Source: Candidatus Harrisonbacteria bacterium RIFCSPLOWO2_01_FULL_44_18
GTDB lineage: Bacteria; Patescibacteriota; Minisyncoccia; UBA6257; WO2-44-18
DNA: 36,488 nucleotides
NCBI GenBank assembly: GCA_001817915.1
Contig: MHJJ01000007.1
Location: 20,020-56,507 of the forward strand
Reading direction: 5' to 3'
Shown here: positions 1 to 36,488 of the stretch, one piece after another
Layout: each line of letters opens with the position of its first letter
How positions within the stretch are numbered: the first letter of the stretch is position 1
Made by a program: the position numbers and the translations under genes
Notes under the pieces: generated by a model
Database searches by the model: none
What the model was told of the DNA's origin: nothing
What the model saw: only the letters and a program-made list of their open reading frames with translations

Positions 1-18
1 AATATCCAAAGTTATAAT

Positions 19-55
19 AAAATAAAAACCCCCGTGCGGACAAGCCGCGCGAGGG
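19..55 (-). terminator. intrinsic terminator of the left-edge RNA
   Basis: On the minus strand a GC-rich hairpin (6 bp, one 1x1 mismatch, 4 bp, loop CTTGT; 29-55) is followed directly by TTTTTATTTT. Confidence 0.75.
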
Positions 56-224
56 TAAGGGTTCAAGGAGCCAAGCGTGAAGCTACTTGCGACGACGAAG
101 CGGCGGCCTTAAGCTCGTCGTAAAGCTTGAAAAGTACAATGCTACTGAATGCCCGCGGCCGGCTTGCCCGCCGTAACCCCGTAAAGCGAGGCGAAAGCGG
201 GCTTACCAGACGATCTGGTAATTG
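20..224 (-). ncRNA. putative independently transcribed structured RNA (~205 nt)
   Basis: On the minus strand an extended -10 promoter (231-259) is followed about 205 nt later by a strong intrinsic terminator (19-55), and the interval contains no ATG on that strand. It is far more GC-rich than its flanks and folds well. At the 5' end TACCAGA/TCTGGTA forms a 7-bp hairpin. GCCCGC pairs with GCGGGC. AAGCT/AGCTT encloses ACGACGA/TCGTCGT. The terminator stem is CCCTCG plus GCGG closed on CCGC plus CGGGGG. I do not recognise the family: conserved cores of RNase P, tmRNA, SRP RNA and rRNA are not visible. It could be a 6S-like RNA or a lineage-specific sRNA. If the terminator is an attenuator, it could instead be a leader for a gene off the left edge. 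Confidence 0.5.
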
Positions 225-230
225 TCCCTA

Positions 231-259
231 ATGCTAGCACGCCCCAAGAAAAAAGTCAA
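231..259 (-). promoter_or_regulatory. extended -10 promoter of the left-edge RNA
   Basis: Read on the minus strand: TTGACT, 17-bp spacer, TAGCAT, with TGC directly before the -10 (extended -10). Predicted transcription start is near 224, just before the first hairpin of the RNA. The architecture matches the promoters at 2210, 12777 and 14825. Confidence 0.6.
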
Positions 260-297
260 ATTTTTTGCCAGTTTTATTTCAATTCAGCCACAACGCA

Positions 298-351
298 TTT
301 ACACAATAACATCCTTACATTCTCAAGTTTGTAAGGATGTTATTGTGTAAA
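298..351. repeat. palindromic repeat, copy 1 (loop TTCTCAAGTT)
   Basis: Two perfect 22-bp arms (298-319 and 330-351) flank the 10-nt loop TTCTCAAGTT. The arm core is AACATCCTTACA / TGTAAGGATGTT. The same arm core and identical loop recur at 693-730 and 8348-8389. This copy lies downstream of the winged-helix gene, between it and the promoter of the left-edge RNA. Confidence 0.9.
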
Positions 352-358
352 AAATATC

Positions 359-400
359 GTTATACGTTATACGTTATACGTTATACGTTATACGTTATTC
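359..400. repeat. heptamer tandem repeat (GTTATAC)5
   Basis: Five perfect GTTATAC units (359-393) and a partial sixth that runs into the stop codon (395-397, read on the minus strand) of the winged-helix gene. It belongs to the period-7 repeats found at many junctions in this window. Confidence 0.9.
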
Positions 401-679
401 AAATTGGAAAAATTTTAGAAAACGTACAAATGTTTTACCATAGGGAGAAAGTGAGTGTTCCACGAATTTACTACGGTATTTTTTATTGATGAGCCCCGCC
501 TGAAATAGCCGCCTGGTATGTTCGCCAATTGTTTTCTCGTTAGCTTCAAGTTCTTTTACTATATCTTCCAGCGTTATCTTTTCTCGATCAGCGATAAGAA
601 GAAGTATCTCAATACGATAATGATTAGCAATGCCCTTGAGGTGCCGTTCCATTTGTTTGGCGGTTTTTACTTTAGCCAT
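395..679 (-). CDS. ArsR-like winged-helix transcriptional regulator
   Basis: A 94-aa protein made of one winged helix-turn-helix domain. Residues 10-70 read as ArsR-type: 'HYRIEILLLIADREKITLEDI' region, then 'KTIGEHTRRLFQAGLI' as recognition helix, then the wing. No metal-binding Cys/His cluster is evident, so metal sensing is not supported. I chose the ATG at 679 (MAKVKTAK), not the upstream ATG at 694, because the latter lies inside a perfect -10 box (TATAAT, 686-691). The mRNA would then start at or next to the A of ATG, making it leaderless. The promoter -35 (TTGAGA) lies in the loop and arm of palindrome copy 2, so autoregulation by binding the palindrome is plausible but inferred. The stop codon abuts the GTTATAC heptamer array. 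Confidence 0.8.
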   Translation of the reverse strand: MAKVKTAKQMERHLKGIANHYRIEILLLIADREKITLEDIVKELEANEKTIGEHTRRLFQAGLINKKYRSKFVEHSLSPYGKTFVRFLKFFQFE

Positions 680-685
680 GTTTTT

Positions 686-713
686 ATTATACACAACATC
701 CTTACATTCTCAA
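686..713 (-). promoter_or_regulatory. promoter of the winged-helix gene, embedded in a palindrome
   Basis: Minus strand: TTGAGA (708-713), 16-bp spacer, TATAAT (686-691). The -35 and most of the spacer are the loop and one arm of palindrome copy 2. Only 6 nt separate the -10 from the ATG at 679, predicting a leaderless transcript. Confidence 0.6.
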
Positions 714-730
714 GTTTGTAAGGATGTTGT
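693..730. repeat. palindromic repeat, copy 2 (loop TTCTCAAGTT)
   Basis: Perfect 14-bp arms (693-706 and 717-730) around the identical 10-nt loop seen in copies 1 and 3. It lies between the ruvA stop codon (733) and the winged-helix start (679), all on the minus strand. It could act both as a 3' hairpin for ruvA and as an operator for the regulator. Confidence 0.9.
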
Positions 731-732
731 TG

Positions 733-1320
733 TCAACTCTTCGCTTTTTTCAATGCCTCCTTTAATCTTTCTTTAAAGCCGGTGATCTTCGGGTCAATTT
801 TAGCAACGGTCGCTTTAGCTTGTTGTTTTGTATAGCCCAAACTTACCAACGTATCTTCCAGCTCCAAATCTGATTCCATTAGACCGAGAGTTTGCGCGGT
901 AAATTCCAAACTGCCGGTTTCCAGTTTTCCTTTCAAATCCACCACCAACCGCTCGGCGGTTTTTTTGCCGATGCCGGAAGCCTTGGTCAAAAGTTCTGTT
1001 TTGCCGGCGTTTATCGCGGCAATCAACTGCTCAATTGGCGCCACTCCCAGAATCGCCAAAGCTGTTTTTGGCCCAATGCCGCTGACAGTGTTTAATTTAT
1101 CGAACAAATAAAGTTCTTGTTCGGTTAAAAATCCAAATAATTCAAATGGCTCGTTTTCGCGATTATAAAGCGAACAAAATAATTTGATATTGGAACCAAG
1201 CTGTGGTAAACTCTGCGCGGCTCGTAAAGACAAAAAAACTTTAAAACCGATTCCGCCGGCTTCAAGAATAATATAGTTTTCTTTTCGGCCAACCAATTTG
1301 CCGTATAAAGAATAAATCAT
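733..1320 (-). CDS. ruvA: Holliday junction DNA helicase subunit RuvA
   Basis: RuvA (195 aa) binds four-way Holliday junctions as a tetramer and loads RuvB for branch migration. The N-terminal OB fold (about 1-62) starts MIYSLYGKLVGR. Two helix-hairpin-helix motifs follow (SGIGPKTALAILG near 80, SGIGKKTAERLVVDLKGK near 115). The C-terminal RuvB-contacting domain is at about 150-195 (LVSLGYTKQQAKATVAKI). Length is normal. It is separated from ruvB (11770) and ruvC (16548), although all three lie in the window. No Shine-Dalgarno is visible upstream. The TGA stop is followed within 3 nt by palindrome copy 2. Confidence 0.97.
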   Translation of the reverse strand: MIYSLYGKLVGRKENYIILEAGGIGFKVFLSLRAAQSLPQLGSNIKLFCSLYNRENEPFELFGFLTEQELYLFDKLNTVSGIGPKTALAILGVAPIEQLIAAINAGKTELLTKASGIGKKTAERLVVDLKGKLETGSLEFTAQTLGLMESDLELEDTLVSLGYTKQQAKATVAKIDPKITGFKERLKEALKKAKS

Positions 1321-1383
1321 AGTTTAATTATACAAGTTAAATGTTTAGATTGGAAAACCGATTGCTGAAGACACCCTAACAAT

Positions 1384-1434
1384 TAAAAACCCCGTCAGTT
1401 GAATGAGCTCTGAGCTCTATCCAACCAACGGGGT
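1384..1434 (-). terminator. intrinsic terminator of the first GC-rich cassette
   Basis: On the minus strand ACCCCGT / ACGGGGT closes a stem-loop with an inner GAGCTC self-pair, followed by TTTTTAATT. It lies just downstream of the 65-aa gene at 1465. Confidence 0.7.
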
Positions 1435-1464
1435 CATGAACGGTGCAGCCGACTAGCCGGCTAA

Positions 1465-1662
1465 CTAGCCTCCAGATCCCTTCCAGACGACCTCGTCCGC
1501 AAACCGTCGCGGGTCGCCGCCTTGAAACACAAGACGATGGCCACACTCAATCTGGAGCCGGCGAATGCGCGCCGTCTCTGATTCTCGGTGGACGCGCTCT
1601 TTCGACGACCTCAAAACGTCCTCATCTCCTCCGTCCAAGTAGTTCCTGATCTCCTCGTTCAC
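1465..1662 (-). CDS. small hypothetical protein, third gene of GC-rich cassette
   Basis: Encodes 65 aa beginning (V)NEEIRNYLDGGDEDV and rich in Arg and Glu. The GTG start at 1662 is chosen because AAAGGAGG sits 5 nt upstream, and the codon overlaps the TGA of the preceding gene as GTGA, a classical translational-coupling overlap. A longer reading frame to 1776 runs antiparallel inside the upstream gene and lacks its own ribosome-binding site. I recognise no family; no Cys or membrane segment stands out. It ends about 30 bp before a terminator. Confidence 0.6.
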   Translation of the reverse strand: MNEEIRNYLDGGDEDVLRSSKERVHRESETARIRRLQIECGHRLVFQGGDPRRFADEVVWKGSGG

Positions 1663-1937
1663 GCCTGCCTCCTTTCGATCGCCTGTCGCGCAAGCTGACC
1701 GGCCTTCTCGCCGCCGAAGACTTGCGCGAGTCCGTTGAGCACATCCACGTTGCTGGTACGCTCGGCCCACACACACGCCTCCTTCGGTCCATTGGAACGA
1801 AGCATCCGGCGCAAAACGCGCTCCGCGCGGCCTTTCGCCGCGCTATATTCCTGGTAGCGGGCCGACTTCCTGCTGTTGCGGCCCGCCGCGCTTCCCTTCG
1901 CGTTCTCGTTCTTCTTCTGCTGCTGCTTCTGCGGCAT
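1659..1937 (-). CDS. small basic hypothetical protein, second gene of GC-rich cassette
   Basis: A 92-aa strongly basic protein: a Gln/Lys/Asn-rich low-complexity N-terminus (MPQKQQQKKNENAKG), then a helical Arg/Ala-rich part containing RVLRRMLRSNGPKEACVWAER. GGAGG lies 7 nt before the ATG. Basic, Ala-rich composition suggests nucleic-acid binding, but that is inference; I do not recognise the family. Base composition is much richer in G+C than ruvA and rpsT on either side. Confidence 0.65.
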   Translation of the reverse strand: MPQKQQQKKNENAKGSAAGRNSRKSARYQEYSAAKGRAERVLRRMLRSNGPKEACVWAERTSNVDVLNGLAQVFGGEKAGQLARQAIERRQA

Positions 1938-1989
1938 TAGCTACCTCCGAAAAAAGAAAGCCCGCCTGAACCATCCCCACGAGGGGAAC

Positions 1990-2175
1990 TTACGCGTCGT
2001 GTTCGCTTTCCTCCTTTTCTCCTTCCTCCCGATACAAATCCGGCAATAAATCCAACACGCCCACGAAACCCTCGCTGACCACGATTCCCTGCCAGCAAAC
2101 CAGACACAATTCATAACCGTCGATCTCGGTCCTACAGGTATCGCAAACTCGCTTTTTGTTGCCCATCCTAGCCAC
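1990..2175 (-). CDS. small zinc-ribbon-like protein, first gene of GC-rich cassette
   Basis: A 61-aa protein with two CxxC knuckles (CDTC and CLVC, about 11 residues apart) consistent with one small zinc ribbon, followed by an acidic tail (EEGEKEESEHDA). The GTG at 2175 is preferred over the ATG at 2166 because AAAGGAGG is about 8 nt upstream of the GTG and 17 nt from the ATG. It is first behind the promoter at 2210-2237. Function unknown; a small nucleic-acid- or protein-binding adaptor is possible. Confidence 0.65.
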   Translation of the reverse strand: MARMGNKKRVCDTCRTEIDGYELCLVCWQGIVVSEGFVGVLDLLPDLYREEGEKEESEHDA

Positions 2176-2209
2176 CCTAGCTACCTCCTTTCTTAATATG
2201 CTGAAATTT

Positions 2210-2237
2210 ATTGTAGCATGCCAATATAATTTGTCAA
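2210..2237 (-). promoter_or_regulatory. strong extended -10 promoter of the first GC-rich cassette
   Basis: Minus strand: TTGACA (2232-2237), 16-bp spacer, TACAAT (2210-2215) preceded by TGC. It drives the three small genes at 2175, 1937 and 1662. Confidence 0.75.
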
Positions 2238-2254
2238 GACTTGACCTCTGGTTC

Positions 2255-2296
2255 TAGCGGCTATACCCTAAACCTTATACCTTAAATCTTAAATTC
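2255..2296. repeat. period-7 YTA repeat upstream of rpsT
   Basis: CTA at 2255, 2262 and 2269 and TTA at 2276, 2283 and 2290: six units exactly 7 bp apart, ending 5 bp before the rpsT ATG. The array occupies the position where a Shine-Dalgarno would be expected. Confidence 0.8.
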
Positions 2297-2536
2297 ATGC
2301 CCATAACCCAATCCGCTAAAAAAGCGCTCCGCCAAAGTTTGCGCCGGCGCGCCAGAAATATAACCCAAAAAAAAGCTCTCAAGGAGGTTGTCAAAGCATA
2401 CAAAAAATCTCCGTCAGCCGAAAATCTTTCTTTAGTCTATAAAAAACTAGACAAAGCGGCCAAAACAAATCTCATCAAAAAAAATAAGGCATCGCGGCTA
2501 AAATCACGATTAAGTAAACTAGTGACTAGTCGCTAA
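2297..2536 (+). CDS. rpsT: 30S ribosomal protein bS20
   Basis: bS20 binds 16S rRNA in the small subunit. The 79-aa Lys/Arg-rich, all-helical sequence starts MPITQSAKKALRQSLRRRAR and ends SRLKSRLSKLV, matching the family along its length. No Shine-Dalgarno precedes the ATG; the upstream 40 bp is a period-7 repeat. A -35-like TTGACC lies at 2242, back to back with the divergent cassette promoter. The last codons and the stop lie inside another period-7 array and overlap the convergent holA stop by 4 bp. The rpsT-holA pairing is familiar from other bacteria. Confidence 0.95.
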   Translation: MPITQSAKKALRQSLRRRARNITQKKALKEVVKAYKKSPSAENLSLVYKKLDKAAKTNLIKKNKASRLKSRLSKLVTSR

Positions 2537-2549
2537 CCGCTAATTACTA
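2519..2549. repeat. period-7 CTA repeat holding the rpsT and holA stop codons
   Basis: CTA at 2519, 2526, 2533, 2540 and 2547, exactly 7 bp apart. The rpsT TAA (2534-2536, plus strand) and the holA TAG (2533-2535, minus strand) both come from the same unit. Confidence 0.85.
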
Positions 2550-3285
2550 AATCTAATAACGCTTCCTCATATCCCAACTTTCCTGATTTAACAGCAACAT
2601 CATAGTCGGCCATTCGCGCGGCGTCCTCCGCGGTTTTAACAAAAGAAGATAAGATATTAAAAATCTTCGCCGGTTCTTCCGTCTCCAGTAACCAGGTAAG
2701 CGCCGACAGATCGCCTCGTTTGGCTCGATTTAATAAAACAAAAAAAATCGGCGGAGTTAAGGCATCTTCGGCGTGTCCGCCAAGTTCCAATTTATCCAAT
2801 TCATTCATAATCCCCCAAAGATCCGATCCGTTGGCTCGGATTAAAGAATTGATTGCTTCAGAAGGCAATTTTATTTCACGCTTTTGAGCTTCTTTTCTGA
2901 TAAGCGCCCCTATTTGCGGCGGTTTTAATTCTTCAAAATTTTGTGAAATAACCGGTTTTTTTAATAAAAATTTAAATTCTTTGGAAAGCTCTTTGTCGGC
3001 CAAAAGCAATAAAACGGTCTTTCCCGACTCCAGTTGAGATTTTAAAAATTCGGCGAAGTCATTGCTGAAATTTCCGCCAATGCCGATGCTTACGATCGCC
3101 AATTTAAAACTGTCAAACAAAGATTGATTTTTGATGAAATCTCGAAGTTGAAGCAAGTCTGGCTCTGCTTCCAAATCAAATCTCTCCATCGTAACCGCCG
3201 AATGTTTTTGTTTATATTTCGTTACGATCTCTTTTAATTTTTTCTGACGCCGATACGAATCGGGGCCGTAAAGGTAGATAATCAT
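2533..3285 (-). CDS. holA: DNA polymerase III subunit delta (clamp loader)
   Basis: HolA is the AAA+-fold subunit that opens the beta clamp. The 250-aa sequence begins MIIYLYGPDSYRRQKKLKEI, the typical 'lYG.dsyr..' opening. It continues with domain I (about 1-130), a helical domain II (ALIRKEAQKREIKLP) and a truncated C-terminal collar domain (about 190-250). At 250 aa it is clearly shorter than the roughly 340-aa E. coli protein; the collar looks reduced. It lacks a P-loop, as expected for delta. Convergent 4-bp overlap with rpsT. No Shine-Dalgarno seen. Confidence 0.9.
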   Translation of the reverse strand: MIIYLYGPDSYRRQKKLKEIVTKYKQKHSAVTMERFDLEAEPDLLQLRDFIKNQSLFDSFKLAIVSIGIGGNFSNDFAEFLKSQLESGKTVLLLLADKELSKEFKFLLKKPVISQNFEELKPPQIGALIRKEAQKREIKLPSEAINSLIRANGSDLWGIMNELDKLELGGHAEDALTPPIFFVLLNRAKRGDLSALTWLLETEEPAKIFNILSSFVKTAEDAARMADYDVAVKSGKLGYEEALLDLVISG

Positions 3286-3328
3286 ATATTTCAGTATAAC
3301 AATTTGGATAAGCTGTCGTCATTGCTGT

Positions 3329-3421
3329 CGTCATTGCGAACGATAAACCATCGTCATTGCGAGCGATAAACCATCGTCATTGCGAACGATAAACCATCGT
3401 CATTGCGAGCGATAAACCATC
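3329..3421. repeat. tandem 23-bp repeat (four units) next to a GIY-YIG element
   Basis: Unit CGTCATTGCGAACGATAAACCAT starts at 3329, 3352, 3375 and 3398; a fifth start at 3421 runs into the left inverted repeat of the GIY-YIG unit. Units alternate GAAC and GAGC at one position, as if pairs were duplicated. The CGTCATTGCGAGCG core is shared with the inverted repeat, so the array probably grew from its outer end. Confidence 0.9.
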
Positions 3422-3450
3422 GTCATTGCGAGCGAAGCGAAGCAATCTTA
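3422..3450 (+). repeat. left inverted repeat of GIY-YIG element 1
   Basis: Starts GTCATTGCGAGCGA and ends GCAATCTTA. The reverse complement of 3754-3790 has the same two ends, with a different middle (an expanded GC-rich hairpin). The pair flanks the GIY-YIG gene at 3466-3756. Confidence 0.8.
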
Positions 3451-3465
3451 CAATAATGTAATAAT

Positions 3466-3756
3466 ATGAATAAACAATTTTACGTCTATATACTGACTAA
3501 TCCAAACAATACTGTTTTATACACGGGTGTTGCCAACAATCTGCGAAAAAGAATTTATCAGCACAAAGAAAAAATTGTCCCTGGATTTACATCAAAATAC
3601 AATCTTACAAAACTAATTTATTATGAAATTTTTGATAATGCTTATAGCGCGATTTCCCGAGAAAAACAAATTAAAGCTGGATCCCGGAAAAAGAAGGTGG
3701 CTTTAATTAATAAAATGAACAGCGGATGGCGCGATTTGTATAAACAGTTAGTGTAA
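3466..3756 (+). CDS. GIY-YIG domain nuclease-like protein, element 1
   Basis: A 96-aa single-domain GIY-YIG protein of the UPF0213/COG3680-type small group. The N-terminal strand FYVYILTNPNNTVLYTGVAN carries the Y-YI(L)...YTG version of the GIY-YIG signature; NLRKRIYQHKEK supplies the conserved Arg and His region; YYEIFDNAYSAISREKQIK holds the metal-binding Glu region. There is no partner DNA-binding domain. Its TAA stop (3754-3756) is the first three bases of the right inverted repeat, so gene and repeats form one compact unit. Cutting DNA is the expected activity of the family; mobility of this unit is inferred. Confidence 0.88.
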   Translation: MNKQFYVYILTNPNNTVLYTGVANNLRKRIYQHKEKIVPGFTSKYNLTKLIYYEIFDNAYSAISREKQIKAGSRKKKVALINKMNSGWRDLYKQLV

Positions 3757-3790
3757 GATTGCCGCGCTCCCTTCGGTCGCTCGCAATGAC
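3754..3790 (-). repeat. right inverted repeat of GIY-YIG element 1
   Basis: Begins with the stop codon of the gene (TAAGATTGC) and ends TCGCTCGCAATGAC. It is an inverted match to 3422-3450 at both ends, with its own internal hairpin (GCGCTCCCTTCGGTCGC). Confidence 0.8.
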
Positions 3791-3811
3791 TGTCGCCACT
3801 CATTGTACCTA

Positions 3812-3845
3812 AATAAAAATTCCCCTCAACAGTCAGTTGAAGGGA
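3812..3845 (-). terminator. intrinsic terminator after the Rmf-like gene
   Basis: On the minus strand TCCCTTCAAC / GTTGAGGGGA pair around TGACT (one wobble), followed by ATTTTTATTT. Confidence 0.75.
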
Positions 3846-3891
3846 AAAAGAGAAAGCGAAAATCCCAAAGATCCGCCAGTTAGATTTTCTG

Positions 3892-4209
3892 CTAAGCCCG
3901 ATAACATTCCACAATACTTTCTAAATCATGGGGCAGGAAACGGTTTTTTTTGAAACTGATACGGGCCTCCGCGCCGCCGATTACATCCCCTCGTTCATGA
4001 TATACGACCTCCAATGCCCAAGGCAATATCTTATCTCGCCAGCATTCCCAACCATCATCCCACATCTCTCTCATACCCTTTTCATAAAGTTTATGATAAG
4101 GATTCAATTTTTTTAATTTACCAGCGCGAGCAGCGGCAAAACCTTTAATGCAAGCTATACCCATAATCTTATTAAAAAGCCTTTTTTCTGCTTCATACGC
4201 CTGACACAT
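3892..4209 (-). CDS. Rmf/CrpP-like small protein (ribosome modulation factor-like motif)
   Basis: A 105-aa protein. The ATG at 4209 (MCQAYEAEK) is chosen because AAAGGAGG lies 7 nt upstream; the frame upstream to 4278 lacks a ribosome-binding site. Residues about 20-55 read KGFAAARAGKLKKLNPYHKL followed by W-x3-GW, which fits the G-x2-A-x3-G...(N/C)PY...W-x2/3-GW pattern of the ribosome modulation factor / CrpP fold. That family includes an E. coli protein that dimerises ribosomes in stationary phase. The C-terminal half is unassigned. The Rmf link is a motif-level inference. Terminator downstream at 3812-3845. Confidence 0.6.
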   Translation of the reverse strand: MCQAYEAEKRLFNKIMGIACIKGFAAARAGKLKKLNPYHKLYEKGMREMWDDGWECWRDKILPWALEVVYHERGDVIGGAEARISFKKNRFLPHDLESIVECYRA

Positions 4210-4299
4210 AAGGCGCCCTCCTTTCTTCTTCTTGAAAGAACTGATTAAAATACTAAAGCGATAAATAAAATCTGTCAATAATACTGGTGGACTTAATAA

Positions 4300-5181
4300 C
4301 TACAATCTCTGGCATTTGGGGCAATAATGCGCCGATCTCCCGCCTATTTTTACGCGCTTGATTGTGCCGCCGCATTTACGAGGACATTTTTCGCCTTCGC
4401 GCTGGTAAACTTTTCGCGCCTCCGTATAATAACCCTTTTCTCCAGAAGTATCGCGATAGTCGCTGATGGAAGTGCCGCGCAGTTTAAGTGCCTTCTCAAG
4501 AATTTTGCGCGTTGCCAGCCACAAAGCCTTCAGTTCTTTTTGAGTCAATTTATTAGCTGGCTTAAATGGATGAATTTTCGCTTCCCACAAAATTTCATCG
4601 GAATAGATATTGCCAATGCCGGCAATCACTTCCTGATCCATCAAAACCTGTTTAATCTTTCGTTCTTCCGAACTTATCAAATCGGCAAATCGGTTGAAAT
4701 TTAATTTTGAATCTAAAGCATCTGGTCCTAAGTTTTTTAATTCGGGTAAATTTTCTATATCTTGCGTTTTGCCTGCCCGCTCGGTGCCAAATTTCCGCAA
4801 ATCAGAAAACGCCAGCATTCTTCCATCATCAAGATATAGAATCAAATGAATATAATCGTTAACTCTCTCTTCCAGCGGCCCTTTCAATAAACTTTGAACT
4901 TTCTTAACAGGTTCTATTTTCCACTTTCCCACCAAAAGATGCCCGGTTAATTTTTGGTGAATCAAAAGCAATCGGTCGCCGCTTAGATAAATTTTTATGT
5001 ACTTTGCCCGACGCTCAACTTTCAAAATCCTGCCGCCCCTTAAAATTCTCTCAAAAGTCTTTGGAGAAGAAGGCGGTTTAATCATCTTTGGCCAGTCAAA
5101 CCACGCGCCGACAATCTTCCGGCCAGCCACTTTTTTATTTAAATCGTCAACAATAGTTTGAACTTCGGGCAATTCGGGCAT
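4300..5181 (-). CDS. mutM: formamidopyrimidine-DNA glycosylase (Fpg/MutM)
   Basis: Removes 8-oxoguanine and formamidopyrimidines from DNA and nicks the site (base excision repair). The 293-aa protein has the N-terminal catalytic PELPEV (Pro2, Glu3), a core LLIHQKLTGHLL, the helix-two-turn-helix motif AGIGNIYSDEILWEAKIHP near 190-210, and a C-terminal zinc finger ending GGRSAHYCPKCQ with the lesion-binding Arg. The first zinc knuckle is CPRKC (C-x3-C) rather than the usual C-x2-C. An imperfect palindrome (5185-5240), also found upstream of prgI, ends 3 nt before the ATG; no Shine-Dalgarno is visible. Confidence 0.95.
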   Translation of the reverse strand: MPELPEVQTIVDDLNKKVAGRKIVGAWFDWPKMIKPPSSPKTFERILRGGRILKVERRAKYIKIYLSGDRLLLIHQKLTGHLLVGKWKIEPVKKVQSLLKGPLEERVNDYIHLILYLDDGRMLAFSDLRKFGTERAGKTQDIENLPELKNLGPDALDSKLNFNRFADLISSEERKIKQVLMDQEVIAGIGNIYSDEILWEAKIHPFKPANKLTQKELKALWLATRKILEKALKLRGTSISDYRDTSGEKGYYTEARKVYQREGEKCPRKCGGTIKRVKIGGRSAHYCPKCQRL

Positions 5182-5184
5182 GCC

Positions 5185-5240
5185 GATTTTGTCTAAATTT
5201 TCGAGCTCGTTTGTGGCGATGAAAATTTAGCCACAAAATC
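5185..5240. repeat. 5'-leader palindrome, copy A (upstream of mutM)
   Basis: GATTTTGTCTAAATTTTC (5185-5202) pairs imperfectly with GAAAATTTAGCCACAAAATC (5221-5240) around GAGCTC. Copy B at 31294-31352 has the same arms and centre. In both cases the element lies immediately 5' of a minus-strand start codon. Confidence 0.75.
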
Positions 5241-5244
5241 GCGC

Positions 5245-5266
5245 ACCCCCTCACTCGAAAATCATT
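5245..5266 (+). repeat. left inverted repeat of GIY-YIG element 2
   Basis: A 22-bp repeat starting ACCCCCTCACTCG, an exact inverted match to 5524-5545. It overlaps the gene's TAA stop (5265-5267, minus strand) by 2 bp. Confidence 0.9.
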
Positions 5267-5522
5267 ATTCGTTAATACTGTTTTTAATTCGCCGTTTTAA
5301 GCTGATATGAGCTTTGGCGCGTCTTTTAATTTGCCTTTCTCGTTCTTGCGCGTCTTTTTCAGATTTGTAGGCCTCATAATAAATAATCTCAAGCGGTCTG
5401 CGCTCTTTAGTCGAGTCAACACGACCGGCATTGTGTTCTTTAAATCTCTTACGCAAATCATTGGTATAGCCAAAATATAAATCTTTATCCTTTAACGACC
5501 GCAAAGTGTAGAAATAATACAT
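5265..5522 (-). CDS. GIY-YIG domain nuclease-like protein, element 2
   Basis: An 85-aa GIY-YIG protein: YYFYTLRSLKDKDLYFGYTN (Y..Y.L...YFGYT signature), NDLRKRFKEHNAG, then IIYYEAYKSEKDAQERERQI, with a basic C-terminus. I take the ATG at 5522 because the frame upstream to 5585 runs through the inverted repeat and lacks an initiation signal. The gene fits exactly between two identical 22-bp inverted repeats: 2 nt from one, overlapping the other. It differs in sequence and repeat type from element 1, so the two are not recent duplicates. Confidence 0.85.
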   Translation of the reverse strand: MYYFYTLRSLKDKDLYFGYTNDLRKRFKEHNAGRVDSTKERRPLEIIYYEAYKSEKDAQERERQIKRRAKAHISLKRRIKNSINE

Positions 5523-5523
5523 A

Positions 5524-5545
5524 AATGATTTTCGAGTGAGGGGGT
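5524..5545 (-). repeat. right inverted repeat of GIY-YIG element 2
   Basis: Exact 22-bp inverted copy of 5245-5266. It begins one base outside the start codon of the GIY-YIG gene. Confidence 0.9.
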
Positions 5546-5602
5546 AAAGGTTTTGTAACCAAAATTTGTTCGCCTCCGGCTCCAAATTTTGGACAAAGCC
5601 CT

Positions 5603-6931
5603 TTACTCTTCCCCGTACACAATCTCCTTCGACGGCACTAATTTTAGATCAGTAGGTAAAGTGAAATAAAACGCACTGCCTCTATCTAAAACCGACTCTG
5701 CCCGGATATTGCCGCCGTGACGGCGGATTATATTTTTAACAATGTAAAGGCCCAAGCCGGAACCCTCGGCGGAAAGTTTCGTAATGTTTTCGCCGCGGAA
5801 AAATTTGGTGAAAAGTTTTTGCATATCCTCTTCGGGAATGCCGACGCCGGTGTCTTTAACGCTTATTTGAATGTAGGGACGGTCTGACAACTTTTGTAAT
5901 TTCACATCAACGCGTCCGTTGGAAATATTGTATCTAATCGCGTTATCCAAAAGATGAGAAACGGCAACTCCCAATTTTTGCGTATCGGCAAAAATGTTAA
6001 TCGCTTCCGCCGGCCTGTCAAAATAAATTTTGACATTGTATTTTCCGGCAATCGCGGAAGCCTCGCCAATTATTTTTTCCAAAAAATCAACGATATTTAT
6101 ATTCTGAAAATTATAACCGAATCGCCCTTCTTCGATTTTAGCGACATCCAAAAGATCATTTACTATTTTCAAAAGTTTGCCGGTGGCTTGCGAACCGGAA
6201 TTAACCAATTCTTGCTGGCTATCGGTTAAAGATTCCTTCTTCAAAGATTCAAAAACCCAATTGGCGGCAGTCAATGGAGTCCGCAGCTGTCGAGAAGCAA
6301 GAGTTATGAATTCACTCTTAGAACGCAGCAATTCTAAATCTCTAGTCCGATCCCGCGCTACCTTAACAAAACCAAGAACTTGGCCATTATTGTCAGCGAC
6401 GCGATTGGTGGTGATCCTAAGATCCAATACCGGCTGATCAAAAGAAAGATCTATAACTTGCGGATAAACTCCGGCTTCCGATCGGCGGACAACCGCCGGC
6501 GCCAGTGAGGGAAAAAACGTCTGGACCAAAAGTTTCAATCGCGGCTCCTTGGCTTGCTCCAAAGAAAAATATTTGCCGATAACTTCCGCGGCTTTAAGAT
6601 TGAAAATTTCTTCGGCGGCTCGATTAAACACTAAAATTTTAAAATTCTGATCATAAGCGACAACACCATCGCGCAAATCGCCGATAATGCTTTCAAACCG
6701 GCTGTGTTCGATTTTGATGTTTAAATTCGCCTTAGCTGATCGCAAACTGCTAAAAATAATAATTACGCCGATGGCCAAAAAAATTCCTAAACTGATTAAG
6801 CTCCATAAAAATGGCAGATAAATAAAATCTATTATTAAAACTGCCAAAACCAAAAACAAAAACACCCAGAAAACCCGCATTTCCGGCAAAGTCGCGTAAA
6901 TTTTAAAATTTGACCAAAAACGCTGAAACAT
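5603..6931 (-). CDS. PAS-domain sensor histidine kinase-like protein lacking the phospho-acceptor His
   Basis: A 442-aa membrane sensor: two N-terminal membrane segments (about 15-60), a PAS domain (about 75-190; VVAYDQNFKILVFNRAAEEI), a HisKA-like dimerisation helix (about 205-270) and a HATPase_c domain (about 310-425). ATP-site motifs are intact: N box LLDNAIRYN, G1 DTGVGIPEED, F box FTKFFRG, G2 GSGLGLYIV. The H box reads LASRQLRTPLTA; the family has His where this has Arg (codon CGA at about 6292), so normal autophosphorylation is not expected. The ATG at 6931 shares its A with the TAA of the polymerase gene (TAATG), which decides the start. No response regulator gene is adjacent. Confidence 0.88.
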   Translation of the reverse strand: MFQRFWSNFKIYATLPEMRVFWVFLFLVLAVLIIDFIYLPFLWSLISLGIFLAIGVIIIFSSLRSAKANLNIKIEHSRFESIIGDLRDGVVAYDQNFKILVFNRAAEEIFNLKAAEVIGKYFSLEQAKEPRLKLLVQTFFPSLAPAVVRRSEAGVYPQVIDLSFDQPVLDLRITTNRVADNNGQVLGFVKVARDRTRDLELLRSKSEFITLASRQLRTPLTAANWVFESLKKESLTDSQQELVNSGSQATGKLLKIVNDLLDVAKIEEGRFGYNFQNINIVDFLEKIIGEASAIAGKYNVKIYFDRPAEAINIFADTQKLGVAVSHLLDNAIRYNISNGRVDVKLQKLSDRPYIQISVKDTGVGIPEEDMQKLFTKFFRGENITKLSAEGSGLGLYIVKNIIRRHGGNIRAESVLDRGSAFYFTLPTDLKLVPSKEIVYGEE

Positions 6932-8289
6932 TATAATTCTGCCCAATTTTCCCCGTATGCTGCCTCTACTTTCAAAGGAATCGCTAATTTGTAAGCTGAC
7001 TCCATTTCATTTTTAATCAGAGCAATCGCTTCTTTAAGAATATCATTGCTGATTTCGAACAACAATTCGTCATGAATGGATAAAAGCAGTCTTGTTTTGT
7101 CATTCCACCAATTTTTCTCTTTCAGTTTTCGCGCGATTTTAATCATCGCTAATTTAATAATGTCCGCCGCCAAACCCTGAATAGGCATATTGATGGCGGC
7201 TCTTTCCGCTTCTCGAGCTATTCGCTGATTCATTGAAATAATCTCCGGCAGCCAGCGTTTGCGGCCATTAAGATTTTCCACGTATCCTAATCGCCGCGTC
7301 TTATCAATGATTTTTTCCTGCCATCGTTTTACTTCCAAGAAATCATTAAAATACTCGCTGATAAAATTCTCCGCTTCTTCGCGGGTCAAACCGGTATTTC
7401 TGGCAAAAGCGTCCGGCCCCATTCCATAAATAATCCCGAAATTCAAAGTTTTGGCGAAACGACGCTGATCTTTGCTGACTTCTTTGGTGTCCACGTTAAA
7501 AACTTGAGAGGCAGTCAATATATGGATATCTAAATCATTTTGAAATGCCTCAATCATTTTAGGATCTCCGGCTACCGATGCCAAAACTCGCAATTCAATC
7601 TGAGAATAATCAAAAGAAGCCAATGTATATCCGCTTTCAGCGACAAATGCTTTCCTTAATTCCGTTCCCCACTTTGAAAGAATCGGGATATTTTGCAAAT
7701 TTGGGTTTTGAGAAGCCAAGCGGCCGGTAACCGTGCCGGTTTGTAAAAATTGGGTGTGAATCCGATGTTTCGCGTCAAGCCCGGCCAGTTTTTTAAGCGG
7801 CTCAACGTATGTCGAACGGATTTTGAACAATTCCCGATATTGCAAAATTAAATCCACGATCGGATGGTTTTTAATTTTCTCCAGCGCTGCCGCGTCCGTA
7901 GAACGTATGCCGGTTTTAGTTTTAGGAACGCCGGCTGTGTCAATTTTTAATTTTTCAAAAAGTATTTCGGAAAGCTGTTTAGGAGAATTAAGATTAAAAA
8001 CCGCGCCAGCCTTTTTATAAATTATTTTAACCAATGCATCCAGCTCTTTCGCCATTTTTTTGGAAAGTCTTTCCAGAATTTCCAAATCAACTTTTATGCC
8101 GATTTTCTCCATTTCTTCCAGAATCGGCGCGAGTGGCAATTCGATTTCGTGAAATATTTTTTCAAGTCCCTCTTTTTTTAATCGTTCTTTCAACTGATTC
8201 CATTCGTCCGGCAATTTTTGTTGCTTATCCGGATTAAGCAACCATTTAGCGATTTCAATTTTCTGACTTTCTAGAGTATCATCTTTCAT
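6931..8289 (-). CDS. polA: DNA polymerase I, polymerase domain (separate gene)
   Basis: Family A DNA polymerase, 452 aa, covering only the Klenow-type polymerase. Motif A DYSQIELRVLA, motif B RRFAKTLNFGIIYGM and motif C SIHDELLFE are intact, so it should be active. Only a remnant of the 3'-5' exonuclease region remains at the N-terminus (AKWLLNPDKQQ). The 5'-nuclease domain is a separate gene immediately upstream (8367-9278) in a different frame. An in-frame stop lies 9 nt before the ATG at 8289, so it cannot be extended. An extended -10 box (8298-8306) ends 8 nt before the ATG, implying an almost leaderless mRNA. Its last base overlaps the kinase start. Confidence 0.95.
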   Translation of the reverse strand: MKDDTLESQKIEIAKWLLNPDKQQKLPDEWNQLKERLKKEGLEKIFHEIELPLAPILEEMEKIGIKVDLEILERLSKKMAKELDALVKIIYKKAGAVFNLNSPKQLSEILFEKLKIDTAGVPKTKTGIRSTDAAALEKIKNHPIVDLILQYRELFKIRSTYVEPLKKLAGLDAKHRIHTQFLQTGTVTGRLASQNPNLQNIPILSKWGTELRKAFVAESGYTLASFDYSQIELRVLASVAGDPKMIEAFQNDLDIHILTASQVFNVDTKEVSKDQRRFAKTLNFGIIYGMGPDAFARNTGLTREEAENFISEYFNDFLEVKRWQEKIIDKTRRLGYVENLNGRKRWLPEIISMNQRIAREAERAAINMPIQGLAADIIKLAMIKIARKLKEKNWWNDKTRLLLSIHDELLFEISNDILKEAIALIKNEMESAYKLAIPLKVEAAYGENWAEL

Positions 8290-8297
8290 TATTTTTC

Positions 8298-8306
8298 AGT
8301 ATACCA
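8298..8306 (-). promoter_or_regulatory. extended -10 element in front of the polymerase gene
   Basis: Minus strand TGGTATACT, 8 nt before the ATG; no good -35 at 16-18 bp. It would give a near-leaderless transcript for the separated polymerase domain. Confidence 0.45.
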
Positions 8307-8347
8307 GCAATGCCGCGATTTATCTTGTATCCGCAACAATACTTACA

Positions 8348-8389
8348 CAATAACATCCTTACATTCTCAAGTTTGTAAGGATGTTATTG
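8348..8389. repeat. palindromic repeat, copy 3, between the two polA genes
   Basis: Perfect 16-bp arms (8348-8363 and 8374-8389) around the loop TTCTCAAGTT. The right arm encodes the last residues (AITSLQT) of the 5'-nuclease gene, and its TGA stop lies in the loop. Confidence 0.9.
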
Positions 8390-9278
8390 CGCTTGTCAAA
8401 CGTTCGACTAAAGTCCTGAAGCCCAGTTCTTCAAAATACTTCGTGAGTTTATCCTTATCCAATGGCTTAATAACTAAATCGCTTAATGACTTAGCGTCTA
8501 TCGGCGCGTCTCGGCGGATGGTGGCCAATTTTTTTGAAAGCAAGGCGATCTCTTTTTGGTTTTGTAATTTTTTCGCGATTTTTGATTCAATCAATCCTAA
8601 ATTTTCAAAAATCCCTTCAACGCTTCCAAATTCTTTAATCAGCGGCGCGGCAGTTTTTGGTCCGACTCCTTTGACGCCCGGAATATTATCCGAAGGATCG
8701 CCGACTAATCCCTTATAATCCGGCAGCTGCGAAGGCTTGATGCCAAAACGCGCCTCTACCGCTTTTTCATCATAAATTTGAGTTTCACTAATGCCGATTT
8801 TTGTCATTTGAGCTAATACTTTTTCATCTTCCACTAACTGCAGGACATCCAAATCGCCGGAGAGAATAATAATTTTTCCTTCGGCGAGTTCAGAACTTTG
8901 CTTGAATTTCTCGGCGAGCGCCCCAATCAGGTCATCAGCTTCAAAGCCGGGTTTTTCGACAATAGTAATGCCAAAATTTTCAAAGACTTCATACATCCGT
9001 TTAATTTGCGACAACAATTCCGGCTTGGTCGGCGGGCGATGAATTTTATATTCTTTAAATTCTTCTTCGCGAAAAGTTTTTTCCGGCCGGTCAAAAGCCG
9101 CGGCGATATAATCGGGCGGCTGGTTGTCCTTTGATAAACTCAAAATTTTCAACAAGATCCCGCAAAGCCCGTAAATCGCGCCAATCGGCTCTCCTCGCGG
9201 CGTCGTCAAAGGCGGCAACGCGTAAAAAAACCGATAGATCAGGGCGCTGGCGTCAATAAGCAAGAGAGTCTTAGGCAT
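8367..9278 (-). CDS. 5'-3' exonuclease (DNA polymerase I N-terminal domain, separate gene)
   Basis: A 303-aa flap/5'-nuclease (FEN-like) that removes RNA primers. PIN-like N-terminus MPKTLLLIDASALIYRFFYA, acidic metal site EADDLIGALA, SGDLDVLQLV, GLVGDPSDNIPGVKGVGPKT (helix-three-turn-helix). Metal ligands look intact. The C-terminus LGFRTLVERL is where the family continues into the polymerase region. Here it ends seven residues later inside palindrome copy 3. The downstream polymerase gene starts 78 bp further on in another frame. The simplest reading is a fused polA split at the domain linker. Confidence 0.93.
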   Translation of the reverse strand: MPKTLLLIDASALIYRFFYALPPLTTPRGEPIGAIYGLCGILLKILSLSKDNQPPDYIAAAFDRPEKTFREEEFKEYKIHRPPTKPELLSQIKRMYEVFENFGITIVEKPGFEADDLIGALAEKFKQSSELAEGKIIILSGDLDVLQLVEDEKVLAQMTKIGISETQIYDEKAVEARFGIKPSQLPDYKGLVGDPSDNIPGVKGVGPKTAAPLIKEFGSVEGIFENLGLIESKIAKKLQNQKEIALLSKKLATIRRDAPIDAKSLSDLVIKPLDKDKLTKYFEELGFRTLVERLTSAITSLQT

Positions 9279-9336
9279 TGATATTTTATAAACCTTATAT
9301 TACCATAATATCGGCTCTTTCCAAAAGGAGGCGGCA

Positions 9337-9558
9337 GTGAAGAGACTTTCGGACAAACAAGTCCGGCAAGCCGCTGATAAAGTTATCAGCCATAAAGGAT
9401 TGCCCTACAGTCAGTCAGAATTCAATATGGCTCACACCAATGCCTGGAACTGGCTTAAAAAGAACGGCGCCACAAAAAGACAAATGAATTTGTTTGAAAA
9501 ACTGGTCAAGGAAGCGCCAACTAAAGGAGGACGATTCAACTGCTACTCCGGAGACTAG
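9337..9558 (+). CDS. small hypothetical protein with strong Shine-Dalgarno
   Basis: A 73-aa basic, probably helical protein (MKRLSDKQVRQAADKVI...). GTG start at 9337 with AAAGGAGG 5 nt upstream. The C-terminal half reads NAWNWLKKNGATKRQMNLFE. No family recognised, no Cys cluster or membrane segment. It is followed by a symmetric terminator shared with the convergent gene at 9614. It stands alone, in the same SD-led style as the GC-rich cassettes, though less GC-rich. Confidence 0.65.
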   Translation: MKRLSDKQVRQAADKVISHKGLPYSQSEFNMAHTNAWNWLKKNGATKRQMNLFEKLVKEAPTKGGRFNCYSGD

Positions 9559-9587
9559 AACCTATTGAAATAAATTCTAGGAAGCAA

Positions 9588-9616
9588 AAAACCACCCGAT
9601 TGGGTGGTTTTATTTA
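9588..9616. terminator. bidirectional terminator between two small convergent genes
   Basis: AAAACCACCC / GGGTGGTTTT around GATT, with T-rich sequence on both strands (TTTTATTTAT on plus, TTTTTTGC on minus). Confidence 0.85.
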
Positions 9617-9859
9617 TAGATCTATCGATGCTTTCGACCAATTCCCATCAGCTAGATGAAACAGATCAAATCCAAGAACGGGCGTATTGCCTAATTGCAA
9701 AACCGGTAAAAGATCTCTCAGATGCGCGAGTTCTTGCCAAGCCTCCTCTTCGCAAGAATAACGCGCGTAGATCACGATTCTTCCGCAACCCTCAACCGTG
9801 GCTCTGGCTCGAATTTCCCAATCGCCTTGCATGAAACTAGACTCTCGGTCACTATCCAT
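9614..9859 (-). CDS. small hypothetical protein
   Basis: An 81-aa protein starting MDSDRESSFMQGDWEIRARA. The ATG at 9859 with GAGAGGGG upstream is preferred to a TTG at 9877. A promoter (9889-9917) with TTGAAA, 17-bp spacer and TAAAAT lies inside the end of tsaE, so the gene has its own transcript, ended by the shared terminator. Mixed alpha/beta composition (GRIVIYARYSCEEEAWQELA); no family recognised. Confidence 0.6.
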   Translation of the reverse strand: MDSDRESSFMQGDWEIRARATVEGCGRIVIYARYSCEEEAWQELAHLRDLLPVLQLGNTPVLGFDLFHLADGNWSKASIDL

Positions 9860-9888
9860 TGCTTGCCCCTCTCTCAATAAGCCTTAAA

Positions 9889-9917
9889 ATTTTAGCGCAT
9901 TTAAGGAGAAATTTCAA
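9889..9917 (-). promoter_or_regulatory. promoter of the 81-aa gene, inside the tsaE 3' end
   Basis: Minus strand TTGAAA (9912-9917), 17 bp, TAAAAT (9889-9894). Confidence 0.5.
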
Positions 9918-10341
9918 TGAGACGCTTATTTTCTTTCGCGCCGTGTTGAAAATTTATCCAAATCGTATTTCTCGGCAAAATTTTTTTGATTTTCTCCGCC
10001 CATTCAATAAGAAGAATATTATGGCGGTCGGCGAGGATTTTCTTGAAACCCAACGATGTTAATTCTTGCGGTTTATTTATTCGATAAGCGTCAACATGCC
10101 ACAATATTCTGTAATTGGTAATCAGTAATTGGTAATTTCTCATAATTAGGAATGTCGGGCTGACTATCCGGCGGCGAATGCCAAGCGCTTTGGCAAATCC
10201 TTGCGCGAATGTTGTTTTCCCGGCGCCTAAATCGCCGACTAAAGCAACAACAGCGGCTTCTGAGTTTTGAGTTTTGAGGATTTTTTTGGCTAAATCAGCG
10301 GCGATTTTTTGAGTTTGACCGCTGCTTTTAGAAATAATCAT
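9901..10341 (-). CDS. tsaE: tRNA threonylcarbamoyladenosine biosynthesis ATPase TsaE
   Basis: TsaE is the P-loop ATPase that cycles the TsaB-TsaD complex making t6A37 on ANN-decoding tRNAs. The 146-aa protein has Walker A VGDLGAGKTTFAQG (about 36-49), the SPTF switch motif (about 61), HVDAYR and EWAEK. Between SPTF and HVDAYR the sequence RNYQLLITNYR is encoded by four tandem heptamers (10109-10136), a low-complexity stretch unlike the rest of the protein. The 3' end overlaps nothing, but carries the promoter of the 81-aa gene. The start overlaps the stop of the upstream gene as ATGA. Confidence 0.94.
   Translation of the reverse strand: MIISKSSGQTQKIAADLAKKILKTQNSEAAVVALVGDLGAGKTTFAQGFAKALGIRRRIVSPTFLIMRNYQLLITNYRILWHVDAYRINKPQELTSLGFKKILADRHNILLIEWAEKIKKILPRNTIWINFQHGAKENKRLIEISP
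10109..10136. repeat. heptamer repeat inside the tsaE coding sequence
   Basis: CTGTAAT TGGTAAT CAGTAAT TGGTAAT: GTAAT or its variants recur every 7 bp (10111, 10118, 10125, 10132). Because 28 bp is not a multiple of three, gain or loss of one unit would shift the frame. Confidence 0.75.
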
Positions 10342-10823
10342 ACCTTTATATCAAGCCTTCTTATTATAAAAATCGATAACGACGCCAAGATCAATCCGGT
10401 AACGATAATCGCCAAAAAAATGTCTAATGAAAAATCTGTTTGAATCACGTTGCCACTCGGTCCCGGCAAATCTTCAAACAATTCCTGTTTTATTTCTTCG
10501 CTTAACTCAACTTTCTTGCCGTAAACCATGCCCTCCGCGGCGCTGCCGCTATAACCAACCTCATCAACCAGCTTCCCGGATGAATCATATAAAAATAAAG
10601 TTTCGCCGTTGTTATTTAAACTGATCTTTGTTGCCGCGTAATCTAAAATCAATTCTCCTTGTCCTATTATGCTTTTCCCATTTAACGAATAAGTCTTGCC
10701 GCTCGCGTCCTTAATTTTCCAACCGCTTAAATTAACGGCCTCGCGGCCATCGTTAAAAAGTTTAATATATTCGCCATCATTATCTTTGCCGACGGGATTG
10801 GGCAAAAACTCTTGAATAATCAT
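10338..10823 (-). CDS. lamin-tail-domain (LTD) protein with C-terminal membrane anchor
   Basis: A 161-aa protein. Residues 1-100 form an LTD-like beta sandwich: IIQEFLPNPVGKDNDGEYIK, then LFNDG..AVNLSGWKIKD and GETLFLYDSSGKLVDEVGY, all typical LTD signatures. A single membrane helix follows at about 133-155 (IFLAIIVTGLILASLSIFII). There is no obvious N-terminal signal, so orientation is uncertain. LTD domains bind surfaces or DNA in other proteins; the role here is unknown. It overlaps tsaE by 4 bp (ATGA) and is translationally coupled. Confidence 0.8.
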   Translation of the reverse strand: MIIQEFLPNPVGKDNDGEYIKLFNDGREAVNLSGWKIKDASGKTYSLNGKSIIGQGELILDYAATKISLNNNGETLFLYDSSGKLVDEVGYSGSAAEGMVYGKKVELSEEIKQELFEDLPGPSGNVIQTDFSLDIFLAIIVTGLILASLSIFIIRRLDIKV

Positions 10824-10862
10824 AATTTATCCTCACGCCCCATGATATCTTTTATATTTCCA

Positions 10863-11192
10863 CTACGTTCGCAAACGAACTGCGTAAGCAAATTGATCAA
10901 AATAAGGCATTAGACCCTGAAGAGAACTTTGATAAAGTTTTCCACCGTATACCGCGTCGCAAAATACTTCTCTTGCTCGGGCAATTTCCCAACGGCGGCC
11001 CTTCCAGCGAGAATCCTCAAGGGTTAAATCAAAAAGCTCTAACGCCCGCTCAACCGCCGCCCAAAATAATTTTTCATCTTTACCCTGTTGACGCGCGGCT
11101 CTTAAAACTTCACTGCCAATGTTACTCAATTGTTCCTTCAAAGAAAGCTCGTACCACCGGCCGGCGGCTAATTCTTTATGCTTGAAAACCAT
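10863..11192 (-). CDS. conserved hypothetical protein (KHKELAAGRW family)
   Basis: A 109-aa all-helical protein starting MVFKHKELAAGRWYELSLKE and including NIGSEVLRAARQQGKDEKLF, ERALELFDLTLED and a C-terminal YQSSLQGLMPYFDQFAYAVR. I recognise this pattern as recurring in Patescibacteria genomes, but know no established function. No Shine-Dalgarno. A 34-bp perfect palindrome lies just upstream. Confidence 0.8.
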   Translation of the reverse strand: MVFKHKELAAGRWYELSLKEQLSNIGSEVLRAARQQGKDEKLFWAAVERALELFDLTLEDSRWKGRRWEIARAREVFCDAVYGGKLYQSSLQGLMPYFDQFAYAVRLRT

Positions 11193-11208
11193 GAAAATTT
11201 ATACAAGT

Positions 11209-11242
11209 GTCATTCTGATGTTCTTAAGAACATCAGAATGAC
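11209..11242. repeat. 34-bp perfect palindrome
   Basis: GTCATTCTGATGTTCTT followed directly by its reverse complement, with no loop. It lies 2 bp downstream of the DUF5674 stop and upstream of the next gene; no U-tract follows, so it is not a clean terminator. Confidence 0.9.
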
Positions 11243-11244
11243 TT

Positions 11245-11595
11245 TTAATCAACGATTAGCTTTTTAACTATATTTTTTATTTTCTCTTTTATTTGGGGGC
11301 TTTCCACGTCGCGCGACCGATTGCCGTAATGCGGCTTCAAATTTATCATAGAATCAAACTCAATCCATTCATTCTCGGATTTTTTTGGATAGATATTAAT
11401 TCCCCAAATGTTTTCTCGCTTTGATCCTTCTTTCTCCGTTAAAACTACCTCCGCATCGGCATGAAGTTCGCCGCCCACGGCCATAATTCCCCGCTCAATA
11501 TCCACAACTGCTTTTACAAAATCGCCGAATTCTTCACTCGCTATCCTCAATAATTCTTCTCTTTTTATTGATTCTCTTACAATTCTGATAGTCAT
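11245..11595 (-). CDS. DUF5674 family protein
   Basis: 116 aa. It carries the DUF5674 pattern: EELLRIASEEFGDFVKAVVD, then RGIMAVGGELHADAE, GSKRENIWGINIYP, EWIEFDSMINLKP and NRSRDVE. Its conserved His, Asp and Glu suggest a small enzyme-like fold, but no activity is established. No Shine-Dalgarno; a symmetric terminator (11717) separates it from ruvB. Confidence 0.85.
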   Translation of the reverse strand: MTIRIVRESIKREELLRIASEEFGDFVKAVVDIERGIMAVGGELHADAEVVLTEKEGSKRENIWGINIYPKKSENEWIEFDSMINLKPHYGNRSRDVESPQIKEKIKNIVKKLIVD

Positions 11596-11716
11596 AGTGT
11601 AATTTTAACATTTTATTATTGCCCGTGACACTTTTTATATTTCTTGCCATCTCTGATGAAATATTAACAAATAATTTGATTTTTCAAAACAAAATTGCCA
11701 AAACTAGAAAAAGCTG

Positions 11717-11747
11717 AAAACCTCCGGAATCCGGAGGTTTTATTTTT
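11717..11747. terminator. bidirectional terminator between ruvB and the DUF5674 gene
   Basis: AAAACCTCCGGA / TCCGGAGGTTTT are perfectly complementary, with TTTTATTTTTAT on the plus side and TTTTC-AGCTTTTT on the minus side. Confidence 0.8.
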
Positions 11748-11769
11748 ATAAGACCTTCAAAGTCTATAG

Positions 11770-12783
11770 CTAAATCAATGTTCCTTCCGGAGGTTTTAAG
11801 CCAAGATGTTCGTAGGCCGCTCTAGTGGCCATCCGACCGCTGGGAGTCCGGCTTAAAAAACCAATGCTCATCAAGTATGGTTCATAAACATCCTCAACAT
11901 TTCCCTTATCCTCGTTAAGAGCGGCCGATAAAGTGGCAACGCCCACCGGGCCGCCATTGAATTTTTTAATAATCGCCTCGAGCAATCGCCGGTCGTGAGG
12001 TTCCAGCCCCAACTCATCAATCTCCAACAGCTCCAAAGTATTCTTAGCCGCTGATTCATCAACAAGTTTAAGATCATGCACTTCCGCGTAATCGCGAACG
12101 CGCTTTAACAATCGGTTAGCTACTCGCGGAGTGAAACGGGAAGCATTGGCAATAAGTTTTATGGCTGCCGGATCAACCTTAAGTCCCAGAAGCTCGCCGG
12201 AACGTTTTAAAATAGCTTCAATGTCCTTTACCTCATAATAATCAAGTTTCAAGGTGGCGCCGAAACGAGAACGGAGCGGCCCGGACAATAAATTGATTCG
12301 AGTAGTCGCGGCTACGAGAGTAAAAGGAGGAAGGTCCAAAGTTAAAGTCCGAGCGCCCGGTCCTTTGCCGACTACCAAATGAAGCTTGCGAGTTTCCATC
12401 GCCGGATATAAAACTTCTTCAATAAGCCGATTGAGCCGATGCACCTCGTCAATAAAAAGTAAATCGCCGCTCTCTAAATTGCTTAACACCGCCGCCAGAT
12501 CGCCCATTTTTTCCAAAGCCGGACCGGAAGTAACTTTAAAATTCGCGCCCAACTCTTTCGCGACCAAATGAGCCAAAGTAGTCTTGCCTAAACCCGCTTG
12601 GCCATAAAATAAAAGATGGTCGCAAACTTCTTGGCGTTTTTTGGCGGCCTCAAGAATGATTTTAAGATTGCGTTTTACTTTTTCCTGACCGACATAATCA
12701 TTCCAGGCGGCCGGACGCAATAAAGAATCAACTGTTTGATCGTTTTTTGGGTTTAATAATGTTTTTCCTTTGGCACTTGACAT
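11770..12783 (-). CDS. ruvB: Holliday junction branch migration ATPase RuvB
   Basis: Hexameric AAA+ motor that drives branch migration with RuvA. 337 aa: Walker A FYGQAGLGKTTLAH (about 60), Walker B LLFIDEVHRL (about 110), sensor TLVAATTR, arginine finger GPLRSRFGA, and the C-terminal winged helix ending GRMATRAAYEHLG. Complete and of usual length. A plus-strand promoter for the ncRNA at 12812 overlaps its first codons. No Shine-Dalgarno. Confidence 0.97.
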   Translation of the reverse strand: MSSAKGKTLLNPKNDQTVDSLLRPAAWNDYVGQEKVKRNLKIILEAAKKRQEVCDHLLFYGQAGLGKTTLAHLVAKELGANFKVTSGPALEKMGDLAAVLSNLESGDLLFIDEVHRLNRLIEEVLYPAMETRKLHLVVGKGPGARTLTLDLPPFTLVAATTRINLLSGPLRSRFGATLKLDYYEVKDIEAILKRSGELLGLKVDPAAIKLIANASRFTPRVANRLLKRVRDYAEVHDLKLVDESAAKNTLELLEIDELGLEPHDRRLLEAIIKKFNGGPVGVATLSAALNEDKGNVEDVYEPYLMSIGFLSRTPSGRMATRAAYEHLGLKPPEGTLI

Positions 12784-12805
12784 AGTGTATTATTTATGCT
12801 AGAAT
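12777..12805 (+). promoter_or_regulatory. consensus extended -10 promoter of the 245-nt ncRNA
   Basis: TTGACA (12777-12782), 17-bp spacer, TAGAAT (12800-12805) preceded by TGC. It is divergent from, and overlaps, the ruvB start codon (12781-12783). Predicted start near 12812. Confidence 0.75.
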
Positions 12806-12811
12806 GAGGCA

Positions 12812-13056
12812 AAATGCTATATTAGCATTCATCAACGAGATTGCCCCCCAACACCAAACGAGTTTTACTCTTTATGGCGTGGGGTTGACCTCATTGATCT
12901 GTGGGCAGGGAATTTTCTTTAGTCATACGGATGCCTTGGCTCCGGCTGGGACACTCCTCGGGAAAATTCTAACCTCTTTTAATTATTGAAAGAGACCACA
13001 CATTGTTCCGATAACTCGGAACCTTTTGCCCACAGATCAATGAGGTCATTTTTTTT
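12812..13056 (+). ncRNA. putative ncRNA with 21-bp closing stem and four-helix junction
   Basis: A strong promoter upstream and T8AATTTTT at the end bound a transcript of about 245 nt. Its 3' two thirds form a cruciform. P1 is a perfect 21-bp stem (12887-12907 with 13027-13047). P2 is GAATTTTC/GAAAATTC (12910-12917 with 12962-12969). P3 is CTCTTT/AAAGAG (12974-12979 with 12989-12994). P4 is GTTCCGA/TCGGAAC with loop TAAC (13005-13022). The 5' third has two smaller hairpins: ATGCTA/TAGCAT, and an imperfect CCCCAACACC/GGCGTGGGG. The T-tract directly after P1 means P1 also acts as the terminator stem. No known family recognised. It fills the gap between ruvB and the converging pilB-like gene. 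Confidence 0.65.
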
Positions 13057-13063
13057 AATTTTT

Positions 13064-14740
13064 CTAAAATTTCAAAGGTCCTGTCGCTTTCTCCACTTCT
13101 TCAAAACTGGTAACTCCGGAAATAACTTTCAAAATTCCATCCTGCCACAGAGTCGTCATTCCTTGTTTAATGGCAAATTCATGAATAACCGGCTCGCTGG
13201 CGTTTTGGGTGATTAAATTCTCCATTTCATCGCCGACTTCCAAAAGTTCAAAAATCCCCACTCTTCCTTTATACCCCAAATTATGGCATTGAGAACAGCC
13301 CCTGTGAATAAAAATCTTTATTTCTTCAAAATCGCTCCGATCCACCCTTTCGGGAAGATTGGTCAAAAATTTTTTAATTTTATTTTTCAAATCGGGAGTT
13401 ATCGGCTGCGGCATTTTACAATTATCGCAGAGCCGCCGCACTAATCTCTGGGCAATTACTAAATTTAACGCCGGCCCGATGCTTTGAGGTCTGGCGCCCA
13501 AATCTAACAAACGCGGAACGGCTCCGGCGGCTGAATTGGCGTGAACCGTGGAAAATACCAAATGCCCGGTTAAAGCAGCTTGCAGAGCGATGCCGACAGT
13601 TTCCTGATCGCGAATTTCGCCCACCAAAATAATATCCGGATCCTGACGCATAATCGAACTAAGTCCCTTAACAAATGTGTAGCCAGTCCCGGGCTCAACC
13701 TGAGTTTGCTCAATGCCATCAAGATGATATTCAATGGGATCTTCTATGGTGATAATTTTGATTTCCGGCTTTTTGACAAATCGCAAAAACGCGTAAAGCG
13801 TGGTGGTTTTTCCGGCGCCCGTTGGGCCAGTATTTAAAACCATGCCGTTAGGTTCTTTTAATTCTTTCTCAACTATCGTCAAATCGTCTTTTCTCAACCC
13901 TAAATCCTTGAGTTCCACCTGAATGATCCGAGGATCTAAAATTCTGATGACAATGGTTTCGCCGTACTCGGCGGGAATAATCGAAATTCTGCTTTCAATT
14001 TCATATTTTTCCAAGTTGATGGTGAACCGGCCGTCTTGCGGCTCATTTTGGACGTTGATTTTCAAACTGGCCAAAAGTTTTACGCGCGAAACCAGCAACG
14101 GATAAACCTCTAGCGGCGTGTCGTCTGAAATATCATGAAGCAAACCGTCAATCCTGAACCTCAATTTAATTTTTGTTTCTTCGGGTTCAAAATGAATATC
14201 CGATGCCCGAGCGGCAAGCGCGCCTCCAAAAATAATTTCCAAAAGTTCGCCGGTTTCCGCTCCGGAAACCAAGAAAGATGAAATTTCTTCGCGAATGCTT
14301 TTTAAATCAGTAAGCCTTTGGCTTAATTCTTCCAATTTGGCCGTTTTAATATCTACCCGGCCCGTAATTTTTGGCGCTTCTTTCGGAACAAATTTATAAA
14401 AACTCCAGGCATGTTCCAGGCCGCTTAAAGAAGCGACAAAAACTTTAAGTTTATAACCTTGACCTTCCAGTTTTTGAATAAATTCTTTAGTCTCGGATGA
14501 ATCGGGATCTGAAATTGCCAAAGCAAGATCGGGTTTTTTAAATTCAAGAGGCGCGACTCCAAGGCGCCGCGCCTCTTCTTCAGGAACTAAATTCAAAGCA
14601 TCAATTTCAATTGGAGAAATGGCTAAATTCAGATAAGTAAAACCGCTTTTTTGAGCTCTTCTTTGAGCTTCTCTTTCTTCGCCTTCTTTTTTGATTTTTA
14701 ATAACTGTTCTTCAATCTTCGCCTGAGCCATTGGTTTCAT
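13064..14740 (-). CDS. pilB: type IV pilus / type II secretion assembly ATPase (PilB/GspE family)
   Basis: Cytoplasmic hexameric ATPase that powers pilin polymerisation. 558 aa: N-terminal MshEN-like domain (about 40-150), then the ATPase. The ATPase has Walker A NTGPTGAGKTTTLYAF (about 305-320), Asp box ITIEDPIEY, Walker B-like IILVGEIRDQET and the His box LTGHLVFSTVHAN. The C-terminal four-Cys zinc module (CDNC ... CSQCHNLGYKGR) is present, as in PilB/GspE and unlike PilT. No other pilus gene is in the window. Start MKPMAQAK at 14740; an alternative Met lies 3 codons later. No Shine-Dalgarno. Confidence 0.93.
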   Translation of the reverse strand: MKPMAQAKIEEQLLKIKKEGEEREAQRRAQKSGFTYLNLAISPIEIDALNLVPEEEARRLGVAPLEFKKPDLALAISDPDSSETKEFIQKLEGQGYKLKVFVASLSGLEHAWSFYKFVPKEAPKITGRVDIKTAKLEELSQRLTDLKSIREEISSFLVSGAETGELLEIIFGGALAARASDIHFEPEETKIKLRFRIDGLLHDISDDTPLEVYPLLVSRVKLLASLKINVQNEPQDGRFTINLEKYEIESRISIIPAEYGETIVIRILDPRIIQVELKDLGLRKDDLTIVEKELKEPNGMVLNTGPTGAGKTTTLYAFLRFVKKPEIKIITIEDPIEYHLDGIEQTQVEPGTGYTFVKGLSSIMRQDPDIILVGEIRDQETVGIALQAALTGHLVFSTVHANSAAGAVPRLLDLGARPQSIGPALNLVIAQRLVRRLCDNCKMPQPITPDLKNKIKKFLTNLPERVDRSDFEEIKIFIHRGCSQCHNLGYKGRVGIFELLEVGDEMENLITQNASEPVIHEFAIKQGMTTLWQDGILKVISGVTSFEEVEKATGPLKF

Positions 14741-14824
14741 CGTATGCCATCTTCTCTAACCGCACAAGTGGAAAATTGGGGGACTGCGCCGCGCACCGAG
14801 CCGAGAAGCGGCTCTGATGTGGGG

Positions 14825-14852
14825 TTGACAAATCCTGTGGATATGCTATAAT
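14825..14852 (+). promoter_or_regulatory. strong extended -10 promoter of the second GC-rich cassette
   Basis: TTGACA (14825-14830), 16-bp spacer, perfect TATAAT (14847-14852) preceded by TGC. It drives the SD-led genes at 14900, 15119 and 15370, and possibly the two tRNAs. Confidence 0.85.
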
Positions 14853-14899
14853 GTATTAGTACATTGAGAATTCAAAACCCCTCTTTTCCGGAGGTCTCT

Positions 14900-15088
14900 A
14901 TGTTGGGTGCCTTGCTGACAGCCGCTATCGTAACAGTCGGATTCGTCGCCATCTTCGCCTTTCCACTCTCTCTGGCGCTAAAAGACAGCACCAAGGAGAA
15001 GCGCAGGAACATGATCGGCGGAGCCGCCTTTCTGGCTTTTCTCTATTCTCTGGTCGTATACACTGTTTTCGTCAACGGCCCGGCCTAA
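14900..15088 (+). CDS. small two-helix membrane protein
   Basis: 62 aa starting MLGALLTAAIVTVGFVAIFA. Two hydrophobic helices (about 3-25 and 40-60) are joined by a charged cytoplasmic-type loop (LKDSTKEKRRNMIGG). The ATG at 14900 is chosen for CCGGAGG 5 nt upstream; the frame open to 14864 has no ribosome-binding site. Function unknown. First gene of the cassette, GC-rich compared with the pilB gene next to it. Confidence 0.7.
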   Translation: MLGALLTAAIVTVGFVAIFAFPLSLALKDSTKEKRRNMIGGAAFLAFLYSLVVYTVFVNGPA

Positions 15089-15118
15089 CTCTAGGCCCAC
15101 CCTATTGCCCGAGGCGAC

Positions 15119-15265
15119 ATGAGCTGCAGATGCAACTGGTGCGACTGCGTGTTGTGCGATCTTTGTCGAGAGACAAAGGCCGACAAATGGCGCAGTCCGA
15201 TCGTGAACGCAGTGGTTGCGTTGCTGACCATCGGGGCATTCCTGGTGGCGGCGCTGATCTCGTAA
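15119..15265 (+). CDS. 48-aa Cys-rich, membrane-anchored micropeptide
   Basis: The frame encodes MSCRCNWCDCVLCDLCRETK, a linker, and one hydrophobic helix (VNAVVALLTIGAFLVAALIS) to the end. The N-terminus has Cys at 3, 5, 8, 10, 13 and 16, enough for one or two metal sites or disulphides. A GAGG lies 4 nt before the ATG. It sits between two well-supported small genes on the same strand, with matching GC-rich codons. No family recognised; too short to be sure from sequence alone. Confidence 0.55.
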   Translation: MSCRCNWCDCVLCDLCRETKADKWRSPIVNAVVALLTIGAFLVAALIS

Positions 15266-15326
15266 AGGCAAAACTCTCCTACACTTCCCTCGTCGCCAAG
15301 GCTTCGGGGGGCAAGTCGGAGGGCAA

Positions 15327-15357
15327 AGGCCTCCTACGCGTAAAGCTTCGGAGGCCA
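15327..15357 (+). promoter_or_regulatory. leader hairpin before the lipoprotein gene
   Basis: GGCCTCC and GGAGGCC pair (7 bp) around TACGCGTAAAGCTTC just upstream of the GGAGG used by the gene at 15370. It could modulate ribosome access. Confidence 0.35.
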
Positions 15358-15369
15358 ATGGAGGAACAC

Positions 15370-15759
15370 ATGAACCGCATCGCTCTGATTCTCGTCGGCA
15401 TCGCGATCGTCTCGACTTCTCTGATCGGTTGCAGTGGCGGTGTGGGCGTGAACGTCCGCACCAACATCCGACTGGCCGAGAACACCGTAATCAGCGTCTT
15501 CAACGGCATCGACGGAACGGTGATGGAGGTATGGGTCAACGATCAATTCGGCACAAACGGACTCACTCCGACTGCCGCGCCTTTCGCGGTCAGAGGACGC
15601 AGCTTCCCCAACGGGTTCAGCTCAAACGTCACCATCACGGTCAAGGCATTCGATGCCAACACCGGCCAATACCTTGGCATGGCCACGCGCAGCTACCGAA
15701 TCGGCAGCTACGGAGGCAGTAACACCTGGATCGTCAGACGGCAGGAAATCAGGCAGTAA
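15370..15759 (+). CDS. small predicted lipoprotein
   Basis: 129 aa. MNRIALILVGIAIVSTSLIG followed by C is a clear type II signal peptide with lipobox LIGC; the mature part begins CSGGVGVNV. The rest reads as one beta-rich domain (ENTVISVFNGIDGTVMEVWV, TITVKAFDANTGQYLGMATR). The ATG at 15370 has GGAGG 5 nt upstream; the frame extends far upstream without a start signal. Exposed lipoprotein of unknown role, third gene of the cassette, ending 6 bp before tRNA-Leu. Confidence 0.75.
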   Translation: MNRIALILVGIAIVSTSLIGCSGGVGVNVRTNIRLAENTVISVFNGIDGTVMEVWVNDQFGTNGLTPTAAPFAVRGRSFPNGFSSNVTITVKAFDANTGQYLGMATRSYRIGSYGGSNTWIVRRQEIRQ

Positions 15760-15765
15760 ACCGGC

Positions 15766-15852
15766 GGCCGGGTGGCGAAACAGGCATACGCGCCCCGTTT
15801 AAAGCGGGGTGACCGCAAGGTCTTGAGGGTTCAAATCCCTCCCCGGCCACCA
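15766..15852 (+). tRNA. tRNA-Leu (anticodon TAA), CCA encoded
   Basis: An 87-nt class II tRNA. The acceptor GGCCGGG pairs with CCCGGCC; T8-G9; anticodon stem CCCCG/CGGGG with loop TTTAAAG (anticodon TAA); long variable arm TGACCGCAAGGTCTT; T arm GAGGG TTCAAAT CCCTC. Discriminator A and CCA are in the gene. Confidence 0.93.
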
Positions 15853-15868
15853 CCCTCTCACCGGTTTT

Positions 15869-15941
15869 GGGGGCGTAACTCAATTGGCAGAGTAGCGGGC
15901 TTTTAACCCGAAGGTTGCAGGTTCAACTCCTGCCGCCCCCA
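15869..15941 (+). tRNA. tRNA-Lys (anticodon TTT)
   Basis: 73 nt. Acceptor GGGGGCG/CGCCCCC, D arm ACTC...GAGT, anticodon loop CTTTTAA (anticodon TTT), T arm GCAGG TTCAACT CCTGC, discriminator A. CCA is not encoded (the next bases are CCC of the terminator). The base pair at the top of the anticodon stem is a G-A mismatch. Confidence 0.93.
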
Positions 15942-15967
15942 CCCCGTTCAAACGAGCGGGGTTTTTC
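15942..15967 (+). terminator. intrinsic terminator after tRNA-Lys
   Basis: CCCCGTTC / GAGCGGGG with loop AAAC (one G-T wobble), then TTTTT. It starts at the base after the tRNA-Lys discriminator. Confidence 0.85.
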
Positions 15968-15974
15968 GTTTGAC

Positions 15975-16000
15975 ATTCATAATTCATAATTCATAATTCA
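15975..16000. repeat. heptamer tandem repeat (ATTCATA)3 upstream of yebC
   Basis: Three perfect ATTCATA units plus ATTCA, ending 8 bp before the yebC ATG. Confidence 0.85.
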
Positions 16001-16008
16001 AGAAGAAT

Positions 16009-16551
16009 ATGTCCGGACATTCTCATTGGAAACAAATACAACACAAGAAGGGCACGGCCGACCAAAAACGCGGGCAGGTTTTTTCCAAACTGCTGATGGC
16101 GATTTCTATTGCCGCGCGGCAGGAACCGAATCCGGATTTCAATCCCCGGCTTCGTTCGGCTATTGAAAAAGCCCAGGAAAACCAAGTCCCCTTGGAAAAC
16201 ATCGAACGCGCCATAAAAAAAGCCTCGGAAAATAAAAATTTGGGGGAAATTGTAATTGAAGCTTATGGCCCGGAAAGCGTGGCGATGATTATTGAAGGGA
16301 TCACTGACAGCAAAAATAGAACGATTGCCGAGATTCGGCATCTTTTAAACGAAAACGGCGCGAAAATGGCTGACCCGGGAAGCGTTTTATGGTCTTTTTC
16401 CGCCGAAGGCGGATCCGCCTCTGGCGGAGAAAAACAATGGAAACCAAAATTTCAACAGTCGCTGTCCGATGAAGCGAAACAAAAACTTAACGATTTGATC
16501 GCAAAACTGGAAGAACATCAAGATATACAGAAAGTAATAACAAATATATGA
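16009..16551 (+). CDS. YebC/PmpR (TACO1) family protein, shortened
   Basis: The family associates with DNA or translating ribosomes and regulates or aids expression. Opens with the hallmark MSGHSHWKQIQHKKGTADQK and has domain I intact (FSKLLMAISIAARQ, NPRLRSAIEKAQENQVPLEN, IIEGITDSKNRTIAEIRHLL). It is 180 aa where family members usually have about 240: after GSVLWSF it goes almost directly to the C-terminal helix (LNDLIAKLEEHQDIQKVITNI), so most of the second alpha/beta domain is missing. No Shine-Dalgarno; a heptamer array fills the upstream gap. ATGA overlap with ruvC, matching the common yebC-ruvC operon. Confidence 0.9.
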   Translation: MSGHSHWKQIQHKKGTADQKRGQVFSKLLMAISIAARQEPNPDFNPRLRSAIEKAQENQVPLENIERAIKKASENKNLGEIVIEAYGPESVAMIIEGITDSKNRTIAEIRHLLNENGAKMADPGSVLWSFSAEGGSASGGEKQWKPKFQQSLSDEAKQKLNDLIAKLEEHQDIQKVITNI

Positions 16552-17030
16552 AAATTCTTGGTATTGATCCCGGCACTTCCCGAATCGGCTACGGATTGAT
16601 TAATAGCGGCAATAATTTAAAATTAATTGATTGCGGACTGATAGAAATTTTTGATAAAAGCATATCGAAATTTTCCAGCTTGGCGGATCGTTTTGAAAAA
16701 TTAATAAAAAAAACTAATCCGGATTTGGTGGCGTTAGAAAAAATTTATTTCGCCAGAAATCAAAAAACCGCCATCGAGGTGGCGCAAGCCAGAGGCATCT
16801 TGATATTATTAACTTTACAAAATAAAATCCGTTTAATAGAATATGGGCCAGTGGAAATAAAACAGGCAGTGACCGGATACGGATTAGCCGATAAAAAATC
16901 CGTGGCAAAGATGGTTAGTCGAATTTTAAAAATCGATAAAATTAAAGGGCCGGATGACATCAGCGACGCGGTGGCCATTGCCATAACCGCGGCGGTTCGC
17001 TATAATCCCATAAATCAACTAAATCAATAA
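16548..17030 (+). CDS. ruvC: Holliday junction resolvase RuvC
   Basis: RNase H-fold endonuclease that resolves Holliday junctions after RuvAB. 160 aa: MKILGIDPGTSRIGYGLI with the first catalytic Asp, ALEKIYFARNQKTAIEVAQA with the catalytic Glu, AVTGYGLADKKSVAKMV, and GPDDISDAVAIAITAA with the final Asp pair. All four acidic positions are present. Start overlaps yebC stop as ATGA. Confidence 0.96.
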   Translation: MKILGIDPGTSRIGYGLINSGNNLKLIDCGLIEIFDKSISKFSSLADRFEKLIKKTNPDLVALEKIYFARNQKTAIEVAQARGILILLTLQNKIRLIEYGPVEIKQAVTGYGLADKKSVAKMVSRILKIDKIKGPDDISDAVAIAITAAVRYNPINQLNQ

Positions 17031-17056
17031 ATATAAATCAAGGTCGAAAAGTTATA

Positions 17057-17239
17057 ATGTCCCGGGAAATGGATCTTGGGCATTGTTACGCAAAAATGAC
17101 ATTAGAAATTAAAGAACCTATTCTTCGGCACAAACGAGTTAACGAGGATGGCAACCCGAGTGATGACGCGGATGTAGATGAAGAAATGGACGAAGAGGAA
17201 GAAAAAGAAGAAGAGGAGGAAGAGGAAGAAGAATTGTAA
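17057..17239 (+). CDS. small acidic protein with poly-Glu tail
   Basis: 60 aa (56 if the ATG at 17069 is used). A short mixed N-terminus (MDLGHCYAKMTLEIKEPIL) leads into an extreme acidic tail (EEEEKEEEEEEEEEL). A TATAAT (17053-17058) overlaps the first ATG, which would favour 17069 as a near-leaderless start, but no good -35 is visible. A perfect terminator follows 20 bp after the stop. The tail recalls the acidic ends of RNA polymerase delta- or histone-chaperone-like proteins, but nothing else supports that. May be real; evidence is limited. Confidence 0.5.
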   Translation: MSREMDLGHCYAKMTLEIKEPILRHKRVNEDGNPSDDADVDEEMDEEEEKEEEEEEEEEL

Positions 17240-17258
17240 ACGTTGCCGATGTCAATTG

Positions 17259-17287
17259 AAAACCCCCCGCCTTAGGCGGGGGGTTTT
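17259..17287. terminator. bidirectional terminator (13-bp perfect stem)
   Basis: AAAACCCCCCGCC / GGCGGGGGGTTTT with loop TTA; T4 on either strand. It separates yebC-ruvC-acidic gene from the structured leader. Confidence 0.9.
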
Positions 17288-17392
17288 CTGTATAATCTAA
17301 TACATCCTAAACTTCATGAGATTAGAATAAAAAGCCGCCCGCCCGCTGTTTCGTGGGCCTGCAGAACAAATCCCGTTTTATTTTCTAACAAG

Positions 17393-17547
17393 AACCGGCC
17401 AGCTTGTTTTACAGGAACATCCCGGAGGCGCGCCAGCTCGGTCTTTTTGTTATAATCGTTCTTAACAAAAAGTGGCGCGCCGAGGGCGAAGAAAAACCGG
17501 CCGCTGGAGCCGGTTTATTCTGTTTCCGAAAGACAAACTGGCCGGTT
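17393..17547 (+). ncRNA. putative structured RNA / leader upstream of the penicillin-binding protein
   Basis: The 17288-17646 gap has no credible gene but folds strongly. An outer stem joins AACCGGCCAG (17393-17402, plus TTGT) to CTGGCCGGTT (17538-17547, plus ACAA). Inside is a long hairpin: GGCGCGCCA/TGGCGCGCC (17427-17435 with 17473-17481) stacked on CTTTTTGTTA/TAACAAAAAG (17443-17452 with 17463-17472), with a one-sided GCTCGGT bulge. A second hairpin is ACCGGC/GCCGGT (17496-17514). The bulge CTCGG could alternatively pair with CCGAG (17480-17484), suggesting a switch. A TATAAT at 17293-17298 might start the transcript. Cis-regulatory leader of the PBP gene (100 bp downstream) or free sRNA are both possible. 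Confidence 0.45.
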
Positions 17548-17646
17548 TGTTTAGATTTATGGAAAGGCGACGGAGATCATCGATATGCCCCTTCCAGTAT
17601 ATTTTCTTGCGGAAAAACCAAAAGATTTATAGTATGGAATTGAATA

Positions 17647-20022
17647 ATGCTTAAGGTTTTTTCTCTGGTATTCCTACTTTTTTTACTGACAGCCGCTTCG
17701 GGGGCGCTGGTTTTTATTTATGTCGCCAAAAGCCTTCCGGATCCGGAAACTTTAACCAATCGTCAGGTTATCCAATCAACAAAAATCTACGACAGAACCG
17801 GAGAAGTTTTGCTCTATGAAATTCACGGAGAAGAAAAAAGAACCGTCATCTCTTTTGAAGAAATTCCCGAGTCGGTGAAAAAGGCGACTCTGGCCATTGA
17901 AGACAACGAATTTTATAATCATCCGGCATTTGACTGGAAATCAATAATTCGGGCTCTATTGATAAATTTGAAAAAGGGCAGAATCGCTCAAGGCGGCTCA
18001 ACGATAACTCAGCAATTGGCCAAAAATCTTTTTTTAACGCCGGAAAGAACCTGGACCAGAAAAATAAAAGAAATAATTTTAGCTTTTCAACTGGAAAAAC
18101 GATACACCAAAGATCAGATTCTAAATCTTTATTTGAATCAAATTCCTTACGGCGCCAATTCCTACGGCATCGAAGCCGCCAGCCAAACCTATTTTCAAAA
18201 ATCGGCTAAAAATTTGACTTTGGCCGAAGCGACGCTGCTGACAAGTTTGCCAAAAGCTCCAAGTTACTATTCGCCATGGGGCCAGCACGTTGATGAATTG
18301 ATCGCCAGAAAAAATCATATCTTAGAAAGAATGTTTGAGCTTGATTTTATTGATGAAAAAGAAAAACAAAAAGCTCAACAAATTAAATTTAAATTCGCGC
18401 CGCAGGTGACGGGCATAAAAGCGCCTCACTTTGTTATGGCGGTTCAGGATTATCTTAATGATCAGTATGGAGAAGAATTCACGCGGTCGGCCGGCCTCAA
18501 AGTTATCACTGCCTTAGATTGGGATCTTCAGCAATTAGCTGAAAAAGTCGTGGCTGAAGGCGCGGAACGCAATAAAGAATTATACGAAGGGAAAAATGCC
18601 GCCCTGATTGCCCAAGATGCCGACACGGGCCAGATTTTAGCGATGGTCGGATCAAAAAATTACTTTGATGTTGAAAATGACGGGAATTTTAACGTTGCCA
18701 CCCAAGGGCTAAGACAACCGGGTTCGGCCATCAAACCATTGGCGTATTTGACCGCTTTTAAAAAGGGATTCGGCCCGAACACCGTTGTTTTTGACGTCAA
18801 AACTGAATTCAATACCATCGATGATCCGGAAAAAAGTTATCAGCCGGAAAATTTCGATGAGATATTCCGCGGACCGGTAAACCTAAGGCAATCGTTGGCT
18901 CAATCAATAAACATTCCTTCGGTTAAAGTTCTTTATTTGGCGGGCATAGATGATGTTTTAAAAATAGCCCTGGATTTTGGAATCACCACCCTCACTGAAA
19001 GAAGCCGTTATGGTTTATCGCTGGTTTTGGGCGGCGGCGAAGTCAAGCTAATCGATCTGGCAGGCGCGTATTCGGTTTTCGCCCAAGAAGGAATAAAACA
19101 TAAGCAAACCTTAATTCTAAAAATCACTGATCAAGAAAATAAAACCATTGAAGAATACCGCGATCAAAACCAAAAAGTCACGGATCCGCAGTACGTCAGA
19201 TTAATCAACGATATTCTTTCGGACACGGAAGCGAGAATGGCTCTTTTTGCCAATAGTCTTGATAAAACGATTGTTCCCGGCCATGAGATCGCTTTAAAAA
19301 CCGGAACCACCAATGACTATCGCGATGCTTGGACTATCGGCTATACGCCATCTTTGGTAGTCGGCGTTTGGGCGGGCAATAATGACAACAGCCCGATGCA
19401 AAAAAAAGGAAGCAGTATTTTGGCCGCGGTGCCGATCTGGCACGCATTTATGAACGAGGCGCTAAAAAATCGGCCGCTTCGAACCTTCAATCGCCCTGAA
19501 CCGGTTATCAGCGATAAACCAATGCTCAATGGAGAATATGTCGCCAACTACCGATACAATGATCGGCTTTATCCCCAAATCCATGAAATTCTTTACTATC
19601 TAAATCAAAATAGTCCTCAATTTGAAAACTGGGAAAAACCGGTAATTGAATGGATTAAAACTAACGTAGAAAATTCTTCTATTTATAATCTGCCTTTGCC
19701 AAACGGAGCTGTTTTAGTCAATGAAACAACAACCGGCCAAACCGAGATTAATTTAATTAGTCCAAGTAACGGGAGTTTTATTTCTTCGGTAATTGATGTC
19801 GCGGCGGAAATAAAATCCAGTTCCGACATTTTGGCTATTGAGCTTTATTTCAATAACAGCTTAATCAATATCGCTAATCAAGCCGCGACAAATTTTGGCA
19901 AAAATTATACTTATAAATTTAAATACCAGCCGAATAATGTTGAACTTCAAAACTCTCTAAAGATAAAAATCACGGACTCTTCCGGAAAATCAGCCGAAAA
20001 AGAAATAATCCTCTACAGATAG
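17647..20022 (+). CDS. class A penicillin-binding protein (bifunctional glycosyltransferase/transpeptidase)
   Basis: Builds and cross-links peptidoglycan at the outer face of the membrane. 791 aa: N-terminal membrane helix (about 3-27); GT51 domain (about 50-230) with catalytic EDNEFYNHPAFDW and GGSTITQQLAKNLF; transpeptidase (about 290-600) with SxxK in RQPGSAIKPLAYL, SxN in QSINIPSVK and KTGT in ALKTGTTNDYRDAW; C-terminal Ig-like region (about 690-791; INLISPSNGSFISSVIDVAA). All catalytic motifs are present. Length and layout fit PBP1A/PbpC-type proteins. No Shine-Dalgarno; preceded by the structured leader. It converges on dnaN across a heptamer array. Confidence 0.95.
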   Translation: MLKVFSLVFLLFLLTAASGALVFIYVAKSLPDPETLTNRQVIQSTKIYDRTGEVLLYEIHGEEKRTVISFEEIPESVKKATLAIEDNEFYNHPAFDWKSIIRALLINLKKGRIAQGGSTITQQLAKNLFLTPERTWTRKIKEIILAFQLEKRYTKDQILNLYLNQIPYGANSYGIEAASQTYFQKSAKNLTLAEATLLTSLPKAPSYYSPWGQHVDELIARKNHILERMFELDFIDEKEKQKAQQIKFKFAPQVTGIKAPHFVMAVQDYLNDQYGEEFTRSAGLKVITALDWDLQQLAEKVVAEGAERNKELYEGKNAALIAQDADTGQILAMVGSKNYFDVENDGNFNVATQGLRQPGSAIKPLAYLTAFKKGFGPNTVVFDVKTEFNTIDDPEKSYQPENFDEIFRGPVNLRQSLAQSINIPSVKVLYLAGIDDVLKIALDFGITTLTERSRYGLSLVLGGGEVKLIDLAGAYSVFAQEGIKHKQTLILKITDQENKTIEEYRDQNQKVTDPQYVRLINDILSDTEARMALFANSLDKTIVPGHEIALKTGTTNDYRDAWTIGYTPSLVVGVWAGNNDNSPMQKKGSSILAAVPIWHAFMNEALKNRPLRTFNRPEPVISDKPMLNGEYVANYRYNDRLYPQIHEILYYLNQNSPQFENWEKPVIEWIKTNVENSSIYNLPLPNGAVLVNETTTGQTEINLISPSNGSFISSVIDVAAEIKSSSDILAIELYFNNSLINIANQAATNFGKNYTYKFKYQPNNVELQNSLKIKITDSSGKSAEKEIILYR

Positions 20023-20028
20023 CGACGA

Positions 20029-20059
20029 CTAGCGACTAGTGGCTAAATACTAGTCGCTA
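20029..20059. repeat. period-7 CTA repeat between the PBP gene and dnaN
   Basis: CTA at 20029, 20036, 20043, 20050 and 20057, exactly 7 bp apart. The dnaN stop codon (minus strand TAG, 20057-20059) is the last unit; the PBP stop is 7 bp before the first. Confidence 0.9.
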
Positions 20060-21169
20060 AGTATTCTTGATTGGCATTAGAATATAGAAATAAGAGACGT
20101 CTTCGGGAGATTTAAGAATTGCCGGTTTGTTTTCTCCGTTTAATCCAAAAATGATTTTCTCCGAATCCAACGCTTTCAGGCCATCCATTAGATAACGCCA
20201 ATTAAAGGCGACTTCTTTAAAATCAGGGCCGTTAACTTTCGCGGGGACTAAATAATGATTCTCTCCAAGATATTGGCTGGCGGAATAAATTTCCAAAATC
20301 TTTTTATCTTTAACTTTTAATTTGATGTCGTTATTTTTTCCGCTAAAACTGCTTACTAATTTTACGGCATTAATAAGCGGCTCGCGTTCAACTTGTATTT
20401 CAGTTTCTATATCTTTGGGAATTATCTGTTCATAATCGGGATAGACGCCGTCAATAAGCCGAGAAATTAATTCCAAATCATTGGTTTTTAATAAAATTTG
20501 GTTTGAATCGACAAAAATGCTGATCGATTGATTTTCTTTAAAAACTCTCAATATTTCTTGAGTAGTTTTAAGCGGAATTATTATTTTAAAACCGCGGTTA
20601 AAATTAGCTCCAAATTGATTTGACGCCAAAGTTTTTTCAGCCAAACGAAAACTGTCGGTAGCCGCTAATTTTAAAATTGTTAATTGAAAATCCAGAAGAA
20701 TGCCGCTGATTTCCGGTCGAATTTCAGAAATTTGAGCAGCGCTAAGAACTTTCAGAATAGAATTTTTAAGGATCGCGGGTTCAATTTCCAAATAATTTTT
20801 AGAGTTTTCAATTTTTGGAATAATCGGAAATTCTTCCTCGTTTAAACCCTGAATTTTAGCTTCGTAATTGTCGGTTTTTAATATAAGAGTGTTATTATCT
20901 TGTTCCAAACTTATCCGTTCACTGTCGCTGTTATTAACAATGCTGTATAAAGTGCTGAAGGGCACGGTAATGCCGCCTTCTTCAATGATTTTTCCTAATA
21001 TTGACTTACTAATCGCTAAATCTAAATTGGTGGTGGAAATCCTAATTTGATTATTATCAGTTTTCAATAAAACATTTTTTAAAATCGGCAGATTATTATT
21101 TTCAGAAACTGCTTTTTCCACAGCGCTCAACCCTTCTTTTAGATTGTTTCTTAATATTATTAATTTCAT
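20057..21169 (-). CDS. dnaN: DNA polymerase III beta sliding clamp
   Basis: Ring-shaped processivity clamp. 370 aa, three similar domains (about 1-120, 125-245, 250-370). It begins MKLIILRNNLKEGLSAVEKA, has LPILKNVLL in domain 1, ATDSFRLAEK in domain 2 and ends FYILMPIKNT, the usual 'y.lMP.r' C-terminus near the peptide-binding pocket. Downstream of dnaA on the same strand, the classical order. No Shine-Dalgarno. Confidence 0.97.
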   Translation of the reverse strand: MKLIILRNNLKEGLSAVEKAVSENNNLPILKNVLLKTDNNQIRISTTNLDLAISKSILGKIIEEGGITVPFSTLYSIVNNSDSERISLEQDNNTLILKTDNYEAKIQGLNEEEFPIIPKIENSKNYLEIEPAILKNSILKVLSAAQISEIRPEISGILLDFQLTILKLAATDSFRLAEKTLASNQFGANFNRGFKIIIPLKTTQEILRVFKENQSISIFVDSNQILLKTNDLELISRLIDGVYPDYEQIIPKDIETEIQVEREPLINAVKLVSSFSGKNNDIKLKVKDKKILEIYSASQYLGENHYLVPAKVNGPDFKEVAFNWRYLMDGLKALDSEKIIFGLNGENKPAILKSPEDVSYFYILMPIKNT

Positions 21170-21380
21170 TATTAATATAATTAGTAGTAGTTGTAGGGAC
21201 TGTTTAATTGTTGATAATGATCATATTTTCCAGTAAATACGGGCTTAACGCGTCATTCGGCATGTTAATAACCGGCGAATTTCTTGAGTAAAAATTGTTA
21301 ATTAATTACGGCTAAGTTTTTTTAATTAACAATTTATTAAGCATTTATTCAGTTGATATAAACATTTTCATCATTACGAA
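21170..21380. other. dnaA-dnaN intergenic region, candidate replication-origin half
   Basis: A 211-bp AT-rich gap. It contains TGTTGATAA (21209-21217), 8 of 9 bases of a DnaA box on the minus strand. An AT-only hairpin AAATTGTTAATTAA/TTAATTAACAATTT (21292-21305 with 21322-21335) is followed on the minus strand by TTTTTA, so it may instead be the dnaA terminator. It has no ORF. Too few boxes to assert an origin here. Confidence 0.35.
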
Positions 21381-21387
21381 TTACGAA
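21374..21387. repeat. heptamer repeat (ATTACGA)2 at the dnaA stop codon
   Basis: Two units ATTACGA ATTACGA; the minus-strand TAA of dnaA (21381-21383) is in the second. Confidence 0.6.
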
Positions 21388-22748
21388 TTGCTTTCTTTAT
21401 CGATCGTGTCTTTTATCATTAGAACTTTTTGACTGAAATCGTGACTCTTATTAATTTCCCGAGAAACCTTTTCGTAAGCGTACATTGCCGTGGTATGGTC
21501 TCTTTTTCCTATTTTTTCTCCGATATAAGGATAAGACAAGTCCAGCAGGTCTCTTAATAAATATATAGCGACTTGTCTCGGTTCAACAAACTCTTTTTTT
21601 CTGCATTTGCCGGCAATATCAGCCGGTTGAATATCAAAATAATCGGCGACTTTTTTAATGATTAAATTCGGATTTACATTGTGCGACGATTGTTTAACCG
21701 TTTCATTGATGATTTGCTCCGCCATTTTTGCGTCAACTTCAACATTTTTGACTTGCCGGTAGAATAAAATTCTATTAAGAGCGCCATCGAGTTCCCGTAA
21801 ATTCTTTTGAATTTTATTGGCAATCAAAGATATTACGCCTTCATCCAAAGAAACTCCTCTTTCTCCAAGTTTCGTTTTTAAAACTGCCATTCTAAGTTCG
21901 TAGTCCGGATATTCTATGCGGGCGATCATGCCGCCTTCGAATCTGGACCTTAATCTTTCATGCAGGGCTGGCAGAAAATTTGGCGGCCTATCGGAAGAGA
22001 TGATGATTTGGCGGCTATTCTCATAGAGAGTATTAAAAGTGTTGAAGAATTCTTCTTCGGTAGTTTTTTTGCCGCCGATTGATTGAATGTCGTCAATTAT
22101 TAAAACGTCAACCCCTCGGTATTTGCTTTTTACCGGCTCCATATTTTTTGATCTTACACCCGCGACCACGTCATTGATAAATTTTTCTGAAGGTACGTAT
22201 CTTACTTTTACTTTATTTTTATAGCGATTTTTTATTTCATTGCCAATGGCTTGGATTAAATGAGTTTTTCCCAAACCAACTCCGCCGTGTATAAAAAGGG
22301 GATTGTATTTTTTGCCAATGTCGTCTATGACTGCCGAAGCGGCGGCATAAGTCATTTCATTTGAAGAACCTACCACGAAAGAATTTAAAGTGTAGCGAGG
22401 ATTGAGATTGGTTTCCGGATCCAATTTAAATTCCGGGAAAATCAACTGACTATTGTTTTCCAGGTCGGTTTCTTTGTCCAAGAGGGCAGGAGATGGATTT
22501 TGATTAAGATTGACGATAAAATCAACTTTTTTGGTATTCTCATCTATTGATCTTAAGGCGCCAAGAATAATTTTGTGGTATTTTGTTTGGACCCAATTTT
22601 TCGCGAAGTTGTTTGGCAGCGCGACCAAAGCCACGCCATCTTTTTTTTCAATCAATTGGCTGTTCTTTAGCCAAGTAATAAAATTTGGCCTTGAAATTTG
22701 AAGTCCTATCTCTCCTAAAACTGATTGCCAAAGTTGATTAAGGTCCAT
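21381..22748 (-). CDS. dnaA: chromosomal replication initiator DnaA
   Basis: AAA+ initiator that melts the origin. 455 aa: domain I (about 1-90, LWQSVLGEIGLQISRPNFIT), linker, AAA+ domain with Walker A HGGVGLGKTHLIQAIGN (about 155) and Walker B VDVLIIDDIQSI, sensor ISSDRPP, arginine finger RLRSRFEGG, and domain IV DNA-binding signature EPRQVAIYLLRDL...GEKIGKRDHTTAMYAYEKV. Complete. Promoter candidate 22758-22785 ends 9 nt before the ATG, so the mRNA has almost no leader and no Shine-Dalgarno. Confidence 0.98.
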   Translation of the reverse strand: MDLNQLWQSVLGEIGLQISRPNFITWLKNSQLIEKKDGVALVALPNNFAKNWVQTKYHKIILGALRSIDENTKKVDFIVNLNQNPSPALLDKETDLENNSQLIFPEFKLDPETNLNPRYTLNSFVVGSSNEMTYAAASAVIDDIGKKYNPLFIHGGVGLGKTHLIQAIGNEIKNRYKNKVKVRYVPSEKFINDVVAGVRSKNMEPVKSKYRGVDVLIIDDIQSIGGKKTTEEEFFNTFNTLYENSRQIIISSDRPPNFLPALHERLRSRFEGGMIARIEYPDYELRMAVLKTKLGERGVSLDEGVISLIANKIQKNLRELDGALNRILFYRQVKNVEVDAKMAEQIINETVKQSSHNVNPNLIIKKVADYFDIQPADIAGKCRKKEFVEPRQVAIYLLRDLLDLSYPYIGEKIGKRDHTTAMYAYEKVSREINKSHDFSQKVLMIKDTIDKESNS

Positions 22749-22757
22749 TGTATTTCA

Positions 22758-22785
22758 ATTCTACTACCACACCTCAACGATTCAA
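22758..22785 (-). promoter_or_regulatory. candidate dnaA promoter
   Basis: Minus strand TTGAAT (22780-22785), 16-bp spacer, TAGAAT (22758-22763), 9 nt upstream of the dnaA ATG. Confidence 0.45.
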
Positions 22786-22789
22786 AATA

Positions 22790-22900
22790 TGACAATCGGA
22801 TAACCTGTTGATTTCTTGTGGAAAACTCATTTTTTAAAAATAACCCCGAATTGATAAAATTCTATATTAAGTTTATTATTGATTTATCGGAACCTGTTTC
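22790..22900. other. candidate oriC region with degenerate DnaA boxes
   Basis: In the divergent dnaA-rpmH gap, TGTGGAAAA (22817-22825; complement TTTTCCACA) fits the relaxed DnaA box TTWTNCACA. It is preceded by the spaced partial boxes TGTTGATTT (22806-22814) and GGATAACCTG (22797-22806). The adjacent stretch is very AT-rich (TTTTTTAAAAATAA, TATTAAGTTTATTATTG). The neighbourhood rpmH-rnpA-yidC-jag versus dnaA-dnaN is the ancestral bacterial origin context. Confidence 0.5.
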
Positions 22901-22963
22901 AATAATACTCCCTAAGCGTGTTGTTCGTCAAAATAATTAAGATAGGTTCTAAAGGTCAAATTT

Positions 22964-23098
22964 ATGTCACGAACATATCAACCTAAAAAACGAAAAAGAA
23001 GGCGAACGCATGGTTTTTTGAAAAGAAGCCGTACGCACGGCGGCCGGCGCGTACTTAAAGCACGGCGCAGAAAAAGAAGATATCAACTCACGGTTTAA
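22964..23098 (+). CDS. rpmH: 50S ribosomal protein bL34
   Basis: 44 aa, almost all basic: [20 protein letters not shown], then [20 protein letters not shown] and the terminal LTV. Matches bL34 end to end. A weak AAAGG lies 9 nt before the ATG. First gene of the rpmH-rnpA-yidC-jag operon. Its stop is followed by a three-unit heptamer array. Confidence 0.95.
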
Positions 23099-23118
23099 TC
23101 GCTAGTCGCTGTTTACTA
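23095..23118. repeat. period-7 repeat between rpmH and rnpA
   Basis: TTA 23095, CTA 23102, CTG 23109, CTA 23116: 7-bp spacing. The rpmH stop (23096-23098) overlaps the first unit, and the rnpA ATG (23118) overlaps the last. Confidence 0.75.
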
Positions 23119-23438
23119 TGTTAGCTAAAAGTTATCGGCTCCCGATCCAATTATTTTATAAAAAAACTGGTAAGGTTTTTCGGAGCCGGAATTTTCTATT
23201 GAAGATTTTTGTTCCGGAAACGGATCATAGCCGGCTTGGAGTCGTGATCAGCCGAAAAGTTTCTCCAAAAGCCGTTGAAAGGAATAGATTAAAAAGAATC
23301 GTTTTTAATGTCTTCCGAGAAAAGATAGGAACTTTGCCGACTAAAGATTATTTAGTCATTTTATCGCCTAACGCCTCTCGACTTGATAAACCAGAATTTA
23401 TAAAAGAATTTTCCAAAATCCTAACACCTAACACCTAG
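23118..23438 (+). CDS. rnpA: ribonuclease P protein component
   Basis: Protein subunit of RNase P, aiding 5' maturation of tRNAs. 106 aa with the RNR signature SRKVSPKAVERNRLKRIVFN (about 45-65). N-terminus MLAKSYRLPIQLFYKKTGKV is usual. Contained between two heptamer arrays; its TAG stop lies in the second. Confidence 0.94.
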   Translation: MLAKSYRLPIQLFYKKTGKVFRSRNFLLKIFVPETDHSRLGVVISRKVSPKAVERNRLKRIVFNVFREKIGTLPTKDYLVILSPNASRLDKPEFIKEFSKILTPNT

Positions 23439-23440
23439 TT
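23421..23440. repeat. heptamer repeat (CCTAACA) between rnpA and yidC
   Basis: CTA at 23421, 23428 and 23435 (CCTAACA CCTAACA CCTAGTT), ending just before the yidC ATG at 23443. The rnpA TAG stop is within it. Confidence 0.85.
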
Positions 23441-23442
23441 TC

Positions 23443-24189
23443 ATGTCCACTCTATTTAACGAAATTTTATATCGACCGCTTTTCAACGCCTTAATTTTTC
23501 TTTACGAGTATATTACTTTTGAAGATTTGGGCATAGCGATTATTTTGCTGACTATTGTTGTTCGCGTGATCCTTTTTCCTCTTTTTTACAAAAGTTTTAA
23601 AAATCAGACTTTACTTCAAAAGCTGCAGCCGGAGATTCAGAAAATTCAGCACGACCACAAAGATAATCGAGAAAAACAAGCCCAAGCGATGATGGAACTT
23701 TATAAGCAACATAAAGTTAATCCCTTCTCGGGGTTTTTAATGCTATTCCTTCAACTCCCTATCCTTATCGCGCTTTATAAAGTTTTTTTAAACGGATTTA
23801 CCGAAATTGATGTCGGTAGTTTATACAGTTTCATCCCGCGTATTTCTCAAATAGACAGTTCTTTCTTGGGCTTGATCAATTTAGGGGAGAAGAGTATATT
23901 TATTGTTATCTTGGCAGCTGTTTCGCAGTATTTTCAAGGCAAGCTAAGTTTGCCAAAGATTGAAAAAGGGAAAGAATTGCCAAAAGCCGCTCAGATTGGC
24001 CGGCAAATGGTTTTCATCGGCCCGATCTTAACTGTCGTAATTCTATTTTCTTTGCCGGCGGCGGTGGGATTATACTGGCTAACTACTTCCGTTTTTTCGA
24101 TCGGACAGCAAATAGTCATTAATCGGAAAATTTATGGATCTGGATCTAACAGCAACAATAAAAAATCTTCTGGAAATGATGGGTCTTAA
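23443..24189 (+). CDS. yidC: YidC/Oxa1 membrane protein insertase
   Basis: Inserts and folds inner-membrane proteins. 248 aa, gram-positive-type short form without the large periplasmic domain: helix FNALIFLYEYITFEDLGIAI, conserved Arg in TIVVRVILFPLFYKSFKNQ, cytoplasmic hairpin (QKIQHDHKDNREKQAQAMMEL), then helices around FSGFLMLFLQLPILIALYKV and the C-terminal pair (FIGPILTVVILFSLPAAVGL). Its 3' end overlaps jag by 56 bp. Confidence 0.95.
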   Translation: MSTLFNEILYRPLFNALIFLYEYITFEDLGIAIILLTIVVRVILFPLFYKSFKNQTLLQKLQPEIQKIQHDHKDNREKQAQAMMELYKQHKVNPFSGFLMLFLQLPILIALYKVFLNGFTEIDVGSLYSFIPRISQIDSSFLGLINLGEKSIFIVILAAVSQYFQGKLSLPKIEKGKELPKAAQIGRQMVFIGPILTVVILFSLPAAVGLYWLTTSVFSIGQQIVINRKIYGSGSNSNNKKSSGNDGS

Positions 24190-24565
24190 CGACCTTGCCG
24201 TCAATTTTGATTCCGAAAATAAAAAGCTGACCGTTTTTATAAATGAGGGTGAATGGCTGAAAAAATGGCTGCCGTATCTTGTGGCAGACCTTGAGCATAT
24301 AGTCAGATTATTAACCAAGAAGCATAATCAGGAAAATGTTTTTGTTGACATTAATAATTACCGCAAAGAACGCGAAGAAATAATTTTGCAATTAGCCAAA
24401 GCGGCGGCGCAAAAAGCTTTATTAAATAAAGAGGAAATAAAACTGCCCGCCATGAATGCTTATGAGCGGCGATTAGTGCATGTGGAGTTAGCTACTAGGC
24501 CTGATGTAAAGACCGAAAGTATCGGGGAAGGAAAGGAACGTTATGTCATCGTAAAACCGATATAA
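24134..24565 (+). CDS. Jag/KhpB family RNA-binding protein (R3H domain)
   Basis: 143 aa. The KH-like region (about 1-80, NLLEMMGLNDLAVNF...) includes an atypical GEWLKKWLPYLVADLEHIVR, followed by the R3H domain (about 82-143) with NYRKEREEIILQLAKAAAQK, then LPAMNAYERRLVHVELA and GKERYVIVKPI. It lacks the N-terminal Jag-N domain of longer homologues. Sits directly after yidC, the usual place, and overlaps it by 56 bp; start MDLDLTATIKN. Confidence 0.9.
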   Translation: MDLDLTATIKNLLEMMGLNDLAVNFDSENKKLTVFINEGEWLKKWLPYLVADLEHIVRLLTKKHNQENVFVDINNYRKEREEIILQLAKAAAQKALLNKEEIKLPAMNAYERRLVHVELATRPDVKTESIGEGKERYVIVKPI

Positions 24566-24605
24566 TTCTCGAATTGGAATCGTCAAGTTGATTCGCGCTG
24601 TATTC

Positions 24606-25679
24606 TTATAGCTCCAGAGAGTAAATTCTTTGATCGTAGCGATTTATAAAAAGCAGACGATTGCCTTCTATGGATAAATTGGTGGCGTCGATTTTAACGT
24701 CGCTGCCAAAAAATATCGGCGCGAAAAATCCTTCCGCCAGCTCCAGAACATAAAAATCATCTCTAGAATAAATTTTTTTGCTAAGATAATCGTCCGGCAA
24801 AATTGTTCTTGAAGGCATTGTTTCGGGCGCCGCGCAATAAATTTTATCGGTCACATATAGACATTTTGACGGTAAAGTCGTCGGCGTAATATTGGCAAGC
24901 AAATTATTATTTTTATCAATTAGATCCAGACGATTATTTATTGAATTGCCGGTGAATTTGAGAGCCGATTGTCCGTCGGGCGACCAATTAAGCATTAGGC
25001 CGGCCTCGTCTTTGATAATCGCTCGCAGCGTTTTTTTGTCTAAATCAAAACTCCATAACTGATTGCTGACCAGCGCTGATGGTTTTTGAATGAGATAAAT
25101 TTCTTCAGGCGCAATCCATTTTAAATCCAAATCTTTTTGAGCCAGTTTTAGAATTTCTTTTGATTTTTTGTCGGCGAGATTAAGGATATTTAAGGCGCTG
25201 GCGCCCCCATTGGTTTTTAAATAAGCAATTTTGGTTGAACTTGAATCCCAAGTGGCGGCTGTAGCGCCTTCAGGCAACGGCATTGAAGAATTATCACTGC
25301 TGTCAAAAATAGTAAATACAGTTTGGTAGGGATACCCAAAAGCAATCAAAACTTTTGTTTGATCCGGCGAGGGATCGGCAAAATGGATATTTTTGAGATT
25401 CAAGGATATGACTTTTTCATCTTGGCCTTCTTGAGTGATTTTATAAACTTCGCCGGTATCGTTTATATAATAAATATTATTGGTTTGGCGATTTACCCAA
25501 TAGTTGACTGCTCGTCCCGCGGAAACTGCTTTTAATTTTTCTTCGGGAATTTCGGTTGGCGCGGCTTTAGGGGTGGGGAAAACTACCGGCTTTAAGAAAT
25601 ATCGCCAGCCAAAATATAAGCCGATGACCGCCGATATTGCCGCCAGAACTTCCATTGATATAATAAACGATTTTCTCAT
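24606..25679 (-). CDS. membrane-anchored beta-propeller-like protein
   Basis: 357 aa. One N-terminal membrane helix (about 8-28), a Pro/Thr-rich linker, then repeats resembling a TolB/WD40-type propeller (DPSPDQTKVLIAFG, AATWDSSSTKIAYLKT, LNWSPDGQSALKF). Predicted outside the cell. Last gene of the minus-strand secretion-like cluster, preceded by a conserved leader element (25680-25755) also found before the gene at 35691-36410. Function unknown. Confidence 0.75.
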   Translation of the reverse strand: MRKSFIISMEVLAAISAVIGLYFGWRYFLKPVVFPTPKAAPTEIPEEKLKAVSAGRAVNYWVNRQTNNIYYINDTGEVYKITQEGQDEKVISLNLKNIHFADPSPDQTKVLIAFGYPYQTVFTIFDSSDNSSMPLPEGATAATWDSSSTKIAYLKTNGGASALNILNLADKKSKEILKLAQKDLDLKWIAPEEIYLIQKPSALVSNQLWSFDLDKKTLRAIIKDEAGLMLNWSPDGQSALKFTGNSINNRLDLIDKNNNLLANITPTTLPSKCLYVTDKIYCAAPETMPSRTILPDDYLSKKIYSRDDFYVLELAEGFFAPIFFGSDVKIDATNLSIEGNRLLFINRYDQRIYSLEL

Positions 25680-25755
25680 CCCGTTAGAAGTGGAACCTGT
25701 TATGAAATTGACCTTTTAACATTGAGTTTCATTTTATCTCTCGTATAGCTATGAC
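25680..25755 (-). promoter_or_regulatory. conserved leader element, copy 1
   Basis: Read on the minus strand, CTATACG at the 5' end, AAAGGT in the middle and GGTTCCACTTCTAACGGG directly before the ATG are shared with 36411-36488. An inverted copy of CCCGTTAGAAGTGG lies at 25770-25784, giving a 14-15 bp stem with a 75-nt loop. Confidence 0.6.
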
Positions 25756-25790
25756 GGCCGAGCGTGGCGCCACTTCTAACGGGATTCATG

Positions 25791-26735
25791 CTATTGGTAC
25801 CCGGCTATTTTAACATCTATCTGTATCTTTGTATTTTCTACATCTTGAGCCAAATCTTCTATTTGGTTCTGCAGACTTAATAATTGCATAAAATGCGCCT
25901 CGGCTGTATTTCTCAAAACATCCATATTATAAAAAGTGTCCTGGGGTATTGGTTTGCCCGTGTTGAGGGCGTCAATAGCGATGAATTGCTGATTTAGAGC
26001 GGCGTCGGCAAATTTTATCACTTCATCTCTTTTCGCTTCGGCTTGCGCAATCAAAGGTGGAAGGACAGTAAGGGCAATATGTCTAGCAGGTTGTTCTAAG
26101 GCAGTGAGTTCATTATAAAAGTCGCTGCCGTATATTACGGTACCAACGGTGACCGCAAGAGTGATAGAGTCATTGATTTCTTCGAGTGTAATATCCGCCC
26201 TGTTTCTCGCGCTTAAAATTTTGCCCGTTGCTTCAGCCGCTTTAGTTTTTATTGATTCAATGCCAGCGATTGTTTGCGGACTGGCTATATTTTCGGTTGG
26301 TAATGTGAGCGCTGGCGCCTTAACCGTCTCCAATTGCAATCCTCCGGGTTCGCGCAGAGTTACCAAACCCGGATCAATAGTGAAAAGAATTATGTAGGCG
26401 CCTAAAAGCAGAGCGAGCCCGACAATGGCTTGAGTTATTCTGTCCACTGCGTCTTGTCTGCGTGAGGCATTGCCGGCTGAAACCGTATATTCAATCGCTC
26501 CCCAGACAATCATCGCGAAAGCCACTAATCCGACTACCCCCAAGCCCCAGTTATATATCGCTTTAATGAATTGACCAAGACTGGTAACTTCGCCTGCCGG
26601 GAGGCCGGGTATTGACACGTTAAGTTGGTAACCTTCCGCGAAAGAGGAAAGAGGAAAGAGGAAAGAGGAAAGCAAAATAAAACTAGCCAAACCAAAAGCG
26701 ATAAAACCAACTTTTTTCCTCGTTATTGTTTTCAT
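25791..26735 (-). CDS. pilin-like membrane protein (VirB2/TrbC-type)
   Basis: 314 aa. Signal peptide (about 1-33), then two membrane helices (about 62-85 and 103-122) separated by the short cytoplasmic loop GNASRRQDAVDRITQAIVGL, the arrangement of VirB2-like pilins in this phylum. A long helical C-terminal extension (about 150-314) is not part of classical VirB2. The signal peptide core LSSFLFPLSSF is encoded by four AAAGAGG heptamers (26641-26668). No Shine-Dalgarno. Confidence 0.75.
   Translation of the reverse strand: MKTITRKKVGFIAFGLASFILLSSFLFPLSSFAEGYQLNVSIPGLPAGEVTSLGQFIKAIYNWGLGVVGLVAFAMIVWGAIEYTVSAGNASRRQDAVDRITQAIVGLALLLGAYIILFTIDPGLVTLREPGGLQLETVKAPALTLPTENIASPQTIAGIESIKTKAAEATGKILSARNRADITLEEINDSITLAVTVGTVIYGSDFYNELTALEQPARHIALTVLPPLIAQAEAKRDEVIKFADAALNQQFIAIDALNTGKPIPQDTFYNMDVLRNTAEAHFMQLLSLQNQIEDLAQDVENTKIQIDVKIAGYQ
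26641..26672. repeat. heptamer repeat (AAAGAGG)4 in the pilin-like signal peptide
   Basis: Four perfect units then AAAG; on the coding strand CCTCTTT read in all three frames gives SSFLFPLSSF. Confidence 0.9.
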
Positions 26736-26737
26736 TA

Positions 26738-26758
26738 TTCTTAATTACCAATTACTAA
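26738..26758. repeat. period-7 repeat at a stop codon in the secretion cluster
   Basis: TTCTTAA TTACCAA TTACTAA; the minus-strand TAA of the gene at 26741 lies in the first unit. Confidence 0.6.
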
Positions 26759-27424
26759 CTTTATTGATTCGTTTGCTTGCTCTATTTCGTTCGCGCGGTT
26801 TTTCGCGTTTACGCTTAAATTAATTTCGGCGCTACGTTTGCCTCCGGTTATATTCAGATCTAATATCTCCGGATTAGCGACCGCGCCGCTGGTTTTTTGG
26901 CCATTAGCCGACCACTCGACAATTAATTGGCTAAGATCGGCGATATTAAAGAAGTAGGGCAGGGCGCGAAAACTGTTCAATCCGCTTCGAATTCGATTAT
27001 TGGCGTAGGGAGCGTCAATTACGACTTGGGGACTAACAATGGGTATTGTTATGGATTTTTCCAAGTCGCCCAAAGTTTTATATTTTATTACCGTCATTCT
27101 GATTTGATGAGTTTGGTCGGCAAAGTTGGCAACCGCAAAATTAAACTTTTTAATTCCCTTGCCCGTTTTTTGTAATTTATTATCGAGATACCAGCGAATT
27201 TCATTTTTCGAAAGATCGGCGATTTTATTTTTATCAACCAACTCGAAATTTACTTCTACGGGCGCGCCGCGCGAAGGAAGAATTCTGCCTAAATAATCAG
27301 AAGGCGCGTAGCTGCTTGCTTTCCAAGTAACCAGAAATTCCGGAGCGGCTTGCGAAAAAGAGGAAAGAGGAAAGAGGAAAGAGGAAAGCAGGAAAATTAC
27401 GATCAATATTTTGTTCATGTTCAT
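26741..27424 (-). CDS. secreted Ig-like-domain protein of the secretion cluster
   Basis: 227 aa. Signal peptide MNMNKILIVIFLLSSFLFPL, cleavage near SQAA, then a beta-rich region (LVTWKASSYAPSDYLGRILP, PVEVNFELVDKN, IVEWSANGQKTSG) suggesting one or two Ig-like domains. No membrane anchor. Its signal peptide carries the same heptamer array as its neighbour's (27357-27384). Likely an exported accessory factor; function unknown. Confidence 0.7.
   Translation of the reverse strand: MNMNKILIVIFLLSSFLFPLSSFSQAAPEFLVTWKASSYAPSDYLGRILPSRGAPVEVNFELVDKNKIADLSKNEIRWYLDNKLQKTGKGIKKFNFAVANFADQTHQIRMTVIKYKTLGDLEKSITIPIVSPQVVIDAPYANNRIRSGLNSFRALPYFFNIADLSQLIVEWSANGQKTSGAVANPEILDLNITGGKRSAEINLSVNAKNRANEIEQANESIKLVIGN
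27357..27388. repeat. heptamer repeat (AAAGAGG)4 in the Ig-like protein signal peptide
   Basis: Four perfect AAAGAGG units followed by AAAG, as at 26641, in an otherwise unrelated gene. Confidence 0.9.
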
Positions 27425-27426
27425 TG

Positions 27427-27804
27427 TTAAGATTTTGCCCTTGCCGCCAATGTTCCGCCCTTTGGCGTTTTAACTTTTGCCGCCATTTGAGCCATTTGAC
27501 CGCTTTTTGCGAGCGCGCCCTCTGGATGCCGGTCAGCCCAAATGACTATAAGAACGCCAACGGTGCGTAATGGCAGAGCGCCGACATAAGGGACTAATTC
27601 AGCCACGTTGGCAATAAGATCCGCGGTGCCTTTCACCCCTTTCATTCTAAAATAAACCTGCGTGACCGGAAATGTTAGAGCATCAATGATGAAAAAATCA
27701 TCAAACGCGAAAAGAACCAGAATTATCCCGACTAAATCAGTAAAGCCGAGGTACATTAGTAAAAACACCGCTTCTACTATTGAAATTTTAGGTTGATGTT
27801 CCAT
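27427..27804 (-). CDS. small multi-helix membrane protein of the secretion cluster
   Basis: 125 aa with three hydrophobic stretches (about 10-32, 38-52, 70-92) and a basic, Ala-rich C-terminal tail (KTPKGGTLAARAKS). Not a recognised Vir homologue; position between VirB4 and the pilin-like genes suggests an inner-membrane component, possibly VirB3-like in role only. Confidence 0.65.
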   Translation of the reverse strand: MEHQPKISIVEAVFLLMYLGFTDLVGIILVLFAFDDFFIIDALTFPVTQVYFRMKGVKGTADLIANVAELVPYVGALPLRTVGVLIVIWADRHPEGALAKSGQMAQMAAKVKTPKGGTLAARAKS

Positions 27805-27807
27805 ATT

Positions 27808-27856
27808 CCCAGTTCCCAGTTCCCAGTTCCCAGTTACTAATTACCAGTTACTAGCC
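27808..27856. repeat. heptamer repeat (CCCAGTT)4 plus degenerate units
   Basis: Four perfect CCCAGTT units (27808-27835), then ACTAATT ACCAGTT ACTAGCC in phase. It lies upstream of the 125-aa gene; the virB4 stop (27837-27839) is inside it, and its last residues (LVTGN) are repeat-encoded. Confidence 0.9.
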
Positions 27857-29537
27857 CTTCCTTTTTTGTGGTAATAATTTTGTCTTCCAAATACGATGCG
27901 ATTATTTGGATCGCTACATGATTTAATCCGGCAAAAAATAATCCTTGCCCGACGTTGACTTCCAGCAGAAGATTTTTTTCGCCTTCAGTTAAGTTAAAAG
28001 TTTTAGCGATTAGATCAATCATAGCCGGCGATTGTTTCAAAAGCAGCTGCAGCGATGAATTAGTGATAATCGGCCGGCCGTAGGGCGATCCTACGAAATC
28101 CTCAACGTCTTGAGTAATAGTCGTAACTCCCAGAAAGTATTTTCTGGCTCTTTTGACCAGACCGAATAGAAATGAAGCGCCGTCATGGTGTTTCATCAGC
28201 CACCAGGCCTCATCAATAATCATAACGCGTTTTTTAAGTTCGGCTTTTATCAAATTCCAGATGAAATTTAAAATAATGTACATCGCGGTTGGCCGAAGCT
28301 CTTCTTCCATATCGCGAATGGAAAAAACAATGAGCCGATTTTTGATGTCGATATTTGTCGGCCGGTTGGTAAAACCCGCGTAACTGCCCTTGGTGAAGCG
28401 ATAAAGCCGTTGCGCCAAACCTTGTCCGCCCTCCATATTTTCCAGAACAGTCCGCAAATCTTCCAAAAGCGGCGGTTGAGTTTTGGAAAAATCCTTTCCC
28501 GGAATAATGTCGTGGGCCGCGTATGTTTCGGTGATTGCCCGATCAAGCAACGCCTCTTCGTCGGGAGTAATTTTCCCCAGCATTATTTTCAATAAACCGG
28601 TTAAATTAACGATGTGAGATTTTAACACATTGGCCGGATCTTCATCTTCCGGAATAATCGGAATTTCAAAGGGATTAATGTTATGTTCCGAACTTAAGGA
28701 TATTTTAAAGAAACTGCCACCGACGGCGTTAGCCAAATTTTCGTATTCGTTTTCCGGGTCTATTATGATTACATCCGCGCCAAGCATCAGCTGCCGCAGG
28801 ACTTCTAATTTAGTGGCGTAACTTTTGCCGGCTCCCGATTTGGCAAAGATTACCATATTGGCGTTTTCCAAAGAAAAACGATCAAAGATTACCAACGTGT
28901 TATTATGGCGGTTAACGCCATAGAGTATTCCTTCGTCGGAAGTTAAATTAGCGGAAGCAAACGGGAAAAATGACGACGCGGGGCTGGAATTAAGAGGAGT
29001 ATGAATTGACAATTGATCCAAGCCGAGAGGCAGAGTTGAGCCGAATCCTTCAAGTTGCTGAAAAATCGCCGATTTGGCGTAAACCAGCCGGCTTTCCAAA
29101 AGATTATTAATTTGAGCTTCTATTTTATTGAGATTTTCCAAAGTGTCGGCGTAAATGGTTATGTAAACGCCGATATTAAATAAATTTTCGCGGGATTGCT
29201 GAAGCGTGTCTCGCAAAGATTCGATGTCTTGCAGAGCTGTTTCCAGGACTGGGTTTCGGACCAGCCCTTTTTCTTCTTGTTCGCTGATTTGCGCCTGAAC
29301 TTGAGCGGATTTTTTGCGCAGATTTTTTAACGCTAAAGCCGTGTCTACCGGGTGGATAAAAATAGAAATATCCAAAAGCTCCGGCAAATTGATAAAGGGC
29401 GAAAACCAGCCGGTCGCTAAATAGCGGGGATAAGTGAAAATAAATAAAGTCTTGGCAAATTTGCCTCCTAACTTTAGATAGTTGGAGTTTATTTCCAAAG
29501 CCGGCGGCGCGATTAAATTTTTGATGTCTTCTTGCAT
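27837..29537 (-). CDS. virB4: VirB4-type conjugation/secretion ATPase
   Basis: Cytoplasmic ATPase energising type IV secretion. 566 aa from ATG 29537 (MQEDIKNLIAPP). The frame extends to an ATG at 29561, but those codons lie in a repeat arm. N-terminal part about 30-220 (YPRYLATGWFSPFINLPELL), then the motor: Walker A FAKSGAGKSYATKLEVL (about 235), DPENEYENLA, Walker B RVMIIDEAWWLM (about 440), and Gln-containing TTITQDVEDF. All nucleotide motifs intact. Closely linked to PrgI and TraC-like genes, as in other Patescibacteria. Confidence 0.92.
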   Translation of the reverse strand: MQEDIKNLIAPPALEINSNYLKLGGKFAKTLFIFTYPRYLATGWFSPFINLPELLDISIFIHPVDTALALKNLRKKSAQVQAQISEQEEKGLVRNPVLETALQDIESLRDTLQQSRENLFNIGVYITIYADTLENLNKIEAQINNLLESRLVYAKSAIFQQLEGFGSTLPLGLDQLSIHTPLNSSPASSFFPFASANLTSDEGILYGVNRHNNTLVIFDRFSLENANMVIFAKSGAGKSYATKLEVLRQLMLGADVIIIDPENEYENLANAVGGSFFKISLSSEHNINPFEIPIIPEDEDPANVLKSHIVNLTGLLKIMLGKITPDEEALLDRAITETYAAHDIIPGKDFSKTQPPLLEDLRTVLENMEGGQGLAQRLYRFTKGSYAGFTNRPTNIDIKNRLIVFSIRDMEEELRPTAMYIILNFIWNLIKAELKKRVMIIDEAWWLMKHHDGASFLFGLVKRARKYFLGVTTITQDVEDFVGSPYGRPIITNSSLQLLLKQSPAMIDLIAKTFNLTEGEKNLLLEVNVGQGLFFAGLNHVAIQIIASYLEDKIITTKKEGLVTGN

Positions 29538-29549
29538 ACGCTTACGCTG

Positions 29550-29658
29550 ATGTAATACCAATCAACAAATACATACTAATTATACCAATGAATACGAATA
29601 TAAAATTTATTAGTTGCCATTCGTATCATTAGCATGAATTAGTATATTAGTATTACAT
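29550..29658. repeat. empty inverted-repeat element related to the GxxExxY unit
   Basis: ATGTAATACC at 29550 is inverted as GTATTACAT at 29650-29658. The two arms (about 45 bp each) repeat TACTAAT/ATACCAATGAATACGAA motifs in opposite orientation with only about 10 bp between. The arms match those around the GxxExxY gene at 30336-30807, so this looks like a gene-less (MITE-like) version. It sits between the virB4 and TraC-like genes. Confidence 0.75.
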
Positions 29659-30330
29659 TTATGTTTGTTTCGCGATTTCCAATTCCTTTTTTTCGATTGC
29701 TTCGGGATTGTAGAGGTTGTAGAAAAGTTCGATGATTTCCTCGCGGTTTAAGGGCGCGGCTCGCAGGCCGATTTGAGTCAGGCCGCTTATTATCAAATCA
29801 ACTCTTTGGTTAAGCTGATCCAAGTTATGCTCTAGTTGTTTTTGTTTTTCGGGTTCTGATTGCTCAAGAATCGCCGGCGGCTTTTTCTTAAGGAGTCCGA
29901 AGATTTTTTGCGCCGCTCCGGCGGCCGCTTCAGAAATTTGAATCGGATCGTAAGGCACCACGACAAAAAATGTTTTATTCATAATGGCATTTTCGCTGAT
30001 TAAAGATTTTATGAATTCTCTGTATTCTCCGATTTGATTTTTCAATAATTCGTTCGTTTCCTTGTTTTGAACCTGCTCTAATTTATTGAGATAGTTTTCA
30101 ATGTTTAATTTTCGCGAATGGATAAATTGCTGAAGAGAAAAATTCAGCGAATTGAGAAATCCTTGATAAGCGTAAATAATCAATTGCTGTTCTTCTTCGG
30201 ATTTGAGATCGAAATTGACGCCCGATACCATTAAAATTTTACGAAGGCCGCCGTTTTTTAAAATTACGGCGTCGTTTTGAATGGCTTCAATCTCTATAAA
30301 TTGTTGAGTCGGCAAAGCTTCTTTAGGCAT
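29659..30330 (-). CDS. TraC-like domain protein (VirB4 partner)
   Basis: 223 aa. QQFIEIEAIQNDAVILKNGG resembles the N-terminal domain of VirB4/TraC ATPases, which in this phylum is often a separate gene before virB4. It continues with coiled-coil-prone helices (LNKLEQVQNKETNELLKNQI) and FFVVVPYDP. The C-terminus APLNREEIIELFYNLYNPE is characteristic. Likely binds or regulates VirB4; inferred from position and resemblance. Flanked on both sides by inverted-repeat elements. Confidence 0.75.
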   Translation of the reverse strand: MPKEALPTQQFIEIEAIQNDAVILKNGGLRKILMVSGVNFDLKSEEEQQLIIYAYQGFLNSLNFSLQQFIHSRKLNIENYLNKLEQVQNKETNELLKNQIGEYREFIKSLISENAIMNKTFFVVVPYDPIQISEAAAGAAQKIFGLLKKKPPAILEQSEPEKQKQLEHNLDQLNQRVDLIISGLTQIGLRAAPLNREEIIELFYNLYNPEAIEKKELEIAKQT

Positions 30331-30335
30331 TGTAG

Positions 30336-30385
30336 TGTAATACCAATATACTAATGCATACTAATTATACTAATGAATACGAATT
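30336..30385 (+). repeat. left inverted repeat of the GxxExxY unit
   Basis: AT-rich arm (GTAATACCAATATACTAATG...GAATACGAA), an imperfect inverted match over about 45 bp to 30757-30807. It encodes the last residues and stop of the gene. Confidence 0.8.
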
Positions 30386-30769
30386 TTTATAATCGGGACT
30401 AGTATCTTTATCGATTCTGACTATTCTTAGTGGCTTGATATAATACGTTCTAAAATTGATCAATAAACCCAATCGTATCCTTGAACTTTGTAGGTAGCGC
30501 TGCAGTTGACGATAATCTTCGCGGATTACGGTTCGTTTTGCTTTTATTTCGAGAACAATCTTATTGTCTATTAAAAAATCAACTTTATCCCCGGCATCGC
30601 CGATTGAAAACTCTCTTTTATAAGGAATTTTTGCTTCCTTAAGTTTTTCTTCTATTGTGTCTGCGTATTGTTTTTCGCGAGCAAATCTACCTTTTTCATT
30701 ATGGACAGCAAAACAAATGCCTACAATGGCATAAGAAAGTTCTGGATAAATTAATTTATTAGTATTCAT
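30365..30769 (-). CDS. GxxExxY family nuclease-like protein
   Basis: 134 aa from the ATG at 30769 (MNTNKLIYPELSYAIVG); a Met three codons upstream is also possible. GRFAREKQYADTIEEKLKEA carries the family G...E..Y block, and VDFLIDNKIVLEIKAKR the D...ExK core of a PD-(D/E)XK nuclease fold; RQLQRYLQSS and LGLLINFR follow as in the family. Catalytic-type residues are present. Both gene ends lie inside the flanking inverted repeats. It is inserted, co-oriented, between prgI (stop 30808) and the TraC-like gene (start 30330), so it is cargo in the operon rather than part of the secretion system. Confidence 0.88.
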   Translation of the reverse strand: MNTNKLIYPELSYAIVGICFAVHNEKGRFAREKQYADTIEEKLKEAKIPYKREFSIGDAGDKVDFLIDNKIVLEIKAKRTVIREDYRQLQRYLQSSRIRLGLLINFRTYYIKPLRIVRIDKDTSPDYKNSYSLV

Positions 30770-30807
30770 TTGTATCATTAGTATGAATTCGTATATTAGT
30801 ATTTCAT
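30757..30807 (-). repeat. right inverted repeat of the GxxExxY unit
   Basis: Inverted partner of 30336-30385 (reverse complement AATACTAATATACGAATTC...AATGAATACTAA). It includes the ATG and first codons of the gene and ends 1 bp before the prgI stop codon. Confidence 0.8.
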
Positions 30808-31296
30808 TTATCTGTAATCAATTCGTCTGGCGGCTTCTCTTTCGCCGGTCAATTTTCTGAATAATTCAAATTTTTTCTCTAAACGTTCGGGCGGCCGGAA
30901 AGTTTTTTCTCTTTTAGTCAGCGCCTGGGTGCTGGTCGTCAGTCTTAGCCAGAGATTTTGAAGAGGACTCTTGGCTATCGGTTGGGCCTCAAGAAGAGGG
31001 CGCTGGGGAGCGGCTTCCGTTCGTTGCCAAAGATAAAATTTTGGCTGCCAAAGATAGGAAAACGCCGATTTAACCAATGTTGAAATCGGCCGGCCGTTAT
31101 ATTTGGCAAAAGCGAGGACCGCCGCCGTGGAACCGAAAAGAGCGGCGACAATAAACCAAAGCCAGGTTTGCAGTACGAAAAAAAGCAGAAAGCTTAAAAT
31201 GCCGGCCGCGGCAAGGTAGAGAAATTGCCTTAAAGTCAGCGGGCCGACTATTTTATCTTCTATTTCAATAAATTGTGGAACCTGGAACTGTGCCAT
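30808..31296 (-). CDS. PrgI family protein
   Basis: 162 aa. FQVPQFIEIEDKIVGPLTLR, then two adjacent membrane helices (about 25-65), then a cytoplasmic basic tail. This is the PrgI pattern of gram-positive conjugation and Patescibacteria secretion clusters (a VirB3-like position ahead of VirB4). The ATG lies inside leader palindrome copy B, whose hairpin would cover it. Confidence 0.85.
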   Translation of the reverse strand: MAQFQVPQFIEIEDKIVGPLTLRQFLYLAAAGILSFLLFFVLQTWLWFIVAALFGSTAAVLAFAKYNGRPISTLVKSAFSYLWQPKFYLWQRTEAAPQRPLLEAQPIAKSPLQNLWLRLTTSTQALTKREKTFRPPERLEKKFELFRKLTGEREAARRIDYR

Positions 31297-31352
31297 GTTT
31301 GTCTAAATTTTTTGAGCTCATGCGTAGCGAAGAAAATTTAGCTACAAACATG
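31294..31352. repeat. 5'-leader palindrome, copy B (upstream of prgI)
   Basis: CATGTTTGTCTAAATTTT (31294-31311) pairs with AAAATTTAGCTACAAACATG (31333-31352) around TGAGCTCA. Same arms and centre as copy A at 5185-5240. The prgI ATG is in the paired arm. Confidence 0.75.
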
Positions 31353-31385
31353 AGCATCCCGCCGAGGCGGGACGCCATACATTTA

Positions 31386-32105
31386 TTATAATTTCGTTCT
31401 AAAATTGCTGTAATGCACCACCCTCCCCTTATTTTGTTTAGCAGTTTCCAACTTTACTTCAACCGGTTTTTCCGATGGTGGTTTTGCCGCCGCCGGCGCT
31501 CTAAAAACAAATGAGGGTCTTGGGATTTGTTTTTCCTCCGTTAATTTAGCGGTTGTCGGTTCCTCATGAAGGATAAATGGCGTTTCACTTGCCGGCTTTG
31601 GCGGTTGACTTTTGATTTCTGGGAATGGCATCGCCGTTGGTTTAGAAATTTCAGGAGTTTTAATTTCCGGAGTTTTTTCTATTTTCAGCGCGGGAGCGGT
31701 TGCGGCCCATCCTTTTTCCTTAGTCGCCGCGACTGGTCGTTTGCTTGCTTGCTCTTCTCCAAGATAAATTAGTTTCGCGTCAATGCCCAATTCGTTTTTT
31801 AACGTTGTTTCCACGGGATTTAAGATTTTTTCTTCGATTTCTCTCGCGATAATTTTTGCCGCCGAAAAACTTATGTCCAGTCGCGCGCTTAATTCCCGAG
31901 TAAAGTCCTGTGGCCGAATTTCCATTGTTGCCAAGTCGTAAATGATGCTTGGAAGAATTGATTGACGTTCGTTGACAAACCCCAGGCGGCGATTAATCGC
32001 CATAATAGCGTAAGTCAGCCGATTTGAAGCCAACCATTCCCGAATTAAGGGCGGCAGTGAGCTGAAATCTATTGTTGTTTTAGCGGGCGTTAAAGCGTCA
32101 AGCAT
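31386..32105 (-). CDS. Pro-rich cytoplasmic protein of the secretion cluster
   Basis: 239 aa. Structured helical N-terminus (about 1-115; PPLIREWLASNRLTYAIMAI, FTRELSARLDISFSAAKIIA), then a long Pro/Glu/Lys-rich disordered tail (IEKTPEIKTPEISKPTAMPF) ending KGRVVHYSNFRTKL. No membrane segment. Family-level function unknown; its position between the VirB6-like and PrgI genes suggests an adaptor. Confidence 0.65.
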   Translation of the reverse strand: MLDALTPAKTTIDFSSLPPLIREWLASNRLTYAIMAINRRLGFVNERQSILPSIIYDLATMEIRPQDFTRELSARLDISFSAAKIIAREIEEKILNPVETTLKNELGIDAKLIYLGEEQASKRPVAATKEKGWAATAPALKIEKTPEIKTPEISKPTAMPFPEIKSQPPKPASETPFILHEEPTTAKLTEEKQIPRPSFVFRAPAAAKPPSEKPVEVKLETAKQNKGRVVHYSNFRTKL

Positions 32106-32127
32106 ATTTAAATATATAAGTTAAATA

Positions 32128-34218
32128 TTATTTTTTCTTTTCTTCAGCTTCTTTTTTTTGAGCCGCTTGGGCCGTCGCGGCTTCGGCTGACATTTTTTCC
32201 GCCATTTTGTCGAAGTATTCGCCAAAATCCTTGAAGTCCTCCCGATTTTCTTTGACGGCTTCTTTCATAGCGCCCATAAAAGCGGAGTTGCCGAGTATCA
32301 GATTCGCCGCTTCGTTTTCCGGCTGTTCTTTATTCAGGGTAATCGCGACCTTAGCGATATTGATTACTTGGTCGCGCGAACCCTCTTTGGCAATAAATTC
32401 TCGATGGGCGGGCGTTAACTTTTCAAAGACGCGCCTGTCTTTAAGCGCTATGGCATCCACTTTTTCAATTAACGCTCTTGGCGACATTTTGCCCAAGATA
32501 TCCGCGATTTCTTTGTCGCTTCCCAAATCAAGGCGATTTTCCAAGATGTCTTTTTGGGTGCCCATTTTGCGGGCCGCGTCCAGCATCGCTTTAGTCGCCG
32601 CGTCATTTGATTTTTTGACGCGATCTTTTTCTCTTTCATCCGTTATTTTTTCCGGATCCCCGTATAATTTGTCCGTGAGCTTGAATTTCGCCGCTTTTGA
32701 AGCAAGGGCGGCCGCCAATTCTGGATTTAATAACCCGCCCGGTTTTTTAATCGCGTTAGTTACCATCTCGGGAGTCCAGTTGTCCATTTCTTTCGCGTAT
32801 CCCTCAACGCCTTTTTTACTCGTGGCAACCAGATTGCTAAGGCCGGTAGCGGCGCCTCGCAAGCCCGGAACGCGTATCAAATTATTAGCCACCCTTTGCG
32901 CCCAGCTGGGCGTTGCTTTGCCGGTTGCAGGATCAATTTTACTGCCGGCTCTTAACAAGGAGCGCCCGGCAAAACCGCCGGTAGCGGTGATTTGGCCGAT
33001 AGCCCAGCCCTTAACTCCATTGGCCATACTCATAAAAGCGCCGGCGCCATAAATGCCGAAAGAATTAGCCGCTATCAAACCGCCAACCAAAAGTCCCAAA
33101 ATAACAACCATTCGCGCGAAAGTTTCAAATGGATTGGCAATTGTTGTTAGAAGTATGGTTTCGGCTCCCCCGCCGGCGCCAACCATCTTGATGATATCTA
33201 TCGGCGAAGAGGGATTTTCTGCTTGATTATGAACGAGCAGAATCGTCAGATAGAGGAAAAAGGTAGCCGCCGGCATGAAAAACACCCATTTCATAAAATT
33301 ACTCCACCACTTGCTCCAATTACTGGCTAAATTGGGAAAAATCCAGAAAAGCCAGGCAAGCGGCATTAAAATCAGCAAAATTGTCAAGGCGATATAGCGA
33401 ATAAATAACATTGCCGCCACGCCCAGGAGCGCGATTGCCCCCAAAACAGTAAAAAGACTGACAAAGGATAAACTGGCAATGGCGCCAAACATATTAGCTC
33501 CAAATTCCGGTAATCCTTCAAAACCTCTTAAGTCATCCGCGGTAATTTTCATAAGTTGTTGCGCGCCAAAACTGCTTGCCAGGGCATTGGCGAATTGATC
33601 AAGATTTCCCTGGGTGGCTTTTGAGATAAATAGATTGCTGATTACTCCGGAAAGATCTATAAAAACGCCGGCGATAACCAAGCTGAAATTAACCAAAAGA
33701 GCGACGACCACCAATTTCCAAAGAGTCTGTTTTAGGGCGTATGATTGCTGTCTTAAAATAGTGGCAAAAGCGATAACAATTATCGCCAAAACAAATCCGA
33801 GATTAGCCAAATCGCGGGTTACCACCCAACCGGCCGCCACTGTCGGGCTGTCAATAAGCTGGCTATTCATTGTCAGGCCAATTTTTATTAAAAATCCGCC
33901 AAGCGTGAATAGTACCGCGGCAATGTATCCGATGAAATAATTTATAACATAAGTGACAAAGCCGACTACTTTACCCAGCACTGCTAAAATGCCTTGACCG
34001 ATTTCGCTGATAGCCCAGGCGCGTATGCCTCCTCCTTCTCCGGGTGTGCCAGACAGTTCAAATGCCGGGTCGCCAACGATTGGTCCGGCAGGCGCTTCAA
34101 ATGCCGGGTCGCCAACGATTGTTCCGACTTCGGGCAGTTCTTGCGCAAAAACAATCGGCAGATTAACTATTAATCCGGCGATCAAGACAGCCAAGATTAT
34201 TTTTAGATATTTACTCAT
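32128..34218 (-). CDS. VirB6/TrbL-like polytopic membrane protein
   Basis: 696 aa. Signal-like N-terminus, then a short duplicated motif IVGDPAFE (about 34 and 48), followed by about seven membrane helices (about 75-400; IAAVLFTLGGFLIKIGLTMN, ANLGFVLAIIVIAFATILRQ, LILMPLAWLFWIFP, WKLVVVALLVNFSLVIAGVF) and a 250-aa charged cytoplasmic C-terminus ending in Lys/Glu. This is the TrbL/VirB6 layout; the motif WSKWWSNFMKWVFFMPAATF is typical of the Patescibacteria version. Core channel protein by inference. Confidence 0.8.
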   Translation of the reverse strand: MSKYLKIILAVLIAGLIVNLPIVFAQELPEVGTIVGDPAFEAPAGPIVGDPAFELSGTPGEGGGIRAWAISEIGQGILAVLGKVVGFVTYVINYFIGYIAAVLFTLGGFLIKIGLTMNSQLIDSPTVAAGWVVTRDLANLGFVLAIIVIAFATILRQQSYALKQTLWKLVVVALLVNFSLVIAGVFIDLSGVISNLFISKATQGNLDQFANALASSFGAQQLMKITADDLRGFEGLPEFGANMFGAIASLSFVSLFTVLGAIALLGVAAMLFIRYIALTILLILMPLAWLFWIFPNLASNWSKWWSNFMKWVFFMPAATFFLYLTILLVHNQAENPSSPIDIIKMVGAGGGAETILLTTIANPFETFARMVVILGLLVGGLIAANSFGIYGAGAFMSMANGVKGWAIGQITATGGFAGRSLLRAGSKIDPATGKATPSWAQRVANNLIRVPGLRGAATGLSNLVATSKKGVEGYAKEMDNWTPEMVTNAIKKPGGLLNPELAAALASKAAKFKLTDKLYGDPEKITDEREKDRVKKSNDAATKAMLDAARKMGTQKDILENRLDLGSDKEIADILGKMSPRALIEKVDAIALKDRRVFEKLTPAHREFIAKEGSRDQVINIAKVAITLNKEQPENEAANLILGNSAFMGAMKEAVKENREDFKDFGEYFDKMAEKMSAEAATAQAAQKKEAEEKKK

Positions 34219-34221
34219 GCG

Positions 34222-35694
34222 TTAAGGGGTTATTAGCGGAGATTGGCATTGAATCAAATCTTGCTGCGCCGTCAGCAATCTCGCGTCAACTTTTTGTTTA
34301 ATCGTGTCGCGCTCTGCCACGGCATTGGCTTTAAAATCAATTGAAGCTTGGGTATTAAGCGCTTGAGAAATGTTATTAAATACGACAGTCAGGCTGGCCC
34401 AGTTGCCGGATGACACGCTCTGGATTTGCTGCTTGTTTATTTCTAAAGAATCAATGATTGTTTGATTTGCCGCCAATTCGCTTTGAAGTCCGAGTAAGAT
34501 ATTTTCTTCCGCGCTGATTTCATCGCTAACGGCGCCGGCTAGCGCGTTTATTGTCGGATTAGTCGAGCTTTGCCGGCAAGTAAGCAGTTTTTCAAGAGAC
34601 GCGATAAGATTGTTTTCCAAATCTATTGATTCTTGAATCAAATTTTTTGCCTCAAGCCTGGGCTGGAGCGAAAGATCAACTTGAGCGAGCATGTTATTTT
34701 GGGCCGAATCAAAAGAATTGCCGTAAGTTTGGGTATAATTTAGACAGCTTGAAAGCGCCGAACCGGATAAGCCGACGCAGGGGCCGCCCCCGCCGGGCGG
34801 TCCGGCTACCGCCCCTCCGCTGGGCGCGTTGGGAGTGGACAATCCCTTAATGCCTTCCACGCCGGCCTTAACTAATCTGTTAATTAGAGCGTCTGCGATT
34901 GCCGATATGTAAGCCGCCAATTGGTCGGCATTAATAATATAATCAATATCCGAACCAACCGCTTTAGCCAGAGTGGCGCCGATCACCATTCCGGGCGTGG
35001 TGATTCTGCCTTGAGCGTCTTTAGTGGATAAGAATCCTTGGCCGGCGATAGCTTCATTTCTGGCGGCTTCGGTTCGCGCGGCAATTTCTTGTTCTTTGGC
35101 GTTCCAAGCTAGCAGAGTGGCTCCGTAGAAATTGTTTTGCGGCCGCCACATTTCTTGGTAAGCGATCCAACTGCCGTTTCTAAAGTCATCAAAGAAGTTT
35201 TCGATATTGCCGACAATTTGATCCAAGGTGCAAGTTACTTGGGTGCTGAATTTAGGCGGAGCAAACATTGTTAATTGAACCTGGAGATTAAACGGCGAGC
35301 ATAAAAATCCCAATCCCAAAAATTGCGCCATATCGCCAACCACTGCTTGCCCGATGTCTTCCAAAAATCCTCGCCAATCAGTGATAAATTTGGGATCGCC
35401 GCCGCCTTGAATCCACGCGACTATTTGATCAACCATCAAATCCAAAACCCGTTTTTTTAACTCCGCCAAAATAAAACTTTGTCCCCATTCTAAAAGCGTT
35501 TGGGTAGTTTCGGCGACAGTTGAACCGGCAATGGCCGCTGTTGAGCCGGCAATGGCCGTGATTCCGGATATCACAATCGGGTTGATTTCAAATGCCGCTA
35601 TCGCTTCCGCTTTCGGCGTTAACAAAGGCAATGGCGCGACCAGCGTAGCTATAGTAATTCCCGCGACAATGGCCGATAAATGTTTCAGTGTCAT
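34222..35694 (-). CDS. large secreted helical protein of the secretion cluster (VirB5-like position)
   Basis: 490 aa. Signal peptide (about 1-32), helical region about 60-290 with a conserved FLCSPFNLQVQL and PKFSTQVTCTLDQI (paired Cys), a Gly/Pro-rich hinge (about 295-315), then C-terminal helices. No membrane anchor besides the signal. Found beside VirB6-like genes in other Patescibacteria; a surface or periplasm-like component is likely, the function unproven. ATGA overlap with the upstream gene. Confidence 0.7.
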   Translation of the reverse strand: MTLKHLSAIVAGITIATLVAPLPLLTPKAEAIAAFEINPIVISGITAIAGSTAAIAGSTVAETTQTLLEWGQSFILAELKKRVLDLMVDQIVAWIQGGGDPKFITDWRGFLEDIGQAVVGDMAQFLGLGFLCSPFNLQVQLTMFAPPKFSTQVTCTLDQIVGNIENFFDDFRNGSWIAYQEMWRPQNNFYGATLLAWNAKEQEIAARTEAARNEAIAGQGFLSTKDAQGRITTPGMVIGATLAKAVGSDIDYIINADQLAAYISAIADALINRLVKAGVEGIKGLSTPNAPSGGAVAGPPGGGGPCVGLSGSALSSCLNYTQTYGNSFDSAQNNMLAQVDLSLQPRLEAKNLIQESIDLENNLIASLEKLLTCRQSSTNPTINALAGAVSDEISAEENILLGLQSELAANQTIIDSLEINKQQIQSVSSGNWASLTVVFNNISQALNTQASIDFKANAVAERDTIKQKVDARLLTAQQDLIQCQSPLITP

Positions 35695-36410
35695 TTTATG
35701 AAATCATTGATTTTTTCTTTCAGCCGGGTGAATTCTTGGTCAATTTGGCCGTTGGCTTGGATTGACAGCAATGCCAACACCGGATCATTTTTATAATTTT
35801 TGATATTTTCAAAGATAGTTTTCTGCGCGCTTAAAAGCGCGATTTCTTTTTGATGAACCGCGGCTAATTCTTGGGGAGTTGCCAAGTTATAAAATTCCGC
35901 GATAGTTTTTTCGTAAGCCGCGATTAAACGGTTAAAGTCCGCGTAATCCGGATTTTTTGAGTTGAATGAAAGATCTAGAAAGTTATTTTTCAAAATAGAC
36001 TGAAAATTCTTTAGATATTGTTTTGTTAATTGAGGATTTGGTTCGCTGGCGATTTTAAGCTCATTAAGATTTATGGACGGCATTAAATCTTTGTAGTTGA
36101 AATTTTCAATATCATCCGCCAGAAGTTTATTTATAACCTCTTCAGGATCAAGGGCTTTTACCCATTCATCGTTATTAATCAGGGCGGGTCCTTCCGGATT
36201 GCGGGCAATGATTTCTTTGCCGATTTTTTCGGAAAGGTCGCGCGTAATATTTTTAGAAATAGAAGAAGACGCGGGTAATGAAAACATTTCCGGCTTATCC
36301 AAAGATTTTTCCGGCGCGGCAATCTCCGACGGATTGCTTTGTAAACCAATGATTAAAACGCCTGCTGTCAGAGAGGCGGCAATTATTCCTAAGGCGATAA
36401 TTTTTTTCAT
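35691..36410 (-). CDS. membrane-anchored helical protein, first gene of the visible secretion cluster
   Basis: 239 aa. N-terminal hydrophobic segment (about 4-24, IALGIIAASLTAGVLIIGLQ), then a soluble helical domain (LSEKIGKEIIARNPEGPALI, KDLMPSINLNELKIA, LIAAYEKTIAEFYNLATPQEL). No family recognised. Four-bp overlap with the next gene (start ATG 36410). Preceded by the same leader element as 24606-25679. Confidence 0.7.
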   Translation of the reverse strand: MKKIIALGIIAASLTAGVLIIGLQSNPSEIAAPEKSLDKPEMFSLPASSSISKNITRDLSEKIGKEIIARNPEGPALINNDEWVKALDPEEVINKLLADDIENFNYKDLMPSINLNELKIASEPNPQLTKQYLKNFQSILKNNFLDLSFNSKNPDYADFNRLIAAYEKTIAEFYNLATPQELAAVHQKEIALLSAQKTIFENIKNYKNDPVLALLSIQANGQIDQEFTRLKEKINDFIK

Positions 36411-36488
36411 CCCGTTAGAAGTGGAACCAATTTTGACGCGAACCTTTAATCATTGTTTTATTGCCGGACATATCCCGTATAGTTATGG
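36411..36488 (-). promoter_or_regulatory. conserved leader element, copy 2 (cut by window edge)
   Basis: Minus strand: AACTATACGGGATATG, then TTAAAGGT, then GGTTCCACTTCTAACGGG directly before the ATG. Matches copy 1 at 25680-25755 in order and spacing. Confidence 0.6.

Follow-up and report, generated by a model that had tools for sequence, protein, structure and literature searches.

A GxxExxY nuclease gene bounded by inverted unit arrays as a candidate mobile element at a secretion-operon seam

The segment 30336–30806 of the window (the whole 36,488-nucleotide stretch of Candidatus Harrisonbacteria DNA analysed here) is, on balance, probably a self-contained small mobile element, driven by the nuclease that it encodes, which would work on its full unit in cis and would also serve gene-less palindromes in trans. 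Comparison among genomes establishes, at the level of sequence, a unit that is mobile and seam-preferring, with arms and protein that evolve jointly and gene-less copies that multiply; that the mobility is driven by the nuclease itself is what we infer from these patterns. The proposed element would consist of an inverted pair of ATACNAAT arrays around one GxxExxY PD-(D/E)XK nuclease ORF, and members of its class insert repeatedly, in sense, at the stop/start seams of operons. The arms would bring a stop and a start codon with them and fill the whole gap, which would leave the host operon unbroken, and the ORF would be expressed from the host transcript. The nuclease may then bind the arm units and cut DNA at its own ends or at an empty seam, leading to the copying or moving of the unit; no classical transposase would take part.

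The repeat-bounded unit and its place in the operon

The features of the unit and its surroundings are collected in Table 1. The inverted repeat is imperfect, with arms of 49 nt that are 86% complementary, and has a local score of 63; 1000 Markov shuffles gave 19 on average and 31 at most. Both the start and the stop codon of the enclosed ORF lie within the arms, as the original prediction had proposed from the letters alone. It had also allowed the unit 0–6 bp to spare between its neighbours, and the actual figures are one base to the prgI stop (T at 30807) and five to the ATG of the gene for the N-terminal part of VirB4, virB4N (TGTAG, 30331–30335). No rRNA family was found in 26000–32500, which places the element outside any rRNA gene, between prgI and virB4N. 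Rfam gave no gathering-level match in this search, RsmY (26.8 bits) falling far below its cut-off of 57.

Table 1. Features of the unit, the adjoining operon and the other repeat-bounded units of the window
Feature	Position	Strand	Description	Evidence
5' arm (operon sense)	30758..30806	-	inverted array of about 5 ATACNAAT units; holds ORF start codon	repeat search, shuffles, family unit analysis
GxxExxY / PDDEXK_3 ORF, 137 aa	30365..30778	-		Pfam, NCBIfam, alignment, AlphaFold2, Foldseek
3' arm	30336..30384	-	inverted copy of 5' arm; holds ORF stop codon	repeat search
prgI	30808..31296	-	host gene upstream (PF12666)	Pfam
VirB4/TraC, N-terminal part	29659..30330	-	host gene downstream	NCBIfam NF041427, NF045975, NF045971
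Gene-less palindrome (MITE-like)	29551..29657	-	arms of the unit's family, between virB4N and virB4C	98-100% identical copies elsewhere in genome
15-nt tail CAGCGTAAGCGTATG of gene-less copies	29535..29549	-	start codon at its end	genome pattern search, copies lined up
VirB4/TraC, C-terminal ATPase part	27837..29561	-	ORF as listed	NCBIfam NF045971, 373.8 bits
Lone arm of GIY-YIG-type element	31297..31360	-	immediately upstream of prgI	alignment to arm 5188-5266
GIY-YIG unit	5188..5597	-	ORF 5265-5585	between inverted repeats 5188-5266 / 5524-5597
GIY-YIG unit	3422..3790	+	ORF 3466-3756	between inverted repeats 3422-3459 / 3744-3790

The sole ORF of the unit encodes a PDDEXK_3 protein (PF13366, E 3e-20, 73.1 bits against a cut-off of 22; TIGR04256 GxxExxY, E 1e-18, 67.5 bits against 35), and Pfam detected no transposase in the full-length unit. 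In an alignment of a diverse GxxExxY set, E35, Y38, D67 and K79 are invariant and E77 is nearly so, with the catalytic D and E-x-K of PD-(D/E)XK enzymes conserved. The AlphaFold2 model (pLDDT 87.6) matched, in Foldseek, Cas4, lambda exonuclease, the archaeal Holliday-junction resolvase Hjc and the homing enzyme I-Bth0305I (best E 2e-3, probability 1.0). The predicted fold and the conserved residues thus agree with the PD-(D/E)XK-like core foreseen for GxxExxY proteins. The protein is likely an active DNA nuclease, because E35/Y38/D67/E77/K79 is the set of residues found in metal-dependent DNA nucleases. GxxExxY domains also occur within long open frames (570–890 aa) of several genomes (loci L092, L093, L094, L096, L097, L100 and L103, and G000:C8:21635-21979).

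The N-terminal VirB4/TraC gene resembles CD1110/TrsD-type ATPases (NCBIfam) and is present in 56 of the 61 genomes searched. Traces of such elements stand at three successive seams of the operon, namely the palindrome between virB4N and virB4C, the unit between prgI and virB4N, and the lone arm before prgI, whose best match, a GIY-YIG arm of the window, scores 62 (shuffled maximum 23). For the C-terminal VirB4/TraC part, the ATG of the tail (29535–29537) is a likelier start than the listed one. A role for the gene-less copy as the splitter of virB4 was ruled out, since the N- and C-terminal parts are already separate adjacent genes in most relatives; separate and joined states are mixed within the family. 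Elsewhere in the operon, near-identical purine-rich tandem repeats (AAAGAGG; window 26633–26674 and 27349–27390) lie early in two neighbouring secretion genes, one of them a T4SS pilin.

Occupancy of operon seams and repeat architecture in relatives

Whether the unit is an insertion was judged from the surroundings of virB4N in relatives. The prgI/virB4N seam is mostly a short spacer, of 12–86 nt in 16 of the 28 relatives. In others it holds a four-helix gene of the 23S-rRNA-IVS type (G001, G007, G011, G075) or a different GxxExxY gene (G064, and a divergent one with its own repeats, after start correction, in G009), these alternative cargo genes each lying in an inverted repeat of their own. 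A repeat-free GxxExxY gene at this junction, which would have pointed to an ordinary operon member, was absent from the loci read. The seam upstream of prgI is likewise used, by GxxExxY genes in G033, G053 and G075, four-helix genes in G009 and G027 and a GIY-YIG gene in G052. The seams rpsG/fusA, pilB/pilC, prfB/ftsE and prgI/virB4, named from the flanking translations, are each occupied in several genomes. GxxExxY proteins at the same site mostly form no clade of their own, with a partial exception upstream of a polB-like gene; because same-site genes are mostly not closest relatives, repeated independent insertion is suggested, and vertical inheritance at shared sites was ruled out, save in part at the polB-like seam. 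These comparisons support the view, which the original prediction had put forward, that the unit is an insertion in the secretion operon. That it could instead be an ordinary operon member, or a host regulatory hairpin with a chance ORF, is hardly credible: such units do lie nearly always in operons and in sense, but the seam lacks the gene in most relatives and carries unrelated repeat-bounded genes in others, and same-site genes are mostly not monophyletic.

Several spacers have features of their own. One that seems empty (L067, G003) appears to contain a single arm of a different GxxExxY arm type (TTCGTATATTAGTGCTTGATTCGTATATTGGTGAAGTT), and four prgI/virB4N spacers (L065, L074, L079, L084) contain short tandem heptamers, perhaps scars. 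In many empty spacers among L065–L091, TATAAT precedes the ATG by a few bases, which suggests leaderless transcription from the start codon and may bear on copies that end exactly at ATG. At rpsG/fusA, where other genomes have GxxExxY units, the spacer of L231 (G041) contains an apparent gene-less palindrome of a different kind.

The generality of the architecture was examined by scoring the best inverted repeat around each gene in all fetched loci, with a threshold score of at least 30. It was reached by 39/48 GxxExxY, 12/12 four-helix and 6/8 GIY-YIG genes, compared with 9/204 control ORFs of similar size (Fisher p ~1e-37), rates that describe the families sampled and not genomes at large, as the loci were picked by gene family or arm. 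Several of the nine control ORFs above the threshold are RAYT genes or themselves adjoin elements. Among the GxxExxY misses, L080 and L119 score 37 and 48 after start codon correction and L071 scores 52 on its full frame; the very divergent gene L116 (G091) is without arms. In a second set, drawn from GTDB contigs and named MAGs, 31 of 33 relatives have inverted repeats above all shuffles; this set is mostly Patescibacteria and overlaps the first in part. Its relatives were found with a narrower alignment, the broad one (A1) being too diverse for collection scans, and the named relatives of the element's gene are mostly Parcubacteria-group MAGs. Outside Patescibacteria, 7/15 GxxExxY genes are above all shuffles (three genomes, reached via Bacteroidales, Pelagicoccus and Bacteroidetes loci), so that the architecture is partially general there. 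The arms at these loci (L246–L261; Bacteroidetes, Pelagicoccus) consist of CACAGAG, ACGAATGC, ACTCAAAGG or ATATAAGG units, the same design in about half of the cases. Viral spread was considered and set aside, no relative of the element being present in IMG/VR.

Within the genome itself, the six GxxExxY genes are all divergent from one another, four of them lying between inverted repeats of their own with a related composition, and four of five GIY-YIG genes have inverted repeats. The transposase-less lifestyle that the original prediction ascribed jointly to GxxExxY and GIY-YIG units holds as an architecture, both GIY-YIG genes of the window lying in inverted repeats; mobility by way of the nuclease is the conjectural part. 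Beside the GIY-YIG unit at 3422–3790 are four tandem 23-bp repeats (TCGTCATTGCGAGCGATAAACCA; 3328–3442), and a GTCATTGCGAGCGA motif also occurs in the arms of that unit.

Arms and gene-less palindromes

The arms of the unit are inverted arrays of ATACNAAT units spaced 8–10 nt; GxxExxY arms in general are arrays of CNAAT-type units, mostly at a spacing of 7–11 nt, and four-helix arms are built of other short tandem units. Leave-one-out assignment from arm to cargo family was right in 46/57 cases (shuffled mean 18, maximum 39). Arm similarity also correlates with protein identity (Mantel p 5e-4 for GxxExxY, 0.0075 for four-helix), computed with no separate control for host relatedness; this correlation is a prediction of joint movement of arm and gene, and simple joint descent would give it too.

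Folding predicts a long hairpin in RNA, with z -3.5 for the unit and -5.3 for a gene-less copy. In gene-less copies, the two arms mismatch at 66% of the N positions of CNAAT and at 12% of the other positions, and on the sense strand G.U mismatches total 122 vs 101 A.C, i.e. no G.U excess. A conserved RNA stem should favour G.U, and recognition of the units by protein is therefore the better reading; the absent excess and the mismatches at the degenerate base of the unit speak against a conserved stem. The arms look more like protein-recognition arrays than like conserved RNA stems, and the RNA could still fold.

Copies of the arm were sought throughout the genome (752 kb, 14 contigs) and occur at about 16 places, most of them gene-less palindromes. 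The expectation that a GxxExxY gene would always lie at the centre of the repeat failed here, many copies in this repeat family being empty. The gene-less palindromes are about 105–120 bp long and lie directly after a stop codon and directly before an ATG, several of them in one ribosomal-protein operon (gene names from translated starts). Full-length copies of the main group are 98–100% identical and end in the tail CAGCGTAAGCGTATG; the next gene takes its start codon from the final three bases of this tail. Around the loop the palindromes keep matches to the opening and closing few codons, and so look like gene-bearing units from which the interior was deleted.

Another genome (G019) has six essentially identical gene-less copies (100/100 aligned bases) at six seams; one of these seams carries no copy in a congeneric genome. 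The empty site has a different 30-nt spacer and is therefore not exact; no clean empty/filled pair was found, nor was a target-site duplication seen in the six copies. Recent movement is seen for gene-less copies only, since the six GxxExxY genes of the window's genome are all mutually divergent. Gene-less palindromes are present, away from the GxxExxY gene, in 9/9 sampled genomes with the window's GxxExxY clade vs 12/92 without it (p 1.4e-7); in those 12, loss of the gene, incomplete assembly or another mobiliser could be involved. Units with an ORF share the direction of both neighbouring genes in 49 cases vs 1, and the G019 gene-less copies lie in both orientations, so the sense bias of the ORF-bearing units probably reflects expression of the ORF. 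Gene-less copies overall are codirectional in 34/40 flanked pairs, not above the 80% background.

Known systems and competing explanations

Among described elements the rRNA intervening sequence (IVS) comes closest: the unit has its architecture but differs from it in location and cargo. The 23S rRNA IVSs of Leptospira and Coxiella (PMC4990558) likewise comprise a single ORF of ~120–140 aa in inverted repeats, have short tandem units, are sporadic and lack a transposase, and in the present genomes the IVS protein itself occurs at the same operon seams as another type of cargo. In contrast, the present elements lie at mRNA gene junctions and not in rRNA, the unit encodes a PD-(D/E)XK nuclease, and its arm mismatches are unlike those of a selected RNA stem. 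Insertions in CPR rRNA genes have the same hosts and overlapping cargo families, with GIY-YIG and 23S_rRNA_IVP ORFs, the GIY-YIG ones resembling neither group I nor group II introns (PMC11270868). That report concerns 16S/23S genes, where LAGLIDADG introns dominate, and its text is without the terms GxxExxY and protein-coding genes. MITEs and their parent insertion sequences share with the present elements the terminal inverted repeats and a full unit with many gene-less deletion derivatives, but here there is no transposase, no target-site duplication was seen, and the arms are arrays of degenerate units. REP/RAYT systems similarly comprise intergenic palindromes multiplied in trans, but the RAYTs of this genome have other hairpins, and the present protein is not a Y1 transposase. 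In the literature search, which covered most matches through their abstracts, no paper on inverted-repeat units with GIY-YIG in CPR was found, and the other abstracts were without such units; in the parts of the literature retrieved, GxxExxY has rare, incidental mention.

Among the alternatives to a nuclease-driven element with recognised arms, homing is unlikely as the main process. In this scheme the nuclease would leave its own arms alone and cut a conserved operon of a DNA partner where the seam is empty; host recombination, through the homology of the flanking genes, would then copy the unit in, and the arms would only protect host expression. Free-standing homing endonucleases (GIY-YIG, or the I-Bth0305I/EDxHD type) are likewise small nuclease genes at conserved sites with no intron or intein; the unit does occupy a conserved site that is empty in relatives, independent lineages recurrently use the same highly conserved seams, and the predicted fold resembles I-Bth0305I. 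Unlike such genes, however, the present elements have inverted unit-array arms, many seams and gene-less derivatives. Homing into cognate sites accounts poorly for a single lineage spread over many seams and for gene-less copies at mutually unrelated seams of one genome, and arm sequence would not be expected to track the protein as it does. A parasite at the level of RNA, in the manner of the 23S rRNA IVS, is decidedly unlikely. Its arms would be an RNA stem in the polycistronic mRNA, excised or opened by RNase III and tolerated by the host, the protein acting on RNA or being irrelevant. It draws on sister elements at the same seams that encode the 23S_rRNA_IVP protein (PF05635), on the Coxiella IVS, in which heptameric repeats adjoin the S23 ORF and RNase III excises the sequence (PMC4990558), and on the strong predicted folding and the sense bias; but the balance of G.U and A.C mismatches, their concentration at one position of the unit, as in a degenerate recognition unit, and the two orientations of the G019 copies all speak against it. 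It is also improbable that the GxxExxY genes are cargo of palindromes that owe their movement to an unrelated transposase, such as a REP-associated tyrosine transposase. Three Y1/RAYT genes in the genome and the palindromes in the 12 genomes that lack this GxxExxY clade would suit this reading, but arm type follows the cargo protein and the RAYT genes have their own, unrelated hairpins, which ruled them out as the mobiliser; an 8-mer scan of the three RAYT loci found no ATACKAAT units.

Returning to the nuclease-driven element, we regard the unit as a novel variant of the rRNA intervening sequence kind, and there is a fair chance that the elements together form a class of their own. It is possible, if tentative, that this is a previously undescribed class of transposase-free elements of operon stop/start seams, in which inverted arrays of a short unit recognised by protein surround one small gene with interchangeable cargo (GxxExxY PD-(D/E)XK, GIY-YIG or 23S-IVS four-helix), with movement in cis and mobilisation of gene-less palindromes in trans; the classical rRNA intervening sequences would then be one branch, noticed through hitting rRNA. 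The spread of rRNA intervening sequences and the roles of S23 and GxxExxY proteins are, to our knowledge, questions of several decades' standing. Their architecture recurs here with many copies in ordinary operons, a nuclease cargo, unit arrays, gene-less derivatives and a presence/absence pattern among genomes, and the question of IVS spread is now accessible to direct binding, cutting and mobility assays. Such a class would suggest a function for two large protein families annotated as uncharacterised and would explain part of the gene-seam repeat content of the tiny Patescibacteria genomes.

Other repeats were met in the course of the comparison. Three RAYT-type Y1 transposase genes (L163, L164 and L159) have flanking hairpins of their own, perfect over 28–30 nt in L163 and L159. 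In the window, a 47-nt hairpin repeat (AACATCCTTACATTCTCAAGTTTGTAAGGATGTT) of a different palindrome family is present in three copies (299–345, 686–732 and 8343–8389), two of which flank a 99-aa ArsR/MarR-like ORF adjoining ruvA.
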